Source: Natrinema salinisoli | GTDB taxonomy: Archaea > Halobacteriota > Halobacteria > Halobacteriales > Natrialbaceae | Reading direction: 5' to 3' | Length of the DNA: 64,000 nt | Assembly (NCBI RefSeq): GCF_020405205.1 | Contig: NZ_CP084469.1 | Coordinates: 3,286,001 to 3,350,000, forward strand | In this document: positions 1-64,000 of the stretch, piece after piece | How positions within the stretch are numbered: position 1 is the stretch's first letter | Layout of the letters: each line of letters begins with the position of its first letter | Made by a program: the position numbers and the translations under genes | Notes under the pieces: generated by a model | Told to the model about the DNA's origin: nothing | The model's input: only the letters and a program-made list of their open reading frames with translations | Database searches by the model: none

Positions 1-95
1 GCCGGTGTCCAGGCCCGTGTAACTCTTCCCTCTTCGGTCTGTCTAACAGTAGTATAATCCGATTTTAAGTCAATCTCTCCTAAACAACCGTTTCG

Positions 96-317
96 ATGGT
101 TGATATTGAGTGTGAGAAATGCGGTTACGAGTGGGATTATACAGGCGAGCTCATGACAACAACGTGTCCCCGGTGCAATCTGAAAACTCCCACACCACTC
201 GATGAAGAAGTCGAATCAAACGCGGATGAATCAATTCGCGAAAGAGAAGTGAGAGCGCAAGAACGGACAGCTGATGCCCTGGAACGGATTGCGAGTGTGC
301 TGGAGCGAGTCGAGTAA
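96..317 (+). CDS. Small zinc-ribbon protein with C-terminal helix
   Basis: A 73-residue protein with two CxxC pairs (CEKC near residue 7 and CPRC near residue 25), the arrangement of a rubredoxin-like zinc ribbon. An acidic, Arg/Glu-rich helical tail follows, probably a coiled coil. The ATG lies about 30 bases after an AT-rich TATA-like stretch (near 62-67), which fits a leaderless haloarchaeal transcript. It converges on the membrane protein at 352-1350, and both sit in DNA that is AT-richer than the rest of the window, suggesting an accessory region. DNA or protein binding is plausible, but the function is unknown. Confidence 0.7.
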   Translation: MVDIECEKCGYEWDYTGELMTTTCPRCNLKTPTPLDEEVESNADESIREREVRAQERTADALERIASVLERVE

Positions 318-351
318 ATTCTCTACATTGATGGTTTAAGTAGCCTATCTA

Positions 352-1350
352 TCAACGATACATTTGTCGCTCGTAGGCAGGCGGAATTACTGGAATTCCT
401 TCTCGTAAGTACTCTTCACTAATCAAGTCGATAGGTACGCGATTGGCTTCCCTACGAACTACCTCAAGTGTGGGTTGATCGTCATCCGGAAGATCCGATG
501 GCGATAAATCGAGCCCCTCTAATTGGATCTCATGTTCCTCGTTCTTTCTGTCCTCATACACGAGCATGATTCCAACTCGAAATCGGGATACGTCACTATT
601 GTTGACCAACTGTGATATACAATACGAGAAAGGGAACGTAGCATCAGGAAGACTGGCTGGATGGCTCAATCCAGCAACAGTCTCATATTCGACTTCAAGT
701 TTTTCTCCCCGGAGGGTTCCGCCGGGTTTCGCGGTCCAAGTCTCATCTCGTCCAACCCGTGATAAAGGCACGTCTCTCCCGAAAACGATTCTCCCCGGCC
801 CCTGGATATCGGTTACAAACCTCAAACGAAGATTAGTAGCGATTGCTGTGCTTGGGTTAGAGAGCGTGAGATTGACAACGTCACCTGGGAAAGGGTGGTC
901 ATCAGGCATTAGAAACGGCGTGTTTGACGGAGGATTGTCTCCGGTCGTGAATTTTAGCACTTCAACGACTGGTTCGAATTCAGCGCCCATAATCCCCACC
1001 TGAGTTTGCTGCAATGATTGGATGTCATTTTGTAGGCTGATTTGGTCGTTCTCTAACTTGGCCTGGAGATGTTCAGATCGCGCGATAGAGAGATAAACCC
1101 ACAAGAGACCAAGCGTGAGGAGGATATTTGTTAGGCCGCTAAACAAGCTGACACGAGAACTCTGAAGGGTAGTCAAATCTCCAGAGACCACCCAAGCAGC
1201 AAAAATCAAAGGAATCAGCACGACGACCCCTACTACTCCCCGTATGATCATTCCTCCTTCAATAATGTACTCAATAGGTCGATCCAGACCAGACATTAAA
1301 TCATACAACACTCCCACCTTATCCCAAAGCCATGAAAGTCGCTCTCCCAT
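352..1350 (-). CDS. Membrane-anchored coiled-coil protein, unknown function
   Basis: A 332-residue protein with two hydrophobic segments (about residues 36-56 and 68-90). A short Gln/Leu-rich coiled coil follows (about 95-115), then a soluble domain rich in beta-strand-like sequence (about 120-330), probably facing the cytoplasm. No catalytic motif is visible. Cysteines are nearly absent and codon use is less GC-biased than in the core genes, which suits an accessory gene. I do not recognise the family. The 200-base gap to TFB upstream of its start shows no further gene. Confidence 0.65.
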   Translation of the reverse strand: MGERLSWLWDKVGVLYDLMSGLDRPIEYIIEGGMIIRGVVGVVVLIPLIFAAWVVSGDLTTLQSSRVSLFSGLTNILLTLGLLWVYLSIARSEHLQAKLENDQISLQNDIQSLQQTQVGIMGAEFEPVVEVLKFTTGDNPPSNTPFLMPDDHPFPGDVVNLTLSNPSTAIATNLRLRFVTDIQGPGRIVFGRDVPLSRVGRDETWTAKPGGTLRGEKLEVEYETVAGLSHPASLPDATFPFSYCISQLVNNSDVSRFRVGIMLVYEDRKNEEHEIQLEGLDLSPSDLPDDDQPTLEVVRREANRVPIDLISEEYLREGIPVIPPAYERQMYR

Positions 1351-1556
1351 GCAGCCTACAACTCAGTAAATTGCCTTGAAACTACTTCAGCGATGGATCT
1401 CTAAGGGTTTGTAGATTCCAATATGAAGGGTCAACACAGAAACTCCTTTTCGGACCTGTGGTGCTATACACGATCCTAGAGAGTTAAGAGCGGTATCTGC
1501 TTTGTCGATAACTACAACCCTATGACGGCAGTGGGGGCCGTTCATCTCTCGAACGA

Positions 1557-2387
1557 ATGGAGAGTAAATCGGTCGACGTCGAGAACGGCAGTATGGTGAA
1601 TTCGTCGGAAAGAGGCGGAACCGTAGCCGATCTCCGTCGAGAGTCTGCGGTCATAAGACGGACCGGCGCACCCCTGACCCGCTCGAGACACGACCGGGGG
1701 CTATCGACGGAGATCGGGTACGGTTCCGACTCCGGGTACAGCGCTCGGCTCACCGGCCGAAAGCGCCGACAGATCGCCCGACTCCGCCGGGAACACAACC
1801 GCGCCCGAATCTCCTCGAAAGCCGACCGGAATCAGGTCTACGGGTTCACCGAGATCAAACGGGTTACCGCCCTGCTCTCACTGTCCGACTCCGTTCGAGA
1901 GCAGGCCTGCGCACTCTTTGAATCCGCCCAATCTGAAGGGCTCTTTCAGGGTCGATCGCTCGAGGGGTTCGCAGCCGCCGCGATCTATGCGACCTGTCGG
2001 ACTCGATCGATCGCTCGGACGATCCACGAGATCACCGCCGTCGCACGCGCAGACAGTGACGAGCTCACGGTCGCCTACGACGCACTGAACCGCGAACTCG
2101 GCCTGCAGACGGGGCCGATCGACCCACTCGAGTACCTGCCCCGATTCGCCTCGAAGCTCGAGCTCGGGACGGCCGTCGAGTGTCACGCACGGGAGTACGT
2201 CACCGCTTTGCTCGAGGCGGGATTGGTCAGCGGTCGCGATCCCAGTGGCGTCGCAGCGGCGTGTCTCTACAAGGCCACGGGGGATCGCGAGGAGTGGCCG
2301 TCGATCACGCAGGTCGCGGCGGCCGAGGTCGCCGGTGTCGCACCGGTGACCATTCGATCGACGGTCTCGAATCTCGACGACCTCTGA
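1557..2387 (+). CDS. tfb: Transcription initiation factor TFB lacking the zinc ribbon
   Basis: TFB binds the TATA-TBP complex through two cyclin folds and recruits RNA polymerase with an N-terminal zinc ribbon and B-reader. This 276-residue protein keeps the B-reader/linker signature (GAPLTRSRHDRGLSTEIG, about residues 37-54) and both cyclin repeats (about 85-170 and 180-276). The first 36 residues contain no cysteine, so the CxxC...CxxC ribbon found in normal TFBs (about 300-330 residues) is absent. The frame is closed by a stop at 1524-1526, so no in-frame extension restores it. Haloarchaea carry several TFB paralogues, so this could be a specialised or inhibitory copy. It converges on mcm. 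Confidence 0.85.
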   Translation: MESKSVDVENGSMVNSSERGGTVADLRRESAVIRRTGAPLTRSRHDRGLSTEIGYGSDSGYSARLTGRKRRQIARLRREHNRARISSKADRNQVYGFTEIKRVTALLSLSDSVREQACALFESAQSEGLFQGRSLEGFAAAAIYATCRTRSIARTIHEITAVARADSDELTVAYDALNRELGLQTGPIDPLEYLPRFASKLELGTAVECHAREYVTALLEAGLVSGRDPSGVAAACLYKATGDREEWPSITQVAAAEVAGVAPVTIRSTVSNLDDL

Positions 2388-2429
2388 TTCGATTCTCGAG
2401 ACGGCAACATCGATGCCCGCCGGTCGGCG

Positions 2430-4532
2430 CTACGTCGTCCGGAGCGTGTCCGTACTCGGCTCGTAGACCTCGCCTTTCTGTTTGAGCTTGTCGATCTCGT
2501 GTTCGGCCTTGGACTGATCCATCCCGATCTCGTCGGCCCGTTCCATGACGATATCGACCGGCGCGCCGTCGTCGTATTCCTCCTCGATGTCGCTGATGAG
2601 CTGTTTGAGGTTCTTGATCCGGTCGCGCTGGGACTTCGAGGTGCCGGCTTCGACGATGTCCGCGTCGAACTCGCCGGTTTCGGGGTCGACCCCGACGTCC
2701 TGCAGACACGAGCGAACGATCTCGATGACCCGCTCGGCGTCGTCCTGCTCGACCGTATCCGACAGCCGAACGCGGGCGCTCGCCTCCGAGAGGCGAACCA
2801 GCGCCTCGAGCTTTCGCGCCGTGACGGGCACCGCCGCGTCCTCGTCGGTCCCTTTCGACCGCAGATCGACGTAGAAGTCCCGGATCGCGTTACGGGCTTC
2901 TTCGGTCATCCGCGGGTGGCAGTTCTGCTTCGAGTAGGCGATGTACTTCCGCAGGAGGTCGGCGTCGATCTTCGGATCGACCTGCTCGGTCATCTCGTCG
3001 ATCTCCTCGGTGCTGACCTCGAGCTGATTCATCTCCTTGCGCTGGGTCGTCAACTCTCCCGCGTAGTTGGTCGTGATGATGTGTTCCGCGAGGTTGCGGT
3101 CTTTCTCCTCGTCCGGCGTGTCCGTGACCGTGAAAATCAGGTCGAACCGCGAGATCAGCGCCGGCTCGAGGTCGATCTGTTCGCTGATCGGCTCGTACTG
3201 GTCGAAGCGGCCGTACTTGGGGTTGGCCGCGCCCAGCAGCGAACACCGGGACTTGAGCGTGGCGTTGATCCCCGCCTTCGAGACCGAGATTTTCTGTTGC
3301 TCTAAGGCCTCGTGCATGGCACTGCGGTCTTCCGAGCGCATTTTATCGAGTTCGTCGATGGCGGCGATCCCCTGATCGGCGAGGACGAGCGCGCCGGCCT
3401 CGAGGCTCCACTGCTGGCCGTCGCCGAAGTCGTCGCGGACGGCGGCGGCCGTGAGACCCGCCGAGGACGACCCCTTCCCGGAGGTGTAGACGGATCGGGG
3501 TGCGATGTTCTCGATGTAGCCGAGCATCTGCGATTTGCCTGTACCCGGGTCACCGATCAGGAGCATGTGCAGGTCGCCGCGGATCCGCGACCCGTCCGGT
3601 AACTTCTTCGTGACGCCGGAGAACAGCTGGAGGATCATCGCGAGCTTCTCCTGATCGTAGCCGTAGATCGAGGGCGCGATGGAGGCGACCATCTGCTCGT
3701 AGATGTCCTCGCGGTTCGAGATCTCGTAGATCGCCTTCTTGTCCTCCTCGGTGATGTCCATGTCCTCGAACTGCTCTTCGTCGATCTCGACGGACATCCC
3801 CTCCATGTAGAAGTCGAAGACGGGCGACTTCTCCTGTTGGTCGCCCTGTTGCTCGAGCCGGAGGACGCCGGTCGCGGAGACGTGGTCGCCGGGGGTGACC
3901 TCGCCGGTGATGTCGTCTTCGATGTTGATGTCGAGGGACTGCGGAGTCTCCCCGCCGCGGAGCCCTTCGGGGCTCTCCTGAATCCGAAGTTTCTGCGAGT
4001 CGACGAACTCGGACTGGTCGAAGTTGACGCGGAAGGGCCCCTGTCGTTCACAGCCCTGACACTCGTGGGGCTCCTGGAAGTCGCCGCTGGACTGGGGGAC
4101 CCGGGTGAGCGTGCCACAGAGCTGGCACTCGAAGGCGGCTTCCTCGATCTTCGGACGGACGTCAGTTGCTTTCCGGATGATGCCCCGTACCTGCACGAGG
4201 GAGTTCATGTCCCGGGCGCGGATCTCCCGGATCTCGGGGGACTCCGTGTCGGGGAGGTTCCGGACCCGGACGTGGGCCTGTCCGAGACTCACGTCGATCG
4301 GGAGGTCGTACAGCCGCAGCGCCTCCTCGGCGTAGCGCTGGAGCTGTTCCGGCTGGTTGATGAAGTCGTCCGCGAGGTCAGGATCGAACCGGTAGAGGTC
4401 CTGCCAGTCGACGTGGAGCGATCGCTGTTCGTTCGGATATCGCTGCGCAAGCTGCTTGATCTCGTTGTCGTAGTAATTGCGGAAGAACTGCTCGAAAGAG
4501 TCGACGAGTTCGGAATTTCCCGCTTGCGCCAT
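2430..4532 (-). CDS. mcm: Replicative DNA helicase MCM
   Basis: A 700-residue homohexameric ATP-dependent 3'-5' helicase that unwinds DNA at replication forks. In order it shows an N-terminal OB/zinc domain with cysteines near 136, 139, 158 and 161, a Walker A GDPGTGKS (about 327-334), a Walker B ending in DE (about 393-394), an arginine-finger ISRFD motif and a C-terminal winged helix (about 620-700). Length is normal for archaeal MCM and no intein interrupts the ATPase, although MCM is a frequent intein host in haloarchaea. It is transcribed alone from a TATA promoter close to the ATG and converges with the truncated TFB. Confidence 0.97.
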   Translation of the reverse strand: MAQAGNSELVDSFEQFFRNYYDNEIKQLAQRYPNEQRSLHVDWQDLYRFDPDLADDFINQPEQLQRYAEEALRLYDLPIDVSLGQAHVRVRNLPDTESPEIREIRARDMNSLVQVRGIIRKATDVRPKIEEAAFECQLCGTLTRVPQSSGDFQEPHECQGCERQGPFRVNFDQSEFVDSQKLRIQESPEGLRGGETPQSLDINIEDDITGEVTPGDHVSATGVLRLEQQGDQQEKSPVFDFYMEGMSVEIDEEQFEDMDITEEDKKAIYEISNREDIYEQMVASIAPSIYGYDQEKLAMILQLFSGVTKKLPDGSRIRGDLHMLLIGDPGTGKSQMLGYIENIAPRSVYTSGKGSSSAGLTAAAVRDDFGDGQQWSLEAGALVLADQGIAAIDELDKMRSEDRSAMHEALEQQKISVSKAGINATLKSRCSLLGAANPKYGRFDQYEPISEQIDLEPALISRFDLIFTVTDTPDEEKDRNLAEHIITTNYAGELTTQRKEMNQLEVSTEEIDEMTEQVDPKIDADLLRKYIAYSKQNCHPRMTEEARNAIRDFYVDLRSKGTDEDAAVPVTARKLEALVRLSEASARVRLSDTVEQDDAERVIEIVRSCLQDVGVDPETGEFDADIVEAGTSKSQRDRIKNLKQLISDIEEEYDDGAPVDIVMERADEIGMDQSKAEHEIDKLKQKGEVYEPSTDTLRTT

Positions 4533-4901
4533 TGCACTGTCCTAGGACTGCCATCCGGTATAAATGGTCGTATACCGGGGTGAAACTGATCCGATCGATT
4601 GACACTCGACGAGCAACTGTCGCGGCCGATGAAGCAGGGAATCGTTCCGAGTTATTCGCTATCGAACCCGCTCGAGGTGGCGTCGTTCCCTGCATCTGCG
4701 ACCCGAGAAATCGTGAGGTCGAGTTCGACCACGTCGACCCGTCTGTATCCGAGCGGGTCGCGGTGGAATTCGACACGCCGTGTCCGTTCCCTGTCGACGG
4801 ATCGTCTCTCCGCCGGTGACTTTACTCCGGACAGTTATGTATCCTCGGCCAACGTGTTTTGGAAGCCGACGAACGACCGGACGCTGGATACCGTCTCTGA
4901 C
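4533..4901. other. Intergenic, no gene seen
   Basis: Apart from the mcm TATA box at its left edge, this 369-base stretch holds no open frame with haloarchaeal composition and no obvious RNA or repeat. It lies between the mcm start and the end of the DUF502 gene, both read leftward. Confidence 0.5.
4559..4565 (-). promoter_or_regulatory. TATA box of mcm
   Basis: The + strand reads tataaat here, i.e. ATTTATA on the coding strand, centred about 30 bases before the mcm ATG (4530-4532). That spacing predicts a leaderless or nearly leaderless mRNA, the usual haloarchaeal arrangement. Confidence 0.6.
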
Positions 4902-5564
4902 TCACTCGTCGCCGCCCGTCGTGTCGCCGAGGCTGTCGGCGGCGACGCCGAGCGTGGCGATCGATCGGAACGCTTCTTCGACAGTGAGGTCGACCTCGTG
5001 GACCTTCTCGGTGGGCATATGCATCACGTACCCGTTCGTGGCGGGGTTCGGTGCGAGCGGGACCATGATCGTCACCATCTCGTCCTCGCCGGCGCTGGCT
5101 TCGACCACGGGCGGCGTCTCTGCGGTGAGAAAACCGAGCATGTACGCCCCTTCGTGGGGGAATTCGACGAGTTTCACGTCCTGGAACTGGTCCGTCTCGT
5201 CGTCCAGCAGGAGGCTGCTCGCCCGCCGGATGCTCTCGTAGACGGTGCTGACCCCGGGAATCGTCTCCATCGTCGCGTGGACTCGCTTGGAGAGGTACGT
5301 TCCCGGGGTGTACTCCGCGACGATACCGACGAGCAGGAACACCCCGAGTACGGAGAGCAGCGTTGCAAACTGGATCACCGGCACCGGCGGCTCGTCGGCC
5401 CAGATGAACGTCACGCCGGTGATAATCGGCGAGAGCACGCCGAGAATGAAATCGAGCACGACGAGGACGACGAGTAGCGTCGCGACCAGCGGAATCGTGA
5501 TCACAACACCGTTGATGAGCAACCGCTTGAGTCTCGAAACGAGAGCTGCCATGTGTTTTGCCAA
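4902..5564 (-). CDS. DUF502 family membrane protein
   Basis: A 220-residue integral membrane protein. A basic N-terminus precedes two hydrophobic segments (about residues 18-42 and 56-80). The soluble remainder carries the DUF502 hallmarks: a GTYLSKRVHATMETIPG-like stretch, the 'VKLVEFPHEGAYMLGFLT' region and a conserved VPLAPNPATNGYV segment. DUF502 proteins are widespread in bacteria and archaea and have no settled function. The gene appears monocistronic. No regulatory element was recognised upstream. Confidence 0.85.
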   Translation of the reverse strand: MAKHMAALVSRLKRLLINGVVITIPLVATLLVVLVVLDFILGVLSPIITGVTFIWADEPPVPVIQFATLLSVLGVFLLVGIVAEYTPGTYLSKRVHATMETIPGVSTVYESIRRASSLLLDDETDQFQDVKLVEFPHEGAYMLGFLTAETPPVVEASAGEDEMVTIMVPLAPNPATNGYVMHMPTEKVHEVDLTVEEAFRSIATLGVAADSLGDTTGGDE

Positions 5565-5849
5565 CTGCGCTGACTCCGAAATCGTTGGGCTTGCGGGCGG
5601 ATCGGGTATCGATCTGTCGACGGACGAGCGTAACCGCTACTCACACAGGTGGTCACGGGTGATCGATTCCTCGAGTCGTCACGGGGAGACGCAATTTCGT
5701 TCCTGCGACATCGGCCGAGCGGACCGGTCGATCGACGCTGCTCGAGGGGAACGGCGCCGGGACGGACCGATTCGGTAGCACGTTCCGTGTCGGGCTCCCA
5801 TCACACGTTGGAGCGACAGTGATAGCCGCTGGATGCTTCGCTGAGATCA

Positions 5850-6026
5850 ATGGCAACCCAATCCGAACGGGCACGAGTCCCAGTCCGATGCGAGAATTGC
5901 GATACGATCCTCGTCGCCGAGATTGCCGGAGACGGCTCCGTCCGTCCGCTCGGCACGAGCGAGGACTGCGTCTGCGGTGACGGAACCTTTACTCGGCTCG
6001 AGCAACCCGCCGTGTCCGTCCACTGA
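5850..6026 (+). CDS. Small zinc-finger-like protein
   Basis: A 58-residue frame with acidic haloarchaeal composition. A CxxC pair (CENC, residues 14-17) and a CxC pair (CVC, residues 40-42) could together hold one zinc ion, with a short predicted beta-strand between them. Proteins of this size with two cysteine pairs are abundant in haloarchaea. The start was chosen as the ATG opening the frame, because the next in-frame methionine is absent. It precedes another small gene in the same direction. Confidence 0.55.
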   Translation: MATQSERARVPVRCENCDTILVAEIAGDGSVRPLGTSEDCVCGDGTFTRLEQPAVSVH

Positions 6027-6141
6027 TCCGTCGTCCGGCGGGCCCGGTCGGGCTCACGAACGATCGGCGTTCGCCCTCGAGCGCGCCAGCCGGCACGATG
6101 GGAGATTCGGGAGCGGAACGCCGGTCGAAATCACGTCGACC

Positions 6142-6384
6142 ATGCTCGAGCACAGTGACGGCCAGCCAGGGAACTTCACCGTCTACAGGGCATATCACGA
6201 CGAACTACGGAGTCACGACGGCCGGTACTGTTTCGTCGTCTACCGGCCGCAGGGACGCTCTGGCTACACGATACGTCATGATAAGATGGTACGCCCGTGT
6301 GATCTCCCGGTTCTCCGGTGGCACGGCGGTGGTGATCACCGCGGAACCAGGCAAGCGACAGTTCCAACTGATGCCATTTTCTGA
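6142..6384 (+). CDS. Small conserved-looking haloarchaeal protein
   Basis: An 80-residue frame opening at an ATG. Its composition looks coding: an aromatic and basic core (YRAYHDELRSHDGRYCFVVY), then a 'WHGGGDHRGTRQATVP' tail. The pattern resembles small single-domain haloarchaeal proteins of unknown role that I recall only loosely, so the family is not named. The same frame is open further upstream, but that part has poor composition, so the internal ATG was preferred. One cysteine is present and there is no membrane segment. Confidence 0.5.
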   Translation: MLEHSDGQPGNFTVYRAYHDELRSHDGRYCFVVYRPQGRSGYTIRHDKMVRPCDLPVLRWHGGGDHRGTRQATVPTDAIF

Positions 6385-6522
6385 ATACGTGTTCTCATCG
6401 TCCTCGATGTCGGATTTCCATAACTGGCAGAGTACCCACGAAAACCGTTCATATCCGATTGTCTGACGCACGTCATTAGAGGACCATCTGGTTTTATATG
6501 TAGGAATCTGGCAGCGATAGCT

Positions 6523-6789
6523 GTGAATTCCACTCAATCGGTCAGCCTCAAGATCGTCGAGAAAATTGCCGAACGCGAACAGGTATCACCAGAAGAACTC
6601 CAACCACCGATCCACTACGTTATCGATACGGACGCACTCGACTCGCTCTATCAATCGAGTATCGCTGATCGGAGCTCTCCTACAGTCGAGTTCGAATACA
6701 AAGGCTATACAGTGGTTGTCGATAGTACCGGAGCTGTGGATGTCAGAGAGCAGGTATCGGAATTTGAACTCGATAAAACGATCGTATGA
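6523..6789 (+). CDS. HalOD1 output-domain protein
   Basis: An 88-residue stand-alone Halobacterial Output Domain 1. The pattern is a helical first half (VEKIAEREQVSPEEL... PPIHYVIDTDALDSL), then a two-strand segment (VEFEYKGYTVVVDSTGAVDV). HalOD1 proteins are small, haloarchaea-specific and thought to act as output modules of signalling systems; the biochemical role is unproven. The frame opens with GTG, because no in-frame ATG precedes the domain. It stands alone, converging on a small zinc protein on the other strand. Confidence 0.8.
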   Translation: MNSTQSVSLKIVEKIAEREQVSPEELQPPIHYVIDTDALDSLYQSSIADRSSPTVEFEYKGYTVVVDSTGAVDVREQVSEFELDKTIV

Positions 6790-6868
6790 CCCACGCTGGG
6801 TGTCGAGACTGAACTTCGATCTTTCGTCCTCAAGCGAGGGTCGACCGCGGTCAGTACCGCTAAAGACG

Positions 6869-7108
6869 TTACTCATCGGCCTCTCCTCCGTGTCGGCCGG
6901 GTGACGTCTCTGGATCTGGAACCGAAACGTCGATGCCAGCTGCAGAGCCCCGACTCGACCGAGCGTAGGTATCGCAATCGCCACGGCGGTAGGCCCGATC
7001 GTCGTCGTCACCGAAGACGCGACGGAACCCATCCGTGACGTGGACACCGCAGTGGTTACACGTCGAGTTGTCGACCGACGGCCACGGTGCAACCGTCACG
7101 CCAACCAC
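6869..7108 (-). CDS. Small zinc-ribbon protein (DUF7563-like)
   Basis: The core (CNHCGVHVTDGFRRVFGDDD... CDTYARSSRGSAAG) matches the small haloarchaeal family with one CxxC, an 'RVFGD' motif, a partner cysteine before TY and a final GSAAG. One cysteine expected before D(C)DTY seems replaced (RRGDCDTY), so the second zinc pair is incomplete. The frame starts at GTG (7106-7108). A second GTG nine bases later is equally possible. It is read towards the HalOD1 gene, with tRNA-Pro behind it. Confidence 0.65.
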   Translation of the reverse strand: MVGVTVAPWPSVDNSTCNHCGVHVTDGFRRVFGDDDDRAYRRGDCDTYARSSRGSAAGIDVSVPDPETSPGRHGGEADE

Positions 7109-7187
7109 TTCCAGAAAGCGATTGCTAAGTAGTGTGAGAGCGCCCGAGGCAAAGCGGCAAAAACGCCTGCTTTGCTTGTATACCGTA

Positions 7188-7260
7188 TGGGATCGCCCGG
7201 ATTTGAACCGGGGTCACGGGCACCCAAGGCCCGAAGTATACCAAGCTAACCCACGATCCC
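7188..7260 (-). tRNA. tRNA-Pro (anticodon TGG)
   Basis: The reverse strand folds as a tRNA. The 7-bp acceptor stem is GGGATCG/CGATCCC, the anticodon stem is CGGGC/GCCCG with loop CTTGGGT (anticodon TGG), and the T-arm is closed by CCCGG around GGTTCAAATCC. CCA is not encoded and the discriminator base is A. No intron is present. Confidence 0.93.
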
Positions 7261-7343
7261 GTATCACCCCCTACCGGTCGCACGTCATAAAGGGTTTCGT
7301 TACGGTCCGAACCGTTTTGCCTGCCGCTGTGGTAGCGCCGGCC

Positions 7344-7598
7344 ATGACAGGCCTCGAGCTCCTGGTTTTGGTCCTCGTCCTCGTACTCGTCCTCGCTGCG
7401 GCACGGATCGTGCGGGCGATCAGCCCGTTCATCGTCAACGCGGTGGTCGGACTCCTGGTGTTGTACCTCGCACAGGCGCTCTTCGGTTTCGCGGTGGCAG
7501 TGACGCCGGTAACGATCGCGATCGTCGCCGTCGGTGGCGTTCCGGGGTCGCTGCTCGTCCTCGCGCTATCGTTTTTCGGCGTCGGATTCGTCCCCTGA
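7344..7598 (+). CDS. BofA-like small membrane protein
   Basis: An 84-residue hydrophobic protein with about three membrane segments and almost no charged residues. It looks like the archaeal 'pro-sigmaK processing inhibitor BofA' family: a Leu/Val-rich first helix, a central 'RIVRAISPFIVNAVVGLLVLYLAQ' block, and a glycine-rich end finishing LSFFGVGFVP. Archaea have no sigmaK, so the name is historical and the role unknown. The ATG at 7344 was chosen because upstream frame runs through the tRNA gene. Confidence 0.8.
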   Translation: MTGLELLVLVLVLVLVLAAARIVRAISPFIVNAVVGLLVLYLAQALFGFAVAVTPVTIAIVAVGGVPGSLLVLALSFFGVGFVP

Positions 7599-7616
7599 GT
7601 CCGTCGAACGACCGGC

Positions 7617-8318
7617 TCACTTTCCGAGCATCTGTGCGATCTCCTCGTCGGTCGCTTCGGTGACCGAGTCCGGATCGGGCGTCAGGTCCACGGCCGACTC
7701 GTCTTCCCACTCGGCCAGTAGCGACGCGACCTCGTCGTCGGTCGCTTCCGGGAGGGAATCGTCGGCGTCGTCGGCGACGACGACGCTGTCGAAGATCGTG
7801 CCGAACGTTGAGACGACCCGATCCTCGTGGCGGTTCGGATCGAAGTGACAGTGTGCGTAGGCGTCGACGCTCGAGAGCCGGTTCGTGAGGACGTGTGTGA
7901 ACTGGAAGACGTCCTTGGGTGAGGCGTGTCGGAGGAGGGCATCGAGGGAGTCGAAACAGACCGTAATCTCCTCGTCGTTCTCGGCCCAGTGTTTACAGAA
8001 TCGACTGACTGCGACGCCGATTTCCGAGAGGTCGGTCGGATCGGTTACCGTGTCGGAGACGACCGGCTCGGTGAAATCCGGGACTGACTCGGCGCTGTCG
8101 TCGGTCAGTACGTTCCCGACGGTGAGCAGTCCGAGTTTGCGGTCGACCGTTTCTTCGTCCGGATACGCCGGCACTTCGTCGTCGAACGTCACCGTGAGAT
8201 GGGCCGTGCCGCCGTCGTCGTGACACAACGCTTCGCAGGCGTCCGGCTCGTCGTGTCTCGAGTGGACGAGCAAGACGTTCGCCGGTGGATCGATCGCGGC
8301 TGGCGTAGTCGGTTCCAT
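7617..8318 (-). CDS. DUF7504 family protein
   Basis: A 233-residue soluble protein of the haloarchaeal DUF7504 type, which resembles a degenerate RecA/KaiC fold. It shows an N-terminal strand (NVLLVHS), a central DLSEIGVAVSRF segment, a 'VCFDSLDALLRHASPKDVFQFTHVL' block at the position of a Walker B-like strand, and a late histidine-rich strand. No Walker A is present, so ATP hydrolysis is unlikely. The C-terminus carries a short motif twice (EATDDEVASLL and EATDEEIAQML). A paralogue lies at 50604-51302. The family is often linked to signal transduction, but this is not established. Confidence 0.75.
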   Translation of the reverse strand: MEPTTPAAIDPPANVLLVHSRHDEPDACEALCHDDGGTAHLTVTFDDEVPAYPDEETVDRKLGLLTVGNVLTDDSAESVPDFTEPVVSDTVTDPTDLSEIGVAVSRFCKHWAENDEEITVCFDSLDALLRHASPKDVFQFTHVLTNRLSSVDAYAHCHFDPNRHEDRVVSTFGTIFDSVVVADDADDSLPEATDDEVASLLAEWEDESAVDLTPDPDSVTEATDEEIAQMLGK

Positions 8319-8465
8319 GGTGACAGTGGTGGGGTCGTACCCCGTCGTTGACCACTGATTGTTTCCTCTCGTTCTTTACCGTTCCGGCCGGCGACAGGTC
8401 CGAAAAACGATTTCGGCCGGGCCACGGCTGGGATCGGACGGACTCGTTATCCTCGAACGCGACGG

Positions 8466-10532
8466 CTAGAGGTCCGTATCGCGAAGTTCGAGGTCCGCGA
8501 CGAGCTCGTAGGGGTGGGCGTCCTTGCGGATGCCGTCGAGGAGCATGAACGCCTGGCCGGGCTCCAAGAAGTGTTCGGTGACGACCTGCCCCAGCGGCGT
8601 GGGTTCGAAGCCGTCGATGAAGTCGTACTGGAGGAGTTTCCCGATGGCGTGTTTGGTGGGAACTTCACCGAGCATGCGGTCGTTGAGTGCTTTCGCTGCC
8701 TTTCCGCCGACCGTGATGTTCGCGAGGGTTTCTTCGACGGCGGCGGCCTCGTCGTAGTGGGTCATGACCGACTCCATCTCGCCTTTGAGGAGCTTGAACG
8801 CGACCTCGTCTTCGGTGCCCTCCATGGAGTTGTGGTAGACGGTGTCCGGTTCGACGAGGACGTACACTGTGCCCTTGTCGTGGTAGTCGGGCCGTCCCGC
8901 GCGGCCGAGCATCTGGTGGAACTCCTGGACCGAGAGCCACTCGATGCCCATCGCAAGCGAGTCGAAGATCACCTGCGAGGCGGGGAAGTCGACCCCCGCG
9001 GCCAGCGCGGCGGTCGTGACGACCGCCGACAGCTCCTGTTCGCCGAACTTGCGTTCGACCTCCTTCCGGCGCTTGTAGTCGAGGCCGGCGTGGTAGGGGG
9101 CGGCCGAGTAGTCGAGTTTCCGTGAGATCTCGTGACAGCGCCGCCGGGAGTTGGTGAAGATGATCGTCTGCCCGCGATACCCCTTCGAGGACTCGGTATC
9201 GAACTCGCGTCTGACCAGTTTGTTCTCGACTCGAACCTTCTCCTGACCGTCCGCGAAGGTGACGTGGCGCTCGATCGGCACCGGCCGCTCCTCGAACTCG
9301 ATGAGCGTCGCCTCGAGCGCTTCCGTGAGTTGTTCGGGGTTGCCGACGGTCGCCGAGAGGTAGACCCACTGCGCGCCGCCGTAGTCGTCCCGTCGCTTCG
9401 CCCGCTGCTCGCACGTGTATTTGAGCCGCGAAATCAGGCCGTCGAGTCGGTGGCCCCGATCCTCTTCCTTGAGGGTGTGGACCTCGTCGATGACGACGGT
9501 TCCGATGTCGCCCATGTCCTTGCCCGTTCGCAGGGCGTGGTCGATCCCCTCGTAGGTGCCGACGATGACGTCCGCGTTGGGGTCGAACCGCTCGCCCTCG
9601 TCGGCGACGCGGCTCGCACCCACGCGGATCGAGACGTCGACGAGGTGGCCGTACTCGTCCTGAAAGTCCTCGTACTTCTGGTTCGCCAGCGCTACGAGGG
9701 GAACGAGAAAGAGCATCGTTCCCTTGTTGTTCAACACGCGATTGATCCCCGCGAGCTCGCCGACCAGGGTCTTCCCGGTCGCCGTCGCGGAGACGACGAG
9801 CTGGTCGTCGCCGTCGAACAATCCGTGTTCGACGGAGAGGCTCTGGACCGGCAGCAGTGTATCGAACCGATCCTCGAGCAGGTCCTGTAACCCGGGATGC
9901 AGGTTCAGCGAGTCGGTCCGAACGGGATCGACCTCGTCGGTCGTCGCCGAGATGGTATCGAACTTCGTCAGATCGGGATCGAGCTGGCCCTTGAGCAGGT
10001 TGACGATTCGCTCGAGGTCCTGGACCTCCATCATGAGGTCCTCGAGTCGGTCTTTCGCGGCACCCGACACCTCGCCGCCGCCGGAAAAGGACAGCTGGCG
10101 CTCGAGTTCCTGGCGAGCGCAGTCCCGACAGATCCAGTCGTCGTCGTCCTTGACCGCGGTATCGGTCGTAATTGGCGAGTATCGCCCCGCAGCGGCGCAG
10201 TAGCGGCAGGTCCGGACGGTCTTGACTTTGTCCTCGAGCTGGTAGCCTGCGAGCATCTCCCGCAGGTCTCGCCGCCCCGCGGACGAGGTCTGCTCGGAGA
10301 TGCGGATACGCTTCGCTCGGCGGGCGAGCTCGATGAATTCGTCGGGCTGGCGCGGTTCTTCGCTCGAGCCCTCTTTCAGCCGGAACTTCGCGGGCCGGGG
10401 GCCGGCCGAGGTCTCGGAAAGCCCGAGTTTCGCCCGGAACAGCCGTTTGCCGTCACGTTCGACGACGATCAGATAGTCGTCGCCCGTCTCGTGACAGAAG
10501 ATCGTTTCGACCTGCTGGACCTGCTTCGACAC
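8466..10532 (-). CDS. DEAH-type superfamily 2 helicase (DUF5814-like N-terminus)
   Basis: A 688-residue SF2 helicase. The N-terminal region (1-100) is of the DUF5814 type. A zinc finger follows with cysteines at 109, 112, 135 and 138, then a coiled segment. The helicase core has Walker A SATATGKT (about 248-255), a DEVH motif II, an SAT motif III and a C-terminal domain ending motif VI QMLGRAGRP. Architecture resembles Hel308/Lhr-type enzymes, so a repair or replication-restart role is inferred. The frame is open 72 codons further but would enter the upstream binding-protein gene; the GTG at 10532 (MSKQVQ...) gives the expected family start. Confidence 0.85.
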   Translation of the reverse strand: MSKQVQQVETIFCHETGDDYLIVVERDGKRLFRAKLGLSETSAGPRPAKFRLKEGSSEEPRQPDEFIELARRAKRIRISEQTSSAGRRDLREMLAGYQLEDKVKTVRTCRYCAAAGRYSPITTDTAVKDDDDWICRDCARQELERQLSFSGGGEVSGAAKDRLEDLMMEVQDLERIVNLLKGQLDPDLTKFDTISATTDEVDPVRTDSLNLHPGLQDLLEDRFDTLLPVQSLSVEHGLFDGDDQLVVSATATGKTLVGELAGINRVLNNKGTMLFLVPLVALANQKYEDFQDEYGHLVDVSIRVGASRVADEGERFDPNADVIVGTYEGIDHALRTGKDMGDIGTVVIDEVHTLKEEDRGHRLDGLISRLKYTCEQRAKRRDDYGGAQWVYLSATVGNPEQLTEALEATLIEFEERPVPIERHVTFADGQEKVRVENKLVRREFDTESSKGYRGQTIIFTNSRRRCHEISRKLDYSAAPYHAGLDYKRRKEVERKFGEQELSAVVTTAALAAGVDFPASQVIFDSLAMGIEWLSVQEFHQMLGRAGRPDYHDKGTVYVLVEPDTVYHNSMEGTEDEVAFKLLKGEMESVMTHYDEAAAVEETLANITVGGKAAKALNDRMLGEVPTKHAIGKLLQYDFIDGFEPTPLGQVVTEHFLEPGQAFMLLDGIRKDAHPYELVADLELRDTDL

Positions 10533-10614
10533 GATACCCGATAGACGGGTGGCGTACTTGAGCGATTCGGACTCGGCCGTCTGTCGCGAACGATCGGAGA
10601 CGACGGTCGAACAG

Positions 10615-11730
10615 TTAGAAGTCGCCGTTGACGATGTCCCCGACCTGCTGGGGATCGTACAGCTTCTCGTCGACGTCGTAGAGCTGTTCGGCCGCGCGCT
10701 GCGTGACGACGAGGTTCGTGATCGGCCCCTGATAGAGCGGGCCGCCACGGTAGACGTCGTCGTTCTGGACCGCAGTCAGCTCGCGGGCAGTGTCGTCGTC
10801 TTCCATCTGCGAAACGATCTCGTCCTGGAACTCCGCGGCGGTTTTGGCTTCCTGACCGCGGAACAGGATGATCTCGGGATCGATATCGAGGAGCGTCTCG
10901 TAGTCGATCTTTCCGCGCGTGCTGTGGAAGTCTCGGACGTCCGTTTCGGCGAACGCGTCGTTGACCTTCAGGTCACGCCACTGCTTGAAACTCGTTCCGT
11001 CGCCGATCAGGTACGGGGAGAACGAACCCATATCGCTCTCGACGGCCCACATGATCGCGACGGTCGGTCGCTCGCCCTCCGGCGGGACGATATCCGCGAC
11101 GTTCGACTGGAACTCGTCGTGGAGGGAGACGAACTCCTCGTGTCGCTCGGTCTCCTGGAACACCTCGGCGAGCTTCCCGAACGCTTCGTACAGGGAGAGG
11201 TACGCATAGTCTTCGTGCCACGGGTAGCCGGTCGAAAAGATGCTGTTGCCGAAGAACGGCCCGATGTCGCGTTCGATGTCTTCGACGTCGCTTTCGCTGA
11301 CATCGTCGCCAAACCGGTTCGTCAGGAAGTTAGGATCGATGACGTGGACGTCGCCGTCGAGTTCGTAGAACGTCTCCGGATCGACACCGTCGTCCGAGAG
11401 CCGCGTCATACCGTCTTTGCTGACACTGACGTCGGGAATCTCGTCGTAATACTGCGTGTGGTATCGGGACGGCAGCCAGACTCCGTCGGGCGGCTCCTGT
11501 CCCAGCGCGATTCCCATATCGGCCCAGCTGCCGTTATTGGCGACCCACGTCTCCGGGACCTCGGGGAACTCGACTTCTCCGACCGGCTCCATCGTCACCG
11601 TGTACGATTCGCCGTCCGATGACCCGCCCTCGCTTCCCCCACCAGTACAGCCGGCTAGCACGCCCATACCGGCGATCGCACTGCTCGTTTGAATGACGTC
11701 TCGCCTCGTCCAGTTCCGTTCGTCGGTCAT
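10615..11730 (-). CDS. Fe(III)-siderophore ABC transporter substrate-binding lipoprotein
   Basis: The extracytoplasmic receptor of a FecBCDE/BtuFCD-type importer. The signal contains a twin-arginine (TRRDV) and a lipobox ending LAGC, so it is a Tat-exported, lipid-anchored protein. A Gly/Ser/Glu linker follows, then a two-lobed helical-backbone domain of about 330 residues. An ATG (11730) and a GTG just before it (11733) are both possible starts; ATG is preferred. It has its own TATA box and a perfect iron-type operator directly upstream, and lies after the ATPase and permease genes on the same strand. The ligand is probably a ferric siderophore, inferred from operator and family. Confidence 0.88.
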   Translation of the reverse strand: MTDERNWTRRDVIQTSSAIAGMGVLAGCTGGGSEGGSSDGESYTVTMEPVGEVEFPEVPETWVANNGSWADMGIALGQEPPDGVWLPSRYHTQYYDEIPDVSVSKDGMTRLSDDGVDPETFYELDGDVHVIDPNFLTNRFGDDVSESDVEDIERDIGPFFGNSIFSTGYPWHEDYAYLSLYEAFGKLAEVFQETERHEEFVSLHDEFQSNVADIVPPEGERPTVAIMWAVESDMGSFSPYLIGDGTSFKQWRDLKVNDAFAETDVRDFHSTRGKIDYETLLDIDPEIILFRGQEAKTAAEFQDEIVSQMEDDDTARELTAVQNDDVYRGGPLYQGPITNLVVTQRAAEQLYDVDEKLYDPQQVGDIVNGDF

Positions 11731-11733
11731 CAC

Positions 11734-11753
11734 TTTTTAGGCTAGCCTAAAAA
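11734..11753. promoter_or_regulatory. Perfect palindromic operator, DtxR/IdeR type
   Basis: A 20-base perfect inverted repeat, TTTTTAGGCTAGCCTAAAAA, whose core matches the classical DtxR-box half sites (TTAGG...CCTAA). It sits between the TATA box (about 11754-11760 on the minus strand) and the start codon of the binding-protein gene, so a bound repressor would block initiation. The half site TTTAGG-N4-CCTAAA recurs before the permease gene. Confidence 0.85.
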
Positions 11754-11783
11754 TATAAAATCCTTCCGACTGCCGACGGCCGG

Positions 11784-12641
11784 TCACCGGTCCGGAAGCG
11801 CTCGTTTGGGGAGCACCTGCAGTTCGGGCTCGTATTCGACGGTGGCTTCGACCCCGAAGACGTCGGCGAGTAGCTGTTCGGTCACGACCTCTTCGGGCGG
11901 TCCCCAGTCGTACAGTTCACCGTCACGCATCGCGACCAGATAATCCGCAAAGCGAGCGGCTTGCGAGATATCGTGGAGGATGACGGCCACCGTGACTCCC
12001 TTCCGTTCGTTGAGTTGGCGGATCGTCTCGAGGACGCGAAACTGGTGGTGGACGTCGAGGAAGGTCGTCGGCTCGTCGAGCAACAGGACGTCGGTGTCCT
12101 GTGCTAACACCATGGCGATCCACGCGAGCTGTTTCTGGCCACCGCTCAGTTGGCCGAGTTCGGCGTCGCGGAGCTCTTCGATCCCCGCCAGTTCGATGGC
12201 GCGTTCGACCGCCGCGTGATCCTCGTCGCTGACGCCGTCGAAGAAGCCCCGGTAGGGGTAGCGGCCGTGATAGACGAGGTCCTCGACCGAGATCGAGCTC
12301 AGCGAGTCGTTCTCCTGCGAGAGGACGCCCAGTTCGCGCGCCAGCTCCTTCTGACTGAACGAATCGAGATCGCTGCCGTGGATTTTGACCGTCCCCGCGT
12401 CCGGCTCGAGGTGGTTCGAGAGCGCCTTCAGGAGCGTACTCTTCCCGCTGCCGTTCGGACCGACGAGTGCGGTCACTGCCTCCTCGGGAATGTCGAGGCG
12501 CGCACAGTCGACGACGGTTTCCTCGCTCGTCGGATAACTGAGCTCGAGGCTGTCGCCGACCAGTGCGCTGTCGACTGCGACGCCGTTGTCGTCAGTGATT
12601 CGTTCTTGCCCTCGGTCCGCGTCTCCCTGTGTGCGTGCCAT
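11784..12641 (-). CDS. Iron/siderophore ABC transporter ATPase
   Basis: A 285-residue FecE/BtuD-type ATPase that powers uptake through the adjacent permease. It has Walker A GPNGSGKST (about residue 60), signature LSGGQKQ (about 163), Walker B VLLLDEPT and a switch histidine (VILHD). The first 40 residues are an acidic extension seen in haloarchaeal members. Its start overlaps the permease stop (TAATG), so the two are translationally coupled and transcribed from the promoter at 13756-13780. Confidence 0.93.
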   Translation of the reverse strand: MARTQGDADRGQERITDDNGVAVDSALVGDSLELSYPTSEETVVDCARLDIPEEAVTALVGPNGSGKSTLLKALSNHLEPDAGTVKIHGSDLDSFSQKELARELGVLSQENDSLSSISVEDLVYHGRYPYRGFFDGVSDEDHAAVERAIELAGIEELRDAELGQLSGGQKQLAWIAMVLAQDTDVLLLDEPTTFLDVHHQFRVLETIRQLNERKGVTVAVILHDISQAARFADYLVAMRDGELYDWGPPEEVVTEQLLADVFGVEATVEYEPELQVLPKRALPDR

Positions 12642-13750
12642 TATAGTTCACCCATCGACTGCTGTTGGCGCATCAGATAGAGGAAGTACGGGCCGCCGAT
12701 CAGGCCGGTGACGACGCCGACGGGCATCTGCGTTCCCCCCAGCGCAAGCCGCGCGCCGACGTCGGCGGTCACCATCAGCGCGGGGCCGGCGAAGACGCAG
12801 CCGACCATCAGCCGTCGGTAGTCGCCCCCGACCGTGTTCCGGACGATGTGGGGGACGACGAGACCGAAGAAGCTGACGACGCCCGCGACGGCGATCGCGG
12901 CACTCGCGGCCAGAATGGCGACCGCCGAGAGGGAAAACCGGACCCGTTCGACGCGCATCCCGAGCGAACGGGCGGTGTTCTCGCCCAACATCAGGACGTT
13001 CAACTGGCGCGCACCGGCGAGTGCGATCGCGATCGAGACGGCCGCCGGCAGGACCGCGATACGGACTTCCTCCCAGCCGGTGCCGGTGAGCGAGCCCGTG
13101 ATCCAGGCGATCGCCGTCTGTACGACGCCCAGATCGTCCGCGAAGAAGAACAGCCCCTGCTGGAGCGACTGGAAGACCATGTTGACGATCACGCCCGCGA
13201 GGACGAGCCGGACGGGGCTCGTGCCGCCTTTCCAGGCGATCGTATAGACGATCGCGAACGCGAGCGTCCCACCCAGCGCGGCGATCAGCGGCAAAAACGG
13301 CGTGAGGCCGCTGAAGACGACCAGCGTCGCCAGAACGGCGAACCCCGCACCGGAGCTGACCCCCAGCACGAACGGACTCGCCAGCTCGTTGCGCGTCACG
13401 GCCTGGAAGACGGCACCGGAGACCGCGAGCGTCGCACCGGTGATGATCGCGACGAACACCCGCGGTAGTCGGAGATTCCAGACGACGACGCTCTCGGTAC
13501 TCATCTCCGGTCGCTCCGTCCCGAACAGGAACGACGACCAGGCGTCGAGGTTGAAGACTACGTCGGGGTTGAAGACCGCCGTCCAGGCCTCGCGGAACGT
13601 CATCGAGTATTCCCCGAAACTCACCTGCACGAGGCCGGCGGCGATGGTAACGACCATGCTTGCCAGACAGAAGAGGACGAGCGTCCCCGTGACCCATCCC
13701 TCCCGCTTCCGGGTGGATACGCGTTCCCCTACTGACTGCGATTCTGCCAT
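12641..13750 (-). CDS. FecCD family iron/siderophore permease
   Basis: A 369-residue permease with about ten membrane helices. The FecCD signature runs through 'RLPRVFVAIITGATLAVSGAVFQAVTRN' and the C-terminal 'FFGLVVPHIVR' motif that docks the ATPase. It probably works as a homodimer. It is the first gene of the permease-ATPase pair and carries an operator of the same TTTAGG-N4-CCTAAA type just before its ATG, implying metal-dependent repression of the whole importer. Confidence 0.93.
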   Translation of the reverse strand: MAESQSVGERVSTRKREGWVTGTLVLFCLASMVVTIAAGLVQVSFGEYSMTFREAWTAVFNPDVVFNLDAWSSFLFGTERPEMSTESVVVWNLRLPRVFVAIITGATLAVSGAVFQAVTRNELASPFVLGVSSGAGFAVLATLVVFSGLTPFLPLIAALGGTLAFAIVYTIAWKGGTSPVRLVLAGVIVNMVFQSLQQGLFFFADDLGVVQTAIAWITGSLTGTGWEEVRIAVLPAAVSIAIALAGARQLNVLMLGENTARSLGMRVERVRFSLSAVAILAASAAIAVAGVVSFFGLVVPHIVRNTVGGDYRRLMVGCVFAGPALMVTADVGARLALGGTQMPVGVVTGLIGGPYFLYLMRQQQSMGEL

Positions 13751-13755
13751 TGCCG

Positions 13756-13771
13756 TTTAGGTATCCCTAAA
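13756..13771. promoter_or_regulatory. Second DtxR-type operator (TTTAGG-N4-CCTAAA)
   Basis: The sequence TTTAGGTATCCCTAAA lies five bases before the permease ATG and beside a TATA-like stretch (about 13772-13780, minus strand). Half-sites and the N4 spacer match the operator at 11734-11753, so the two promoters of the importer form one regulon, probably iron- or manganese-responsive. Confidence 0.8.
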
Positions 13772-13876
13772 ATACGTATAGAAGTTGCGATTGTCGGATC
13801 GGGTGCCTCCGCCGACCGAGAGCGGGCGGCTGTCCCCCCTCGATCCGGCACACGGCTACCGACCGAGCGAGTGCCG

Positions 13877-14242
13877 TTACTCGAGCAGTTGGATCTCGTC
13901 GTCCCCGTTCGGAACGGCACAGATGAACGCACCGGGCTCGTCGCCCTCGTTGCGGTACCAGTGGACCGTGCCCGCGGGGATGAGCAGCGAGTCACCGGCT
14001 TCGACCTCGTACTCCTCGTCCCCTACCCCGACCGTGTACTCGCCCGCGAGGACGTACTGTTCGTGTTCGACCTCGTTGGTGTGTTCCGGGACGGCGGCAT
14101 CGGGCTCGAGGACGAACCGCCGGATCGCGACGTTCGGCGCGCCGTGGTCGTCGGCGATCAGGACGCCCTTCTCGAGGCCGTCGGCGGCGTCGACCGTCTC
14201 GTACTCGATCTCGTCGGCGCGTCGCAACACAGGCTCGGTCAT
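13877..14242 (-). CDS. Cupin domain protein
   Basis: A 121-residue single-domain cupin. Motif 1 reads PEHTNEVEHEQYVLAGEYTVG, giving His, Glu and His/Gln ligands, and motif 2 reads AGDSLLIPAGTVHWYRN, giving the last histidine, so a metal-binding beta-barrel is likely. The frame extends 18 codons upstream, but MTEPVLRR at 14242 is the natural family start. The substrate cannot be read from sequence. It stands between the iron importer and a cold-shock gene without obvious coupling. Confidence 0.85.
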   Translation of the reverse strand: MTEPVLRRADEIEYETVDAADGLEKGVLIADDHGAPNVAIRRFVLEPDAAVPEHTNEVEHEQYVLAGEYTVGVGDEEYEVEAGDSLLIPAGTVHWYRNEGDEPGAFICAVPNGDDEIQLLE

Positions 14243-14308
14243 ACCGGATGTGGGCGTCGGATCTACAAAACCGTCCGGGTCGGACGCCGGCAGCACGGTG
14301 TTCCTTCC

Positions 14309-14428
14309 CTACGCCGTCCGCCGAAGTTCCGTGAGAAGATACCGGAGTCTGCCGACGATACCACAGATGAGAACGAGATTGAACGCGATAACGAAGAGCT
14401 CCGGGATTCCGATCGCAAGCATAGTCAT
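14309..14428 (-). CDS. Tiny membrane protein (39 residues)
   Basis: A frame starting at ATG (14428) encodes a single hydrophobic helix (about residues 2-27, LAIGIPELFVIAFNLVLICG) followed by a short basic tail ending RRTA. This is the topology of a small single-pass membrane protein with a cytoplasmic basic end. A second ATG two codons later is possible. It has no recognisable family, and the short length leaves chance open. Confidence 0.45.
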   Translation of the reverse strand: MTMLAIGIPELFVIAFNLVLICGIVGRLRYLLTELRRTA

Positions 14429-14578
14429 AAAATAATCTCCCAGCCGTTGGATATGTAGCAGTATTGATTTTCTACTCACCAAGGGTCGATAGCGTTGCGT
14501 TCGTCGCCGACGACGGCGCTGTCGCTCGGGAGTGGTAAAATACTGCAGTCAAGTGCCGATACCGTTACGAATTCCGCC

Positions 14579-14773
14579 TTACAGGCGCTCGACGTTCGTC
14601 GCGCGCGGGCCCTTGGGGGCCTGCTCGATGTCGAACTCGAGCTCCTGTCCTTCTTCTAGGTCGGGGCCGCCGATGTCTTCCATGTGGAAGAACACGTCGT
14701 CGTCCGCGTCCTCAGTCTCGATGAATCCGTAGCCGCCAGTGTCGTTGAAGAAATCAACGGTTCCTTTCGCCAT
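14579..14773 (-). CDS. cspA: Cold-shock domain protein
   Basis: A 64-residue CspA-type OB fold that binds single-stranded nucleic acid. It has RNP1-like GGYGFIET and RNP2-like DVFFHMEDI, and the ending GPRATNVERL is typical of haloarchaeal cold-shock proteins. The MAKGTVDFF start at 14773 gives the standard length; the ten extra codons upstream in the frame are not needed. It is likely an RNA chaperone, often induced by cold or growth phase. Confidence 0.95.
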   Translation of the reverse strand: MAKGTVDFFNDTGGYGFIETEDADDDVFFHMEDIGGPDLEEGQELEFDIEQAPKGPRATNVERL

Positions 14774-14883
14774 TGCTTCTGAAGAGAAGCGCCAGGCAGA
14801 CATAAAGCCTGCGACTCGAGAATCGGTTCGAAAAGCGGATAGAACGGCGGTTCGCTGCCCAGCTATTCCCTGTGGGTGTCACC

Positions 14884-15102
14884 TCACACACTGTCGCCGC
14901 CCTCGAGTCGCTGGACCGAGATCGCGATGAAATAGACCAGCATGAACAGGAAGAACCCGCCGGACAGTCCGACGAGCTCGACGGTGCCGACTCCACCGGG
15001 GTTGAGTACGGCGAACGCCGTCATCCCGACGACGAATACCGCGATGATGAACGCCCCGACCCCGTAGTAGAAGCGCAGATCGGACTCGAAGAACGATCGC
15101 AT
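14884..15102 (-). CDS. Small two-helix membrane protein
   Basis: A 72-residue protein, MRSFFESDLRFYYGVGAFI..., with two hydrophobic helices (about 12-32 and 42-62) joined by a GGVGTVE turn, and a short acidic tail. The start at 15102 was chosen because the upstream 14 codons are Arg/Ser-rich and non-conserved looking. It resembles many uncharacterised haloarchaeal membrane proteins and no function can be assigned. It diverges from the Lrp-family regulator. Confidence 0.65.
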   Translation of the reverse strand: MRSFFESDLRFYYGVGAFIIAVFVVGMTAFAVLNPGGVGTVELVGLSGGFFLFMLVYFIAISVQRLEGGDSV

Positions 15103-15255
15103 AGGTGCGGTGTTTCGTCGGTACGACCAAAACGGTATCGACACGCTCGAGGCGGTCTGCTCACCGCGGTCGACGGGTCCGGATCCGGCGGTCGTCTCGC
15201 TCGGCTCGGTTCTGTCAGCCGAAGTTCCTTATAGCACTCCGAACAAACGACCCGT

Positions 15256-15720
15256 ATGACGGAGTACGAGCTCGACGCGGTCGATCGGGAAATCCTCTAC
15301 GCGTTACAGGAAGAGGCCCGGAACCTCTCCTCGAGCGAGATCGCCGAGCGGACCGAGGCGTCCTCGAGTACGGTTCGAAAGCGGATTCAGCGGCTGGAGT
15401 CGGAGGGGGTCATCAAGGGCTACAGCGCGAACATCGATTATACGGAGTCCGGCTATCCGATTCGAATGCTCTTGTTCTGTACGGCACCGATCCCGGAGCG
15501 GGGCGAATACATCGACGGGATTCTCGGTATTTCCGGCGTCGTGTCGGTCCAGGAGCTGGTAACGGGTGAGCGCAACCTCCTCGTGACGGTCGTCGGCGAA
15601 ACTGATAGGGATATCACGCCGATCGCCCAGGAGATTTCGGATATGGGGTTGACGATCACCGACGAAGTGCTCGTTCGCAGTCAACACTCGACGTCGTTCG
15701 ACGAATTTTCGTCGCAGTGA
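15256..15720 (+). CDS. Lrp/AsnC family transcriptional regulator
   Basis: A 154-residue regulator with an N-terminal winged helix-turn-helix (VDREILYALQEEARNLSSSEIAERTEASSSTVRKRI, about 8-45) and a C-terminal RAM/AsnC ligand domain (about 65-140). Such proteins form octamers and respond to amino acids or related small molecules. The target is unknown. It lies 313 bases upstream of the dab operon in the same orientation and is therefore one candidate regulator, though many Lrp genes are unlinked to their targets. Confidence 0.92.
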   Translation: MTEYELDAVDREILYALQEEARNLSSSEIAERTEASSSTVRKRIQRLESEGVIKGYSANIDYTESGYPIRMLLFCTAPIPERGEYIDGILGISGVVSVQELVTGERNLLVTVVGETDRDITPIAQEISDMGLTITDEVLVRSQHSTSFDEFSSQ

Positions 15721-16033
15721 ACTCGATGCCGCCAGCGATCTCTCTCTTCGACGGTGCGGCACGGACGCCGCTTGATTGACCTGATCCCCGCTGTTAGCAG
15801 CTCTGTCCCGATATCCGCCTGATTTCCGCCCGACTCTTCGGTCGTCTCCGCCTCCTCGCCTCAGCGAGTGTTATTCAGTACCAAACTAGATGTCGAACGT
15901 ATTGTTCGAATCGAAGCCTATAATAACCACTCTGTTCATATCTCGATTGAAGACGACCAGCTTTGCAAGTGTTGCCGCGAACGGCGCGCTGTGACAGGAC
16001 GACCCCTCGCTGGTCCGCGCGTGAAATCGAAGT
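15721..16033. other. Intergenic leader region of dabB
   Basis: This 313-base stretch has no credible gene. Its right half turns AT-rich and contains an inverted repeat and a TATA-like box (see 15893-15926), which would give a leader of about 85 bases before the dabB ATG. Confidence 0.5.
15893..15926 (+). promoter_or_regulatory. Candidate dabBA promoter with palindromic operator
   Basis: An inverted repeat TCGAAC-N5-GTTCGA (15893-15909) is followed eight bases later by the TATA-like CTATAATAA (15918-15926). A regulator at the palindrome would sit directly upstream of TBP/TFB. The distance to the dabB ATG (16034) predicts an unusually long leader for a haloarchaeon. The regulator is unknown. 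Confidence 0.4.
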
Positions 16034-17527
16034 ATGATCGATGACCCATCACTCGACGGCGACGTCGCACAACTCTCCGAACCGAGGCCACCGACTTCGT
16101 TCGTCCCGCGAGCGTCGACTTGGACGGTCTGGGCGCTCTTTCTGTGCAGCGTCGGGGTACTCGCCCTGACGATCCGAAGCGGAGCCGGGTGGGAGCTTTC
16201 GGACCTCCTGCGAGTCGACGGGCTGACAGCGATCATGTGGGTCGTGGTCACCTTCTTCAGCGGGATCGTCCACAGTTACTCCCGACGATACATGGCGGGC
16301 GACCGCGCTATCGATCGGTTCTACGGCCGCGTCTTCGCGTTCACGCTCGTCGTCATGACGATGACCGCCGCGAATCATATCGCGCTGTTTGCGGCCGCGT
16401 GGCTGGCGATGGGCCTGGTGATGGCGTCGCTCATCGGACACGTCCGCGACTGGGCGCAGGCCCGGGCCGCCGCGGCGCTCGCTCGGCGGTACTTCCTCGC
16501 CAGTAGCGGACTGCTCGCAGCCGCGCTGGTCGCCCTGGCCTGGGCGACGGGGACGACCACCATCACCGGCATTCTCGAGGCCCTCGAGAGCGCGCCGAAA
16601 ACGGTCACGTTCGTCGCCGCCGTGGCGATCGTTCTCGCGGCGATCATCCAGTCCGCGCTCTTTCCCTTCCACAACTGGCTGCTGTCGTCGATGACCGCAC
16701 CGACGCCGGCCTCCGCCCTGATGCACGCCGGCTTCGTCAACGCGGGCGGTATCCTACTCACCAGGTTCGCGCCGCTGCTCGCCGACGAACTCGTCGTCAT
16801 GTCGGCGATCGTCCTCGTCGGCGCGTGCAGCGCCCTGCTCGGCCAGGCGATGGTGCTCGTCCAGCCGAACGTCAAACGCGAACTCGGCTGCTCGACCATG
16901 GCTCAGATGGGCTTTATGATACTGCAGGCCGGTCTCGGCTTCTTCGCCGCCGCGATCGCTCACCTCATCCTGCACGGCTTTTACAAGGCGTATCTCTTCC
17001 TGTCGTCGGGCGCGACCGTCGAGCAGACGGCACCCGGACACGCCGACCACACCCGACTCGGGTTCCCCGGCGTCGCCGTCAGCCTGCTCACGGCCGTCGG
17101 CGGCGGCGTTCTGTTCGGCGTCCTCACCGGGAAGGCGACCAGCCTCGCGTTGAACAGCGGCACCGTCCTGACGATCGTCGTCGTCCTGACGACGCTGACC
17201 GCTGCCCGCGACATCCTCCGACGGTCGACGCTACCGACGTCGGTTCGGTTCGTCAGCGTTCCGTTGATCGTCCTGCTCGCCATCGGCGGGTACGCCGTGC
17301 TGTTCAACGCCGTCTCGACGATGCTCTCGGGAGTGCCGATGACGTACGTGTCGACCGAGCTGACCGTCGCCCACTACCTCGCCGTCGCCCTGTTCGTCGG
17401 CTCCTATCTCGTGACCGAACTGGGCTGGCATCGCTCGAGCACCCGCCTCTACGTCTCGCTGCTGAACGTTTCGAAACCGGATCCGGCGACCATCCTTACC
17501 AACAAGGAGGAATACGATGACATCTGA
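16034..17527 (+). CDS. dabB: DabB, proton-conducting subunit of inorganic-carbon transporter
   Basis: A 497-residue NuoL/MrpA-like membrane protein with roughly 12-14 helices. The Proton_antipo_M core is recognisable: 'FHNWLLSSMTAPTPASALMHAGFVNAGGILL' and 'HLILHGFYKAYLFLSSG' contain the conserved His and Lys residues of the proton path. In DAB complexes (DabA plus DabB) the antiporter-like subunit couples ion flow to CO2 hydration and bicarbonate accumulation in the cytoplasm. It is shorter than a complex I NuoL and stands with dabA, not with nuo genes, which supports the assignment. It overlaps dabA by 11 bases. Confidence 0.9.
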   Translation: MIDDPSLDGDVAQLSEPRPPTSFVPRASTWTVWALFLCSVGVLALTIRSGAGWELSDLLRVDGLTAIMWVVVTFFSGIVHSYSRRYMAGDRAIDRFYGRVFAFTLVVMTMTAANHIALFAAAWLAMGLVMASLIGHVRDWAQARAAAALARRYFLASSGLLAAALVALAWATGTTTITGILEALESAPKTVTFVAAVAIVLAAIIQSALFPFHNWLLSSMTAPTPASALMHAGFVNAGGILLTRFAPLLADELVVMSAIVLVGACSALLGQAMVLVQPNVKRELGCSTMAQMGFMILQAGLGFFAAAIAHLILHGFYKAYLFLSSGATVEQTAPGHADHTRLGFPGVAVSLLTAVGGGVLFGVLTGKATSLALNSGTVLTIVVVLTTLTAARDILRRSTLPTSVRFVSVPLIVLLAIGGYAVLFNAVSTMLSGVPMTYVSTELTVAHYLAVALFVGSYLVTELGWHRSSTRLYVSLLNVSKPDPATILTNKEEYDDI

Positions 17528-20003
17528 CCACGCCGCCGACCAGTGCCGCATCGACGACAGTATCGAACGCGCGGCCGACGCGCTCGGCTCGGTCTGGCCG
17601 CTACACTCCTTCGTCACGGCCAACCCCCTCTCGGGGTTCGAAGACGAGCCGTTTCACCGGGCCGTCGCGGAAGGCGAGCGACTGTTCGGCGGCCGCGGCT
17701 ACCCGCGTCCGTCCGTCTTCCGCCGGGCCTGGGACGACGGTCGGATCGATCCGGACGTGCTGAGCGACGAACTCGAGGCCCGCGGGATCGATCGGGATCC
17801 CGAGACGCTCCTCGACGAGCTGGCCGACGCCGAAACGGACGGCGGCACTGATATCGATCCCGCGACGGAGGCCGTCGACCGAGCGCTCTCGAAGTGGCTC
17901 GCGGCGTTTCTCGATCACGGCCAGGCGAAGTGGTCGATGCCCAACCGCGAGCAGGGATTCTACGCCGCCTGGCGCGAGGTCGCCCCGTACGACGGCGACG
18001 TCCCCGGCTGTAGCGACCCCGACGACCTCCCCCACACGGCGATCGACGCGCTCGAGGCGGTCCTCAGCGACTATCCCGAAGGCCGCTGGGTGGACATCGT
18101 CGAACACCACCTCGCCGCGCTCCCCGGCTGGAGCGGATTCGTCAAACAGCGGGCCGACGACGACGCCGATCAGTGGCAACGGGAGTACCCGATCACGCTG
18201 AACGGGTATCTCGCGGTGCGGCTGACGCTGGCCGACCTGTTGGACGCGCCGATCGATCCCGACGCCGCCGACGCCGCCAGCGGGGGTACCGGCACTGCCG
18301 TCGCCGCCGACGATGACGGCGAGGGCGACGAGGTGCCGCTCCCCGAAATCTGGCTGACCGCGTGGGAGCGGAGCTATCGAGAACGACTCCTCGAGGGGAT
18401 CGACGATACGGTCACGGATCCGTCCCACGGCGAGGGCTCGCGACCGGCGGCACAGCTCGTGTTCTGCATCGATACTCGCTCGGAGGTGATCCGTCGCCAC
18501 ATCGAAGCCCAGGGTCCCTACGAGACGCACGGCTACGCGGGATTCTTCGGCGTTCCGATGCGCTACCGGGGCTACGACGCCGCGACCGATATCGACGCCT
18601 GTCCGCCGATCGTCGACCCGGCCCATCGCGTCGTCGACCGTCCGGCGGACGATTCGGACGCCACGACCGCCCACGATCGATGGACCGGACTGGTGAACGC
18701 GGCCCGCAAACACTTCGAGGCGCTCAAGCACAACGTCGTCTCCGCGTTCACGTTCGTCGAAGGCGGTGGGGCCGCCTACGGTTCGGCCATGACGACGCGG
18801 ACGCTGTCGCCCGGGACCGTCTCCGCGCTCGAGGACGCCCTCGACGAGCGCGTGCCGAGCCGTCACGAGTTCTGTTCCCCCGCCGTCGACGAGGACGAGT
18901 ACGGCGATCACGCCCACGGCGCGGCCGATCTCCCGCAGGGGATGAGCCTCGAGGAGAAAGTCGAGTACGCCGCGACCGCCTTCGAGCTCATGGGCTGGGA
19001 GGAGTTCGCCCGCCTGGTCGTCTTCACCGGCCACGCAAGCGAGACGACGAACAACCCCTTCGACTCGAGCCTCGACTGCGGCGCCTGCGCCGGGAATCCG
19101 GGCGGACCGAACGCCCGCGTGCTCGCGACGATCTGTAACGACGAGGCCGTCCGCGAGAGCCTCCGCGACCGCGGCTTCGACGTCCCCGAGGACACCGTCT
19201 TCCTCGCGGGCGAACACAACACGACGACCGACGAGATCACCCTGTTCGACGGTGCGGTGCCCGACAGCCACCGGGCGGACCTCGAGACGGTCCGCGAGGA
19301 CCTCGCCCGCGCGCAGACCGGGGCCGCGGCCGAGCGCACTGCGTCGGTGGACGACGACGAAGCGGCCGTCGACGAGGTGAAACGGAAAGCGGCCGACTGG
19401 GCCGAAACCCGCCCCGAGTGGGGGCTGGCCGGGAACGCCTCCTTCGTCATCGGCCCGCGCGAACTCACCGACGATCGGAATCTCGACGGCCGGGCGTTCC
19501 TCCACTCCTACGACTGGACGACCGATCCGGACGGCGAGGCGCTCGAGGCGATCCTGGCGGGGCCGCTGGTCGTCACCCAGTGGATCAACAACCAGTACTA
19601 CTTCGCGACCGTGGACAACGGGGTCTACGGGAGCGGCTCGAAGGTCACCCAGAACCCGGTCGGCAACGTCGGCGTCGTGCAGGGCAACGGCGGCGACCTG
19701 ATGACCGGCCTGCCACTCCAGTCGCTGAAGATTGGCGACGACCGCCCGTACCACCAGCCGCTCCGCCTGACGGCGGTCGTCCACGCCCCGGTCGACCGCG
19801 TGACCGAGATTCTCCGCGAGCACGAGGACGTCCGTCGACTGCTCGACAACGGCTGGATCGGGGACCTGACCGTCCTCGATCCCGAACGCGATAACGCGAC
19901 CTTCCGCTATCGGGGCGACCTCGAGTGGGAGACCGATGCCGAGGTCGAGGCCACGGCGGAGAGCGGGCCCGCGCCGACCCCACAGCCGGCGGCCGACGAC
20001 TGA
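17517..20003 (+). CDS. dabA: DabA, zinc subunit of inorganic-carbon transporter (DUF2309)
   Basis: An 828-residue DUF2309 protein, cytoplasmic and distantly carbonic-anhydrase-like. The four zinc/active-site residues described for DabA appear to be conserved: Cys317 and Asp319 in FCIDTRSEV, and His506 and Cys521 in the TGHASETTNNP...DCGACAG block, with the same CxD and H-N14-C spacing as the characterised bacterial protein. It should convert CO2 to bicarbonate vectorially when bound to DabB. An acidic Asp/Ala-rich insert (about 246-275) is a typical haloarchaeal adaptation. It is translationally coupled to dabB and convergent with a beta-carbonic anhydrase 57 bases downstream. Confidence 0.92.
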   Translation: MTSDHAADQCRIDDSIERAADALGSVWPLHSFVTANPLSGFEDEPFHRAVAEGERLFGGRGYPRPSVFRRAWDDGRIDPDVLSDELEARGIDRDPETLLDELADAETDGGTDIDPATEAVDRALSKWLAAFLDHGQAKWSMPNREQGFYAAWREVAPYDGDVPGCSDPDDLPHTAIDALEAVLSDYPEGRWVDIVEHHLAALPGWSGFVKQRADDDADQWQREYPITLNGYLAVRLTLADLLDAPIDPDAADAASGGTGTAVAADDDGEGDEVPLPEIWLTAWERSYRERLLEGIDDTVTDPSHGEGSRPAAQLVFCIDTRSEVIRRHIEAQGPYETHGYAGFFGVPMRYRGYDAATDIDACPPIVDPAHRVVDRPADDSDATTAHDRWTGLVNAARKHFEALKHNVVSAFTFVEGGGAAYGSAMTTRTLSPGTVSALEDALDERVPSRHEFCSPAVDEDEYGDHAHGAADLPQGMSLEEKVEYAATAFELMGWEEFARLVVFTGHASETTNNPFDSSLDCGACAGNPGGPNARVLATICNDEAVRESLRDRGFDVPEDTVFLAGEHNTTTDEITLFDGAVPDSHRADLETVREDLARAQTGAAAERTASVDDDEAAVDEVKRKAADWAETRPEWGLAGNASFVIGPRELTDDRNLDGRAFLHSYDWTTDPDGEALEAILAGPLVVTQWINNQYYFATVDNGVYGSGSKVTQNPVGNVGVVQGNGGDLMTGLPLQSLKIGDDRPYHQPLRLTAVVHAPVDRVTEILREHEDVRRLLDNGWIGDLTVLDPERDNATFRYRGDLEWETDAEVEATAESGPAPTPQPAADD

Positions 20004-20059
20004 GGCCCCGTTCTCTCTGGTTCCTATCGTCCATTTGGCTACCGAACGCGTACCACCGA

Positions 20060-20764
20060 CTACCGGGAGAGCAGACTGCGGGTCGTCACCTCGTAGCCCT
20101 CGGGAACGAGGGCCGCGAGGACGTCGGGGTCGGTCTCGCCGTTGACGGAGACGAGATACGTTCGGCCGGGTTCGTCGCCGTAAATCCCCTGGAAATCGTA
20201 GACGAACCCGTAGACGTCGACGGTGTCCGGCACGTCGTCGGCCTCGCGGAGGGACCGCGCCTGGTAGTCGACGTTGTACTCGACGAGCTGGTTGATCACG
20301 CGCACGTCGTCCGCGTCGGGGTCGACGAGACCGCTCTCGAGCCCCTCCTCGACGACGGGAACGAGCATGTCGACCCACTTGTCGACCCCCTGCGGACCCG
20401 GCGGCCGCTCGCCGGTCGCGACCCGGTAGGCGGCGGTGACGGCGCCACAGCCGGTGTGGCCGACGACGGCGACGACGTCGGTCCCGGTGTGGTGGATCGG
20501 ATAGAGGATCCCCCCGTCGATGATCCGCTCGCCGTCGTCCTCGTCCCAGACCTGATTTCCGATGTTGCTCGGCGTGAAGACCGCTCCCGGACGGTCGATG
20601 CCCCACATACCTTCGTGTGAGACCCGCGAGTCCGAACAACAGATCGCGACGACGGTCGGGTGCTGGCTCGTCTGGACGTCCGCGAAGTAGTCGTCGGGCA
20701 GCGACGCGACGTGGCGCTCGTTGCCCGCGAGTAGCCGCTCGAGGATCTCGTGATCAGTCCCCAT
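20060..20764 (-). CDS. can: Beta-class carbonic anhydrase
   Basis: A 234-residue zinc enzyme interconverting CO2 and bicarbonate. Zinc ligands are Cys43 (CSDSR), His103 and Cys106 (GHTGC), and the catalytic dyad is Asp45/Arg47. The usual RNAG loop is replaced by PSNIGNQV, a variant of this family branch. The longer frame upstream is non-coding in character; MGTDHEILERL at 20764 fits the family start. It faces the dabBA operon tail to tail, so both halves of inorganic carbon handling lie together, probably to balance bicarbonate supply for carboxylases. Confidence 0.93.
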   Translation of the reverse strand: MGTDHEILERLLAGNERHVASLPDDYFADVQTSQHPTVVAICCSDSRVSHEGMWGIDRPGAVFTPSNIGNQVWDEDDGERIIDGGILYPIHHTGTDVVAVVGHTGCGAVTAAYRVATGERPPGPQGVDKWVDMLVPVVEEGLESGLVDPDADDVRVINQLVEYNVDYQARSLREADDVPDTVDVYGFVYDFQGIYGDEPGRTYLVSVNGETDPDVLAALVPEGYEVTTRSLLSR

Positions 20765-20903
20765 ACGTGACGTACAATGACGCGTCTCAAAAAGATTCGA
20801 CCGCCGAGGGCCTGAACCGTTGGTTTCGGGCGCGGGGGAGGTACATTCTACCGCGAACTTCCGCGAGCCCAATATTAACCTACTGGAACTTCCATAGGGA
20901 CGT

Positions 20904-21920
20904 ATGGCAGAAACCAGACAATGGCAACTCGCCAGCCGGCCCGTCGGCGAACCGACCCACGATAACTTCGAACTCGTCACCGTCGACCGGCCCGAACCGG
21001 GCGACGGCGAGGTCCTCGTGAAGACGCTGTATCAGTCCGTCGACCCCTACATGCGCGGCCGGATGCGCGATGCGGAATCGTACGCCGAGCCGTGGGACGT
21101 CGGCGACCCGATGCGGGCGGGGATCGTCGGCGAGGTCCTCGAGTCCAACGCCGACGGGTTCGACGAAGGCGACGTCGTCACCGGCGACCTCCTCTGGGCG
21201 GAGCACGCCGTCGGCGACGCGGACGAACTCCGGAAAGTGAACCCGGAACTCGGCCCGGTCTCGACGGCGCTCGGCGTCCTCGGCATGCCCGGCGTGACGG
21301 CCTACTGGGGCCTGCTCGATGTCGGCGACCCGAAGCCCGGCGACACTGTGTTCGTCTCCGCCGCCGCGGGGGCGGTCGGCTCCGTCGTCGGCCAGCTCGC
21401 CCGGCTCAACGGCGCGCGCGTCGTCGGGACCGCCGGCAGCGACGAGAAGATCGACTGGCTCACCGAGGAGCTCGGCTTCGACGCCGCGATCAACTACAAG
21501 GAGACCGACGATCTCTCCGGTGCCGTGGCCGAGGCCTGCCCGAACGGGATCGACGTCTACTTCGACAACGTCGGCGGCCCGATCACCGATGCCGTCTGGC
21601 CACGGCTCAACGAGTTCTCTCGCGTCGCGATCTGCGGCCAGATCTCGCTGTACAACGAGACCGAGGTCCCGACCGGCCCCCGAAAGCTCGCGACGCTCAT
21701 CGAGAAACGCGCGAAAGTCGAAGGCCTGCTCGTCAGCGATTACGAGGACCGGTGGGGCGAAGCGCTCACGCGACTCTCGCAGTTCATCGGCGAGGGCGAG
21801 CTGCAGTACCGCGAGAACGTCGTCGAGGGCTTCGAAAACGCACCCGACGCGTTCCTCGGGCTGTTCGAGGGAGATAACATCGGCAAACAGCTCGTCAAAG
21901 TCGCCGAGCGAGACGCGTAA
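20904..21920 (+). CDS. NADP-dependent oxidoreductase, MDR superfamily
   Basis: A 338-residue zinc-independent medium-chain reductase of the leukotriene B4 12-hydroxydehydrogenase/prostaglandin reductase/CurA type. It starts ETRQWQLASRPVGEPTHDNFEL, contains DPYMRGRM and has a Rossmann motif AAGAVGSVVGQLA (about 150-162). 'YFDNVGG' follows. The family reduces alpha,beta-unsaturated ketones or quinones with NADPH; the exact substrate is unknown. It is divergent from the carbonic anhydrase gene. Confidence 0.9.
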   Translation: MAETRQWQLASRPVGEPTHDNFELVTVDRPEPGDGEVLVKTLYQSVDPYMRGRMRDAESYAEPWDVGDPMRAGIVGEVLESNADGFDEGDVVTGDLLWAEHAVGDADELRKVNPELGPVSTALGVLGMPGVTAYWGLLDVGDPKPGDTVFVSAAAGAVGSVVGQLARLNGARVVGTAGSDEKIDWLTEELGFDAAINYKETDDLSGAVAEACPNGIDVYFDNVGGPITDAVWPRLNEFSRVAICGQISLYNETEVPTGPRKLATLIEKRAKVEGLLVSDYEDRWGEALTRLSQFIGEGELQYRENVVEGFENAPDAFLGLFEGDNIGKQLVKVAERDA

Positions 21921-21954
21921 GCGCGGACGGAGAACGTTCCCGAATTTTTGTCGC

Positions 21955-22758
21955 TCAGTCCGTCAGCCCGTAGCCGATTTTAAACAGGTAGACGTCGATC
22001 GCCAAGACGAGGACGGTCCCCGTGGTGAGCACCCCGAGCGAGACCAGCGGCGCGAACTCGGTGTAGGGCGCGGGCAGGATGCTGACTCCGATCAGATCCG
22101 AGTAGCCCAGCAGTCCGTACCGGACGCTGTCGACCATGTAGACCATCGGATTTAGCAGGGAGAGGTTCACCTGCCAGGCCTGCTCGAACGTCTCGAGCGA
22201 GTAGAAGACCGCACCGAAGAACACCAGCGGCCGGAGGATGAACTGGTTCATCACGGTCAGATCGTCGAAATCCCGGGCGATGAGTCCGCCGATGATGCCG
22301 AACCCGGCGAACAGCGACGTGATGACGACCATCGTGGCGACGAGGTAGAGGCCGTGTTCGATGCTGATCGGGACGAACACCCGACCGACGGCGGCGATGA
22401 TGAGGCCGACGACGAGCCCTCGCACCGCGCTGGCACCGACGTAGGCGACGACCATCTCGACGTAAGATAGCGGTGAGGTCAGCGTCTCGTGGATGTATTC
22501 GTTCCACCGGCCGTGGAAGATCGAGAACGAGGCGTTCTCGAACGCGTTCGAGATCGCGCCCAGCACGATGAGGCCGGGGACGATGAAGAGAATGTAGTCG
22601 AAGCCGGCGATCTTGTCGATCCGGTTGCCGAGGATCACGCCGAAGACGGCGAAGTAGAGCACGTTCGTGATCGCCGGCGGCATGAACGTGTTCTTGGGCC
22701 GGCGGACGAACCGCAGTATCTCGCGGCGGAAGAGCGCGCGGAAGCCCACCGACAGCAT
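21955..22758 (-). CDS. ABC-2 type exporter permease
   Basis: A 267-residue permease with six hydrophobic segments and the ABC2_membrane layout: 'FIVPGLIVLGAISNAFENASFSI', 'LTSPLSYVEMV' and a late 'LNPMVYMVDSVRYGLLGY'. It works with the ATPase encoded immediately upstream, whose stop overlaps its ATG (TGATG). Families of this type export drugs, lipids or polysaccharides; the cargo is not evident. Confidence 0.9.
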   Translation of the reverse strand: MLSVGFRALFRREILRFVRRPKNTFMPPAITNVLYFAVFGVILGNRIDKIAGFDYILFIVPGLIVLGAISNAFENASFSIFHGRWNEYIHETLTSPLSYVEMVVAYVGASAVRGLVVGLIIAAVGRVFVPISIEHGLYLVATMVVITSLFAGFGIIGGLIARDFDDLTVMNQFILRPLVFFGAVFYSLETFEQAWQVNLSLLNPMVYMVDSVRYGLLGYSDLIGVSILPAPYTEFAPLVSLGVLTTGTVLVLAIDVYLFKIGYGLTD

Positions 22759-23768
22759 CAGGCGACCCCCTCCTGTTCGCGCTCCCGCTCTTGCTCGCGG
22801 CTCACCGGCGGTTCCTCGTCCGTGCTGTCCGCCGACGATCGAGTCACGGTCCGATCCTCGCTTCGCGTCAGGTCGACGAAGATCTCCTCGAGCGATGTTC
22901 GCGTAATCTCGAGGTCGGCGATCTCGTGGCCCATCGCCTCGAGGTCATTGAGCAACTGCGGCGCGGTCGAGCCGCCGTCGTCGACGCGGACCTCGAGGCG
23001 GTCGCCCGATACCGTCGTTTCGTGTGCGTAGGGGCCGAGGTCGGGTTCGGTGGACGGTGTCGACTCGAGGCGCACGGCGATCGTGTCGGTCCCGCGCTGT
23101 TTCAGGTCGTCCGGCGTCGCGACGGTCACCTTCCGGCCCTCGTTCATGATCGCGACGCGATCACAGAGGCGTTCGGCCTCCTCGATGTAGTGGGTCGTCA
23201 GGAGGATCGTCGTCCCCTCCTCGTTGAGTTCTTGCACGAGTTCCCAGAGGTCGTGCCGGAGCTGGACGTCGACGCCCGCGGTCGGCTCGTCCAGAATGAG
23301 CAGATCGGGTTCGGTCACCAGCGCTCGAGCGAGCAGCAGGCGCCGTTTCATCCCGCCGGAGAGCCAGTCGAAGCGCTCGTCGCGCTTGTCGTAGATCCCG
23401 ACGCGTTTGAGAACCTCGTCGGCTCGGTCGGCGGCTTCGTCTTCGGGGACGCCGTGATAGCCCGCCTTGTGTTTCAAGACTTCTCGAATCGAGAAGAACC
23501 GGTCGACGTTGAACTCCTGGGGTGCGAGCCCGATCGCGTCCCGGGCCTGTCGATAGTCGTCCTCGACGTCGTAGCCGAAGACTCGCGCCTCACCGCCGGT
23601 CTTGCGAACCAGGCCGACCAGCGTGTTGATGAACGTCGTCTTCCCCGCCCCGTTGGGGCCGAGGAGACCGAAGAACTCGCCTTCCTCGACGGTCAGCGAC
23701 AGCTCCTGCAGGGCGCGCAACTCACCATACTCTTTCACGAGGTCGACGGTCTCGATGGCCGGTGGCAT
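22758..23768 (-). CDS. ABC-2 type exporter ATPase (daunorubicin-resistance type)
   Basis: A 336-residue ATPase with Walker A GPNGAGKTT (about residue 40), signature LSGGMKRR, Walker B LLILDEPTAGVD and switch His (TTHYIEEAE). A C-terminal DrrA-like domain of about 100 residues ends in an acidic Arg/Glu tail. The start MPPAIETVDLVKEYG (23768) was chosen; 16 extra codons upstream look non-coding. It is the first gene of the exporter pair. Confidence 0.92.
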   Translation of the reverse strand: MPPAIETVDLVKEYGELRALQELSLTVEEGEFFGLLGPNGAGKTTFINTLVGLVRKTGGEARVFGYDVEDDYRQARDAIGLAPQEFNVDRFFSIREVLKHKAGYHGVPEDEAADRADEVLKRVGIYDKRDERFDWLSGGMKRRLLLARALVTEPDLLILDEPTAGVDVQLRHDLWELVQELNEEGTTILLTTHYIEEAERLCDRVAIMNEGRKVTVATPDDLKQRGTDTIAVRLESTPSTEPDLGPYAHETTVSGDRLEVRVDDGGSTAPQLLNDLEAMGHEIADLEITRTSLEEIFVDLTRSEDRTVTRSSADSTDEEPPVSREQEREREQEGVA

Positions 23769-23869
23769 CGGCCCAGCATCGGCCCCGGCCGCGGTTAAGA
23801 ATGTTGGTCTCGGCACTCTAGCCGGCCGCTACGGCCGGTAACGGCTCTCATACCCGCTCGCCGATCGTC

Positions 23870-25099
23870 CTAATCCGCGCTCTGCAGTCGACTCGAGAGC
23901 GCGACCGCACCGCTCTGTTGTACGATGTCGAAGGCCGTCATCACGTCGGTCCGCGAGATCAACCCCACGAGGTCGTCGTCTTCGCCCGACGTTTCGCCGC
24001 GCGAACCGTCAGCGGACCGGTGGTCCGCGCCATCGATGACGATCAACCGGCCGATATCGTGTTCCCGCATTCGTTCGATGGCCGTCATCGCGTCCGAATC
24101 GGCGGTGATCGTCTGCAGATCGGTCGTCATCACGTCTTCGACGGTGTAGGCGTCGCGCTCGACCGGCTCGACGTCGCGGGCGTCGGACAGCGTCACGAGG
24201 CCGACGAGTCGTTCCCCCTCGAACGCGTTGCTATCGACGACCGGATAGCCGGTGTGGCGCTCCGTGAACATCCGCTGGATCAGTTCCGCGATCGTCGTCT
24301 CCGGCTCGACGGTGTGGAGATCCGCCGCCGACGTCATGATGTCGCCGACGGTGACGTCCTGAAACGCGGCCTTCATGGTCACCTGCTGGGCTTCGCTCGA
24401 GGCGGCGATGTAGACGAAGAAGGCGACGCCGATCAGGATGGGGTTGAACGTGACGAAGAGGCCGAACAGCCCCATGGCGACCGCGAAGAGCTTGCCGACG
24501 CCGGCGGCCTGTTGGGTCGCCCGCGCGTAGGGTTGGTTACGCGCCAACAGCGCTCGGAGAACGCGACCGCCGTCCATCGGAAAAGCCGGGACCATATTGA
24601 AGAACGCGAGTGCGACGTTCAGGATGGCGAGGTAGCCGAGCACGAACCGCGCGCCGCTGAGACTCTCGGGGGTGACGACGAAGAGCCCGTAGGAGCCGAC
24701 GCCGACCAGAATGCTGACGATCGGGCCGGCGACGGCGATGGTGAGTTCCTGTCGCCAGTTCTCGGGCATCTCCGAGAAGGCGGCGATGCCGCCGAACAGC
24801 CAGAGCGTGATCGAGTCGATCGGGAACCCGTAGCGCTGAGCGGTCAGCGAGTGCCCGAGTTCGTGGAGCACGACGCCGACGAACAGGCCGACTGCGGCGG
24901 CCAGTCCGAGCAGCCACGGTGACAGCCCACCGGTGATCGAACCGACATCGATCCCCGCCCCGAGTCCGTCGTTCAGTATCCCCGCGACCTCGTCGATCTG
25001 CGCGCCGATGAGATACGCGAACAACGGAAGTACCAGCAGGAACGTCAGATCGAGCTTGATCGGGATTCCGAAGAGGGAGCCGATCCGGAAACTCCTCAT
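23870..25099 (-). CDS. Site-2 protease family zinc metalloprotease with CBS domains
   Basis: A 409-residue intramembrane protease. Catalytic zinc motif HELGH is at residues 79-83 in a membrane helix, and the third ligand lies in FPMDGGRVLRA (about 175-185). About six membrane segments occupy residues 1-240. Two CBS domains follow (about 255-315 and 325-395), separated by an acidic insert and likely sensing adenosine nucleotides. Family M50B enzymes cleave membrane-bound regulators; the substrate here is unknown. It is monocistronic, with a 216-base AT-rich gap upstream of its start. Confidence 0.92.
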   Translation of the reverse strand: MRSFRIGSLFGIPIKLDLTFLLVLPLFAYLIGAQIDEVAGILNDGLGAGIDVGSITGGLSPWLLGLAAAVGLFVGVVLHELGHSLTAQRYGFPIDSITLWLFGGIAAFSEMPENWRQELTIAVAGPIVSILVGVGSYGLFVVTPESLSGARFVLGYLAILNVALAFFNMVPAFPMDGGRVLRALLARNQPYARATQQAAGVGKLFAVAMGLFGLFVTFNPILIGVAFFVYIAASSEAQQVTMKAAFQDVTVGDIMTSAADLHTVEPETTIAELIQRMFTERHTGYPVVDSNAFEGERLVGLVTLSDARDVEPVERDAYTVEDVMTTDLQTITADSDAMTAIERMREHDIGRLIVIDGADHRSADGSRGETSGEDDDLVGLISRTDVMTAFDIVQQSGAVALSSRLQSAD

Positions 25100-25315
25100 A
25101 CCATCTCGTTCCGGCGGCGGAACCTTAAATACGCCGACGAGATGACGGCTCGGTCGCGCAACGTCCTGCCAGCACCGCGCTATACACCCAACCGAATTTC
25201 ACATTATAGTTTTTCTGACCGTCTCGAGAATAGTGTATAAACACGATAATACTTGCTAGTGACTATATACCCACTTCACCACAGACTTTTACGCGTGTTT
25301 GGCATCGGTGGTGGT

Positions 25316-25546
25316 ATGATGCACGAAGCCCAGACGACCGATCCGATCACCCAACTGCCGTCCGAACTCGACTCCGCACAGAGCAAACTCGTCTACCTCA
25401 CGCTCGAGGCCACCGGCGGAGCCACGACCGACGACCTGAGCCAGCTGCTGAACATGCAGAAACTCTCGATTCTGAGCGTCTGCTCCTCGCTCTCGAGCGA
25501 GGGGCTGATCGAACGGCCCGGTGCCGAGTACGTCCTCGCCAACTGA
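25316..25546 (+). CDS. Small winged-helix regulator (MarR/TrmB-like)
   Basis: A 76-residue protein that is essentially one winged helix-turn-helix: LDSAQSKLVYLTLEATGGATTDDLSQLLNMQKLSILSVCSSLSSEGLIERPGAEYVLAN. Two adjacent ATGs (25316 and 25319) are possible starts; the frame further upstream is AT-rich intergenic sequence. Haloarchaeal homologues are small DNA-binding proteins. It precedes rpl10e by 105 bases in the same direction but rpl10e has its own TATA box. Confidence 0.75.
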   Translation: MMHEAQTTDPITQLPSELDSAQSKLVYLTLEATGGATTDDLSQLLNMQKLSILSVCSSLSSEGLIERPGAEYVLAN

Positions 25547-25651
25547 GTCCCGGCCGCAGTCACCGGCTGTCGTCCCCGGAACTGATCCGACGCGGCGCTT
25601 CGAAGCCTTTATCCGCGCGGTGGGCCTGCGTTTTCGTAAGTAACCACAACC

Positions 25652-26182
25652 ATGTCAGACAAGCCTGCCTCCATGTACCGGGAAATCAGTAAGCCGGCCT
25701 ACACGCGCCGCGAATACATTACTGGTATCCCCGGATCGAAGATCGCACAGCACGATATGGGCGATGCCCAGGCGGACGCCGACGACTACCCCGTCCAGAT
25801 CAGCCTCGTCACGGAAGAAGAGGTCCAGATCCGTCACGGCTCCCTCGAGGCCTCGCGCCTCTCTGCGAACCGTCACATGCTGAAAAACGCCGGCGAGAAC
25901 AACTACAAGATGGTTCTCCGCAAGTTCCCCCACCACGTCATCCGGGAGAACAAGCAGGCGACGGGCGCAGGGGCAGACCGTGTCTCCGACGGGATGCGCC
26001 AGGCCTTCGGGAAGATCGTCGGCACCGCCGCTCGTATCGACGCCGGCGAGCGTATTTTCACCATCTGGTGTGACGTCGACGACGCCGAATTCGCCAAGGA
26101 CGCGCTCCGCCGCTCCTACAACAAGATCTCGCCGCCGTGTCGCGTCATCGTCGAGCGCGGCGAAGAACAGCTGATCGCATAA
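25652..26182 (+). CDS. rpl10e: Large ribosomal subunit protein L10e (uL16)
   Basis: A 176-residue protein of the L16/L10e family that binds 23S rRNA near the A site and the 5S rRNA corridor. It begins [27 protein letters not shown] and contains the [15 protein letters not shown] loop ([31 protein letters not shown]) and the end '[10 protein letters not shown]'. A CTTTATC TATA-like element lies about 44 bases before the ATG. Length and sequence are standard. Confidence 0.97.
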
Positions 26183-26200
26183 ACCGAAGTTTTGCTCTGC

Positions 26201-26221
26201 GGGCGCGGCGAAGCCGCGCCC
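26201..26221. repeat. Perfect hairpin, 9-bp stem, GAA loop
   Basis: GGGCGCGGC-GAA-GCCGCGCCC begins 19 bases after the rpl10e stop. An outer pairing of TTTTGC (about 26190-26195) with GCAAAA (26225-26230) extends the stem. It may act as a terminator or RNA-end stabiliser for rpl10e, or as a REP-like element. Confidence 0.65.
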
Positions 26222-26268
26222 TCGGCAAAAATTCGATTAAAAGCACTCCTCCCTCCGTTCTATCACTC

Positions 26269-26293
26269 CTGAGCGGCGCGAAGCGCCGCTCAG
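26269..26293. repeat. Perfect hairpin, 11-bp stem, GAA loop
   Basis: CTGAGCGGCGC-GAA-GCGCCGCTCAG, 48 bases after the previous hairpin and with the same GAA triloop. The repeated design (GC-rich arms, three-base loop) resembles the elements inside the gene at 56449 and suggests a dispersed palindrome family. Confidence 0.65.
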
Positions 26294-26550
26294 TCGTTCG
26301 TTCACATCGGTCGTCGGCCCGCTCGTTCGTGCCTTCGGCACTCACTCGCGGTCGGTTCGGTGAACCGCCTGCCCTTCCCCGGGTCCTGCGTCTCTCGCGT
26401 CTGCTCGAGACGCACTCCCGGCCGCGGGGAATTCGAGCGTTCGAGCGGTCCGCTCGTCGCCGGACTACACGTTGCGATTACGCCAGCGCCAGTTTGTTCG
26501 TTGGTTGCTCAGACGAAAGAATAACGTGGGGTCGCTATGCCATATCGCGT

Positions 26551-27162
26551 ATGGACCGCCGAGGAGTCCTCGCCGCTGCGGGAAGTCTGTTCACGATCTC
26601 GGCCGCAGGATGTGCCGCGTTCGAGTCCGAACCCGACGACGAGGACCTGCCGGAACCGGTCGTCGAAGACGTTCGGGTCCCGGCGGTCGAGCACGTCGAC
26701 CGCGACGTCCTTCCGCCGGTCGAGTCGATCGACGCGGGCTCCGATTCGGACCGCGAGTTCGCCGCGACGTTCGAAAACGCCGGCGACGCCGGTGACGCCG
26801 CGATCTCGCTGTACCTCCTCGAGGCGGACGACGACGAGGACGTCCTCACGGCCGGCGCTCCCGCTCGCGTGACCGTCGTCCACTTCGCGGCGGGCGAACG
26901 GCGCGACGTCGCCTTCGACGACGTGGCGCCGGAAGGGGACGATGCCTACTACCTCGAGGCACAGATCGGAAGCGTCGAGGCAGACGTCCGAAACGACGGC
27001 GAGGAGGGTCTCGTCGAGGTCGTGCTCACTTCGCCGGACGGCGAACCGACGGGCAAACGGCGGACGCTCGAACTGGACGCGGACGCGACCGAGACCATCT
27101 CGTTCGACGGGGCGTTCATGCGGGAAGCGTACGACGTGCGGGCGGAGGCAGCCGACCAGTAG
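26551..27162 (+). CDS. Tat-exported lipoprotein, unknown function
   Basis: A 203-residue protein starting MDRRGVLAAAGSLFTISAAGC: twin arginine, hydrophobic stretch and lipobox AAGC, so a lipid-anchored, Tat-exported protein. The mature part is strongly acidic and probably beta-sandwich (FxxNAGDAGDAAISLYL, VVHFAAGERRDVAFDDV), like CARDB/FxLYD-type adhesion or binding domains. The frame is open upstream, but that part is the palindromic intergenic region, so the internal ATG was taken. It precedes the ATP-grasp gene by 90 bases. Confidence 0.82.
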   Translation: MDRRGVLAAAGSLFTISAAGCAAFESEPDDEDLPEPVVEDVRVPAVEHVDRDVLPPVESIDAGSDSDREFAATFENAGDAGDAAISLYLLEADDDEDVLTAGAPARVTVVHFAAGERRDVAFDDVAPEGDDAYYLEAQIGSVEADVRNDGEEGLVEVVLTSPDGEPTGKRRTLELDADATETISFDGAFMREAYDVRAEAADQ

Positions 27163-27252
27163 CGCCGGTGCTCGAGCACTCCTCGTTTCGGTTCCGCCCT
27201 CCTGCTCGAGCCACGAGACACCTTTTTCCCCATCTCCTCCCGAGTACCGCGT

Positions 27253-28119
27253 ATGATCGATCTCGCGGTCGCGAACGACCAGGAAACCTTCGAGCGGATG
27301 GGGGAGCCGCTGGCCGAGCGCGGAATAGGGGTTCACCACGTGCCCGTGCGCGAGCGCACGATTCCGCTCGACGAACCGCCGTGGGGTCCCGACGAGTACG
27401 ACGTCGGCTTCGTCTATCCGGGACGACTCATGGAAGGCGGGGTCGCCGACGCCTTGCTCGAGATCCCGTGGCTCAACGACCACGAAACGGTGTTGACCTC
27501 GCGGAACAAGGGCGAGGTGCTGGCGCGACTCGAGCGCGCCGACCTACCGGTCCCGAAATCCGTCTACGTCTCGAACGAGGTCGGCGAGAACGAGTTGGCG
27601 GCGGTCTTCGAGCGATTCGAGCCACCGGTCGTCGTCAAGCCCAACTCGACGACGCGGGGGGTCGGCGTCGCGAAGGCCCACGATCTGGACTCCTTTCTGG
27701 GGATCTGTGACTACCTCTCGCTGGTTCACGACTACCGGGCGACCGGCGACCAGTCGTTTCTGGTCCAGGAGTACCTGCCGAACGCGACCGATTACCGCGT
27801 GATGGTACTCGAGGGGGAGTACGTCGGCGCGGTCGAGCGGCGACTCCCCGACGAGGCGGTCAGCGAGGGCCAGTGGAAGCACAATGTCCACCGCGGGGCG
27901 GAGGCGACCGGCGTCGATCTTCCCGATGCGTGGCGCGAACTCGCCGAATCGGTCGCCGCCGAACTCGAGATCCCGTTCGTGGGCGTCGATCTGCTCGAGA
28001 CGGACGACCGGCTGGTAGTCAACGAGACAAACGCGCGGCCGACGATCGACGAGGAGACGAAGTACGAACCGGACTTTTACGATCGGCTGGCGGCCGCGAT
28101 ACGCACTGCTGCCGACTGA
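27253..28119 (+). CDS. ATP-grasp ligase, RimK-like
   Basis: A 288-residue ATP-grasp enzyme. The central region has PPVVVKPNSTTRGVGVAKAH (ATP-binding strand and glycine loop) and FLVQEYLPNATDYRVMVLEG. The Mg-binding end is 'FVGVDLLETDDRLVVNETNARP'. RimK-type enzymes join an amino acid to a carboxylate using ATP; candidates are glutamate ligation to a protein or cofactor. The N-terminal third matches no specific pathway enzyme, so the substrate is open. Confidence 0.85.
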   Translation: MIDLAVANDQETFERMGEPLAERGIGVHHVPVRERTIPLDEPPWGPDEYDVGFVYPGRLMEGGVADALLEIPWLNDHETVLTSRNKGEVLARLERADLPVPKSVYVSNEVGENELAAVFERFEPPVVVKPNSTTRGVGVAKAHDLDSFLGICDYLSLVHDYRATGDQSFLVQEYLPNATDYRVMVLEGEYVGAVERRLPDEAVSEGQWKHNVHRGAEATGVDLPDAWRELAESVAAELEIPFVGVDLLETDDRLVVNETNARPTIDEETKYEPDFYDRLAAAIRTAAD

Positions 28120-28157
28120 AAATACCGAAAACGAGCGATTCGACCGCGACGGCCCGA

Positions 28158-28559
28158 TTACTCGAGGCTGATGTCCGAGGACTGTTCGGCGCGATCGAAG
28201 ACGACTTCGAGAACGCCGTTGTTGTAGGTCGCGGAGGCGGTGTGTTCGTTGACCCGGGTCGGCAGGGAGACGCGCTCGTCGTACTGGCGGTGGTCGCTCT
28301 CGGCGGAGATGGTCAGGGTTGTGCCGTCGCACTCGAGTTCGATGTTGTCCTTCTCGACGCCGGGGAGGTCGGCGATGATGCGAACCTCGTCGTCGGTTTC
28401 GTGGATATCGACGTGCGTGTCCATGCCGAACCCGTTGTCGACGTCCCTCGAGGAGTCGAAATCGACGTTGGCATCGGCTCCGTTCATCATCTCGTTCATC
28501 ATTCGTTCGATCTCGCGGAACAGATCGTCGAAGGGTTCGTCGCGGTCGTCTCGGCGCAT
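28158..28559 (-). CDS. hsp20: Hsp20/alpha-crystallin small heat-shock protein
   Basis: A 133-residue ATP-independent chaperone. An acidic N-terminal arm (RRDDRDEPFDDLFREIERMMNEM) precedes an alpha-crystallin domain with HIHETDDEVRIIADLPGVEKDNIELECDG and the conserved A-x-x-x-N-G-V-L motif (ATYNNGVLEVVF). There is no long C-terminal IXI tail; the protein ends shortly after DISLE. The start at 28559 (MRRDDRDEP) was preferred to one nine codons upstream. Confidence 0.93.
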   Translation of the reverse strand: MRRDDRDEPFDDLFREIERMMNEMMNGADANVDFDSSRDVDNGFGMDTHVDIHETDDEVRIIADLPGVEKDNIELECDGTTLTISAESDHRQYDERVSLPTRVNEHTASATYNNGVLEVVFDRAEQSSDISLE

Positions 28560-28717
28560 GTGGCCACCTAGGGTGCGGCGTGGCAAAAACTTTCTGTCGT
28601 TGCTATACGAGCGGAAATGACCGACGACGGACGCCGGCGGACGCGACGGGTGAGGACTTCGCTCGCTCGTAGCGTCTCGACGACTCGGAACGGAACCGGC
28701 TCGTTCGCTCGGACGGC

Positions 28718-29731
28718 CTACAGACCGATCCCGAGCGCTTCGTCGGTCGTTTCGATGCTCTCCTGGGCGTCGGCCGCGCCGGTCACGGCGCGGATCGCGT
28801 CGACGTTCTCCGGCACGACGTCGCTCTCCTGGTGGATCGCCTGGAAGCAGTAGAAGTCCCGTCCGACGGTCGAGATGGACTCCTCCCAGATGCAGTTCTC
28901 CCAGATGTCGCCGCGGGGTCGGCCGGCGTCCAGGGCGTACTCCTTGAGTTTCCCGCTGCCGTCGATGTCCATACGCTCGGGGATCGAAAAGAGGCGCGAC
29001 TCGTCGGCGAACAGTTCGCGAACGTCTGCAGCGTCGACCTCCTCTTCCAACGTGACGTTGAGGCTGTGCATGTGCATCTGCGTCGCGGGGACCTTCATCC
29101 CGAGCGTGTCGATATCGAGATCGGGGAAGATGGTCTCGACGTCGGGGCCGTGGTGGGACGGAATCGTCACTGGATTCGGGAGGATGTCGTTGATCGGACC
29201 GCGGTCGGACTGGCCGGGGTCGCCGCCGCGCCGAACCAGCGTCGCGCGGACCTTCTCGACGCCGTAGGCCTCTCGGAGCGGCGCGATGACTCGAGAGAGC
29301 CCGGTCGTGTTACAGGAGACGACGCGCACGTGGTCGGCGTCGACGGCGTCTTCGAAGTTCGAACGCGCGTTGAAACTCACGTCGGCGATGTCGGCGTCTT
29401 CGCCGCCCTGGTAGAGCGCGGGCGTGTCGTACTCCTCGTAGAGTTCTTTGTTCTGGGCGCCGATCCCCGACGGCGTGGCGTCGACGACGACGTCGGCCTC
29501 GGCGACGAGGTCCTCGACCGGCCCCGCGATCTCGAGGCCGGCCTGGGCGAACAGCTCCGCGCGCTCCTCGACGGCGGCGTAGAGCGGGAATCCCTTGTCG
29601 ATCGCTGTCTCGGCTTCGAAGTTCGGGCGCGTCTTCGCGACGCCCAGCACCTCCATGTCGGGCTGTCGTCGAACCGCGTCCGCGACGCGTTTGCCGATCG
29701 TGCCGTAGCCGTTGATCGCGACCTGTTGCAT
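28718..29731 (-). CDS. gap: Archaeal (type II) glyceraldehyde-3-phosphate dehydrogenase
   Basis: A 337-residue phosphorylating GAPDH of the archaeal class. The NAD(P) motif [15 protein letters not shown] is at residues 6-20, catalytic Cys140 lies in SCNTTGLSR and an IPSHHGPD block follows. In haloarchaea that degrade sugars by the semi-phosphorylated Entner-Doudoroff route, this class usually serves gluconeogenesis. It is transcribed alone from a TATA-like box about 30 bases upstream of the ATG. Confidence 0.95.
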
Positions 29732-29916
29732 GTGCTCGGGAGTGGACCACCGAACGGGATAATCGTTTCGAGGCGTCTCAGCCGATATTCACTCGGTTCG
29801 GAGTTCTCGATCGCTCTCGAGGGGGAATGGTCCGACCGTCGTTCCCATATTGACTCGATCCGCGACGGACCCATCAGCATCAGCATCGTCGACCGCGAGG
29901 TGATCCCCGACTGGAT

Positions 29917-30082
29917 GGCCGTCTTCTCCTCCGGGCCCAAAACGATAGTCTCCGACGCCCAGTACGACTCGATCGTCTCCTCGAACGTCGGCGACGATGG
30001 CCGTGACGAGCGCGTTACCATGTCAGACAGCGACCCAGCATTTCCCTCCCAGAAGGAAGTTCACGACCGATACGACGAATAG
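29917..30082 (+). pseudogene. Probable remnant of a larger gene (C-terminal part)
   Basis: An open frame with protein-like composition runs from about 29760 to the stop at 30080-30082 but has no convincing start. The first in-frame ATG (29917) gives only 54 residues, beginning MAVFSSGPKTIVSDAQYDSI and ending HDRYDE. The stop is two bases before the ATG of the next small gene, suggesting an old operon whose upstream part has been lost. I cannot name the parent family. It sits at the left edge of an AT-rich island. Confidence 0.35.
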
Positions 30083-30084
30083 GG

Positions 30085-30288
30085 ATGCTCGAGGACGATA
30101 TCGACTTGTTTTGGGAGCCCCCGATCGAGAAGAAGATAGTCTCCGTCTTCAACCGAACAGCCCTCGGAGTCGCTACCATCTTCGGAGCGTGGCACATCTG
30201 GAACCAGAACTGGTGGCCTGTCTCCCTGATATTCTTCATGATGTTCCCTGCCCACTTCTTAGCCTACTGGATAACTGACACGCCGTAA
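30085..30288 (+). CDS. Small membrane protein, tryptophan-rich
   Basis: A 67-residue protein with an amphipathic N-terminus (DIDLFWEPPIEKK) and two adjacent hydrophobic stretches (about 22-38 and 44-62) containing several Trp/Phe residues. The ATG directly follows the stop of the upstream remnant, consistent with translational coupling. It begins an AT-rich island that also holds a secreted glycine-rich protein and another small membrane protein. Role unknown; an immunity or anchoring function is speculation. Confidence 0.55.
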   Translation: MLEDDIDLFWEPPIEKKIVSVFNRTALGVATIFGAWHIWNQNWWPVSLIFFMMFPAHFLAYWITDTP

Positions 30289-30462
30289 ACGATCGACATC
30301 CAATTCTGTTTTCCGAATGTGACCCATTCTTTGATATTCAATAACCAATAATTTCATTATATATCTACGTACTGCTAGGTCCATATGATGTGTATAGGCC
30401 ATTAGTAATATCCAAAAACAATAAAATTTATAACCGCCAAACTACAACTTTCTAACGCGATA
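30289..30462 (+). promoter_or_regulatory. AT-rich promoter region of the halocin-like gene
   Basis: Very AT-rich intergenic DNA. The TATA-like ATTTATAA (about 30426-30433) lies some 30 bases before ATG GCG AAA at 30463, exactly the distance for a leaderless start there. This supports 30463 as the original initiation codon of the downstream gene. Confidence 0.5.
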
Positions 30463-30488
30463 ATGGCGAAATAAATCGCAGACGCTTC

Positions 30489-31445
30489 ATGCGCGTAAGT
30501 GGTACAGCTGCCGGACTGACTGCCATCTCAGGCATGGCGTCTGCTAGTCAGAGCGATGTCAAGAGTAACTTAGACATCAACGTTGAGTCTTTCACTGCAG
30601 ACGGGGTCAAGTACACTGCATCCGTTGTCCGGAATACTCAAACTGGAGGGATGGACGGTTTTATCCTTCCTACTGAGGCCAATGGCGGTCTCTCTGCCTC
30701 TTCGCAGACGGCCGAGCCCCTCTCATCCGATGGCGGGGGGATGTACGAAATCTCCAACGATGTCCTCGAGGACCTCGACAACAGTGCGTTCAAGCCTGAT
30801 AGTGGGGACGCGGTGACTGCCTCGAGCTCGAGTAGTACCGATCTGTGGGTACAACTCGGTGAAGCGGGTGGTGTCTCTGCTGAATCGGACGGAGTCTCAA
30901 TCCAAGAAGAGAAGTCGCTCCTGAAGGAGGCAGTGGAACGGATCTCTGATGGTGCCGTGGATGGACTCAACCGTATCGGGGCATACTACATCGATAGTCC
31001 AAAAGGGACGGACTGTGATGCTTTTGGTGCTGTAGGCCCTCACCGCCAATTTGGAGCAGCAGTCGATTACGAAGAGTACATCGAGGAGTACGGTTCGAGC
31101 ATTGTCGGAGGTGTCATTGGTACCATTGTTGGCTCTTACGGTGGTGTTGGGACGGCTGCATTTGGTGCTGCAGTTGGAATCATTCTCGGAGATGGTGTTG
31201 CAGACCTGAAACAATCGACGAACCTGACGATGATCTTGCGAGACAAGGACAACTGCTCCTTCGGAATAATGTGCGATAACGCTGAAATCGATGTCTTCTC
31301 GAGTGGATACTTCATGGATGAGAGCCGAGAACTCTTCCATATTCCAACCCCCGCTCCAGAAACGAAACATCTTCACTACGGAATGAACAGCGAAATAGTC
31401 GATGTGGGTACCCCGTACCGGGAGACGTTGCGGATTTCCCAGTGA
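30489..31445 (+). CDS. Tat-secreted, glycine-zipper halocin-like protein; start probably frameshifted
   Basis: A 318-residue frame from the first in-frame ATG, with an alanine-rich Tat signal remnant (MRVSGTAAGLTAISGMASA), a Ser/Asp-rich middle, and a glycine-zipper hydrophobic stretch IVGGVIGTIVGSYGGVGTAA near residues 205-245. Three cysteines lie nearby (DCDAF and CSFGIMC). Immediately upstream the same frame reads NRRRFM, the missing twin-arginine motif, but without a start codon. ATG GCG AAA at 30463 is one base out of frame; one extra A in its AAA run would give MAKINRRRFMRVSG. Secretion with a pore-like segment resembles halocins; homology is not proven. The DNA is AT-rich relative to neighbours. 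Confidence 0.6.
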   Translation: MRVSGTAAGLTAISGMASASQSDVKSNLDINVESFTADGVKYTASVVRNTQTGGMDGFILPTEANGGLSASSQTAEPLSSDGGGMYEISNDVLEDLDNSAFKPDSGDAVTASSSSSTDLWVQLGEAGGVSAESDGVSIQEEKSLLKEAVERISDGAVDGLNRIGAYYIDSPKGTDCDAFGAVGPHRQFGAAVDYEEYIEEYGSSIVGGVIGTIVGSYGGVGTAAFGAAVGIILGDGVADLKQSTNLTMILRDKDNCSFGIMCDNAEIDVFSSGYFMDESRELFHIPTPAPETKHLHYGMNSEIVDVGTPYRETLRISQ

Positions 31446-31526
31446 CTGGCTCCACTACACCTATCAGAGCCCCTTCATTTTTATAGAAGAGAACATAGTA
31501 CAAAAATATAAAACCAATACTTAAAA

Positions 31527-31757
31527 ATGAAAGAAAAGATATCTAAGTTCTGGGAGCAGGCCAATAAGGACTGGCAGCGTCCGATACTAGGGAATTTGAT
31601 AGTTGTACTTGGAGTAATAATTTCGATACTTGCATCGGGGATCCTATTCGATGTGATTCTCGGGGTCTCGGATAGTATCCGAGTAACAGCATCAGCTATA
31701 TCAGCTATGTTGGCAGTAATGCTAGTACATTATAACCTCAAAAAACGAGGGTGGTAA
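31527..31757 (+). CDS. Small two-helix membrane protein, possible immunity partner
   Basis: A 76-residue protein: basic N-terminus (MKEKISKFWEQANKDWQRP), two hydrophobic helices (about 22-45 and 50-68) and a basic end (NLKKRGW). It lies 81 bases after the glycine-zipper protein, same strand, same AT-rich island, with a TATA-like aaatataaaa about 25 bases upstream. Small cationic membrane proteins beside bacteriocin genes are often immunity factors; here that is inference from position only. Confidence 0.6.
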   Translation: MKEKISKFWEQANKDWQRPILGNLIVVLGVIISILASGILFDVILGVSDSIRVTASAISAMLAVMLVHYNLKKRGW

Positions 31758-31810
31758 GTCCGAGTATCCCGATTACCCCACCGGAGCGAACGAGTGCTCC
31801 GTACTTTTTG

Positions 31811-31978
31811 ATGGCTGTAGAAAACGACAGTAGTGGTCACCAGAAGCTCTCCTACGAGCGCATCACGACTACGGAGGATACGGGCGATCCCGACGTCTGT
31901 ACCGAGCTCGAGGACACCGGCAGCGATGTCACCGCATTCGTCATCGACGATATGGTCGACCAGTCGGGCAAACTGTGA
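31811..31978 (+). CDS. Small acidic protein, unknown function
   Basis: A 55-residue acidic protein, MAVENDSSGHQKLSYERITTTEDTGDPDVC..., ending DDMVDQSGKL. The composition is strongly haloarchaeal (Asp/Glu/Thr/Ser) and distinct from the AT-rich island on its left, marking the return to core DNA. One cysteine is present and no domain is recognised. The ATG at 31811 was chosen over an upstream ATG inside the preceding gene's end. It precedes the aminopeptidase gene by 62 bases. Confidence 0.6.
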   Translation: MAVENDSSGHQKLSYERITTTEDTGDPDVCTELEDTGSDVTAFVIDDMVDQSGKL

Positions 31979-32040
31979 ATCGAACGCCGGTGAACGCAGG
32001 GAAGGCAAGACATATCGGTCCACTGAACGCACACGAACGT

Positions 32041-32997
32041 ATGCCAGCACTTCGAGCCGCCGCGGAGACGGCCGTCCGCCAGTGTCTGAATCTCGAGGCC
32101 GAGGAGTCGTGTGCGGTCGTCACCGACGACGAGCGCGAACCGATCGGAGAGGCGCTCTACGAGGTCGCCGCCGAGATCACCGACGACGCCGTAATCGTCC
32201 GCTATCCGCCGGGTGAGACCCACGGCAGCGAACCGCCGGAACCGGTCGCGGCGGCGATGGCCGGCGCGGACGTCGTCCTCGCGCCGACGACGAAGAGCCT
32301 GAGCCACACGCGGGCCCGCACCGAGGCGAACGAGGCAGGTGCGCGGGTCGCGACGCTCCCCGGGATCACCGAGGACGTCTTCACGACGGGGCTCGACGCC
32401 GACTACGAATCCATCGCGGCCCACTGCGAGGCGGTCCGCGAGCAGGTCGCCGACGCCGACGAGATCCGCGTCACGACGGACGCCGGGACCGACATCACCT
32501 TCGGGGTCGGCGGTCGGGAGTGGTTCTCGGACACCGGTATCGTCCACGAACCCGGCCAGATGTCGAACCTCCCGGCCGGCGAGGTGTTCATCAGCCCGAC
32601 CACGGCGAACGGACGGTTCGTCGTCGACGGGACGATGCGTCCCCATGGCCTGCTCGAGGACGGCCACCGGCTCACGTTCGATGTCGAAGACGGGCTCGTC
32701 ACGCACATCTCCGACGACGAAATCCGCGCGACGGTCGAGGACGCGGCTGATGAGGTTGGCGACGCCGCCTACAACCTCGCCGAGCTCGGTATCGGCACGA
32801 ACGTGGCCGTCACCGAACTCGTCGGCTCGGTGCTGCTCGACGAGAAGGCCGGCGGGACCGTTCACATCGCGATCGGCGACAACGCGGGAATCGGCGGCGA
32901 GACGGAAGCGCCGATTCACCTCGACGGAATCCTTCGAGAGCCGACCGTCTTCGCCGAGGGTGAGCCTATCGACCTTCCGCAGCCGGACGATTCCTGA
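32041..32997 (+). CDS. M29-like aminopeptidase
   Basis: A 318-residue protein of the thermophilic aminopeptidase/2,5-dihydroxypyridine dioxygenase-like group. Features include 'LAPTTKSLSHTRARTEANEAGARVATLPGI', a central FSDTGIVHEPGQMSNLPAGEVFISP with metal-binding Glu/His, and a C-terminal 'HIAIGDNAGIGGETEAPIHLDG' with the late His/Asp ligands. Members are dinuclear metallopeptidases. The ATG at 32041 was chosen; the frame opens 22 codons earlier in sequence with poor composition. Confidence 0.83.
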   Translation: MPALRAAAETAVRQCLNLEAEESCAVVTDDEREPIGEALYEVAAEITDDAVIVRYPPGETHGSEPPEPVAAAMAGADVVLAPTTKSLSHTRARTEANEAGARVATLPGITEDVFTTGLDADYESIAAHCEAVREQVADADEIRVTTDAGTDITFGVGGREWFSDTGIVHEPGQMSNLPAGEVFISPTTANGRFVVDGTMRPHGLLEDGHRLTFDVEDGLVTHISDDEIRATVEDAADEVGDAAYNLAELGIGTNVAVTELVGSVLLDEKAGGTVHIAIGDNAGIGGETEAPIHLDGILREPTVFAEGEPIDLPQPDDS

Positions 32998-33136
32998 TCG
33001 GTTCCGCGCCGTTCGACGCTCGGTTCCCTTTTCTTCCGGTCTCGAGCCGAAATTCAGCCGACGTTAGTCGATTAAATCTTCACCGCTTCTGTGAGAACCT
33101 AGTGGTTTCAAGTGGAGATAGTGTGAGTTCGGACCG

Positions 33137-33718
33137 ATGAGCGATACTCAGGGGTACGACATTCAGGGAATCGAGTTGACTGATGACAGCTACACGGTCG
33201 AGCAGGGACTCGTCCGGAACAAGTACAGGGCGCTCGACGCCGACGGGAACACCGTTCTCAAGGGGAAACAGAAGATGCTGAAGATGAAAGAGGAGTTCCC
33301 CTTTACCGACGGCGACGGGAACGAGGTGTTCACCGTGAAGGCTGGCGGTATCATCGACGTCGCGGGGAACTACGTGCTCTCGGACGCCCGGACCGGCGAG
33401 GATCTGGTCGTTCTGGACAACGACTACTCCCTGCTGCAGGACACGTGGAAGATCCGCGACGCGACCACCGAGGAGAAACTGGCCGAAATCAACTCCCGCG
33501 GTGCGATGGTGACCCTGGCGCGCAACAATGTTCCGTTCGGCGGCTGGATTCCGCACAAGTACGAGATCACGGACCAGGAGGGCGCTCACGTGGGCTCGAT
33601 CGACGGCCAGTTCTCGCTGCGCGACCGCTACGAGATCACGATCGACGACGCCAGTTCCGTCCCGAAAGAGCCCGTCGTGGCCGCGGCGATGGTCATCGAC
33701 GCGATTCAGGGGCACTAG
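33137..33718 (+). CDS. LURP-one-related (DUF567-like) family protein
   Basis: A 193-residue protein with the tubby-like LURP-one barrel pattern: repeated strands such as 'TVEQGLVRNKYRALDADGNTVLKGKQKMLKMKEEFPFTDGDGNEVFTVKA' and 'YVLSDARTGEDLVVLDNDYSLLQDTWKIRD'. The late strand has 'IDDASSVPKEPVVAAAMVIDAIQG', typical of the last helix in this fold. These proteins may bind phospholipids or scaffold membranes, but function in archaea is unknown. It stands alone with no linked partner. Confidence 0.82.
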   Translation: MSDTQGYDIQGIELTDDSYTVEQGLVRNKYRALDADGNTVLKGKQKMLKMKEEFPFTDGDGNEVFTVKAGGIIDVAGNYVLSDARTGEDLVVLDNDYSLLQDTWKIRDATTEEKLAEINSRGAMVTLARNNVPFGGWIPHKYEITDQEGAHVGSIDGQFSLRDRYEITIDDASSVPKEPVVAAAMVIDAIQGH

Positions 33719-33842
33719 CCAGTTTCGACCCGGCCGTACGGCTCCACCGGCCGACACGTGGGATCTCCGCTGGGGACGGTAGCCGGGGAGAGGGCTACCA
33801 CGGGTTCAATCGCTTTTTAGGTACGTAGCCGCTACACCGTCC

Positions 33843-34496
33843 ATGAACGATATTCCGGAGCGCGTTCCGACGGTCTGTCCGTCGTGCTCGCCGGACCTCG
33901 AGACGGTCCACGAAGTACTCACGGACGGCGGCGGGACCCTCACCGTTCGGTGCAGCGAGTGTAGTCACGTCCACAAGATCCAGCCCGACCGCGAGCGCGA
34001 AGTCACGCTCGACGTCGTCGTCTCTCAGGGCGGTGAATCCTTCACTGCGAACGTCACTACCCCCGAAGACGAGACCATCGAGGTCGGCGACGAGTTCATA
34101 CTCGAGACCGAGGAAGTGCTCTCGACGGTTCGCGTGACCAGCGTTGAACTCGACGGACAGAAGCGTGTCGAGGAGGCTCCCGCCGACGAGATCGAGACCG
34201 TCTGGACCCGCGAGGTCGACAACGTGGGCGTCAACGTGACGGTTCACCCGCAGGACGGCTCGAGAGACGACAGTCGGAGCATCACGGTCCACGTGCCGGG
34301 CGACTACGAGTTCGAGGTCGGTGCAGTCGAATCCTTCGGCGACGACGAGTTCGAAATCGACGCTTTCGTCGTCCGGAAGGACGCCGACGGCTACCGCCGA
34401 GACCGCTTCGAGGAAGCGGGCGATACCGCCTTCGCGAAGGACATCAAGCGGGTCTACGCCTACGACGAGCAGAGCAGCGCCTGGTCTGCTTGGTAA
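33843..34496 (+). CDS. HVO_0476 family zinc-finger protein
   Basis: A 217-residue haloarchaeal protein. An N-terminal zinc ribbon (CPSC at about 13-16 and CSEC at about 39-42) precedes an acidic beta-rich body with 'VGDEFILETEEVLSTVRVTSVELDG' and 'IETVWTREVDNVGVNVTVHP'. It ends 'VYAYDEQSSAWSAW'. The family is widespread in haloarchaea, probably nucleic-acid or protein binding, and has no experimental function I can cite. It lies upstream of two methyltransferase genes. Confidence 0.85.
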   Translation: MNDIPERVPTVCPSCSPDLETVHEVLTDGGGTLTVRCSECSHVHKIQPDREREVTLDVVVSQGGESFTANVTTPEDETIEVGDEFILETEEVLSTVRVTSVELDGQKRVEEAPADEIETVWTREVDNVGVNVTVHPQDGSRDDSRSITVHVPGDYEFEVGAVESFGDDEFEIDAFVVRKDADGYRRDRFEEAGDTAFAKDIKRVYAYDEQSSAWSAW

Positions 34497-34587
34497 GCGA
34501 TCCGCGGCGGCGCGTCCCGACCGGTCGAACACCGGTACTCGCTACCCGATTCCCTACTATTCTCGAGTCCGTACGTGATCGCACACC

Positions 34588-35217
34588 ATGTCCGATACCC
34601 ACGAGGATCGACGCCAGCAGATGGTCGAAACGGTCGCGCCGCGCGTCGACGATGATCGCGTTCTCGAGGCCCTCGAGGCGGTCCCGCGCCACGAATTCGT
34701 CCCGCCGGACCGTCGGGACAGCGCCTACGCGGACCGTCCGCTTCCGATCGGTGACGGACAGACGATCAGCGCGCCGCACATGGTCGCGATCATGGCCGAC
34801 CTGCTCGAGGCCGATCCCGGCGACGACGTCCTCGAGATCGGCACCGGCTGTGGCTATCACGCCGCGGTAACCGCCGAACTGGTCGGTGACGAGAACGTCT
34901 ACACCGTCGAGTACGGCGAAGAGCTTGCCCGGCAGGCCCGCGACCGGCTCGCGGAACTGGGCTACGACGGCGTCTCGATCCGCGTCGGCGACGGTCGCGA
35001 GGGCTGGGCCGAGCACGCGCCCTACGACGCCGCCTACCTCACCTGCGCGACGCCGTCGCTTCCGGAGCCGGTCGTCGACCAGCTTCGACCCGGCGGTCAG
35101 CTGCTCGCACCGGTCGGGACCGGTCGCCAGCGGCTCGTGGCGGCGACGAAGCGGTCCGACGGCTCGCTCGCTCGAACCGAACGCGGCGGCGTTCGGTTCG
35201 TCCGGATGCGCGGCTAG
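34588..35217 (+). CDS. pcm: Protein-L-isoaspartate O-methyltransferase
   Basis: A 209-residue SAM-dependent enzyme that repairs isoaspartyl residues in aged proteins. It has the active-site segment GQTISAPHMVA (about 54-64), SAM motif I LEIGTGCGYHAA and post-I acidic 'VEYGEEL', then DGREGWAEHAPYD. The C-terminus RFVRMRG is slightly shorter than in bacterial enzymes. The paralogue at 35272 follows after 54 bases, in the same direction. Confidence 0.93.
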   Translation: MSDTHEDRRQQMVETVAPRVDDDRVLEALEAVPRHEFVPPDRRDSAYADRPLPIGDGQTISAPHMVAIMADLLEADPGDDVLEIGTGCGYHAAVTAELVGDENVYTVEYGEELARQARDRLAELGYDGVSIRVGDGREGWAEHAPYDAAYLTCATPSLPEPVVDQLRPGGQLLAPVGTGRQRLVAATKRSDGSLARTERGGVRFVRMRG

Positions 35218-35271
35218 ATCCGCGGACCGCGCAAGCGCGCCATTGATTACGACCGCTCCGATAGCTGGCGT

Positions 35272-36042
35272 ATGGACCCCGCGGTACTGCGAGAGGATAT
35301 GGTCGACGGCCTCGAGTCCCCACCCAGGGACGTCCTCGCCGACGAGGACCTCGCCGTCGCGATGCGCGACGTCCCGCGACACGCGTTCGTCGGCGACGAG
35401 CGGACGGCCTACGCCGAACGCGACCACGAGGCGCTCGGCACCCGCGTTCTCGCACCGAGCACGGTCGCCCGCCTCTTCGAAGCGCTCGCCCTCGAGGAGG
35501 ACGGTAGCGTACTGATCGTCGGCGTTGGAGTCGGCTACACGGCCGCGCTGGCGGCCGAACTCGTCGGCGAGACGAACGTCCACGCCGTCGACATCTCCCG
35601 CCCGCTGGTCGTCGAGGCGCGACGGAACCTCGCGGAGGCGGGATACGACGGCGTCCTCGTCGACTGCCGCGACGGCGCGAACGGGCTCTCCGAGTACGCC
35701 CCCTTCGATCGCATCCTGCTCGAGGCCGCCGCCGTCGATCCGCCCCGCGCGCTGCTCGAGCAATTGTCCGATGAGGGGCGGCTGGTCTTCCCGCGAGGAA
35801 CCCAGCAACAGCGGCTCGAGGCGGTTTCTGCCGACGGCGAGACGGACACGTACGACCCAATTTCCTTCGCCCCGCTGTTGGTCGAGGGCGAACAGTCGGG
35901 GGCCGTCGAGCGGAACCGAACGACGCGCGAGGACCGCGAGCGAGCATATCGTCGCGCCGAATCCCGACGCGGCTGGGAGCAGGACTGGATCGAGTGGGAG
36001 GAGACGATCGATCAGCAGTCCCGGCGAAAGCGATCTCGGTAG
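35272..36042 (+). CDS. Diverged protein-L-isoaspartate methyltransferase paralogue
   Basis: A 256-residue second PCMT-type protein. SAM motif I is modified (VGVGVGYTAALAAELVG), and the catalytic segment that reads ISAPHM in the neighbour is replaced by VLAPSTVA, so the usual catalytic serine context is missing. The C-terminal 60 residues are Arg/Glu-rich. It may methylate another target or be a binding-only paralogue. It shares orientation with pcm at 34588 and could be cotranscribed. Confidence 0.85.
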   Translation: MDPAVLREDMVDGLESPPRDVLADEDLAVAMRDVPRHAFVGDERTAYAERDHEALGTRVLAPSTVARLFEALALEEDGSVLIVGVGVGYTAALAAELVGETNVHAVDISRPLVVEARRNLAEAGYDGVLVDCRDGANGLSEYAPFDRILLEAAAVDPPRALLEQLSDEGRLVFPRGTQQQRLEAVSADGETDTYDPISFAPLLVEGEQSGAVERNRTTREDRERAYRRAESRRGWEQDWIEWEETIDQQSRRKRSR

Positions 36043-36204
36043 CTGATCGTCGCGGCGAACGTCCGTGCAGACCTGCCTCTGGACCGACTCCGACAGCTTC
36101 GTTTCCGGGTAACGTCCGAGAAACCGGCTGCTGGCGTCTGGGAGTATCGAAATCGCAATCACCGGCCGTGTCTCGTCGTTTCCCGAGAAGCAGTGATGCG
36201 TCTG

Positions 36205-36272
36205 TCCGTTGGTCTGGTGGAAAGGGGTGGGGGGAAAGGGGGGGTGGCGACAGTCTGTCTCAGATCGCCACT
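36205..36272 (-). ncRNA. Candidate C-rich small RNA, copy 1
   Basis: Read on the minus strand. A TATA-like TTATTTTTAA (about 36294-36303) is followed about 27 bases later by a hairpin starting at 36271: GTGGCGA pairs with TCGCCAC around an inner TCTG/CAGA helix with AGA loop and a three-base bulge. A C-rich tail (C7, C6, then CACCCCTTTCC) follows. No ORF fits. The right end is inferred from promoter spacing; the 3' end is approximate. Confidence 0.45.
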
Positions 36273-36308
36273 TAGAGGTACACACTGGAGGGGGTTAAAA
36301 ATAACTTC

Positions 36309-36350
36309 TAACTGATTAGTGGGGCTAAATCACAATCTCTAACTAATTAG
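36309..36350. promoter_or_regulatory. Paired AT palindromes upstream of copy 1
   Basis: CTAACTGATTAG-type and CTAACTAATTAG palindromes with centres 31 bases apart (three helical turns). They lie directly upstream of the copy 1 TATA box when read on the minus strand. Both fit a loose consensus CTAAYTNRTTAG, suggesting paired binding of one dimeric regulator. Confidence 0.5.
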
Positions 36351-36557
36351 CACCAATCAGAAGAATAGCTAACGACAATTATCATTTGATGCCGGTCGCC
36401 TGATTTGAAGCTGAACTCGACGATGCATCTCTCGGAAACGGAGATAGTCGTCCTGAAAACCGCTACGGCGACTGGTACCGTGCGGAAGATCGTCTCCGCT
36501 CATCCCGCTTCGTCTCTGAAGCGAACCGAGGGATCGCGGTCGCTACCGAATAGTGGT

Positions 36558-36612
36558 TCGCGGAAAGGGGGTGGGGGGATTGGGGTGGCGAGGGATAATC
36601 CCTGATCGCCAT
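36558..36612 (-). ncRNA. Candidate C-rich small RNA, copy 2
   Basis: Same layout as copy 1. TATA-like CTATACTTAA (about 36635-36644) lies about 27 bases before a hairpin at 36611: TGGCG/CGCCA outer helix, three-base bulge, inner AGGGA/TCCCT helix with TTA loop, then CACCCCAATCCCCCCACCCC. The inner helix differs in sequence from copy 1 yet still pairs, which argues that the RNA structure is selected. The transcript would begin just after the HTH_10 regulator gene ends. Confidence 0.45.
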
Positions 36613-36649
36613 GTTGTGATATGATTTGCCGATTGTTAAGTATAGTTTT

Positions 36650-36691
36650 TAACTAGTTAGGGCCTTCTCGAACCATGCTCTAATTAATTAG
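36650..36691. promoter_or_regulatory. Paired AT palindromes upstream of copy 2
   Basis: TTAACTAGTTAG and CTAATTAATTAG palindromes, again with centres 31 bases apart, and in the same position relative to hairpin and TATA box as in copy 1. The second palindrome overlaps the stop codon of the regulator gene (36684-36686). Confidence 0.5.
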
Positions 36692-38807
36692 AATGTCCGT
36701 CGAAGGCCAACGTCACGAGTTTCCGTTCGGCTGCCCGCAGGTGGTAGTGATACGTCGGCGACGAGACGTCGAGTGCATCCGCGAGGTCCTCGCCAGTACT
36801 CTCGCGCGGCCATTCGAAGAAGCCGCTGTAGTGAGCAGCCTGCAGCGCTTCGAACTGCTTGTCCGTGAGCCGCTCCGCGAGGTGGGTGTCAAGTCGTCGT
36901 GCCGAACGCGTATGTGTGGTCTCCCGTTTGGCCACCAGTTCCGTCTCCGGATACTCCTCCTGGATCGCTTCCACCAGCGACCGCGTCTCGACTCCCTGTG
37001 GCACCTCGAGGACGAGCGTCGCCGTCCCGTCCTCGGCCGTCGCCATCCGTATCTGAACGTCGTAGATCCGCAGCACGTCGAGAAACGGCGTCGACGTTAC
37101 CGTTAGTTCGAACAGCGTCTCTTCGTCGCCCTCGGACACAACCGACAGCGTCTCGATCGACGCCCACTCGTTCTCGAGGGCAGTCAACGACGCCGTCACC
37201 GGCGCACTGACGAACAGTACGATCCCGTCCTCGCCGCGGTCGATGACGCCATCGAGCGTTATCCGTTCGCTCCCCGCGAGTCGGTCCGAGAGCCGATTGA
37301 GCAGCAATCGCGAATCCCCGACGGCGAGTTCCAGCTCGAGCCGGCTGTCGGTTAGCATCGCCTGCGTTTGCTCGACCGATCGGATCGCGTGGCCGATGGT
37401 TTCCCCGAGTTCGGCGAGGACTTCCCGCTCGCTTTCGCCGACCGAATCGGCACCCGCGACGTGAACGACGAGGACACCGTACCGGCGTTCGTCAGCGACG
37501 AGGGGCACCCCGAGCACCGTCTGGTAGCCGTATGTCAACGCTTCCTTGCGCCGCGATCGCCACTGATCGTCCTCGAGGACGTCGTGTATCAACTGTAACC
37601 GTCCCGACTCGAGGATCTCTCGGACCAGCGTGATCTCGGGGGCGCAATCGCCGTCGCCGCGGATCGTGTCGATGTAGGCTGCGTCGATCCCGGACCATGC
37701 GGTCGGCGTCGGCGGTTCGTCGTCGCTCGCGGCGATCCAGGCGAAGCGATATCGGTCCGTCTCCGCGAGACGATCGCACACCGTTTCTTCGATCGCCGCT
37801 CGCGTCGACGCCTGCGCGACGCCGTGGTTGATCTCCCGAACGATCTCGTTCGTGTGGTTGAGTCGCGTCAGTTCCTCGTTTTGCCGCGTGAGCGTTCGGT
37901 CGTGGTCGCGGAGCAACTGCTCCCGTTCGGCCCGGTCCAGCGCGGCCTCGGTGTTGGCCGCCAGAATGTGCAACAGCTCGGTCATCGTCTCGTCGAATCC
38001 GTCGACATCCTCGCAGCCCGCGACCAGCACGCCGTGTGTCCCGAGTGGAACGATCAACTCGCTTCGGCCCGACGCACCCGTCGCCTCGACGCTATCCTCG
38101 CGCGTCACGTCTTCGTAGTAGGCGCTTTCCCCCTCCGAGAACACGTCCCAGACCAGTCCCTCGCCCCGCTCGAAGGTCTCCGCCGGATCGCCACGCTCGG
38201 GGGATCGCCGCGTCGATGCCGCGTGCACGAGGCTGCCCGCAGTGGGTTCGAACGCGTACGACGCGGCGACCGCCACGTCGAGGATATCGCTTGCGGTCTC
38301 GACCGCCGACCGGTAGATCTCGTCTTTGGTCTCCGCTCGCATCAGATCCCGCGTCGTCTCGTGTAACGTCGTCAGCGTCCGTTCGTAACGGCGCTCGCTC
38401 TCCCGGAGCTCCGTCTCCGTGCGGTACTGGGCGACCGCGTTCGTGATCTGATTCGCCAGCAACGCGTACTGCTTCTTTCCGGACTCCTTCTGCAGATACT
38501 GCGTCACGCCCGCCGCGATCGCCTCGCTCGCGATCTCCTCCGATCCCCGCCCGGTGAAGAGCACGAATGGGAGATCGGGATCGTCGTCGCGAACGCGCTC
38601 GAGCAACTCGAGCCCCGTCATCTCCGGCATCTCGTAATCGCTGACGATACAGTCGACGGCCCGCCGTTCGAGGACCGCGAGCGCTTCCGCGCCGTCCGTC
38701 GCCGCTTCGGCCTCGATCGCGTCGTGCTCGCGCTCGAGCATCTCTCCGGCGAGATCCGCGAATCCCGGTTCGTTGTCGACGACGAGTACAGTGATCGGTT
38801 TCGTCAT
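36684..38807 (-). CDS. Receiver-GAF-GAF-HTH_10 (Bat-type) transcriptional regulator
   Basis: A 707-residue signal-responsive regulator. The N-terminal receiver domain has phosphoacceptor Asp57 (VSDYEMP), Asp11, Thr85 and Lys107 intact. Two GAF domains follow (about 160-310 and 325-490), and a Bat-type linker (about 500-640) ends in the HTH_10 DNA-binding helix (LTDKQFEALQAAHYSGFFEWPRESTGEDLADALDVSSPTYHYHLRAAE). The start at 38807 (MTKPITVLVV) gives a clean receiver domain. Direct regulation of the C-rich RNA modules downstream is possible but unproven; the kinase partner is not adjacent. Confidence 0.92.
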   Translation of the reverse strand: MTKPITVLVVDNEPGFADLAGEMLEREHDAIEAEAATDGAEALAVLERRAVDCIVSDYEMPEMTGLELLERVRDDDPDLPFVLFTGRGSEEIASEAIAAGVTQYLQKESGKKQYALLANQITNAVAQYRTETELRESERRYERTLTTLHETTRDLMRAETKDEIYRSAVETASDILDVAVAASYAFEPTAGSLVHAASTRRSPERGDPAETFERGEGLVWDVFSEGESAYYEDVTREDSVEATGASGRSELIVPLGTHGVLVAGCEDVDGFDETMTELLHILAANTEAALDRAEREQLLRDHDRTLTRQNEELTRLNHTNEIVREINHGVAQASTRAAIEETVCDRLAETDRYRFAWIAASDDEPPTPTAWSGIDAAYIDTIRGDGDCAPEITLVREILESGRLQLIHDVLEDDQWRSRRKEALTYGYQTVLGVPLVADERRYGVLVVHVAGADSVGESEREVLAELGETIGHAIRSVEQTQAMLTDSRLELELAVGDSRLLLNRLSDRLAGSERITLDGVIDRGEDGIVLFVSAPVTASLTALENEWASIETLSVVSEGDEETLFELTVTSTPFLDVLRIYDVQIRMATAEDGTATLVLEVPQGVETRSLVEAIQEEYPETELVAKRETTHTRSARRLDTHLAERLTDKQFEALQAAHYSGFFEWPRESTGEDLADALDVSSPTYHYHLRAAERKLVTLAFDGHSN

Positions 38808-38927
38808 TGATTTGCCTGTCCGCTGTTCCGTTTGTCGACACATCGACGAAGGCATACTAAACAATTAGCATTCGGCTCGAACCTGCTCGAACCACCTAGT
38901 ATCTCTGTCGTCCCTGATCGTGGGAAC

Positions 38928-39341
38928 TCACGGAATATCTCCGTCGAATTCGTATTCGCCTGCCCAGTTGATTGACGGATGATCGATTTCGGATTCGAAG
39001 CGGAGCTCCATCTTCTGCTCCGTCGCGTCGACTGCATCGACCCAATAAAACCGCTCGTTTTCGGGATAGTAGACCAGAAACGCGTCGATTAACCCGTGAT
39101 ACGTCTCTTCGTGATAGACGCCGTTCTTCGTCGTTTGCGAGTGGGTGCTAAATCGGAGTGTTTTCGCTTTGTTCGACCATCCAGTCTTGCACTGTACTCG
39201 GTGGAGTTCAGTCCCATCGTCGACGACGAGATCGTACTTGTCGTTATCTCCGAACGGAACTGAGACGCTGTAGCCACAGGCAACGAGTTCGGATAGGGCC
39301 CTCGCCTCGGTTTCGTCACCGATTGCTTTCGAATTTCGCAT
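38928..39341 (-). CDS. PD-(D/E)XK nuclease-like protein (PDDEXK_5)
   Basis: A 137-residue protein resembling the group I intron-type PDDEXK endonuclease family. The catalytic core is DNDKYDLVVDDGTELHRVQCKTG, giving Asp37 and the QxK motif Gln50/Lys52, with an N-terminal acidic helix (GDETEARALSELVACG). Such proteins often accompany tRNA genes and mobile DNA. It lies 122 bases from a tRNA-Asp gene and the two copies of its repeat. Activity and target site are unknown. Confidence 0.8.
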   Translation of the reverse strand: MRNSKAIGDETEARALSELVACGYSVSVPFGDNDKYDLVVDDGTELHRVQCKTGWSNKAKTLRFSTHSQTTKNGVYHEETYHGLIDAFLVYYPENERFYWVDAVDATEQKMELRFESEIDHPSINWAGEYEFDGDIP

Positions 39342-39434
39342 AGCAGAATGCGCCTCCCTCTATTATAAGAATGATCGGACAACCCAGCGGTATAGAACGC
39401 CTCTGAGCTTCGTCTTTCGAGAACCAGCTGCTCG

Positions 39435-39579
39435 ATCGCTCGTCGTTTGGTTCCTCGAGAAAGCGCCCGAGGCGGGATTTGAACCCGCGTCACAACCGTG
39501 ACAGGGTTGTATGATGGGCCACTACACCACCCGGGCAACCTGCAACTCTTCATTTCCCGGTAACACTATTAAGGGTTTT
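39435..39579. repeat. 145-bp direct repeat, copy A (contains tRNA-Asp)
   Basis: From ATCGCTCGTCGTTT to the TTAAGGGTTTT promoter block, this matches 39739-39883 almost base for base, offset by exactly 304 bases. It includes a whole tRNA-Asp gene and its minus-strand promoter. Confidence 0.9.
39464..39536 (-). tRNA. tRNA-Asp (GTC), copy 1
   Basis: On the minus strand: acceptor GCCCGGG/CTCGGGC with one G-T pair, anticodon stem CAACC/GGTTG with loop CTGTCAC (anticodon GTC), and T-arm GCGGG/CCCGC around TTCAAAT. Discriminator G, CCA not encoded. A TTAAT-like TATA box lies about 32 bases upstream of the 5' end (39568-39573). Confidence 0.93.
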
Positions 39580-39738
39580 GCTCTCCGGTTCTGTGTTCTG
39601 TTCGGTGACATAAGCCTCGTTTCGCGAAGCGGGGAATATGCTACCGTCGGCTGGTCGTTTCCGATAGCCGAATTGTATTTAGAAAATGATTGAATTGCGA
39701 ACCCGAGGGTGAGTGCTGAAATAGGTAAAGCGACTCGC

Positions 39739-39883
39739 ATCGCTCGTCGTTTAGGTCCTCGAGAAAGCGCCCGAGGCGGGATTTGAACCCGCGTCACAAC
39801 CGTGACAGGGTTGTATGATGGGCCACTACACCACCCGGGCAACCTGCAACTCTTCATTTCCCCGACGGAGTATTAAGGGTTTT
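39739..39883. repeat. 145-bp direct repeat, copy B (contains tRNA-Asp)
   Basis: Second copy of the block at 39435-39579, differing at only a few bases outside the tRNA. Both tRNA and promoter are duplicated, so both copies should be functional. Confidence 0.9.
39768..39840 (-). tRNA. tRNA-Asp (GTC), copy 2
   Basis: Identical to the copy at 39464-39536 in every base read (acceptor, anticodon and T-arm), with its own TATA-like ATTAAG block at 39872-39877, again 32 bases from the 5' end. Confidence 0.93.
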
Positions 39884-40166
39884 CAATCGAACACCGTATG
39901 GTACGGTCAATCGGGACACGATTCCCCGCTCGAGTCCGCCACACATATAGAATCATGTTACCAAATTTCACGGCCCACAAGGAATATAACTGAGAACCGG
40001 ATACTCTCAGGTGTGATCGACGGTTCCGGTCAGGTTCGCCCGGCCGGATAGCCCCGCTTGTGCATCGAGTTAGAAACCGTTAAATGCCTCCCGCCGCTAC
40101 CTGCCTGTAGTATCTCGTGATAGCCGCTTCTCTCCCGATAGCCGACACGCACACCCACACCAATAC
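39841..40166. other. Intergenic, upstream of the rpo cluster
   Basis: 326 bases from the tRNA repeat to rpoH. The left 43 bases belong to repeat B. A TTAAAT-like element (about 40080-40085) could be the rpo promoter, giving a leader of roughly 55 bases. No gene was seen. Confidence 0.45.
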
Positions 40167-40394
40167 ATGGTAGACGTAAGCCAACACGAACTGGTTCCGG
40201 AGCACACGGTCCTCGAGGACGACGCGCTCGAGGAGGTGCTCGAGGAATACGACATCGATCGCACAGATTTACCGAAAATACAGCGCAAAGATCCTGCACT
40301 CCCCGACGAGGCGGAGGTCGGCGACGTGATCAAGATCGTCCGCGACTCGCGGACGACCGAGCAGGCAATCATCTATCGACTCGTGGTAGAATAA
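40167..40394 (+). CDS. rpoH: RNA polymerase subunit H (Rpo5)
   Basis: A 75-residue subunit equivalent to the C-terminal domain of eukaryotic RPB5. It starts [18 protein letters not shown] and contains [40 protein letters not shown], the hallmark RPB5 block. It opens the rpoH-B''-B'-A'-A'' operon and abuts the next gene without a gap. Confidence 0.97.
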
Positions 40395-41975
40395 ATGGCA
40401 ATGGAACTGAACCGCGACAAGCGACGAGAGATTTCACGCGAATATTTCTCGAAGGAACGGATCGCCGAACACCACTACCGCTCGTTCAACGCCTTCCTCA
40501 ACCGAGGGATGCAAGAGGTCGTCGACGAGAAGGCGACGATCGATACGGACATCGGCGACAAGGAAGGGGAAGAGCCGGTCCACGTCGAGCTGGGCGACGT
40601 TCGGGTCGTCACGCCACGCGTTCGGGAGGCGGACGGCTCCGAAGAACTGCTTTACCCGCAGGAGGCGCGCCTTCGCAACATCACCTACTCGGCGCCGGTG
40701 TTCATGGAGATGTCCATCGTCAAGGGCGAGGAAGGCGACCAGCGGGTCGTCGACTCGACCGAGACGAAGATCGGACGGATGCCGATCATGGTCGGCTCCG
40801 ACAAGTGTAACATCGCCGGCTTCTCCGACGAGGAACTGATCGAGATCGGCGAGGACCCTGCAGACCCAGGCGGCTACTTCATCGTTAATGGGTCGGAGCG
40901 GGTGCTGATGACGAGCGAGGACCTCGCACCGAACAAGATCCTCGCGGAGTACGACACCAAGTACGGCGACGAAATTCAGGTCGCCAAGACCTTCTCCCAG
41001 CGCCGCGGCTACCGCGCGCTGGTGCTCTGCGAACGGACGCGTGACGGCTTGCTCGAGGTGTCGTTCCCCTCGGTGTCGGGCTCGATCAACTTCGTGACCC
41101 TCGTGCGCGCGCTGGGTCTCGAATCGGACGAGGAAATCGTCCACAAGGTCTCCAACGACCCCGAGGTCGTCAAGTACATGCTGGAGAACCTTGAGGAAGC
41201 GGAGGTCCAGACCGAGGAGGAAGCCATCGAGGAACTCGGGAAGCGCGTCGCCTCCGGCCAGGGGAAGAACTACCAGCTCAAGCGGGCCAACTACGTCATC
41301 GACCGCTACCTCCTGCCCCATCTCCACGAGGACGGCGTCGAGGAGGAAGACGTCCGGATCAACAAGGCCCACTACCTCTGTCGGATGGCCGAGGCCTGTT
41401 TCGAACTCGCGCTCGGACGGCGCGAATCCGACGACAAGGACCACTACGCGAACAAGCGGCTGAAGGTCAGCGGCGACCTGATGAAAGACCTGTTCCGGAC
41501 CGCGCTGAACAAGCTGGCCCGGGACGTGAAGTACCAGCTCGAGCGCGCCAACATGCGCAACCGACAGCTCTCGGTCAACACGGTCGTCCGATCGGACGTC
41601 CTGACCGAACGCCTCGAGCACCCGATCGCGACAGGTAACTGGGTCGGCGGCCGCTCCGGCGTAAGCCAGCTGGTCGACCGGACGGACTTCATGGGGGTTC
41701 TCTCCCACCTGCGTCGGCTTCGGAGCCCGCTCTCGCGGAGCCAACCGCACTTCGAGGCGCGGGACCTGCACGCGACCCAGTGGGGTCGCATCGGCCCCTC
41801 CGAGACGCCGGAGGGACCGAACTGTGGGCTGGTGAAGAACTTCGCGCAGTCGATGGAACTCTCCCAGAACGTCGAGGACGAACAGGAACTCAAACGCGAA
41901 CTCGCATCGATGGGCGTCGAGGGAATTCCCGGCCTCGAGGGTATCGAACGGACGACCGCATCAGGGGACGACTAA
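40395..41975 (+). CDS. rpoB2: RNA polymerase subunit B'' (N-terminal half of beta)
   Basis: A 526-residue N-terminal part of the split RPB2/beta homologue. It contains 'VNGSERVLMTSEDLAPNKIL' and, near the end, 'SRSQPHFEARDLHATQWGRIGPSETPEGPNCGLVKN', the region that meets B'. It builds the lobe and protrusion of polymerase. Together with B' it makes a full second-largest subunit; the split is normal in haloarchaea. It starts directly at the end of rpoH. Confidence 0.97.
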   Translation: MAMELNRDKRREISREYFSKERIAEHHYRSFNAFLNRGMQEVVDEKATIDTDIGDKEGEEPVHVELGDVRVVTPRVREADGSEELLYPQEARLRNITYSAPVFMEMSIVKGEEGDQRVVDSTETKIGRMPIMVGSDKCNIAGFSDEELIEIGEDPADPGGYFIVNGSERVLMTSEDLAPNKILAEYDTKYGDEIQVAKTFSQRRGYRALVLCERTRDGLLEVSFPSVSGSINFVTLVRALGLESDEEIVHKVSNDPEVVKYMLENLEEAEVQTEEEAIEELGKRVASGQGKNYQLKRANYVIDRYLLPHLHEDGVEEEDVRINKAHYLCRMAEACFELALGRRESDDKDHYANKRLKVSGDLMKDLFRTALNKLARDVKYQLERANMRNRQLSVNTVVRSDVLTERLEHPIATGNWVGGRSGVSQLVDRTDFMGVLSHLRRLRSPLSRSQPHFEARDLHATQWGRIGPSETPEGPNCGLVKNFAQSMELSQNVEDEQELKRELASMGVEGIPGLEGIERTTASGDD

Positions 41976-41978
41976 ATC

Positions 41979-43808
41979 ATGAGCAGCCAACAACGAGAGG
42001 CGAAAGTCTACGTCAACGGGTCGCTGGTGGGGACACACCCCGATCCGCACGAACTCGCAGAACAGATCCGCGAAGCGCGACGCATCGGCGACGTCAGCGA
42101 GATGGTCAACGTCTCGGTCAAAGACCGCACCCGCGAAGTGATCGTCAACGCCGACGCGGGACGGGCCCGACGACCCCTGCTGGTCGTCGAGGACGGCGAA
42201 CCTCGCATCTCCGATCAGGAGATCGAGGCGCTCCAGGACGGCGACCTCGAGTTCGAGGACCTCGTCGACCACGGTTACATCGAGTTCATCGACGCCGAGG
42301 AGGAAGAGGACATCCTCGTCGGCGTCGACGAGGACGATCTGACCGAGAAGCACACGCACCTCGAGATCGACCCGTCGCTGATCTTCTCGATCGGTGCGGG
42401 GATGATCCCGTATCCCGAGCACAACGCCTCGCCCCGCATTACGATGGGGGCGGGGATGATCAAGCAGTCGCTGGGGCTGCCGAGCGCGAACTACCGGATC
42501 CGGCCGGACACGCGCCAGCACCTGCTGCACTACCCGCAGCTCTCGATGGTGAAGACCCAGACGACCGAGCAGATCGGCTACGACGAGCGGCCGGCCGCGC
42601 AGAACTTCGTCGTCGCCGTGATGAGCTACGAGGGATTCAACATCGAGGACGCGCTGGTCATGAACAAGGCCAGCGTCGAGCGCGCGCTCGCGCGGTCACA
42701 CTTCTTCCGGACCTACGAGGGCGAGGAACGCCGCTACCCCGGCGGTCAGGAGGATCGCTTCGAGATTCCGAGCCAGGACGTCCGCGGCGCCCGCGGCGAG
42801 GAAGCCTACACCCACCTCGACGAGGACGGCCTCGTCAACCCCGAGACGACGGTCGACGAGAACTCCGTCCTGCTCGGGAAGACGAGCCCGCCCCGTTTCC
42901 TCGAGGAGCCCGACGACATGGGCGGTCTCTCGCCCCAGAAGCGGCGTGAGACCTCCGTCACCATGCGATCTGGCGAGTCAGGGATCGTCGACACCGTCAC
43001 GCTCATGGAGGGCGAGGACGGCTCGAAGCTCTCGAAGGTCTCCGTGCGCGACGAACGGATCCCCGAACTCGGGGACAAGTTCGCGTCGCGACACGGCCAG
43101 AAGGGGGTCGTCGGCCACCTCGCGCCACAGGAGGACATGCCGTTTACCGAGGAGGGCGTCGTCCCCGACCTCGTCCTGAATCCGCACGCGCTGCCGTCGC
43201 GGATGACGGTCGGTCACATTCTCGAGATGATCGGCGGCAAACTCGGCTCGATGGAAGGTCGTCGGGTCGACGGCACGCCGTTCCTCGGCGAGGACGAGGA
43301 CGAACTCCGCAAGGGGCTCGAGGACGCCGGCTTCAACTCCGCCGGCAAGGAGACCATGTACTCCGGGATCTCCGGCGAGAAGATCGACGCCGAGATCTTC
43401 GTCGGGGTCATTTTCTACCAGAAGCTCTACCACATGGTCTCGAACAAACTGCACGCCCGTTCGCGCGGGCCGGTGCAGGTGCTGACCCGCCAGCCGACGG
43501 AGGGGCGCGCCCGCGAGGGTGGCCTCCGTATCGGGGAGATGGAACGCGACGTGTTCATCGGCCACGGGGCGGCCATGACGCTGAAGGAACGACTGCTCGA
43601 CGAGTCCGACCGCGAGTTCATCCACGTCTGTGCGAACTGCGGGATGAGCGCGGTCGAAAACGTCGAACAACGGCGCGTCTACTGTCCGAACTGCGACGAG
43701 GAAACCGATATCCACGAAATCGAGATGAGCTACGCCTTCAAGCTCCTCTTGGACGAGATGAAGGCCCTGGGTATCGCACCGCGACTCGAACTGGAGGACG
43801 CCGTCTAA
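41979..43808 (+). CDS. rpoB1: RNA polymerase subunit B' (C-terminal half of beta)
   Basis: A 609-residue C-terminal part of RPB2. Catalytic-core landmarks include [31 protein letters not shown], '[16 protein letters not shown]' and a C-terminal zinc ribbon (CANC...CPNC, about 549-570). The gap to rpoB2 is three bases and to rpoA1 three bases, so the operon is tightly packed. No intein was seen. Confidence 0.97.
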
Positions 43809-43811
43809 ACC

Positions 43812-46742
43812 ATGCAAAACAGTAGTACACCGAAAGACATCGGACAGATCTCCTTCGGGCTCATGGAGCCCGAGGAATATCGGGAGATGAGCGCGACGAA
43901 GATCATCACCGCCGACACCTACGACGACGACGGGTTCCCCATCGACATGGGGCTGATGGACCCGCGACTCGGCGTGATCGACCCCGGCCTCGAATGCAAG
44001 ACCTGCGGCAAGCACTCGGGTTCCTGTAACGGCCACTTCGGCCACATCGAACTGGCCGCGCCCGTGATCCACGTCGGCTTCACGAAACTCATCCGGCGGC
44101 TCCTGCGAGGGACCTGTCGGGAGTGTTCGAAGCTCCTCCTCACCGAGGACGAACGCGACGAGTTCCGCGATCAGCTCGACGAATCCCGGAAGCTGAGCCG
44201 GGATCTCAACGACGTGACCAAGGCCGCGATCCGGCAGGCCCGCAAGAAGGACAAGTGTCCCTTCTGTGGCGAGATCCAGTACGATATCGACCACGAGAAG
44301 CCGACGACCTACTACGAGGTCCAGCAGGTCCTGACCAGCGAGTACTCCCAGCGCATCGCCGGTGCGATGCAGGGCGACGAGGAAGAAGGCATCGAGCGGA
44401 CGACGCCCGACGAACTCGCGGAGAAGACCGAGATCGAACTCACTCGAGTCAACGAGATCCTGTCGGGCTCCTTCCGTCCGCGCGAAAATCAGCGCAAGGC
44501 CATCGAGAAGGCCCTGGACATCGACCTGACCGAGGAGGACACGAACAAGCTGATGCCCAGCGATATCCGGGACTGGTTCGAGAACATCCCGGACGAGGAC
44601 ATCGAGGTACTCGGGATCAACCCCGAACGATCCCGTCCCGAGTGGATGATCCTCACCGTCCTCCCCGTCCCGCCGGTCACCGCGCGACCGTCGATTACGC
44701 TGGACAACGGCCAGCGCTCCGAGGACGATCTCACTCACAAGCTGGTCGACATCATCCGGATCAACCAGCGGTTCATGGAGAACCGCGAGGCCGGCGCGCC
44801 CCAGCTGATCATCGAGGACCTCTGGGAACTGCTGCAGTACCACGTCACGACCTTCATGGACAACGAGATATCGGGCACGCCGCCGGCGCGACACCGCTCC
44901 GGTCGGCCGCTCAAGACCCTCTCCCAACGACTCAAGGGCAAGGAGGGTCGCTTCCGCGGCTCGCTGTCCGGGAAGCGCGTGAATTTCTCGGCTCGTACCG
45001 TCATCTCGCCGGACCCGACCCTCTCGCTGAACGAGGTCGGCGTCCCGGATCGCGTGGCGAAGGAGATGACCCAGACGATGAACGTCACCGAGCGCAACCT
45101 CGAGGACGCCCGTCGGTTCGTCTCGAACGGGCCCGAGGGCCACCCCGGCGCGAACTACGTCCGACGGCCGGACGGTCGTCGACTGAAGGTGACCGAGAAG
45201 AACTGCGAACAGCTCGCCGAGAAGGTCGAGGCCGGCTGGGAGGTCAACCGCCACCTCATCGACGGCGACATCGTCATCTTCAACCGCCAGCCGTCGCTCC
45301 ACCGGATGTCGATCATGGCCCACGAGGTCGTGGTCATGCCGTACAAGACGTTCCGACTGAACACCGTCGTCTGTCCGCCGTACAACGCCGACTTCGACGG
45401 CGACGAGATGAACATGCACGCGCTGCAAAACGAAGAGGCACGCGCCGAAGCGCGCGTCCTCATGCGCGTCCAGGAACAGATGCTCTCGCCGCGCTTCGGT
45501 GAGAACATCATCGGGGCCATTCAGGACCACATCTCCGGGATGTATCTCCTGACCCACGACAACCCCCGATTCAACGAGACGCAGGCGCTGGACCTGCTCC
45601 GTGCGACCCGGATCGACGAGCTGCCGGAACCCAGCGGCATCGACGACGAGGGCGAGCCGTTCTGGACCGGGTACGCCGTCTTCTCCGAACTGCTGCCCGA
45701 CGATCTCGACCTCGAGTTCACGGGCACGATCGGCGACGAGGTCGTTATCGAGGACGGCCAGTTGCTGCAGGGAACCATCGCGGAGGACGAGGTCGGCGAG
45801 TTCGGCGGCGAGATCGTCGACACGATCACGAAGGTCTACGGTAACACTCGCGCCCGGATCTTCGTCAACGAGGTCTCGACGCTGGCGATGCGTGCCATCA
45901 TGCACTTCGGGTTCTCGATCGGGATCGACGACGAGACGATCCCGGAGGAGGCCCAGTCCCGCATCGACGAGACGATCGACGACGCCAACGACCGCGTCGA
46001 AGAACTCATCGAGGCCTACGACAACGGCGAGCTCGAGAGTCTCCCCGGTCGGACGATCGACGAGACGCTCGAGATGAAAATCATGCAGACGCTCTCGCGT
46101 GCGCGTGACAACGCCGGGAACATCGCCGACGAGCACTTCCAGGACGACAACCCCGCCGTCGTCATGGCCAACTCCGGTGCCCGTGGGTCGATGCTCAACC
46201 TGACCCAGATGGCCGGTGCGGTCGGCCAGCAGGCGGTTCGGGGCGAGCGAATCAACCGCGGCTACGAGGATCGGACCCTCAGCCACTACGAACCCAACGA
46301 CCTCTCGGCCGAGGCACACGGCTTCGTCGAGAACTCCTACACGAGCGGGCTCACGCCGCGGGAGTTCTTCTTCCACGCGATGGGCGGCCGCGAGGGCCTG
46401 GTCGACACAGCAGTCCGGACCTCCAAGTCCGGCTACCTGCAGCGTCGGCTGATCAACGCCCTCTCGGAACTCGAGACCCAGTACGACGGCACGGTCCGGG
46501 ACACCTCGGATACGATCGTCCAGTTCGAGTTCGGCGAGGACGGCACCTCGCCGGTCAAGGTTTCCTCCGGGGACGACAACAACATCGACGTCGAGCACAT
46601 CGCCAACCGCGTGCTCGACTCCGAGTTCGACTCCGAGGAGGAGCGCGAGGAGTTCTTCGGCTCCAAGCCGCGGCCGACGAATCTCTCCGAACACGCCGAC
46701 GATCGACTGACCGAGGGTACGGAGGTGACCTCCGATGACTAA
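43812..46742 (+). CDS. rpoA1: RNA polymerase subunit A' (N-terminal part of beta')
   Basis: A 976-residue largest-subunit N-terminal part. The catalytic metal motif [10 protein letters not shown] is at residues 525-534 (Asp527, 529 and 531), with a clamp zinc site ([18 protein letters not shown]) near residue 58 and the bridge-helix region '[37 protein letters not shown]'. It overlaps rpoA2 by eight bases. No intein insertion is visible. Confidence 0.97.
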
Positions 46743-47928
46743 CGTCCACTACAACGTCGACGACGACACGATCGCGGTCGTCGAGGACACCGACCTTCCC
46801 CGACGGCTCAAGGACGAGGTCTACGAGACGCTCGAAGGACGCGAGGGCGCGACGGTCGAGGACGCCGACGAACTCGCGAAGGCGGTCGAGACCCGGTATC
46901 TCGACACCCGCGTCGATCCGCTCGACCCCGTCGGGACGGTCTCGGCGCAGTCGATCGGCGAACCCGGAACGCAGCTGACGATGAACACGTTCCACTACGC
47001 GGGGGTCGCGGAGATCGACGTGACCCAGGGGCTGCCCCGACTGATCGAGCTGGTCGACGCTCGGAAGACCCCGGACACGCCGATGATGACCGTCTACCTC
47101 GAGGGCGAGTACGCCACCGAGCGCGAGAAGGCCCACGAGGTCGTCTGGAACATCGAGGCGACCAAGATCCTCGCGCTGGGCGACGTCTCGACGAACGTCG
47201 CGGACATGCGCGTCCAGATCGCGCTCAACGAGGACACCCTCGAAGAGCGGATGATCTCCGCCGAGGAAGTCGCGGGGATCATCGAGGACTCGCTCGGCGT
47301 GAAGACGGTCCAGCAGGGCGCCCAGATCGAGTTCGGCCCCGAAGAGCCGTCCTACCGCGACCTCCTCCAGCTCGTCGAGGAGCTACGCGAGATTACCTTC
47401 AAGGGAATCGAAGAGGTCTCCCGGGTCGTCATCCGCCGCGAGGAACTCGAGGATGGCGAGGAGTTCGTCCTCTACACCGAGGGGTCGGCCTTCGGCGACG
47501 CCCTCGAGATCGAGGGCGTCGACGCGTCGCGGACGACGTGTAACAACATCCACGAGATCCACCGGAATCTCGGGATCGAGGCGGCCCGCGAAGCGATCAT
47601 CGAGGAGACGAACAACACGCTCGCCGAGCAGGGGCTGGACGACGTGAACGTCCGGCACCTGATGCTCGTCGCGGACATGATGACGAACCGCGGCGAGATC
47701 GAGTCGATCGGTCGCCACGGCATTTCGGGCTCGAAGGAGTCCGTCCTCGCCCGCGCGGCGTTCGAGGTGACGGTCAACCACCTGCTCAACGCCGCGATTC
47801 ACGGCGAAGTCGATGACCTCGACGGCGTGACGGAGAACGTCATCGTCGGAAAGCCGATCAAGCTCGGCACCGGCGACGTCGATCTCCGGATGGGATCGAC
47901 CACCTCCGGAAACAGTCAAGCCGACTGA
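46735..47928 (+). CDS. rpoA2: RNA polymerase subunit A'' (C-terminal part of beta')
   Basis: A 397-residue C-terminal part of the largest subunit carrying the trigger-loop region ([21 protein letters not shown]) and the jaw. The late motif '[26 protein letters not shown]' is conserved. It follows rpoA1 by overlap and precedes the nusA-like gene by three bases. Confidence 0.97.
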
Positions 47929-47931
47929 TCG

Positions 47932-48357
47932 ATGGGTGTCACCCTCGACGACGACGCTCGGCAGTACCTCGCCGCCTTCGAAGACGTAACGGGCGTGGAC
48001 GGTCGGGACTGTCTCGTCACCGACGGCGGTGACAGCCTCTTGATCCTCGTCGAACGCGGCGGTATGAGCGAGGCGATCGGTCCCGACGGCCGGACGGTCA
48101 AGCAGTTCGAAGATCGGACCGACGCACAGGTTCGCCTCGTCGAAGACGCGGACGAGGCGGAGACGTTCGTCGCGAACGTCCTCGCACCGGCGGCGGTGTA
48201 CAACGTCACGATCAGCGAGAACAACGACACCGTCGCCTACGTCGAGGTCGCGGAGGACGATCGCGGCGTCGCGATCGGGTCGAACGGGCGAACGATCGAC
48301 GCCGCCCGAACCCTCGCGGATCGGCACTTCGGGATCGACGACATCCAGCTGATCTAA
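47932..48357 (+). CDS. nusA: NusA-like transcription termination factor (KH domains)
   Basis: A 141-residue protein consisting of two KH domains: LILVERGGMSEAIGPDGRTVKQFEDRT and VEVAEDDRGVAIGSNGRTIDAARTLADRHFGI, both with GxxG loops. It lacks the S1 and N-terminal domains of bacterial NusA, as usual in archaea. It closes the rpo operon and likely binds nascent RNA during pausing, termination or rRNA synthesis. Confidence 0.95.
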   Translation: MGVTLDDDARQYLAAFEDVTGVDGRDCLVTDGGDSLLILVERGGMSEAIGPDGRTVKQFEDRTDAQVRLVEDADEAETFVANVLAPAAVYNVTISENNDTVAYVEVAEDDRGVAIGSNGRTIDAARTLADRHFGIDDIQLI

Positions 48358-48547
48358 CGGTCCTCGCTTCGAGGGAGGACGGTCGTCTCGATGCACGACC
48401 GGTGTGATTTCTAGCGTTCGGTTCCGTCCCCAACCCCGTAACAGTCGCGCGTCTCGCGTTCCGTTCGGGTTTCACAGTATCGCTGGCTCGTCGGCAGCGA
48501 TTTCGCCCGACGATAAAAATGGTGTCCCGTCGCCACCCCCCAATCCC

Positions 48548-48778
48548 TTACTTCGAGTCGCCCCGTTTCCCCTCGAGAAGGTCGGCAGGGACCGGACACC
48601 CACAGGGCGTGGCCTTGTGGGTGATCGGGCCGTAGCTGACGACCAGCGCGATGGGGGAATCGCAGTGGGGACACCGAAGCGGTTCTCGTCCGCCCGGCGA
48701 GTTACTGGCGGCGATCGTGTCAGCGTCGACCGTCAGATCGTCGAGTCCGGACGAGTCGTCGGCATCGTCCTCGCTCAT
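48548..48778 (-). CDS. Small zinc-ribbon protein
   Basis: A 76-residue protein, acidic N-terminus (MSEDDADDSSGLDDLTVD) followed by a zinc site CPHC...CGC (CPHCDSPIALVVSYGPITHKATPCGCPVP). The start at 48778 was chosen because the 14 codons before it are proline/arginine-rich. It lies opposite to the ribosomal-protein cluster and has no recognised partner; probably nucleic-acid binding. Confidence 0.7.
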   Translation of the reverse strand: MSEDDADDSSGLDDLTVDADTIAASNSPGGREPLRCPHCDSPIALVVSYGPITHKATPCGCPVPADLLEGKRGDSK

Positions 48779-49359
48779 CGGCTCCCTCGTTCGATTCGGT
48801 TCCGTTGTCGGAACGGCCACTCGAGCGCGGCGGCTACTCGTGTGCGATACTGTCGTCGTGCGAGACGTTTATGTCTCGGTAGCAGTAAGCGAAACATGGC
48901 TTTCGAATCCCTCGTGCGGGATTGGAAGCCAGTCTCGGGTGTCCTCGCACCCGGGGCACTTTCGTACGCCCCCGCTGGAGTCTGACTTCCAGCCAAATAT
49001 TCAACGGAAATTCACTTATATCTAATGGAAAATGTCGGGTAGAGAGCAGCGTTTCTATCGAAAGCTGCCGTGACGTGCGCATCTCGGCCAGTATTCTCCA
49101 TTTCGTCGCGCTTCGATTCCAACTCGTTCGCAACCGACGGGTGTCTCCTCGCTCGTGTGCGACACCTCACCGACCGTTCGGCCAGTGTGACAGCCAGGAA
49201 ACCTCTCGCCCGCCGAGCGGCGCTAACCATCGCTCCGACGGTAACTCGAGTCAGCGAAACGCCCGCAGAGACGGCGAGCAATGTTCCTAAAGCGATCTGG
49301 CGGCGTTACGCCGGCTTCGAAACGGGTCGCTTAAGTGCCTTCGTTGGGAACTCACCTCC
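48779..49359. other. Non-coding region before rps12
   Basis: 581 bases without a credible protein gene. It contains a perfect 6-bp hairpin (CGAGAC/GTCTCG, 48861-48878), the structured segment 48896-48993, and further right an AT-rich patch (about 48994-49030) that could hold promoters. A TTAAGT element about 30 bases before the rps12 ATG is the likely rps12 TATA box. Confidence 0.5.
48896..48993 (+). ncRNA. Candidate structured RNA of about 98 bases
   Basis: Four hairpins follow one another without gaps: GGCTTT..AATCCC with GGGATT.GAAGCC (48898-48930), GGGTG/CACCC (48937-48952), GGGGC/GCCCC (48953-48972) and GCTGGA/TCCAGC (48974-48993). A competing long stem (48922-48936 with 48978-48992, 12 Watson-Crick pairs) would enclose hairpins two and three as a three-way junction. 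A TTTAT box sits about 27 bases before 48896. A 29-codon ORF (48896-48985) is an alternative explanation. Strand is assigned from the TATA box and neighbouring rps12. Confidence 0.4.
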
Positions 49360-49788
49360 ATGGCAAACGGCAAATACGCCGCGCGCAAGCTCAAGAAGGA
49401 CCGCCAGAATCAGCGGTGGTCCGACTCGGACTACGCGCGCCGCGCCCGTGGACTTCGCGAGAAGTCCGACCCGCTCGAGGGCGCGCCCCAGGCTCGTGGT
49501 ATCGTACTCGAAAAGGTCGGCATCGAAGCCAAACAGCCCAACTCGGCGATCCGAAAGTGCGTCCGAGTCCAGCTGATCAAGAACGGGAAGCAGGTCACCG
49601 CGTTCTGTCCCGGTGACGGCGCTATTTCGTTCATCGACGAACACGACGAAGTCACCATCGCCGGGATCGGTGGGGCGAAGGGTCGTGCGATGGGCGACCT
49701 CTCCGGCGTCAACTACAAGGTCGACAAGGTCAACGGCGTCGCGATAAAAGAACTCGTTCGCGGAAACGCCGAAAAGCCGGTGCGATAA
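49360..49788 (+). CDS. rps12: Small ribosomal subunit protein S12
   Basis: A 142-residue S12 (uS12) that lies at the decoding centre. It contains [27 protein letters not shown] and '[20 protein letters not shown]', the decoding-loop landmarks, and ends EKPVR. Length is typical for archaeal S12. It is followed three bases later by rps7 and is transcribed towards fusA. Confidence 0.97.
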
Positions 49789-49790
49789 TC

Positions 49791-50399
49791 ATGGCTGCAG
49801 AAGATCAACCGGACCCGGACGCCCCGGCCGGTGGCGCAGACGTTTCGGCGAAGCTGTTCGGCACGTGGGAGATCGGCGAACTCGAGTACGCCGACCCCTC
49901 GACCGAGCGCTACATCACGGTTTCCCCCGTCGCTCACACCGCGGGTCGCCACGCCAGCAAGCAGTTCAAGAAGTCCGAGATCTCGATCGTCGAGCGCTTC
50001 ATCAACCGCTTGATGCAGACCGAGGAGAACACGGGCAAGAAACAGCAGTCGCTCAACTACGTCCGCGATGCGTTCGATCTCATCCACGAGCGCACCGAGG
50101 AGAACCCGATTCAGGTGCTCGTCACGGCCGTCGAGAACGCGGCCCCGCGTGAGGAGACGGTTCGCCTGAAGTACGGTGGGATTTCGGTCCCGAAGGCCGT
50201 CGACGTCGCCCCGCAGCGCCGCGTCGACCAGGCCCTGAAGTTCCTCGCGGAGGGCGTCTACAACGACTCGTTCAAGACGACGACGGACGTCGAGGAGGCG
50301 ATCGCCAACCAGCTCATCGGCGCGTCCAACTACGACGTCCAGACCTACGCGGTCAGCCAGAAAGAGGAGAAAGAGCGCGTCGCGGCAGCCGCTCGCTAA
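49791..50399 (+). CDS. rps7: Small ribosomal subunit protein S7
   Basis: A 202-residue S7 (uS7) that organises the 3' head domain of 16S rRNA. Characteristic parts are KLFGTWEIGELEYADPSTERYITV, 'HTAGRHASKQFKKSEISIVERFINRLMQ', and the RNA-binding 'GGISVPKAVDVAPQRRVDQALKFLAEG'. It is coupled to rps12 with a two-base gap and ends the short ribosomal pair. Confidence 0.97.
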   Translation: MAAEDQPDPDAPAGGADVSAKLFGTWEIGELEYADPSTERYITVSPVAHTAGRHASKQFKKSEISIVERFINRLMQTEENTGKKQQSLNYVRDAFDLIHERTEENPIQVLVTAVENAAPREETVRLKYGGISVPKAVDVAPQRRVDQALKFLAEGVYNDSFKTTTDVEEAIANQLIGASNYDVQTYAVSQKEEKERVAAAAR

Positions 50400-50603
50400 C
50401 GCGAGTTCCGTTCGGCTTTCTTCGTTTTCTCCGTCGCCACCAGTGACATCCACAAGCCAACGCGGCGGTGTTCTGCTGTCGACTCAATCGTCTTCGACCG
50501 TGCGAGACGACTCGAAAGGGGTCCACCGGATCGCCGAGCGTCGCGGCGTCGATACTGAGCGGCTACGCCCGGAGTATCGACGCAGACGCCCTGCAGGAGG
50601 ACG

Positions 50604-51302
50604 TTACGCCCGGTCGACCGGGAGCCATTCGGACGAGTAAGCGCCGTCGTCGATGACCCATCGTTCCTGTGCGTCGCCGTTCCGTTCCCGGAGTTCGACG
50701 ATCACGTCGAAAAGCGGCGACAGGGTCGGGACGACCCTGGCGTCCCGGTCCACCGGCAGGTGGTACTGGGCCATCCCGCCGACGTGTCGGGTTCGCCCGT
50801 TGATCAGGTGCAGAAACTTGAACACGCGTTGTTTTCCGTACGCCTCGAGGAGCGGGACCAGCGAGTCGATGCTGACCCTGACCTCGGCGGGCTCGAGCCC
50901 GTTCGCGTCGGCTTCGAAGGCGTCGATCGCGTTCGCGATGGCGATCCCGAGATCGGTTAAGGTGTCGACGTCCGTCGGTCCGGTTTCGCTCGGCCGACTC
51001 GATACGGCACCGCGTGCAGCAACGGGAGGGTCCGCTGGATCGTAGCTGATGACCGAGAGCGTGTCCGAATCGGCGTCACCGACGAAGCGGGAGATGTGGT
51101 GGGGACCGCTGGTCGTCGAGACGAGGACGCGTCGTCGGACCCGATCGCTGCCGCGGCTGAGGAGCCGCTGGCTGGCGTCTCGATGCTGGGCGGGTTGTAC
51201 GGACCCGACGACGAGGACGCTCGTTCCCTGCCGTTTCAATCGCGATAGTTCGTCGGAGAACCCCTCTCCTGTCCTTCCCGCGCGGTCCGTTCCCGAGAGC
51301 AT
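50604..51302 (-). CDS. DUF7504 family protein, paralogue 2
   Basis: A 232-residue relative of the protein at 7617-8318: an N-terminal strand with TSVLVVGSVQPAQH, central DTLTDLGIAIANAIDAF, then 'VRVSIDSLVPLLEAYGKQRVFKFLHLINGRTRHVGGMAQYHLPVDRD' at the position of the Walker B strand. No Walker A. It interrupts the usual rps7-fusA order on the opposite strand. Function unknown; a signalling role is only suggested by family context. Confidence 0.72.
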   Translation of the reverse strand: MLSGTDRAGRTGEGFSDELSRLKRQGTSVLVVGSVQPAQHRDASQRLLSRGSDRVRRRVLVSTTSGPHHISRFVGDADSDTLSVISYDPADPPVAARGAVSSRPSETGPTDVDTLTDLGIAIANAIDAFEADANGLEPAEVRVSIDSLVPLLEAYGKQRVFKFLHLINGRTRHVGGMAQYHLPVDRDARVVPTLSPLFDVIVELRERNGDAQERWVIDDGAYSSEWLPVDRA

Positions 51303-51411
51303 CTCGTATATGTTGCAGTAATATTAGATCGTAAACAATAAGCGTTCGGGTTAAATTTCGTTCTTTGCAGTCTCGAGCGGTTGTGCTGGGGTTTCAGTCG
51401 GATTTGACGGG

Positions 51412-52167
51412 TCAGTCCGCGGCACGCCCCCCGCCGCCAACGTACGAGCGCGTCGCGTCGACGAGCACCTGCCGATAGGTGCTCGTATCGGGTTCCCGTG
51501 CGAGTTCCCTGAACCGGCGTTTGAACCCCTCGAAGTCGATCTCGGGGGCGTCCATCGCGGCCGCGTGCGCGAGATCATACAATCGATGATCCTCGTCGAC
51601 GAGGTCGTGGCGTTCCGCGAGCGCCAACGCGAACGCCGCGTTGACGGCCGTAATATCGGGATCGGCGCTCGCGGAGAGCCGCTCGAACCCCGGTCCCGGC
51701 GGCGTCCCCGGCCGATCGGCGACCGCCGTCGCGAGACTCGACTCGAGGAAGGAGAGGAGCTTTTCGCCGGGGCCGACCGAGAGCGTGATGTCGTCGGCGT
51801 AGATGTCCTTCATGTGATTGGCGATCTGGTAGCAATGGGAGAGTTTGCGCCGTTCGACGCTCTTGCCGGCCAGCGCGAGGTAGAGTACTTCTTCCGTCGA
51901 CTGCGTGTGGGAGGGGTGTTGCTGTTCGTGGCGGGCCATGTGGGCGAACTCGTGGAGGGCGAGTTCGCGGGCCATGGCGCTCGAGGCGGCCTGTCTCGAG
52001 ATGTTCAGGACGTGGCGGTCGTCGTAGTGGGCGGCCCAGGTCCGTTCGTCGGGGTCGTCGCGCAGCTGGACGTGAACCGGCAGCGACAGCTCCTGTTCGG
52101 TTTCGAAGAGGTCGCGGGCGCTGAGGAATGGAGAGGTCGGGCCCGGCCCCTGGACGCGGATATCCAT
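51412..52167 (-). CDS. DUF5781 family putative zinc protease
   Basis: A 251-residue protein with an HExxH motif (HEFAHMARHEQQH, about residues 92-104) inside a helix, the usual zinc-protease signature, after 'HVLNISRQAASSAMARELAL'. A glutamate-rich second helix (TQSTEEVLYLALAG) could give the third ligand. The family is haloarchaeal (DUF5781) and its gene commonly precedes EF-2. No signal peptide, so cytoplasmic. It is upstream of, and divergent from, fusA. Confidence 0.8.
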   Translation of the reverse strand: MDIRVQGPGPTSPFLSARDLFETEQELSLPVHVQLRDDPDERTWAAHYDDRHVLNISRQAASSAMARELALHEFAHMARHEQQHPSHTQSTEEVLYLALAGKSVERRKLSHCYQIANHMKDIYADDITLSVGPGEKLLSFLESSLATAVADRPGTPPGPGFERLSASADPDITAVNAAFALALAERHDLVDEDHRLYDLAHAAAMDAPEIDFEGFKRRFRELAREPDTSTYRQVLVDATRSYVGGGGRAAD

Positions 52168-52416
52168 GTGTAGCTATACCAAGAGGCCGACGGGATTTGA
52201 CTCTTGTGTGCGGTTGCATAGGGTAAAACTCCGGCTCGAGACGAGGACGGATCCGTCTCGACGACGAGCGCTCGTCATCGTCGCATCGGCCGCGAATTAT
52301 GAGAACGGTTCACTCACTCAAATTGGATATTTCAGCGTTCGGACCGGGAAACCCGACGAATTCCGGCGAGGACGAAACACTACCCTTTTGACCCCGCTGG
52401 CGGTAATGGGGGATAT

Positions 52417-54603
52417 ATGGGCCGACGCAAGAAGATCGTCCAAGAGTGTGAACGGCTGATGGACGACCCGGAGAACATCCGGAACATCGCCATCGCCGCT
52501 CACGTTGACCACGGGAAAACGACGCTGACAGACAATCTGCTGGCTGGTGCCGGTATGATCTCCGACGAGACTGCCGGCGAGCAGCTCGCGATGGACACCG
52601 AAGAAGACGAGCAGGAACGCGGGATCACCATCGACGCGGCGAACGTTTCGATGACCCACGAGTACGAGGATCAGAACCACCTGATCAACCTCATCGACAC
52701 GCCGGGCCACGTCGACTTCGGTGGCGACGTGACCCGAGCGATGCGCGCCGTCGACGGTGCGCTCGTCGTCGTCGACGCCGTCGAAGGGGCGATGCCCCAG
52801 ACCGAGACGGTGCTGCGCCAGGCCCTCCGCGAGGGCGTCAAGCCGACTCTGTTCATCAACAAGGTCGACCGCCTCATCTCCGAGCTTCAGGAGGGGCCCG
52901 AGGAGATGCAGGAGCGACTCCTCTCGGTCATCCGCGACGTGAACGAGCTCATCCGCGGCATGACCGAGGACATGGACGACATCGACGACTGGACCGTCTC
53001 CGTCGAAGAGGGGACCGTCGGGTTCGGCTCCGCGCTGTACAAGTGGGGCGTCTCCATGCCCTCGATGCAGCGCACCGGGATGGACTTCGCCGAGATCATG
53101 GAACTCGAGCGCGCCGACAAGCGCCAGGAGCTCCACGAGCGGACGCCGCTGTCGGACGTCGTGCTCGACATGGTCTGTGAGCACTTCCCGAACCCGGTCA
53201 ACGCACAGCCCCGTCGTATTCCGCGCATCTGGCGCGGTGACGCCGAGTCGGACCTCGCGGACTCGATGCGCCTCGTCGACGAGGACGGCGAGGTCGTCCT
53301 GATGGTCACCGACATCGCGATGGACCCCCACGCGGGCGAAGTCGCCAGTGGCCGCGTCTTCTCGGGTACCCTCGAGAAGGGTCAGGAACTGTACGTCTCC
53401 GGGACGGCAGGCAAGAACCGCGTTCAGTCCGTGGGCGTCTACATGGGCGGCGAGCGCGAGGAAGTCGAGGAGGTTCCGGCCGGGAACATCGCTGCCGTCA
53501 CCGGTCTCAAGGACGCGATCGCCGGCTCGACCGTCTCCAGCGTCGAGATGACGCCGTTCGAGACGATCGAGCACATCTCCGAGCCGGTCATTACGAAGGC
53601 CGTCGAGGCCAAGAACATGGACGACCTGCCGAAGCTGATCGAGACGCTCCGACAGGTCTCCAAGGAGGACCCGACGATCCAGATCGAGATCAACGAGGAC
53701 ACCGGCGAACACCTGATCTCCGGACAGGGTGAGCTCCACCTCGAGGTCATCACCCAGCGTATCGAGAAGAACCAGGGCATTCCGGTCAACACCGGCGAAC
53801 CGATCGTCGTCTACCGCGAGCAGCCCCAGCAGGCCAGCGATCAGGTCGAGGGCATCTCGCCGAACCGTCACAACCGCTTCTACATCTCCATCGAACCGAT
53901 GACGGACGACCTCGTCGAGACGATCCAGCGCGGCGAGGCCTCGATGGACATGCCCGAGCAGGACCGCCGTGAGGCCCTGCAGGAGGCCGGCATGGACAAG
54001 GATACGTCCCAGAACGTCGAGCACATGCACGGGACGAACATCCTCATCGACGACACGAAGGGTATCCAGCACCTGAACGAGACGATGGAACTCGTCATCG
54101 AGGGCCTCGAGGAAGCCCTCGACAACGGTCCGCTGGCGAACGAGCCGGTGCAGGGGACGCTCATCCGGCTCCACGACGCCCGACTCCACGAGGACACCAT
54201 CCACCGCGGCCCGGCACAGGTCATCCCCGCGACCCGGAACGCGCTCCACAAGGCGCTGATCGACGGGAAGATCAAGATGCTCGAGCCGATGCAGGACGTC
54301 CGCATCGACGTGCCCAACGACCACATGGGCGCCGCGTCCGGCGAGATTCAGGGCCGTCGTGGCCGCGTCGACGACATGTACCAGGAAGGCGACCTCATGG
54401 TCGTCGAGGGCATCGCGCCCGTCGGCGAGATGATCGGCTTCGCGAGCGACATCCGCTCCGCGACCGAGGGCCGTGCCTCCTGGAACACCGAGAACGCCGG
54501 CTTCGAGGTCATGTCCAACTCCCTCCAGCGCGACAAGATCATGGAGATCCGCGAGCGCAAGGGCATGAAGCTCGAGCTGCCGCCGGCGATCGACTACCTC
54601 TAA
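52417..54603 (+). CDS. fusA: Translation elongation factor aEF-2
   Basis: A 728-residue GTPase that drives ribosomal translocation. G1 AAHVDHGKT (about 27-35), G3 DTPGH, G4 NKVD and EF-2-type domains II-V are present. The diphthamide-acceptor histidine is His596 in [12 protein letters not shown], where archaeal EF-2 is modified. The start follows a TATA-like element about 30 bases upstream. Rather than tuf and rps10, the next gene is an unrelated small membrane protein on the other strand. Confidence 0.97.
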
Positions 54604-54671
54604 GCGCGATTCGATCCCAGCCCGGTCTTCGTTCTCTTTCGTCTGCGACGCTGTCAGCGATGCGTCCGATA

Positions 54672-54818
54672 TCAGGCCGGCAGGATCTTCGCGTAGAAGG
54701 GAACCATTACGAGGAAGACGAAGAACGCGACCACCCACGAGAACAGGGCCAGCGCACCGACGACGAACATCACCCCGACGATCAGTGCGATCACTTTCTC
54801 TCGGAGAGTGATGTGCAT
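54672..54818 (-). CDS. Small single/two-helix membrane protein (48 residues)
   Basis: A frame MHITLREKVIALIVGVMFVV... with a strongly hydrophobic body (about residues 9-40) and a short end FYAKILPA. Composition is clearly membrane-like and codon third positions are GC-rich, supporting coding. It falls between fusA and serS, convergent with fusA. No family recognised. Confidence 0.55.
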   Translation of the reverse strand: MHITLREKVIALIVGVMFVVGALALFSWVVAFFVFLVMVPFYAKILPA

Positions 54819-54943
54819 AGCTGTCGATTCTCGGGTTAATATATAGTGCTTTTGTTGATAGAAAACGGCGGTGGTCGCGCTCGATTCCGTCCCGGATCAG
54901 CTAGCACCGCTACACATCATACTTCGAACCGGACGTATCCGTT

Positions 54944-56323
54944 CTACTCCCGTTCGCCCGCACCGAGCGCGCTCTCGCCGACCTTCTCGTGGCCCTCGAT
55001 GACCTCTTTGCCGCCCATGTACGACTGGAGTGGCTCGGGGATCGTCACCGTGCCGTCCTCGTTCTGGTAGTACTCGAGGATAGCCACCATCACCCGGGGG
55101 ATCGCGAGCCCGGAGGCGTTGAGGGTGTGGAGGTAGTCGGCCGATTCGTGGCGCTCGGGGCGGTAGCGCAGGCCGGCGCGGCGGGCCTGGAAGTCCTCGA
55201 AGTTCGAGGCCGAGGAGACCTCGAGCCAGCGGCCGCCCTCGTCGGGGCCGTCGTCCATGTCGTCGCCGGGGGCCCAGACCTCGATATCGTAGGTCTTGGC
55301 GCTGGCGAAGGTCAGGTCGCCGGTACAGAGCTCGAGGATGCGGTAGGGGAGTCCGAGCCGTTTGAGGACGTCCTCGGCCTCGTCGAGGAGGTTCTCGAGG
55401 CGGTCGTAGCTCTCCTCGGGTTCGACGAAGTTGACGAGTTCGACCTTGTTGAACTGGTGGACGCGGACGATGCCCCGCGTTTCGGTGCCGTGCTCGCCGG
55501 CTTCGCGCCGGAAGTTCGGGGTGTAGGCCTGGTGTTTGAGCGGGAGGTCGTCCTGCAGGAGGATCTCGTCGGCGTACATGTTGGTAACCGGCACCTCGGC
55601 GGTCGGACAGAGCCAGAGGTCGTCGTCATCGTAGTCCTCCTCGTTGCTGCCGCCCAGCCGGTAGGCGTCGTCGGCGAACTTCGGCAGCTGCCCGGTGCCC
55701 CGCATCGATGAACTCTTGACCGGAACCGGCGGGAACAGGTCGACGTACCCCTGCTCGCGGTGGAGGTCCATCATGAACTGGATCAGGGCGTGTTCGAGCT
55801 GTGCGCCCTCGCCTTTGAGGAAGTAGAAGCCGGAGCCGGTCGTCTTGGCGGCGCGTTCCTCGTCGATGATGTCTAACTCCTCGCCGAGTTCGTAGTGGGG
55901 CGTGACCTCGTCGGGCAGGTCGTGGGCGTCGTCGAAGCCCCAGCGTCGGTCCTCGACGTTGTGGCGCTCGTCGACCCCCAGCGGCACGCTCTCGTGGGGA
56001 ATCTGTGGGACCTCGAGCATCCGTTCCCGGAGTTCGTCCTGCAGTTCGGCGGCCTCGGCTTCGACGTCCTCGATCTCGGCTTTGAGCTCTCGCGAGCGTT
56101 CGATGGCCTCCTCTCGCTCCTCGTCCTTGCCGTCGGCGACGAGTTCGCCGATCTTCTTGGTGATCTGGTTGCGGTCGTGGCGCAGGTCGTCGCCGCGGGC
56201 CTTCAGCTCCCGCCAGCGCTCGTCGAGGTCGAGGAACTCGTCGATGTCGACGTCGGCCCCGCGGTCGTCGAGGGCGTCGCGTACCTCGTCGGGGTTCTCG
56301 CGCAGATAGGTCCGGTCGAGCAT
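54944..56323 (-). CDS. serS: Seryl-tRNA synthetase
   Basis: A 459-residue class II enzyme that charges tRNA-Ser and also feeds selenocysteine systems where present. A long N-terminal coiled coil (about 30-105) grips the tRNA arm. Catalytic motif 2 lies in FRREAGEHGTETRGIVRVHQF and motif 3 in LNASGLAIPRVMVAILEYYQN. It is the standard (not methanogen-type) SerRS. It is divergent from the PhoU/TrkA gene. Confidence 0.96.
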   Translation of the reverse strand: MLDRTYLRENPDEVRDALDDRGADVDIDEFLDLDERWRELKARGDDLRHDRNQITKKIGELVADGKDEEREEAIERSRELKAEIEDVEAEAAELQDELRERMLEVPQIPHESVPLGVDERHNVEDRRWGFDDAHDLPDEVTPHYELGEELDIIDEERAAKTTGSGFYFLKGEGAQLEHALIQFMMDLHREQGYVDLFPPVPVKSSSMRGTGQLPKFADDAYRLGGSNEEDYDDDDLWLCPTAEVPVTNMYADEILLQDDLPLKHQAYTPNFRREAGEHGTETRGIVRVHQFNKVELVNFVEPEESYDRLENLLDEAEDVLKRLGLPYRILELCTGDLTFASAKTYDIEVWAPGDDMDDGPDEGGRWLEVSSASNFEDFQARRAGLRYRPERHESADYLHTLNASGLAIPRVMVAILEYYQNEDGTVTIPEPLQSYMGGKEVIEGHEKVGESALGAGERE

Positions 56324-56448
56324 TGGTATTGGTGGTGCGTTCTTTGTGCCCGGGCAAAACCGTGTCGGAAGGCTGCGCGGTCCGTTCGACCCGCCGCGGC
56401 GTCACCCAGCGGGAAACGCTTTTTCCGCGGGGGGTCCTCTCTCGAGCT

Positions 56449-57708
56449 ATGGACCCGCTCGAGGGCGAGACGTCGTCGGTGCCGATCGAGTACGAGCCCG
56501 TCAGCGTCAAGGACGTGCTGGTCGAGATGAAAGACACCGCCGAGCTGTTGATCGACCTCTCGTACTCGGCCGTCCTCCACCAGAGCGAGCAGCTCGCGAC
56601 GGAGGTGCTTCGCCTGGAAGAGCGGATGGACGTCCTCGAGATGCGGGCGCGGATGAGCCTCCTGATGGCGGCTCGGAAGCCGGCCGACGCGGAACAGCTC
56701 GCGCCGGTGCTGGGGATCGTCGGGGCCGCCGACGGGATCAGCGACGCCGCCGGCGACATCGCGAAGATCGTCCTCGAAGACATGGGCCTCCCCGAGGCCA
56801 TGCGTACCGCCCTCCCCGACGCCGCCGAGGCGCTCCTCCGGGGCGTCGTCGCGGCCGACTCGTCGTACGCCGGTCGAACGCTCGAGGACATCGACCTCGA
56901 GTCCGAGACGGGCGTGCGCGTGATCGCGCTCCGGCGTGGCAAGCGTCAGACGGCGTCTGACGAGCCATCCGGCTCCGCCGGAGCCGGAGACGACGACTGG
57001 CTGCTCAACCCCGGGCCGACGACCCGAATCGAGGCCGACGACGTCGCGCTGCTCCGCGGGCCGGAGGCGGCGATCGGCGACGTCTGCGAGGAACTGACCG
57101 GCGAGGTCTACGAGGCGCCGACCGCCGAAACGCCCGATATCGACGACCTCGAACGCGCCGTGGACACGATCATCCACATGAAGGACTTCTCCGAGCTGGC
57201 GGTCGATCTGGCCTACAGCAGCGTGCTGTTCGACAGCGAGGAACTCGCCGAGGAAGTCCGCAACCTCGAGGTCGAGGTCGATGCGATGCAATCGCGCTTC
57301 GAGGCCTGGACGCTCCGGGCGGCCGCCGACGCTACGGATCCGGTCGTCCTCCGCGGACTGATCCAGCTGGGGAGCTGTACGGAGCGGATCAGCGACGCCG
57401 CGATCGAGATCAGCGAGGGCGTCCTCCGGGATATCGACGTCCACCCGGTCGTCCAGATCGCGGTGCAGGAGAGCGACGAGATCATCACTCGCGTCGCGGT
57501 CGACGAGGGGAGCGACCTCGACGGGACCGCGGTGACCGCGGGCGTTCCCGACGCCGAATCGACGATGTCGGTGATCGCCATCCGCCGGCCCGGCGAGGGG
57601 TGGCTGCTGGTCGCCGACGCCGACGCGGAGTTACGCGGCGGCGACGTGCTCATTTCGAAGGGGACCCGGACGGCTGCGGCGGCGTTTCGGGACCTCGCGT
57701 CCGCGTAG
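56449..57708 (+). CDS. PhoU/TrkA-C domain regulator of ion transport
   Basis: A 419-residue cytoplasmic protein with two tandem units. Each has a PhoU-like helical bundle (about 20-105 and 235-320; conserved 'MKDTAELLIDLSYSAV' and 'MKDFSELAVDLAYSSV') followed by a TrkA C-terminal domain (about 130-225 and 340-419) that binds nucleotides or cations. Such proteins sit beside cation channels. The neighbouring MgtE halves are the obvious partner. The Gly/Ser linker near residue 170-178 contains two perfect 8-bp inverted repeats (56944-56962 and 56969-56987). Confidence 0.88.
   Translation: MDPLEGETSSVPIEYEPVSVKDVLVEMKDTAELLIDLSYSAVLHQSEQLATEVLRLEERMDVLEMRARMSLLMAARKPADAEQLAPVLGIVGAADGISDAAGDIAKIVLEDMGLPEAMRTALPDAAEALLRGVVAADSSYAGRTLEDIDLESETGVRVIALRRGKRQTASDEPSGSAGAGDDDWLLNPGPTTRIEADDVALLRGPEAAIGDVCEELTGEVYEAPTAETPDIDDLERAVDTIIHMKDFSELAVDLAYSSVLFDSEELAEEVRNLEVEVDAMQSRFEAWTLRAAADATDPVVLRGLIQLGSCTERISDAAIEISEGVLRDIDVHPVVQIAVQESDEIITRVAVDEGSDLDGTAVTAGVPDAESTMSVIAIRRPGEGWLLVADADAELRGGDVLISKGTRTAAAAFRDLASA
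56944..56987. repeat. Two adjacent perfect hairpins inside a coding linker
   Basis: CGTCAGAC-GGC-GTCTGACG (56944-56962) and CCGGCTCC-GCC-GGAGCCGG (56969-56987). Both have 8-bp arms and three-base loops, separated by six bases. They encode a low-complexity Ser/Gly/Ala linker, suggesting a palindrome inserted in frame. Confidence 0.6.
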
Positions 57709-57877
57709 CCGTAACGCGTTTCGGCGCAACGGAACGCCGTCCGTCACTCGTTCGGTAAGCGGTGCTAGTTACGAGGCGAAGAGACGACGAGAGAACGGTT
57801 CCTTCTCGAGTCGCCTCTGATCGACGAGCGGCCGCTGTTTCGACCACCCCGAGTCCGCTGCTCTGTATCGCCGGAAC

Positions 57878-58459
57878 TCAGTTCAACACGACGATCGCGA
57901 CCCCCGAGAGGACGATCACGCCGAGGATGTCACAGACGTTCGTGACGACCGGGATCGTCGTGTCGTCGGGATCCAGTCCCCGCGTGTAGGAAACGTAGGT
58001 CGCGACGAGACTGAGGACGATCGCGATCACGGCCAGCAGCATGCCGCTGACGATCGAGATGAGCACGAGATCGCTCAGTGCCATCGGTTCGGCGATGACC
58101 TGTCCGACGGCCCAGGCGGCGACGCCCAGCGTCGAGAAGATCGTCGCTGCGAGCCCCAAGATCGCCAGTATATTCGTCCAGAGCACCTCGTCGCGGGGAT
58201 CGAACTCGAGCAGGCCCAGATGCAGCCGCGTCGAGAGCCGCGAGGAGAGGATCGCGCCGAGATTGCCGCCCATCCCGATCATCACGGGAACGAGGACGAG
58301 CAGCGTCGGGTTCGCGAGGTAGGTCTCCTCGAGTTCTTCGAGGATGTAACCCGACCCCATCTCGAGGACGGAGAGGACGAGCAAGAGTGGAAACATCGTG
58401 CCGACGATGTGGCGGATCGACCAGGTGCCGAGCGACTCGTCGGGACCTGCCGACGCCAT
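57878..58459 (-). CDS. MgtE-like divalent cation transporter, second half
   Basis: A 193-residue membrane protein with about five helices of the MgtE/SLC41 integral domain: 'MGGNLGAILSSRLSTRLHLG' (the conserved GGN...SSR block) and the end 'IPVVTNVCDILGVIVLSGVAIVVLN', matching the last MgtE helix. It lacks cytoplasmic N and CBS domains. Overlap of its ATG with the preceding gene's stop implies joint translation, so the two halves probably dimerise into one Mg2+ channel. Confidence 0.88.
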   Translation of the reverse strand: MASAGPDESLGTWSIRHIVGTMFPLLLVLSVLEMGSGYILEELEETYLANPTLLVLVPVMIGMGGNLGAILSSRLSTRLHLGLLEFDPRDEVLWTNILAILGLAATIFSTLGVAAWAVGQVIAEPMALSDLVLISIVSGMLLAVIAIVLSLVATYVSYTRGLDPDDTTIPVVTNVCDILGVIVLSGVAIVVLN

Positions 58460-59034
58460 CAGAAGATCCCCCCGACGACGGTGATCGCGACGAAGAGGAA
58501 GACGACGCCGAAGACGTCACCCAGCGTCGTGACGATCGGTCCGATCAGGTTGTCCGGATCGAGCCCGTGCTTGTAGCCCACGAACACCAGCGCGAGCAGC
58601 CCGAAGATCAACGTGATCGAGGTCAGGACGCCGGCGATCAGCATGATCCCGAGGAGTTCGACGAGTCTGGCCGATTCGCGACCGAGAGCCGTCAGAATTC
58701 CCCACGACAGGATCGCGATGATCACCGAGATACCGATCCCGTTCACGAACGAGGCGGCGACGGCGTTGACGAGCCGTCGATCCCACGAGAACGACGGATC
58801 GATCATCCCCTGATGGAGCCCGCTCGAGATGCGCGCTCCCATCGCGCCGTAGACGTTCCCTCGCGTCGCGAGGAAGGCGGGGAGCAACAGCAGTAGTCCG
58901 GGAAATCGCTCGAACCCCTCGGTCATCCCCGCGGATCCGAGGACCGAGCCTGCGAAGATCCCGCCGGCGAGACTGACCACGAGAATCGGCAGCGACTCGC
59001 GGTAGATCCGCCACGCGTCTTGGCGAGCCTCCAT
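58459..59034 (-). CDS. MgtE-like divalent cation transporter, first half
   Basis: A 191-residue protein of the same domain type as its neighbour (about 5 helices). Motifs: 'FLATRGNVYGAMGARISSGLHQG' parallels GGNLGAILSSRL in the second half, and the end DNLIGPIVTTLGDVFGVVFLFVAITVVGG matches the DPDD-IPVV block. It is a gene duplication. The pair is convergent with the PhoU/TrkA-C gene, likely its regulator. Confidence 0.88.
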   Translation of the reverse strand: MEARQDAWRIYRESLPILVVSLAGGIFAGSVLGSAGMTEGFERFPGLLLLLPAFLATRGNVYGAMGARISSGLHQGMIDPSFSWDRRLVNAVAASFVNGIGISVIIAILSWGILTALGRESARLVELLGIMLIAGVLTSITLIFGLLALVFVGYKHGLDPDNLIGPIVTTLGDVFGVVFLFVAITVVGGIF

Positions 59035-59174
59035 AGCGGCGTCTAACGAAGTCCAGGCATAAACCTACCGCGGGTCGGACGCGAGCAGATCGCTCGAGGC
59101 CGTGTCGACTGCTACCATTCGTGAGCGATCGCTAACGGGTTACGATCGGGACCCACTCGCGGGGAGGCGGGTTC

Positions 59175-59609
59175 TCAGACGGGGCTGACCGTGACGAGCC
59201 CCCATGCGAGCCCGATTGCGGCGAGCGAACCGGCGAGGTTGATCGCGGCGTTGGCGACCGCGAGGGCTCGGTCGCCGCGTTCGTACAGCCGGAGCGTCTC
59301 GACCGAAAAGGAAGAAAACGTCGTGAACGAGCCACAGATTCCCGTTCCGACGAGTTGGATCGTCGACTCGCCCGCGCCGGCGAAGACCGCGAGGCCGAAG
59401 ACGAAACTACCGACGACGTTGACCGCGACTGTCCCGAGCGGGAACCGGTCGCTTACGGTCCGTCGGGAGAGCCGCTGGGAAACCCAGTATCTGAGGATCG
59501 CGCCGATCGCGCCGCCGGTGCCGACGACGTGGGCCGGTTCGGGATCGACGGTGACGGCCGCTCGAGCGAGCAGTAAGCCGGTTTCGAGTCCCTCGAGCGG
59601 TACGCTCAT
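59175..59609 (-). CDS. crcB2: CrcB fluoride channel, subunit 2
   Basis: A 144-residue Fluc/CrcB protein with four helices. Landmarks are GAILRYWVSQRLSR, 'FPLGTVAVNVVGSFVFGLAVF' and the central SFTTFSSFSVETLRL with the conserved phenylalanines of the fluoride pathway. The start overlaps the crcB1 stop by four bases (ATGA). A heterodimer with crcB1 is likely; the first 25 residues are an extension. Confidence 0.93.
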   Translation of the reverse strand: MSVPLEGLETGLLLARAAVTVDPEPAHVVGTGGAIGAILRYWVSQRLSRRTVSDRFPLGTVAVNVVGSFVFGLAVFAGAGESTIQLVGTGICGSFTTFSSFSVETLRLYERGDRALAVANAAINLAGSLAAIGLAWGLVTVSPV

Positions 59610-60013
59610 GCGGTCTCACCGCCGGCGGGACGAGGACCGTCGACTCGACGTGCGAGCGCTCGGCCCGCGAGCACGCCGACGAGTCCGAGTCCGTAGTTCG
59701 CGGCGACGATGCCGCCGATGGCGAGCGGTGTCGCTGCGAGCGCGGTCTGCAGCGCGAACGTGCTGTAGGTCGTCAGCGAGGAGAGAAAGCCCGTCGTGAA
59801 GACGAGTCGGGTCCGTGATCCGAGGTGACCCGTGTACTCGGCCTCGTAGACGACGAAGGCGAGGACGGCGCTCCCGACCGCGTTGACGAGGACGATCGAG
59901 GGCACGTCCGGGAGCACCCCCATCGCGAACGACCGGAGGTTCGATCCGGCGAAGCCGCCGACGGCGATCAGCGCGAGCGTCTCGAGTCGGACGAGTGGGT
60001 GAGCGTCTGTCAT
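59606..60013 (-). CDS. crcB1: CrcB fluoride channel, subunit 1
   Basis: A 135-residue partner. It has 'AVGGFAGSNLRSF', VNAVGSAVLAFVVYE and TTGFLSSLTTYSTFALQT. The phenylalanine/threonine pattern is diverged from crcB2, as expected for heterodimeric Fluc where each subunit has a specialised pore. Start MTDAHPL at 60013 was chosen; 48 more codons upstream look like leader sequence. Confidence 0.92.
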   Translation of the reverse strand: MTDAHPLVRLETLALIAVGGFAGSNLRSFAMGVLPDVPSIVLVNAVGSAVLAFVVYEAEYTGHLGSRTRLVFTTGFLSSLTTYSTFALQTALAATPLAIGGIVAANYGLGLVGVLAGRALARRVDGPRPAGGETA

Positions 60014-60100
60014 GGCTGGCTGATCACGGGGGGACCGTCGGCCGACCGATGCTCGGCGCGCGCTGCCATCGAATCGGCCGCGAGACGACGCGAACCGCTT

Positions 60101-60129
60101 GGCGGTCGGATCGGGCGGCCCCATCGCCC
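60101..60129 (-). promoter_or_regulatory. Weak candidate for the 5' half of a fluoride riboswitch
   Basis: Upstream of crcB1 the coding strand has GGGCGATGGGGCCGCCC followed by an ACCGCC block and a CCGC/GCGG hairpin, close to the 5' half of the crcB-motif RNA consensus. The 3' half (TGATG-N-CTCCT) was not found at the expected place, so this is a lead rather than a call. Confidence 0.25.
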
Positions 60130-60249
60130 AGTCGTGTCTCACCTCTCGCAGGTCCACAATGAGGATTGCGATAGCTGCCCCGATCGAGAGCGGGCGACGT
60201 CGAGTCGCGGAAGGAAAGACCCAAGGTTAGACTGGCTCTAAACCCATCC

Positions 60250-61164
60250 ATGTCCGAAGACGTTGCCGCGGACGGCGGCCGGAGCGCGTTCGCGAGAGCG
60301 TCCTGGGCGAACGTGCTGGGCAACGTCGTGAAGATCGTCGTCGAAGGTGCGGCGGGCTACGCCTTCGGGAGCGTCGCCCTGCTCGCGGACGCGGCGCATT
60401 CGGTCGCGGATCTCGTCGCGAGCGTCGTCGTCCTCGTCTGGGGGCGGAGCGCGTTCGACGAACCCGACGACACGCACCCCCACGGCCACACCCGAATCGA
60501 GCCGCTGACGGCGCTGTTCGTCGGCGCAGTGATCGCACTGCTCGGATTGAATCTGCTCTACCGGTCCGTCGAGGGGCTCGTCGCCGGACCCGACATCGAG
60601 TTCAGCGTCCTGTTGCTCGCGGCGCTCGCGTTCTCCATTGCCGATATGTATCTGGTCTACTGGTACACGGTCGAGATCAACGAATCCCTGCAGTCGACGG
60701 CGCTCGCGGCGCTCGCGAAAGACTGCCTGAACGACATCTACACCTCCGTCGCCGCTATCGCGGGCGTCCTCGGCGTACTGGTCGACGTCCCGATGCTCGA
60801 TCCCATCGCCGGCGGTTTCGTCAGCATCCTGGTCGTCTATCAGGGCGTCGAGATCGGCCGGGAAAACGTCGACTACCTCATCGGAGCGGCACCCGGCCCG
60901 GAGAAACGCGCCGAGATCACCGACTGTCTGCGGCGGCACGCGGCCGTCGAGGGCGTCCACGACCTGACAGTCTTCTACGACGGCACCGTCCTTGAGGTCG
61001 AGGTTCACGTCGAAGTCGACGGCGATATGCCGTTTCGAGACGCCCACGACATCGAGTCGGACCTGGTCGACCGCCTGCGGGGGCTCGAGAACGTGGGGGA
61101 CGCACACGTCCACCTCGATCCCTCGGGGATCGGCGAGTGGAAGGAGTCGGCCGACGATCGCTGA
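60250..61164 (+). CDS. CDF (cation diffusion facilitator) metal transporter
   Basis: A 304-residue metal/proton antiporter. Six membrane helices occupy about residues 15-215, with metal-site residues in DAAHSVADLVAS and in 'HPHGHTRIEPLTALFVG'. A C-terminal cytoplasmic ferredoxin-like domain (about 218-295) ends DAHVHLDPSG. It removes Zn, Fe or Mn from the cytoplasm; the metal is not determined by sequence. It is divergent from crcB and convergent with the histidine kinase. Confidence 0.93.
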   Translation: MSEDVAADGGRSAFARASWANVLGNVVKIVVEGAAGYAFGSVALLADAAHSVADLVASVVVLVWGRSAFDEPDDTHPHGHTRIEPLTALFVGAVIALLGLNLLYRSVEGLVAGPDIEFSVLLLAALAFSIADMYLVYWYTVEINESLQSTALAALAKDCLNDIYTSVAAIAGVLGVLVDVPMLDPIAGGFVSILVVYQGVEIGRENVDYLIGAAPGPEKRAEITDCLRRHAAVEGVHDLTVFYDGTVLEVEVHVEVDGDMPFRDAHDIESDLVDRLRGLENVGDAHVHLDPSGIGEWKESADDR

Positions 61165-61167
61165 CCG

Positions 61168-62376
61168 TCAGTCGCGCGTCGCGGCGTCGGCCGCAGACGT
61201 CGCGTGCGGCAGCGTGACGACGAAAACGCTGCCGTCCGGGCCGGTTTCGGCCAGTTCGACGCTGCCGCCGTACCTGTCCGCCAGGATGTGCGAGAGGTAG
61301 AGTCCGAGGCCGTGATTGTTCGACTTGCGCTCGAACAGCGTCTCTCTGACGTCCTCGGGGATCCCCGGCCCGTCGTCGGCCACCCTGACGGTGACCGTTT
61401 CGGGCGTCGTGTCGACGGTCACCCGAACGCGCGCCGTCCCGCCGTCGTTGTGCTCGATCGCGTTCTCGAGGAGATTCGAAAAGATCCACGTCAATCCCTT
61501 GTTCCCCCTGACGAGTGCCGTCTCCGGGAGGTCGACCTCGAGCTCGACGTCGTCGGACCGGGCGCGGACGGTATCGATTTCCTCCGTCAGCAAGGCGGTG
61601 AGATCGACGACGGAGTGGGGTTCGGGCCCCCGATTCGCGTCGAGCATCGCCCGCACGTCCGTGATCACGTCGATGAGGTCGTCGCTCTCGCGTTCGATCG
61701 TCTCGAGCCGGTCGCGAGCACCGTCGTCGTCGCACTCCGACCGGAGCAGCGACGCGTGACCGCCGATGATCTGGGAGGAGTTCAACACCTCGTGTCGCAG
61801 GAGGTCGTTCAGGTAGGTGAGCAGTTCGCGCTCGTCCTCGAGTCGTTCGGCGCGGACGGTGGCGGCCGTCGCCTCGACCTCGCGCTGGATGGCTCTCGCT
61901 TCGACGTAGCCGACGGTGAACCCGCCGACAGCGCCCGTATTGATCGAGGAGTGCGCCCAGAAGACGTTCCCCGCCAGATCGTGCCAGGGGAAGAAAACCA
62001 TCGTCAGGAGGTTGAGCGACAGGAACCCGACCGCACCGCCCGCGAACCACTGGAGCACTCGTCCGTACCGGTTGGCCTCGATCTCGCTGTGCTCGAGTCG
62101 GTACCCGCCCCAGATCAGACCCAGCGCGGGTCCGCCGATCGTGACGATACTGAGCAGGAAGCCGGTGAGCCCGATTACCGCCGCGAACGCGATCCCCCAG
62201 GCGGCGAGGAACGCAACGGAGAGGGCACCGAACCCGCTTACGAGCCGGGGGCTGTGTGCCCGCTGGAGCCACGAAACGGACGGGAAGGGGCGGACCTGGT
62301 CCGACGCGTCGAGGCTCATTTCGGCTCGAGCGACAGTTGTGATTTGCGGACGATACGGAGCATCTACCGTATCCAT
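61168..62376 (-). CDS. Membrane histidine kinase
   Basis: A 402-residue sensor kinase. N-terminal membrane region has five to six hydrophobic segments (about 45-150) and a short linker. HisKA carries LLRHEVLNSSQIIGGHASLL with the phosphoacceptor His. The ATPase has N-box NLLENAIEHND, G1 DDGPGIP and G2 GLGLYLS. Start is ambiguous: ATG 62376 (MDTVDAPYR) or 62319 (MSLDASDQ). No response regulator lies beside it, so its partner is elsewhere or shared. Ligand unknown; the membrane part resembles haloarchaeal MASE-like sensors. Confidence 0.9.
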   Translation of the reverse strand: MDTVDAPYRPQITTVARAEMSLDASDQVRPFPSVSWLQRAHSPRLVSGFGALSVAFLAAWGIAFAAVIGLTGFLLSIVTIGGPALGLIWGGYRLEHSEIEANRYGRVLQWFAGGAVGFLSLNLLTMVFFPWHDLAGNVFWAHSSINTGAVGGFTVGYVEARAIQREVEATAATVRAERLEDERELLTYLNDLLRHEVLNSSQIIGGHASLLRSECDDDGARDRLETIERESDDLIDVITDVRAMLDANRGPEPHSVVDLTALLTEEIDTVRARSDDVELEVDLPETALVRGNKGLTWIFSNLLENAIEHNDGGTARVRVTVDTTPETVTVRVADDGPGIPEDVRETLFERKSNNHGLGLYLSHILADRYGGSVELAETGPDGSVFVVTLPHATSAADAATRD

Positions 62377-62466
62377 GAGAGTAGGCCGTAAAGTCTGTAA
62401 CGGCTCCCGACTCGCCTCGAGTCGCTGCGACGGGAGTTTTAACCTGCCCGATGACGGGGTACCGAT

Positions 62467-63387
62467 ATGGGAATCGGAGACGTCCGCGAAGTCACGACCG
62501 GCGACTGTTCGGATCTCTACTGCCTCGATACGGGAATGTACGACACGAGCGAGTACGGAGCCGTCTATATCCTCGACGACGACCGCCCCGCCGTCGTCGA
62601 CACCGGGATCGGAACCAACTACGACCGCCTCCGGGAGGCGCTCGCGGCGGTCGGGGTCGGGCTGGACGACCTCGAGGTCATCGCGCTCACGCACGTCCAC
62701 CTCGATCACGCCGGTGGGGCTGGTTTCCTCGCCGCCGACTGTCCGAACGCCGAGGTCTACGTCCCCGCGCTCGGAGCCGATCACGTGGTCGATCCCTCGC
62801 GGCTGGTCGCGGGGACGAAAAACGCCGTCGGCGACCAGTGGACCCACTACGTCGAACCGGAACCCGTCCCCGAGGAGCGGGTCGTCGCGATCGAGGACGG
62901 CGACGTCATCGATCTCGGAACGCACGAACTGCGCGTCCACGCGGCTCCCGGTCACGCACCCCATCAGGTGGTCTTCGAGGATCCCGCGAACGACGCGGTC
63001 TTCGTCGCCGACGCCGCCGGCATCTGGGTCCCCGAAACCGAGGCGATCAGGGAGACGTCACCGCCGTCGAACTTCGACCTCGAGCAGTGCCTCGCGGACC
63101 TCGAGACGCTGGCCGAGATCGATCCGGACGTGTTCTGCTATCCGCACTTCGGGCCGCGCTCCGTCGGGGACAACGTCGAGGGGGCGCTCGCGGCGTACGC
63201 GACGGTCCTCGAGGAGTGGGTCGACGCCGTCGCGGAGAAACGAGCGGAACTCGATGACGACGAGGCGGTCGTCGAACACTTCGCCGAGGTCACCGAGATG
63301 AGTGACGTCTGGGGCGAGGAGAAATCGAGCGCGGAGGCGAAGTTAAATACGCGCGGCGTGCTCGGCTATCTCGACCACCGGGAGTGA
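62467..63387 (+). CDS. MBL-fold metallo-hydrolase
   Basis: A 306-residue metallo-beta-lactamase fold protein. The dinuclear site is THVHLDHAGG (about 77-86) with a second His in PGHAPHQ and a final His in FCYPHFGP. A lactonase/glyoxalase II-like hydrolase is likely but the substrate is not evident. The C-terminal about 70 residues form an Ala/Glu helix. It is divergent from the histidine kinase, 90 bases between starts. Confidence 0.9.
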   Translation: MGIGDVREVTTGDCSDLYCLDTGMYDTSEYGAVYILDDDRPAVVDTGIGTNYDRLREALAAVGVGLDDLEVIALTHVHLDHAGGAGFLAADCPNAEVYVPALGADHVVDPSRLVAGTKNAVGDQWTHYVEPEPVPEERVVAIEDGDVIDLGTHELRVHAAPGHAPHQVVFEDPANDAVFVADAAGIWVPETEAIRETSPPSNFDLEQCLADLETLAEIDPDVFCYPHFGPRSVGDNVEGALAAYATVLEEWVDAVAEKRAELDDDEAVVEHFAEVTEMSDVWGEEKSSAEAKLNTRGVLGYLDHRE

Positions 63388-63576
63388 GTCGCTGATCACT
63401 CACGAGCGGCCCCGGTCCTCGACGCGTCCACAACCAACGTTCGGTTCTTTTCCGTGGAGCGGGCGAACGCTGCCATCTGAGCCCCGTTCGCCGGCTCGAG
63501 TGTGGTTGATAAACTCTGTCACATACTAAATTAGTTTCATCACGTTTTATCGCACGGGGGTGTCTCTCACAGGAAT

Positions 63577-64000
63577 ATGGACTGGCGGGATGCAGAACGA
63601 GAGTACGAGGACGAGGTAATCGGGGAAACGACGCTCGCGCGGATGTTCGAGGACTCGGCCGAGCGCAATTCCAACCGGCCGGCACAGAAGTACAAGGGCG
63701 GGATCTACGAGCGATCGCTGGCCGATTCGGTCGTTCCCGCCGCGGCAGCCGGCGAGTACCGGACGCTCTCCTACGCGGAGATGCGCGACATCGTCCGGAC
63801 GCTGTCGGCGGGGTTCCGGGAATTGGGCGTCGATACCGGGGATCGGGTCGGCCTCTTCTCGAACACCCGAATGGAGTGGGCGCAGTGTGACTTCGCCCTG
63901 CTGGGTGCCGGGGCGGTCATCACGACCGTCTACACGAGCTCCTCGCCCGATCAGGTTCGGTACCTGCTCGACGACCCCGACGCCGACGGCGTCGTCGTCG
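63577..64000 (+). CDS. AMP-dependent long-chain fatty-acid-CoA ligase (truncated by window end)
   Basis: The first 141 residues of an AMP-forming ligase, starting MDWRDAEREYEDEVIGETTLARMF. It has 'YRTLSYAEMRDIVRTLSAGFRELGVDTGDRVGLFSNTRMEWAQCDFALLGAGAVITTVYTSSSPDQVRYLLDD', typical for the N-terminal domain of FACS-type enzymes. It continues beyond base 64000, so catalytic motifs are not visible. Role: activate fatty acids with CoA for beta-oxidation. Confidence 0.9.
   Translation, partial: MDWRDAEREYEDEVIGETTLARMFEDSAERNSNRPAQKYKGGIYERSLADSVVPAAAAGEYRTLSYAEMRDIVRTLSAGFRELGVDTGDRVGLFSNTRMEWAQCDFALLGAGAVITTVYTSSSPDQVRYLLDDPDADGVVV

Follow-up and report, generated by a model that had tools for sequence, protein, structure and literature searches.

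What are the two short units, each made up of a promoter, a hairpin and a C-rich tail, that lie on the minus strand 3' of a regulator gene (RR) in the Natrinema salinisoli locus, within the 64-kb window that is the whole stretch of DNA analysed here? A preliminary description had taken them for a duplicated module with identical spacing, and comparison of the two copies, A and B, bears this out far above chance. The copies align over 145 bases with 65.5% identity (E = 6e-10), the palindrome centres are 31 bp apart in both, and the proposed 50-base spacing is recovered alike in A and B as the distance from the start of the second palindrome to GGCG. We propose, with a probability of about 0.6, that the units are tandem genes for a small RNA of about 55 nt, likely activated by RR via paired palindromes and probably with feedback, and that the C-rich tail of this RNA acts in trans.

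The predicted RNA of copy A occupies 36219..36273 on the minus strand (about 55 nt, start near 36273) and is matched by our covariance model R1 with E = 2.0e-17. That of copy B occupies 36562..36614 on the same strand (about 53 nt, start near 36614, 3' end near TTTCC; E = 1.1e-11 with R1). The starts were placed from the spacing to the TATA box, the ends from the loss of conservation and a T-run. Each RNA would begin with a hairpin, at 36244..36271 in copy A (minus strand; GTGGCGA/TCGCCAC plus an inner TCTG/CAGA helix) and at 36586..36611 in copy B (minus strand; outer stem TGGCGA/TCGCCA). A C-rich tail without G follows, again on the minus strand, reading C7 TTT C6 A C4 TTTCC in copy A (36219..36244) and C4 AAT C6 A C5 TTTCC in copy B (36562..36585), so that the two tails differ from each other. 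An Rfam 15 scan of the window returned three tRNAs only, with no family above the gathering threshold for the hairpin-C-tail RNA, and a relaxed scan of 36100-36750 gave two matches, both far under threshold.

The adjoining gene, RR (36684..38807, minus strand), was delimited as an open reading frame with Pfam matches to PF00072, PF13185/PF13492, PF15915 and PF04967, and encodes a protein of REC-GAF-GAF-BAT-HTH_10 architecture. Its ATG was placed at 38807 by comparing the N-termini of relatives, for example MTKPITVLIVDNEPG; the mechanical reading frame extends to a TTG at 38864. The receiver domain (PF00072, 83.3 bits, residues 26-131) marks the product by sequence as a putative response regulator, and the matches to PF15915 (118.6 bits) and PF04967 (72.2 bits), both of which exceed the cut-offs, place it in the HTH_10/Bat type. 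RR has no match to a PAS domain.

The predicted site of RR is the palindrome CTAAN4TTAG, which precedes the TATA box at a fixed spacing and stands again just upstream of RR. In copy A, both P1 (CTAATTAGTTAG, 36339..36350) and P2 (CTAATCAGTTAG, 36308..36319) match the palindrome, and a TATA-like box follows (ATTTTTAA, 36295..36302, minus strand). In copy B, P1 (CTAATTAATTAG, 36680..36691) overlaps the RR stop codon (36684-36686), and P2 (CTAACTAGTTAA, 36649..36660), with one mismatch, adjoins the BRE/TATA element, whose TATA-like box is ATACTTAA (36636..36643, minus strand). A further palindrome, P0 (CTAATTGTTTAG, 38857..38868), is by its position upstream of RR a predicted autoregulatory operator. 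P0, the overlap of copy B's P1 with the stop codon and the co-inheritance with RR across the family, described below, go beyond the preliminary description. Both TATA-like boxes were assigned from a position profile, which over 91 copies shows T in 96% at -29, T in 98% at -28 and A in 97% at -27, counted from GGCG; the box lies about 25 bases ahead of the predicted RNA start, as expected of an archaeal promoter.

The palindrome is nearly exclusive to these promoters. Four copies of CTAAN4TTAG occur in the 64-kb window, where shuffles predict 0.09, and the whole 4.7-Mb genome holds nine, four of them within the 2.6-kb RR locus and five elsewhere. We rejected the latter five as a wider regulon, since they amount to roughly the chance number (at 0.09 per 64 kb in the window shuffles) and show no clear promoter logic; a looser pattern of P2 plus TATA box was also discarded, with five real and seven control matches. 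The loci of 39 relatives (231,633 bases) contain 64 exact palindromes, namely 31 at P1, 10 at P2, 18 upstream of RR and 5 at second copies, and none away from these promoters. The distance from P1 to GGCG is 81 bases in 65 of 91 copies (best match) and 80 or 82 bases in 10 more; P2 was the better match in 13. P1 has at most one mismatch in all 34 relatives' loci counted as RR-positive; P2 is weaker, with two to three mismatches in 8 of the 34. An exact P0 just upstream of RR was found in 18 of the 39 loci scanned; those of genus g18 end before the point where their RR gene, which is longer, begins.

RR and the RNA are inherited together. Searches of 125 genomes of the family with R1 detected the RNA in 101, spread over 26 of 29 genera, and every one of the 99 genomes that have an RR ortholog has it downstream of RR, singly or in two copies. 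In 94 of these, the RNA lies within 2 kb 3' of RR on the same strand, 70-89 nt from the end of the RR hit in 78 genomes and 127-534 nt from it in 16; in five further RR-positive genomes (four of genus g27, and G046) it was recognised by reading the sequence. Two linked copies are present in 28 genomes. The RNA is absent from 20 of the 26 genomes without RR. By the model alone, 95 genomes have both, 4 have RR only, 6 the RNA only and 20 neither (Fisher p = 2.7e-14, phylogeny ignored), and six genera contain both states. Persistence in close relatives had been set as a test of the module, and it is in fact kept in close and distant members of the family alike, being lost only where RR is lost or decaying. 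Where RR is gone and the RNA retained, P1 has at least two mismatches in 4 of 5 loci; in one genome (G094), P1 is intact although the RR gene is lost.

Four RR homologs of another family (f7) offer a natural comparison. Their recognition helix reads TFNQHLRAGERKL, versus the usual TYHYHLRAAERKL of the Natrinema family, and their 4-kb loci lack the exact palindrome, a C5 run within 900 bases downstream and an R1 match. Together with the near-exclusive sites and the co-inheritance, this contrast lends strong but indirect support to the earlier guess that the adjacent HTH_10 regulator may act on the palindromes.

Whether the conserved inverted repeat is a hairpin in RNA is a separate matter. Both predicted RNAs fold better than shuffles (copy A, -13.8 kcal/mol, z -3.1; copy B, -13.1 kcal/mol, z -2.4). 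The preliminary description had seen compensatory change between the inner helices, and here our data disagree: TCTG/CAGA pairs in copy A with a 3-nt bulge on the 3' side, GGGA/TCCC pairs in copy B with the bulge on the 5' side, and the two helices are therefore not equivalent. Across 34 genus copies, change on both sides was seen in 1 of 11 pairs, against a shuffle mean of 1.7. The outer stem is invariant, with both-side changes in none of 7 pairs over 94 family copies, which were gathered with models and patterns that favour this stem. No covarying base pairs were detected among the 94 copies; pairing is preserved in 98.3% of cells, and shuffles give the same figure. Proof of the RNA hairpin by covariation is thus absent because the outer stem never varies.

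The sequence-fixed TGGCGA/TCGCCA arms resemble a protein site, and the unit might thus be a DNA element, either with the inverted repeat as an operator or with a quadruplex of the G-rich strand affecting transcription or replication. A three-layer quadruplex or i-motif could indeed form in 47 of 91 tails, but the other 44 lack the four runs, and we rejected a G-quadruplex as conserved function because about half of the tails are unable to form one. The arm spacing, which ranges from 12 to 18 and is 14 in 81 of 94 copies, fits a loop better than an operator; the unit follows a TATA box at a fixed distance, and no gene lies beyond it; and similar C-tails of other families follow hairpins unrelated in sequence. 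We consider a DNA element improbable. Still less credit goes to a cis-acting role in a neighbouring mRNA: the unit might terminate RR or belong to its 3'-UTR, or it might yield an antisense RNA against PCMT, the convergent neighbour. The unit does follow the RR stop codon directly and in most of the genera read is oriented towards PCMT, but each copy has its own promoter, and in genus g18 second copies lie away from RR behind the same promoter (in the three unlinked ones read, the position of P1 is unchanged). PCMT has no match beside the RNA in the g18 loci and is 1.8 kb off in another (L093). Both cis readings were rejected because the unlinked copies carry their own promoter. Least credible of all is a very short coding RNA with a leaderless AUG GCG AUC ... 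peptide: some copies have ATGGCGATC at the predicted start, but A precedes TGG in just 36% of 91 copies, and TCTGAG variants run into UGA at codon 4.

The first 20 bases of the tail are free of G in 88 of 94 family copies, with a mean of 15 C in 20, and many genera share the form C-run, AAT, C-run, A, C-run. A genome-wide search with an antisense 18-mer of the tail, allowing up to three mismatches, found only self matches at the locus, and any pairing by the tail, such as that with G-rich ribosome-binding sites suggested in the preliminary description, would therefore be short, as the genome holds no extended complement elsewhere. The search thus lends no support to a pairing target. This absence would also suit an RNA under the same control by RR whose C-blocks bind and titrate an RNA-binding protein that recognises C, in the way that CsrB/RsmZ act on CsrA. 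So would the repeated C-runs with few fixed letters between them and almost no G, a C-richness that stays constant while block number and linkers vary, and the redundant tandem copies in 28 genomes. We nevertheless regard such titration as unlikely, if the most serious of the alternatives, as we know of no haloarchaeal C-specific RNA-binding protein, and an RNA with two to four blocks is short for that role.

We return to the small RNA with a pairing tail. In this model, both units would be transcribed, and RR would bind the paired CTAAN4TTAG sites upstream of their TATA boxes, likely switching on the two RNA genes rather than repressing them. RR probably also binds the single palindrome P0 at its own promoter, which would provide feedback, likely autoregulation, and the small RNA would be the main output of the pathway. 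The 5' end of the predicted RNA would be capped by the hairpin UGGCGA/UCGCCA, leaving the G-free, C-rich tail exposed. The tail would work in trans and would most likely pair with mRNAs at short stretches rich in G. Most haloarchaeal mRNAs are leaderless, which makes the target class less obvious.

Bacteria offer parallels for such an arrangement. In vibrios, the response regulator LuxO controls several near-identical, redundant Qrr small RNAs through upstream sites, and the RNA is a main output. RR likewise adjoins redundant predicted RNA genes with paired upstream palindromes, a likeness in how the systems may work; however, its promoters have TATA/BRE elements and an HTH_10 regulator instead of sigma-54, its hosts are haloarchaea, and its RNA has no Rfam (Qrr) match and no visible hairpin-plus-U-run terminator. 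GacA acts on a palindrome upstream of the redundant small RNAs RsmY and RsmZ, or CsrB/C, and the palindromes upstream of the predicted RNAs studied here may be analogous, but these RNAs lack the conserved series of GGA hairpins, and their single-stranded part is C-rich. RoxS/RsaE-type RNAs of Gram-positive bacteria direct an exposed C-rich stretch against G-rich ribosome-binding sites. So does cyanobacterial Yfr1 (on Yfr1/Yfr2, PMC6778093). Unlike RoxS/RsaE and Yfr1, the RNA next to RR consists of a 5' hairpin and then a long, open tail of C-blocks.

Among archaeal regulators, P2 of copy B, AACTAGTT, resembles ACTAGTT, which we take to be the core of the bop site. According to PMC3184054 and PMC1447603, Bat combines GAF domains with an HTH at its C-terminus, and bop has an upstream activator sequence. 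RR differs from Bat by its receiver domain, by the lack of a PAS match and by having its predicted sites at its own promoter and at RNA genes. In other archaea, mRNA targets are described for the small RNAs sRNA132 of Haloferax and sRNA162 of Methanosarcina (PMC6560208 and PMC3510493), and SHOxi is another Haloferax small RNA (PMC12482152); none of the three is known to us to have a response regulator of its own beside it, unlike the RNA next to RR. PMC6560208 puts the small RNAs of a single haloarchaeon at nearly 2800. Few have a known regulator, and in the open-licence literature searched we found none linked to a neighbouring response regulator dedicated to it and no description of the present RNA.

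Together, RR, the sites predicted for it and the RNA make up a single small and movable unit, present family-wide, which a few gene deletions could test. We tentatively suggest, at somewhat less than even odds, an archaeal pathway with a dedicated RNA output, in which a GAF-containing RR controls little besides itself and its own C-rich RNA, present in one or two copies, as an independent counterpart of LuxO-Qrr and GacA-Rsm and as the regulated arm of a broader class of haloarchaeal RNAs with a hairpin first and a C-block tail. If this is true, archaea evolved the wiring from response regulator to small RNA independently, and the locus offers a defined starting point for learning how an archaeal RNA whose tail consists of C-blocks acts.

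Beyond the family, an exact pattern search of named genomes gave 41 matches, 30 archaeal, all in Natrialbaceae genera, and 11 bacterial, which we take as chance; viral contigs had no exact match. An order-wide R1 search outside the family returned six weak matches, none with the palindrome. Four of them we ascribe to chance (L184-L186 within long reading frames, L187 overlapping the end of one); in the remaining pair (L182, L183), a C-tail stands behind another hairpin. Unrelated hairpins followed by similar C-tails occur in 8 of 296 genomes of other families, and these loci are a lead towards a wider class.

Two copies of one unit lie on the minus strand between the response-regulator gene (RR; 36684-38807, minus strand; receiver, GAF, BAT and HTH_10 domains) and the PCMT gene convergent to it (35272-36042, plus strand). 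Each comprises, in order, a first palindrome (P1), a second (P2) centred 31 bp downstream of it, then a TATA-like box and a hairpin with a C-rich tail behind it. Aligned with each other, copies A and B give E = 6e-10, and the two-copy promoter-hairpin-C-tail module of the preliminary description, with its palindrome spacing, is present in both. Of 91 copies profiled by position, 90 come from Natrialbaceae (hereafter the family) and one (L150) is a chance match in a bacterium. With distances counted from the GGCG of the outer stem, the profile places P2 at -50 to -37, the TATA core at -29 to -26, a C-T-A pattern at -13, -11 and -10, and an A, the predicted start, at -4 in 82%. P1 starts at -81 by best match in 65 of the 91 and at 80 or 82 in 10, and P2 is the better match in 13. 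The RNAs are predicted to start at ~36273 (copy A) and ~36614 (copy B). Haloarchaeal TATA/BRE motifs are dealt with in parts of PMC4983044. The convergent gene is the second of two tandem PCMT-family methyltransferase genes (34588-35217 and 35272-36042), both matching PF01135, the second more weakly; at many of the relatives' loci that were read, matches to both adjoin RR. On the other side, upstream of RR, a 137-aa ORF (38928-39341), with matches in some relatives, looks like a gene for a small endonuclease-type protein; farther on, a 145-bp direct repeat (39435-39579 and 39739-39883; 94% identical, 304 bp apart) carries two tandem tRNA-Asp(GTC) genes with matching flanks and adjoins rpoH.

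A short T-run beyond the C-tail (CTTTCC or, in several genera, CACTTTTC) marks where conservation stops, so that the RNA is predicted to be ~53-60 nt long. The first 20 tail bases contain no G in 88 of 94 aligned copies, with a mean of 15 C. Both window copies fold into a hairpin. In the 94 copies, which were collected with models and patterns favouring the stem, the seven outer pairs are retained in 98.3% of cells, no both-side changes occur in them, the stem sequence being fixed, and the loop measures 12-18 bases (14 in 81 copies). The divergent genus g27 has GGCGCTA...TAGTCGCC in place of the usual stem, which by eye is able to pair with a bulge. The inner helix is not conserved, and the compensatory change that had been read into it was not borne out. 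The RNA hairpin is thus likely, yet covariation gives no proof of it.

RR orthologs are separated from paralogs by a gap in score, the best match scoring 537 bits or more in 99 genomes and no more than 340 bits in the 25 others that match; G139 has no RR match whatever. By the covariance model alone, RR and RNA occur together in 95 genomes, RR without RNA in 4, RNA without RR in 6 and neither in 20 (p = 2.7e-14, phylogeny ignored), counts that depend on assembly completeness (77% and 91% for the RR-less genomes of genera g28 and g40). Six genera (g1, g25, g28, g35, g40 and g44) each hold both RR states, and RR loss was therefore repeated. On reading, the RNA was present downstream of RR in the four genomes with RR and no model match, and also in G046, whose model match is an unlinked copy. 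It thus lies downstream of RR in 99 of 99 RR-positive genomes (94 by coordinates, 5 by reading), at 70-89 nt from the end of the RR hit in 78 of the 94 and at 127-534 nt in 16. Two linked copies are found in 28 genomes. Six genomes of genus g18 have an unlinked copy, with P1 at the usual place in all three that were read; two such second copies (L081, L119) adjoin genes named from reading as putative phenylacetate-degradation and thioesterase genes, and at L119 another receiver-domain regulator gene, likewise named from reading, begins 236 bases downstream. At two loci of genus g31 (L095, L174), all that appears to be left of RR is a C-terminal piece, with VFDR immediately ahead of P1, and the RNA is still there, which seems to be a natural case of regulator loss.

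The palindrome CTAAN4TTAG occurs four times in the window (0.09 expected), three times in RNA promoters and once just upstream of RR (P0, 38857-38868). Among relatives, 39 loci totalling 231,633 bases hold 64 exact copies, 31 at P1, 10 at P2, 18 upstream of RR and 5 at second RNA copies, and none outside those positions. The motif is generally rare, as the whole 4.7-Mb genome has it at 9 places, 4 of them at the RR/RNA locus, against 32 matches per strand for a reversed control pattern. Read in place, the other five (G000:C1:184328, 388091, 1214488, 2107769 and 3708496) have no clear promoter logic. The one at 184328 is followed by a TATA-like run and an ATG. In all 34 loci from genomes scored as RR-positive, P1 shows no more than one mismatch; among RR-negative genomes retaining the RNA (G139, at a contig edge, excluded) it is decayed in 4 of 5, with 2 mismatches in G093 by hand count and 5-6 in G016, G100 and G115. 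In G094, P1 is intact and, by reading, a C-terminal remnant alone is left of RR. Outside Natrialbaceae, family f7 has four full-length RR homologs (40-41%) with the recognition helix TFNQHLRAGERKL as against the usual family TYHYHLRAAERKL; neither an exact palindrome nor a model match is present at their loci, and the 900 bases downstream are free of C5 runs. Taken together, palindrome placement, P1 decay after RR loss and the f7 contrast speak for RR as the likely binder, in line with the earlier proposal that the adjacent HTH_10 regulator acts on the palindromes. The position of P1 and P2 upstream of BRE/TATA suggests that RR activates the RNA. As P0 overlaps a TATA-like stretch, it is reasonable to infer that RR negatively regulates itself through P0.

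Judging from sequence, we consider the small RNA to be probably controlled by RR (probability about 0.75). It would be the main output of RR, since the genome has no other clear RR sites. The C-blocks of its tail may form short pairings with G-rich mRNA stretches, a step that, on its own, we regard as tentative. The alternative that the tail is a protein sponge ranks below it and appears rather unlikely, short pairing being favoured because no other part of the genome offers an extended complement to the tail. Response regulators are wired to small RNAs in the LuxO-Qrr and GacA-RsmY/Z systems. The likeness is in the predicted wiring only; as promoter type, regulator family and RNA sequence all differ and no Rfam family matches the hairpin-plus-C-tail RNA, the RR/RNA unit is not a member of either. 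A literature search of open-licence papers found no description of this RNA. A related HTH regulator, Bat, is known from haloarchaea, and bop has an upstream activator sequence (parts of PMC1447603 and PMC3184054).

By blastn, the unit occurs in 23 of 41 relatives, every one within the window's own genus, Natrinema. The Infernal-type search of haloarchaeal genomes suggested in the preliminary description was run with a covariance model built from 34 genus copies, and detects the RNA in 101 of the family's 125 genomes, spread over 26 of the 29 genera (E <= 0.001). Extending the search to the order (392 genomes, 96 of them in the family and 296 in others) adds weak in-family matches in G005, G059, G065 and G091 and, outside the family, six weak ones (E 2e-4 to 9e-3), all six lacking the palindrome. 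An exact pattern is found in 41 stretches among 84,980 species genomes, 11 bacterial and 30 archaeal, the latter all from Natrialbaceae genera by taxonomy or MAGs so labelled; viral contigs gave no exact-pattern match.

The six weak out-of-family matches include two intergenic C-tails, in families f4 and f5, that read C6-A-C6-A-C5/6-T-run. Exact hits to the 20-mer CACCCCCCACCCCCCACCCC come from 8 of the 296 genomes outside the family and from none of the 96 within it, whose tails mostly have another sequence; the reversed 20-mer, as a control, hits 3 of the 392, including two of those 8. The C6-A-C6-A-C4+ tail loci (L204-L211, families f4 and f5, in G334, G301, G344, G375, G324, G360, G264 and G314) have no RR match. 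Six of the eight have a perfect stem of 6-7 bp with a short loop, ending 2-5 bases ahead of the tail, a result equalled by 0 to 5 of 300 shuffles; at two of the six, L206 and L210, the tail was manually set to begin at the hairpin, a choice that biases towards this result. The stems, GCACCCA/TGGGTGC in five genomes of two genera and GGCACC/GGTGCC in one, are unrelated to the family stem, and the five former loci share a GGCC..AA..TTCTT stretch ~30 bases upstream of the hairpin. L205 folds into a longer-looped hairpin before the tail, and L211 has no hairpin directly ahead of it. Possibly, these loci represent a wider class of hairpin-plus-C-tail RNAs; if they are RNAs, hairpin-plus-C-tail would be a shared design with differing stems and control. 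L211 and L183 are one locus; there, a gene for a PAS protein starts ~150 bases downstream, and the C-terminal region of its product resembles the HTH domain of RR.
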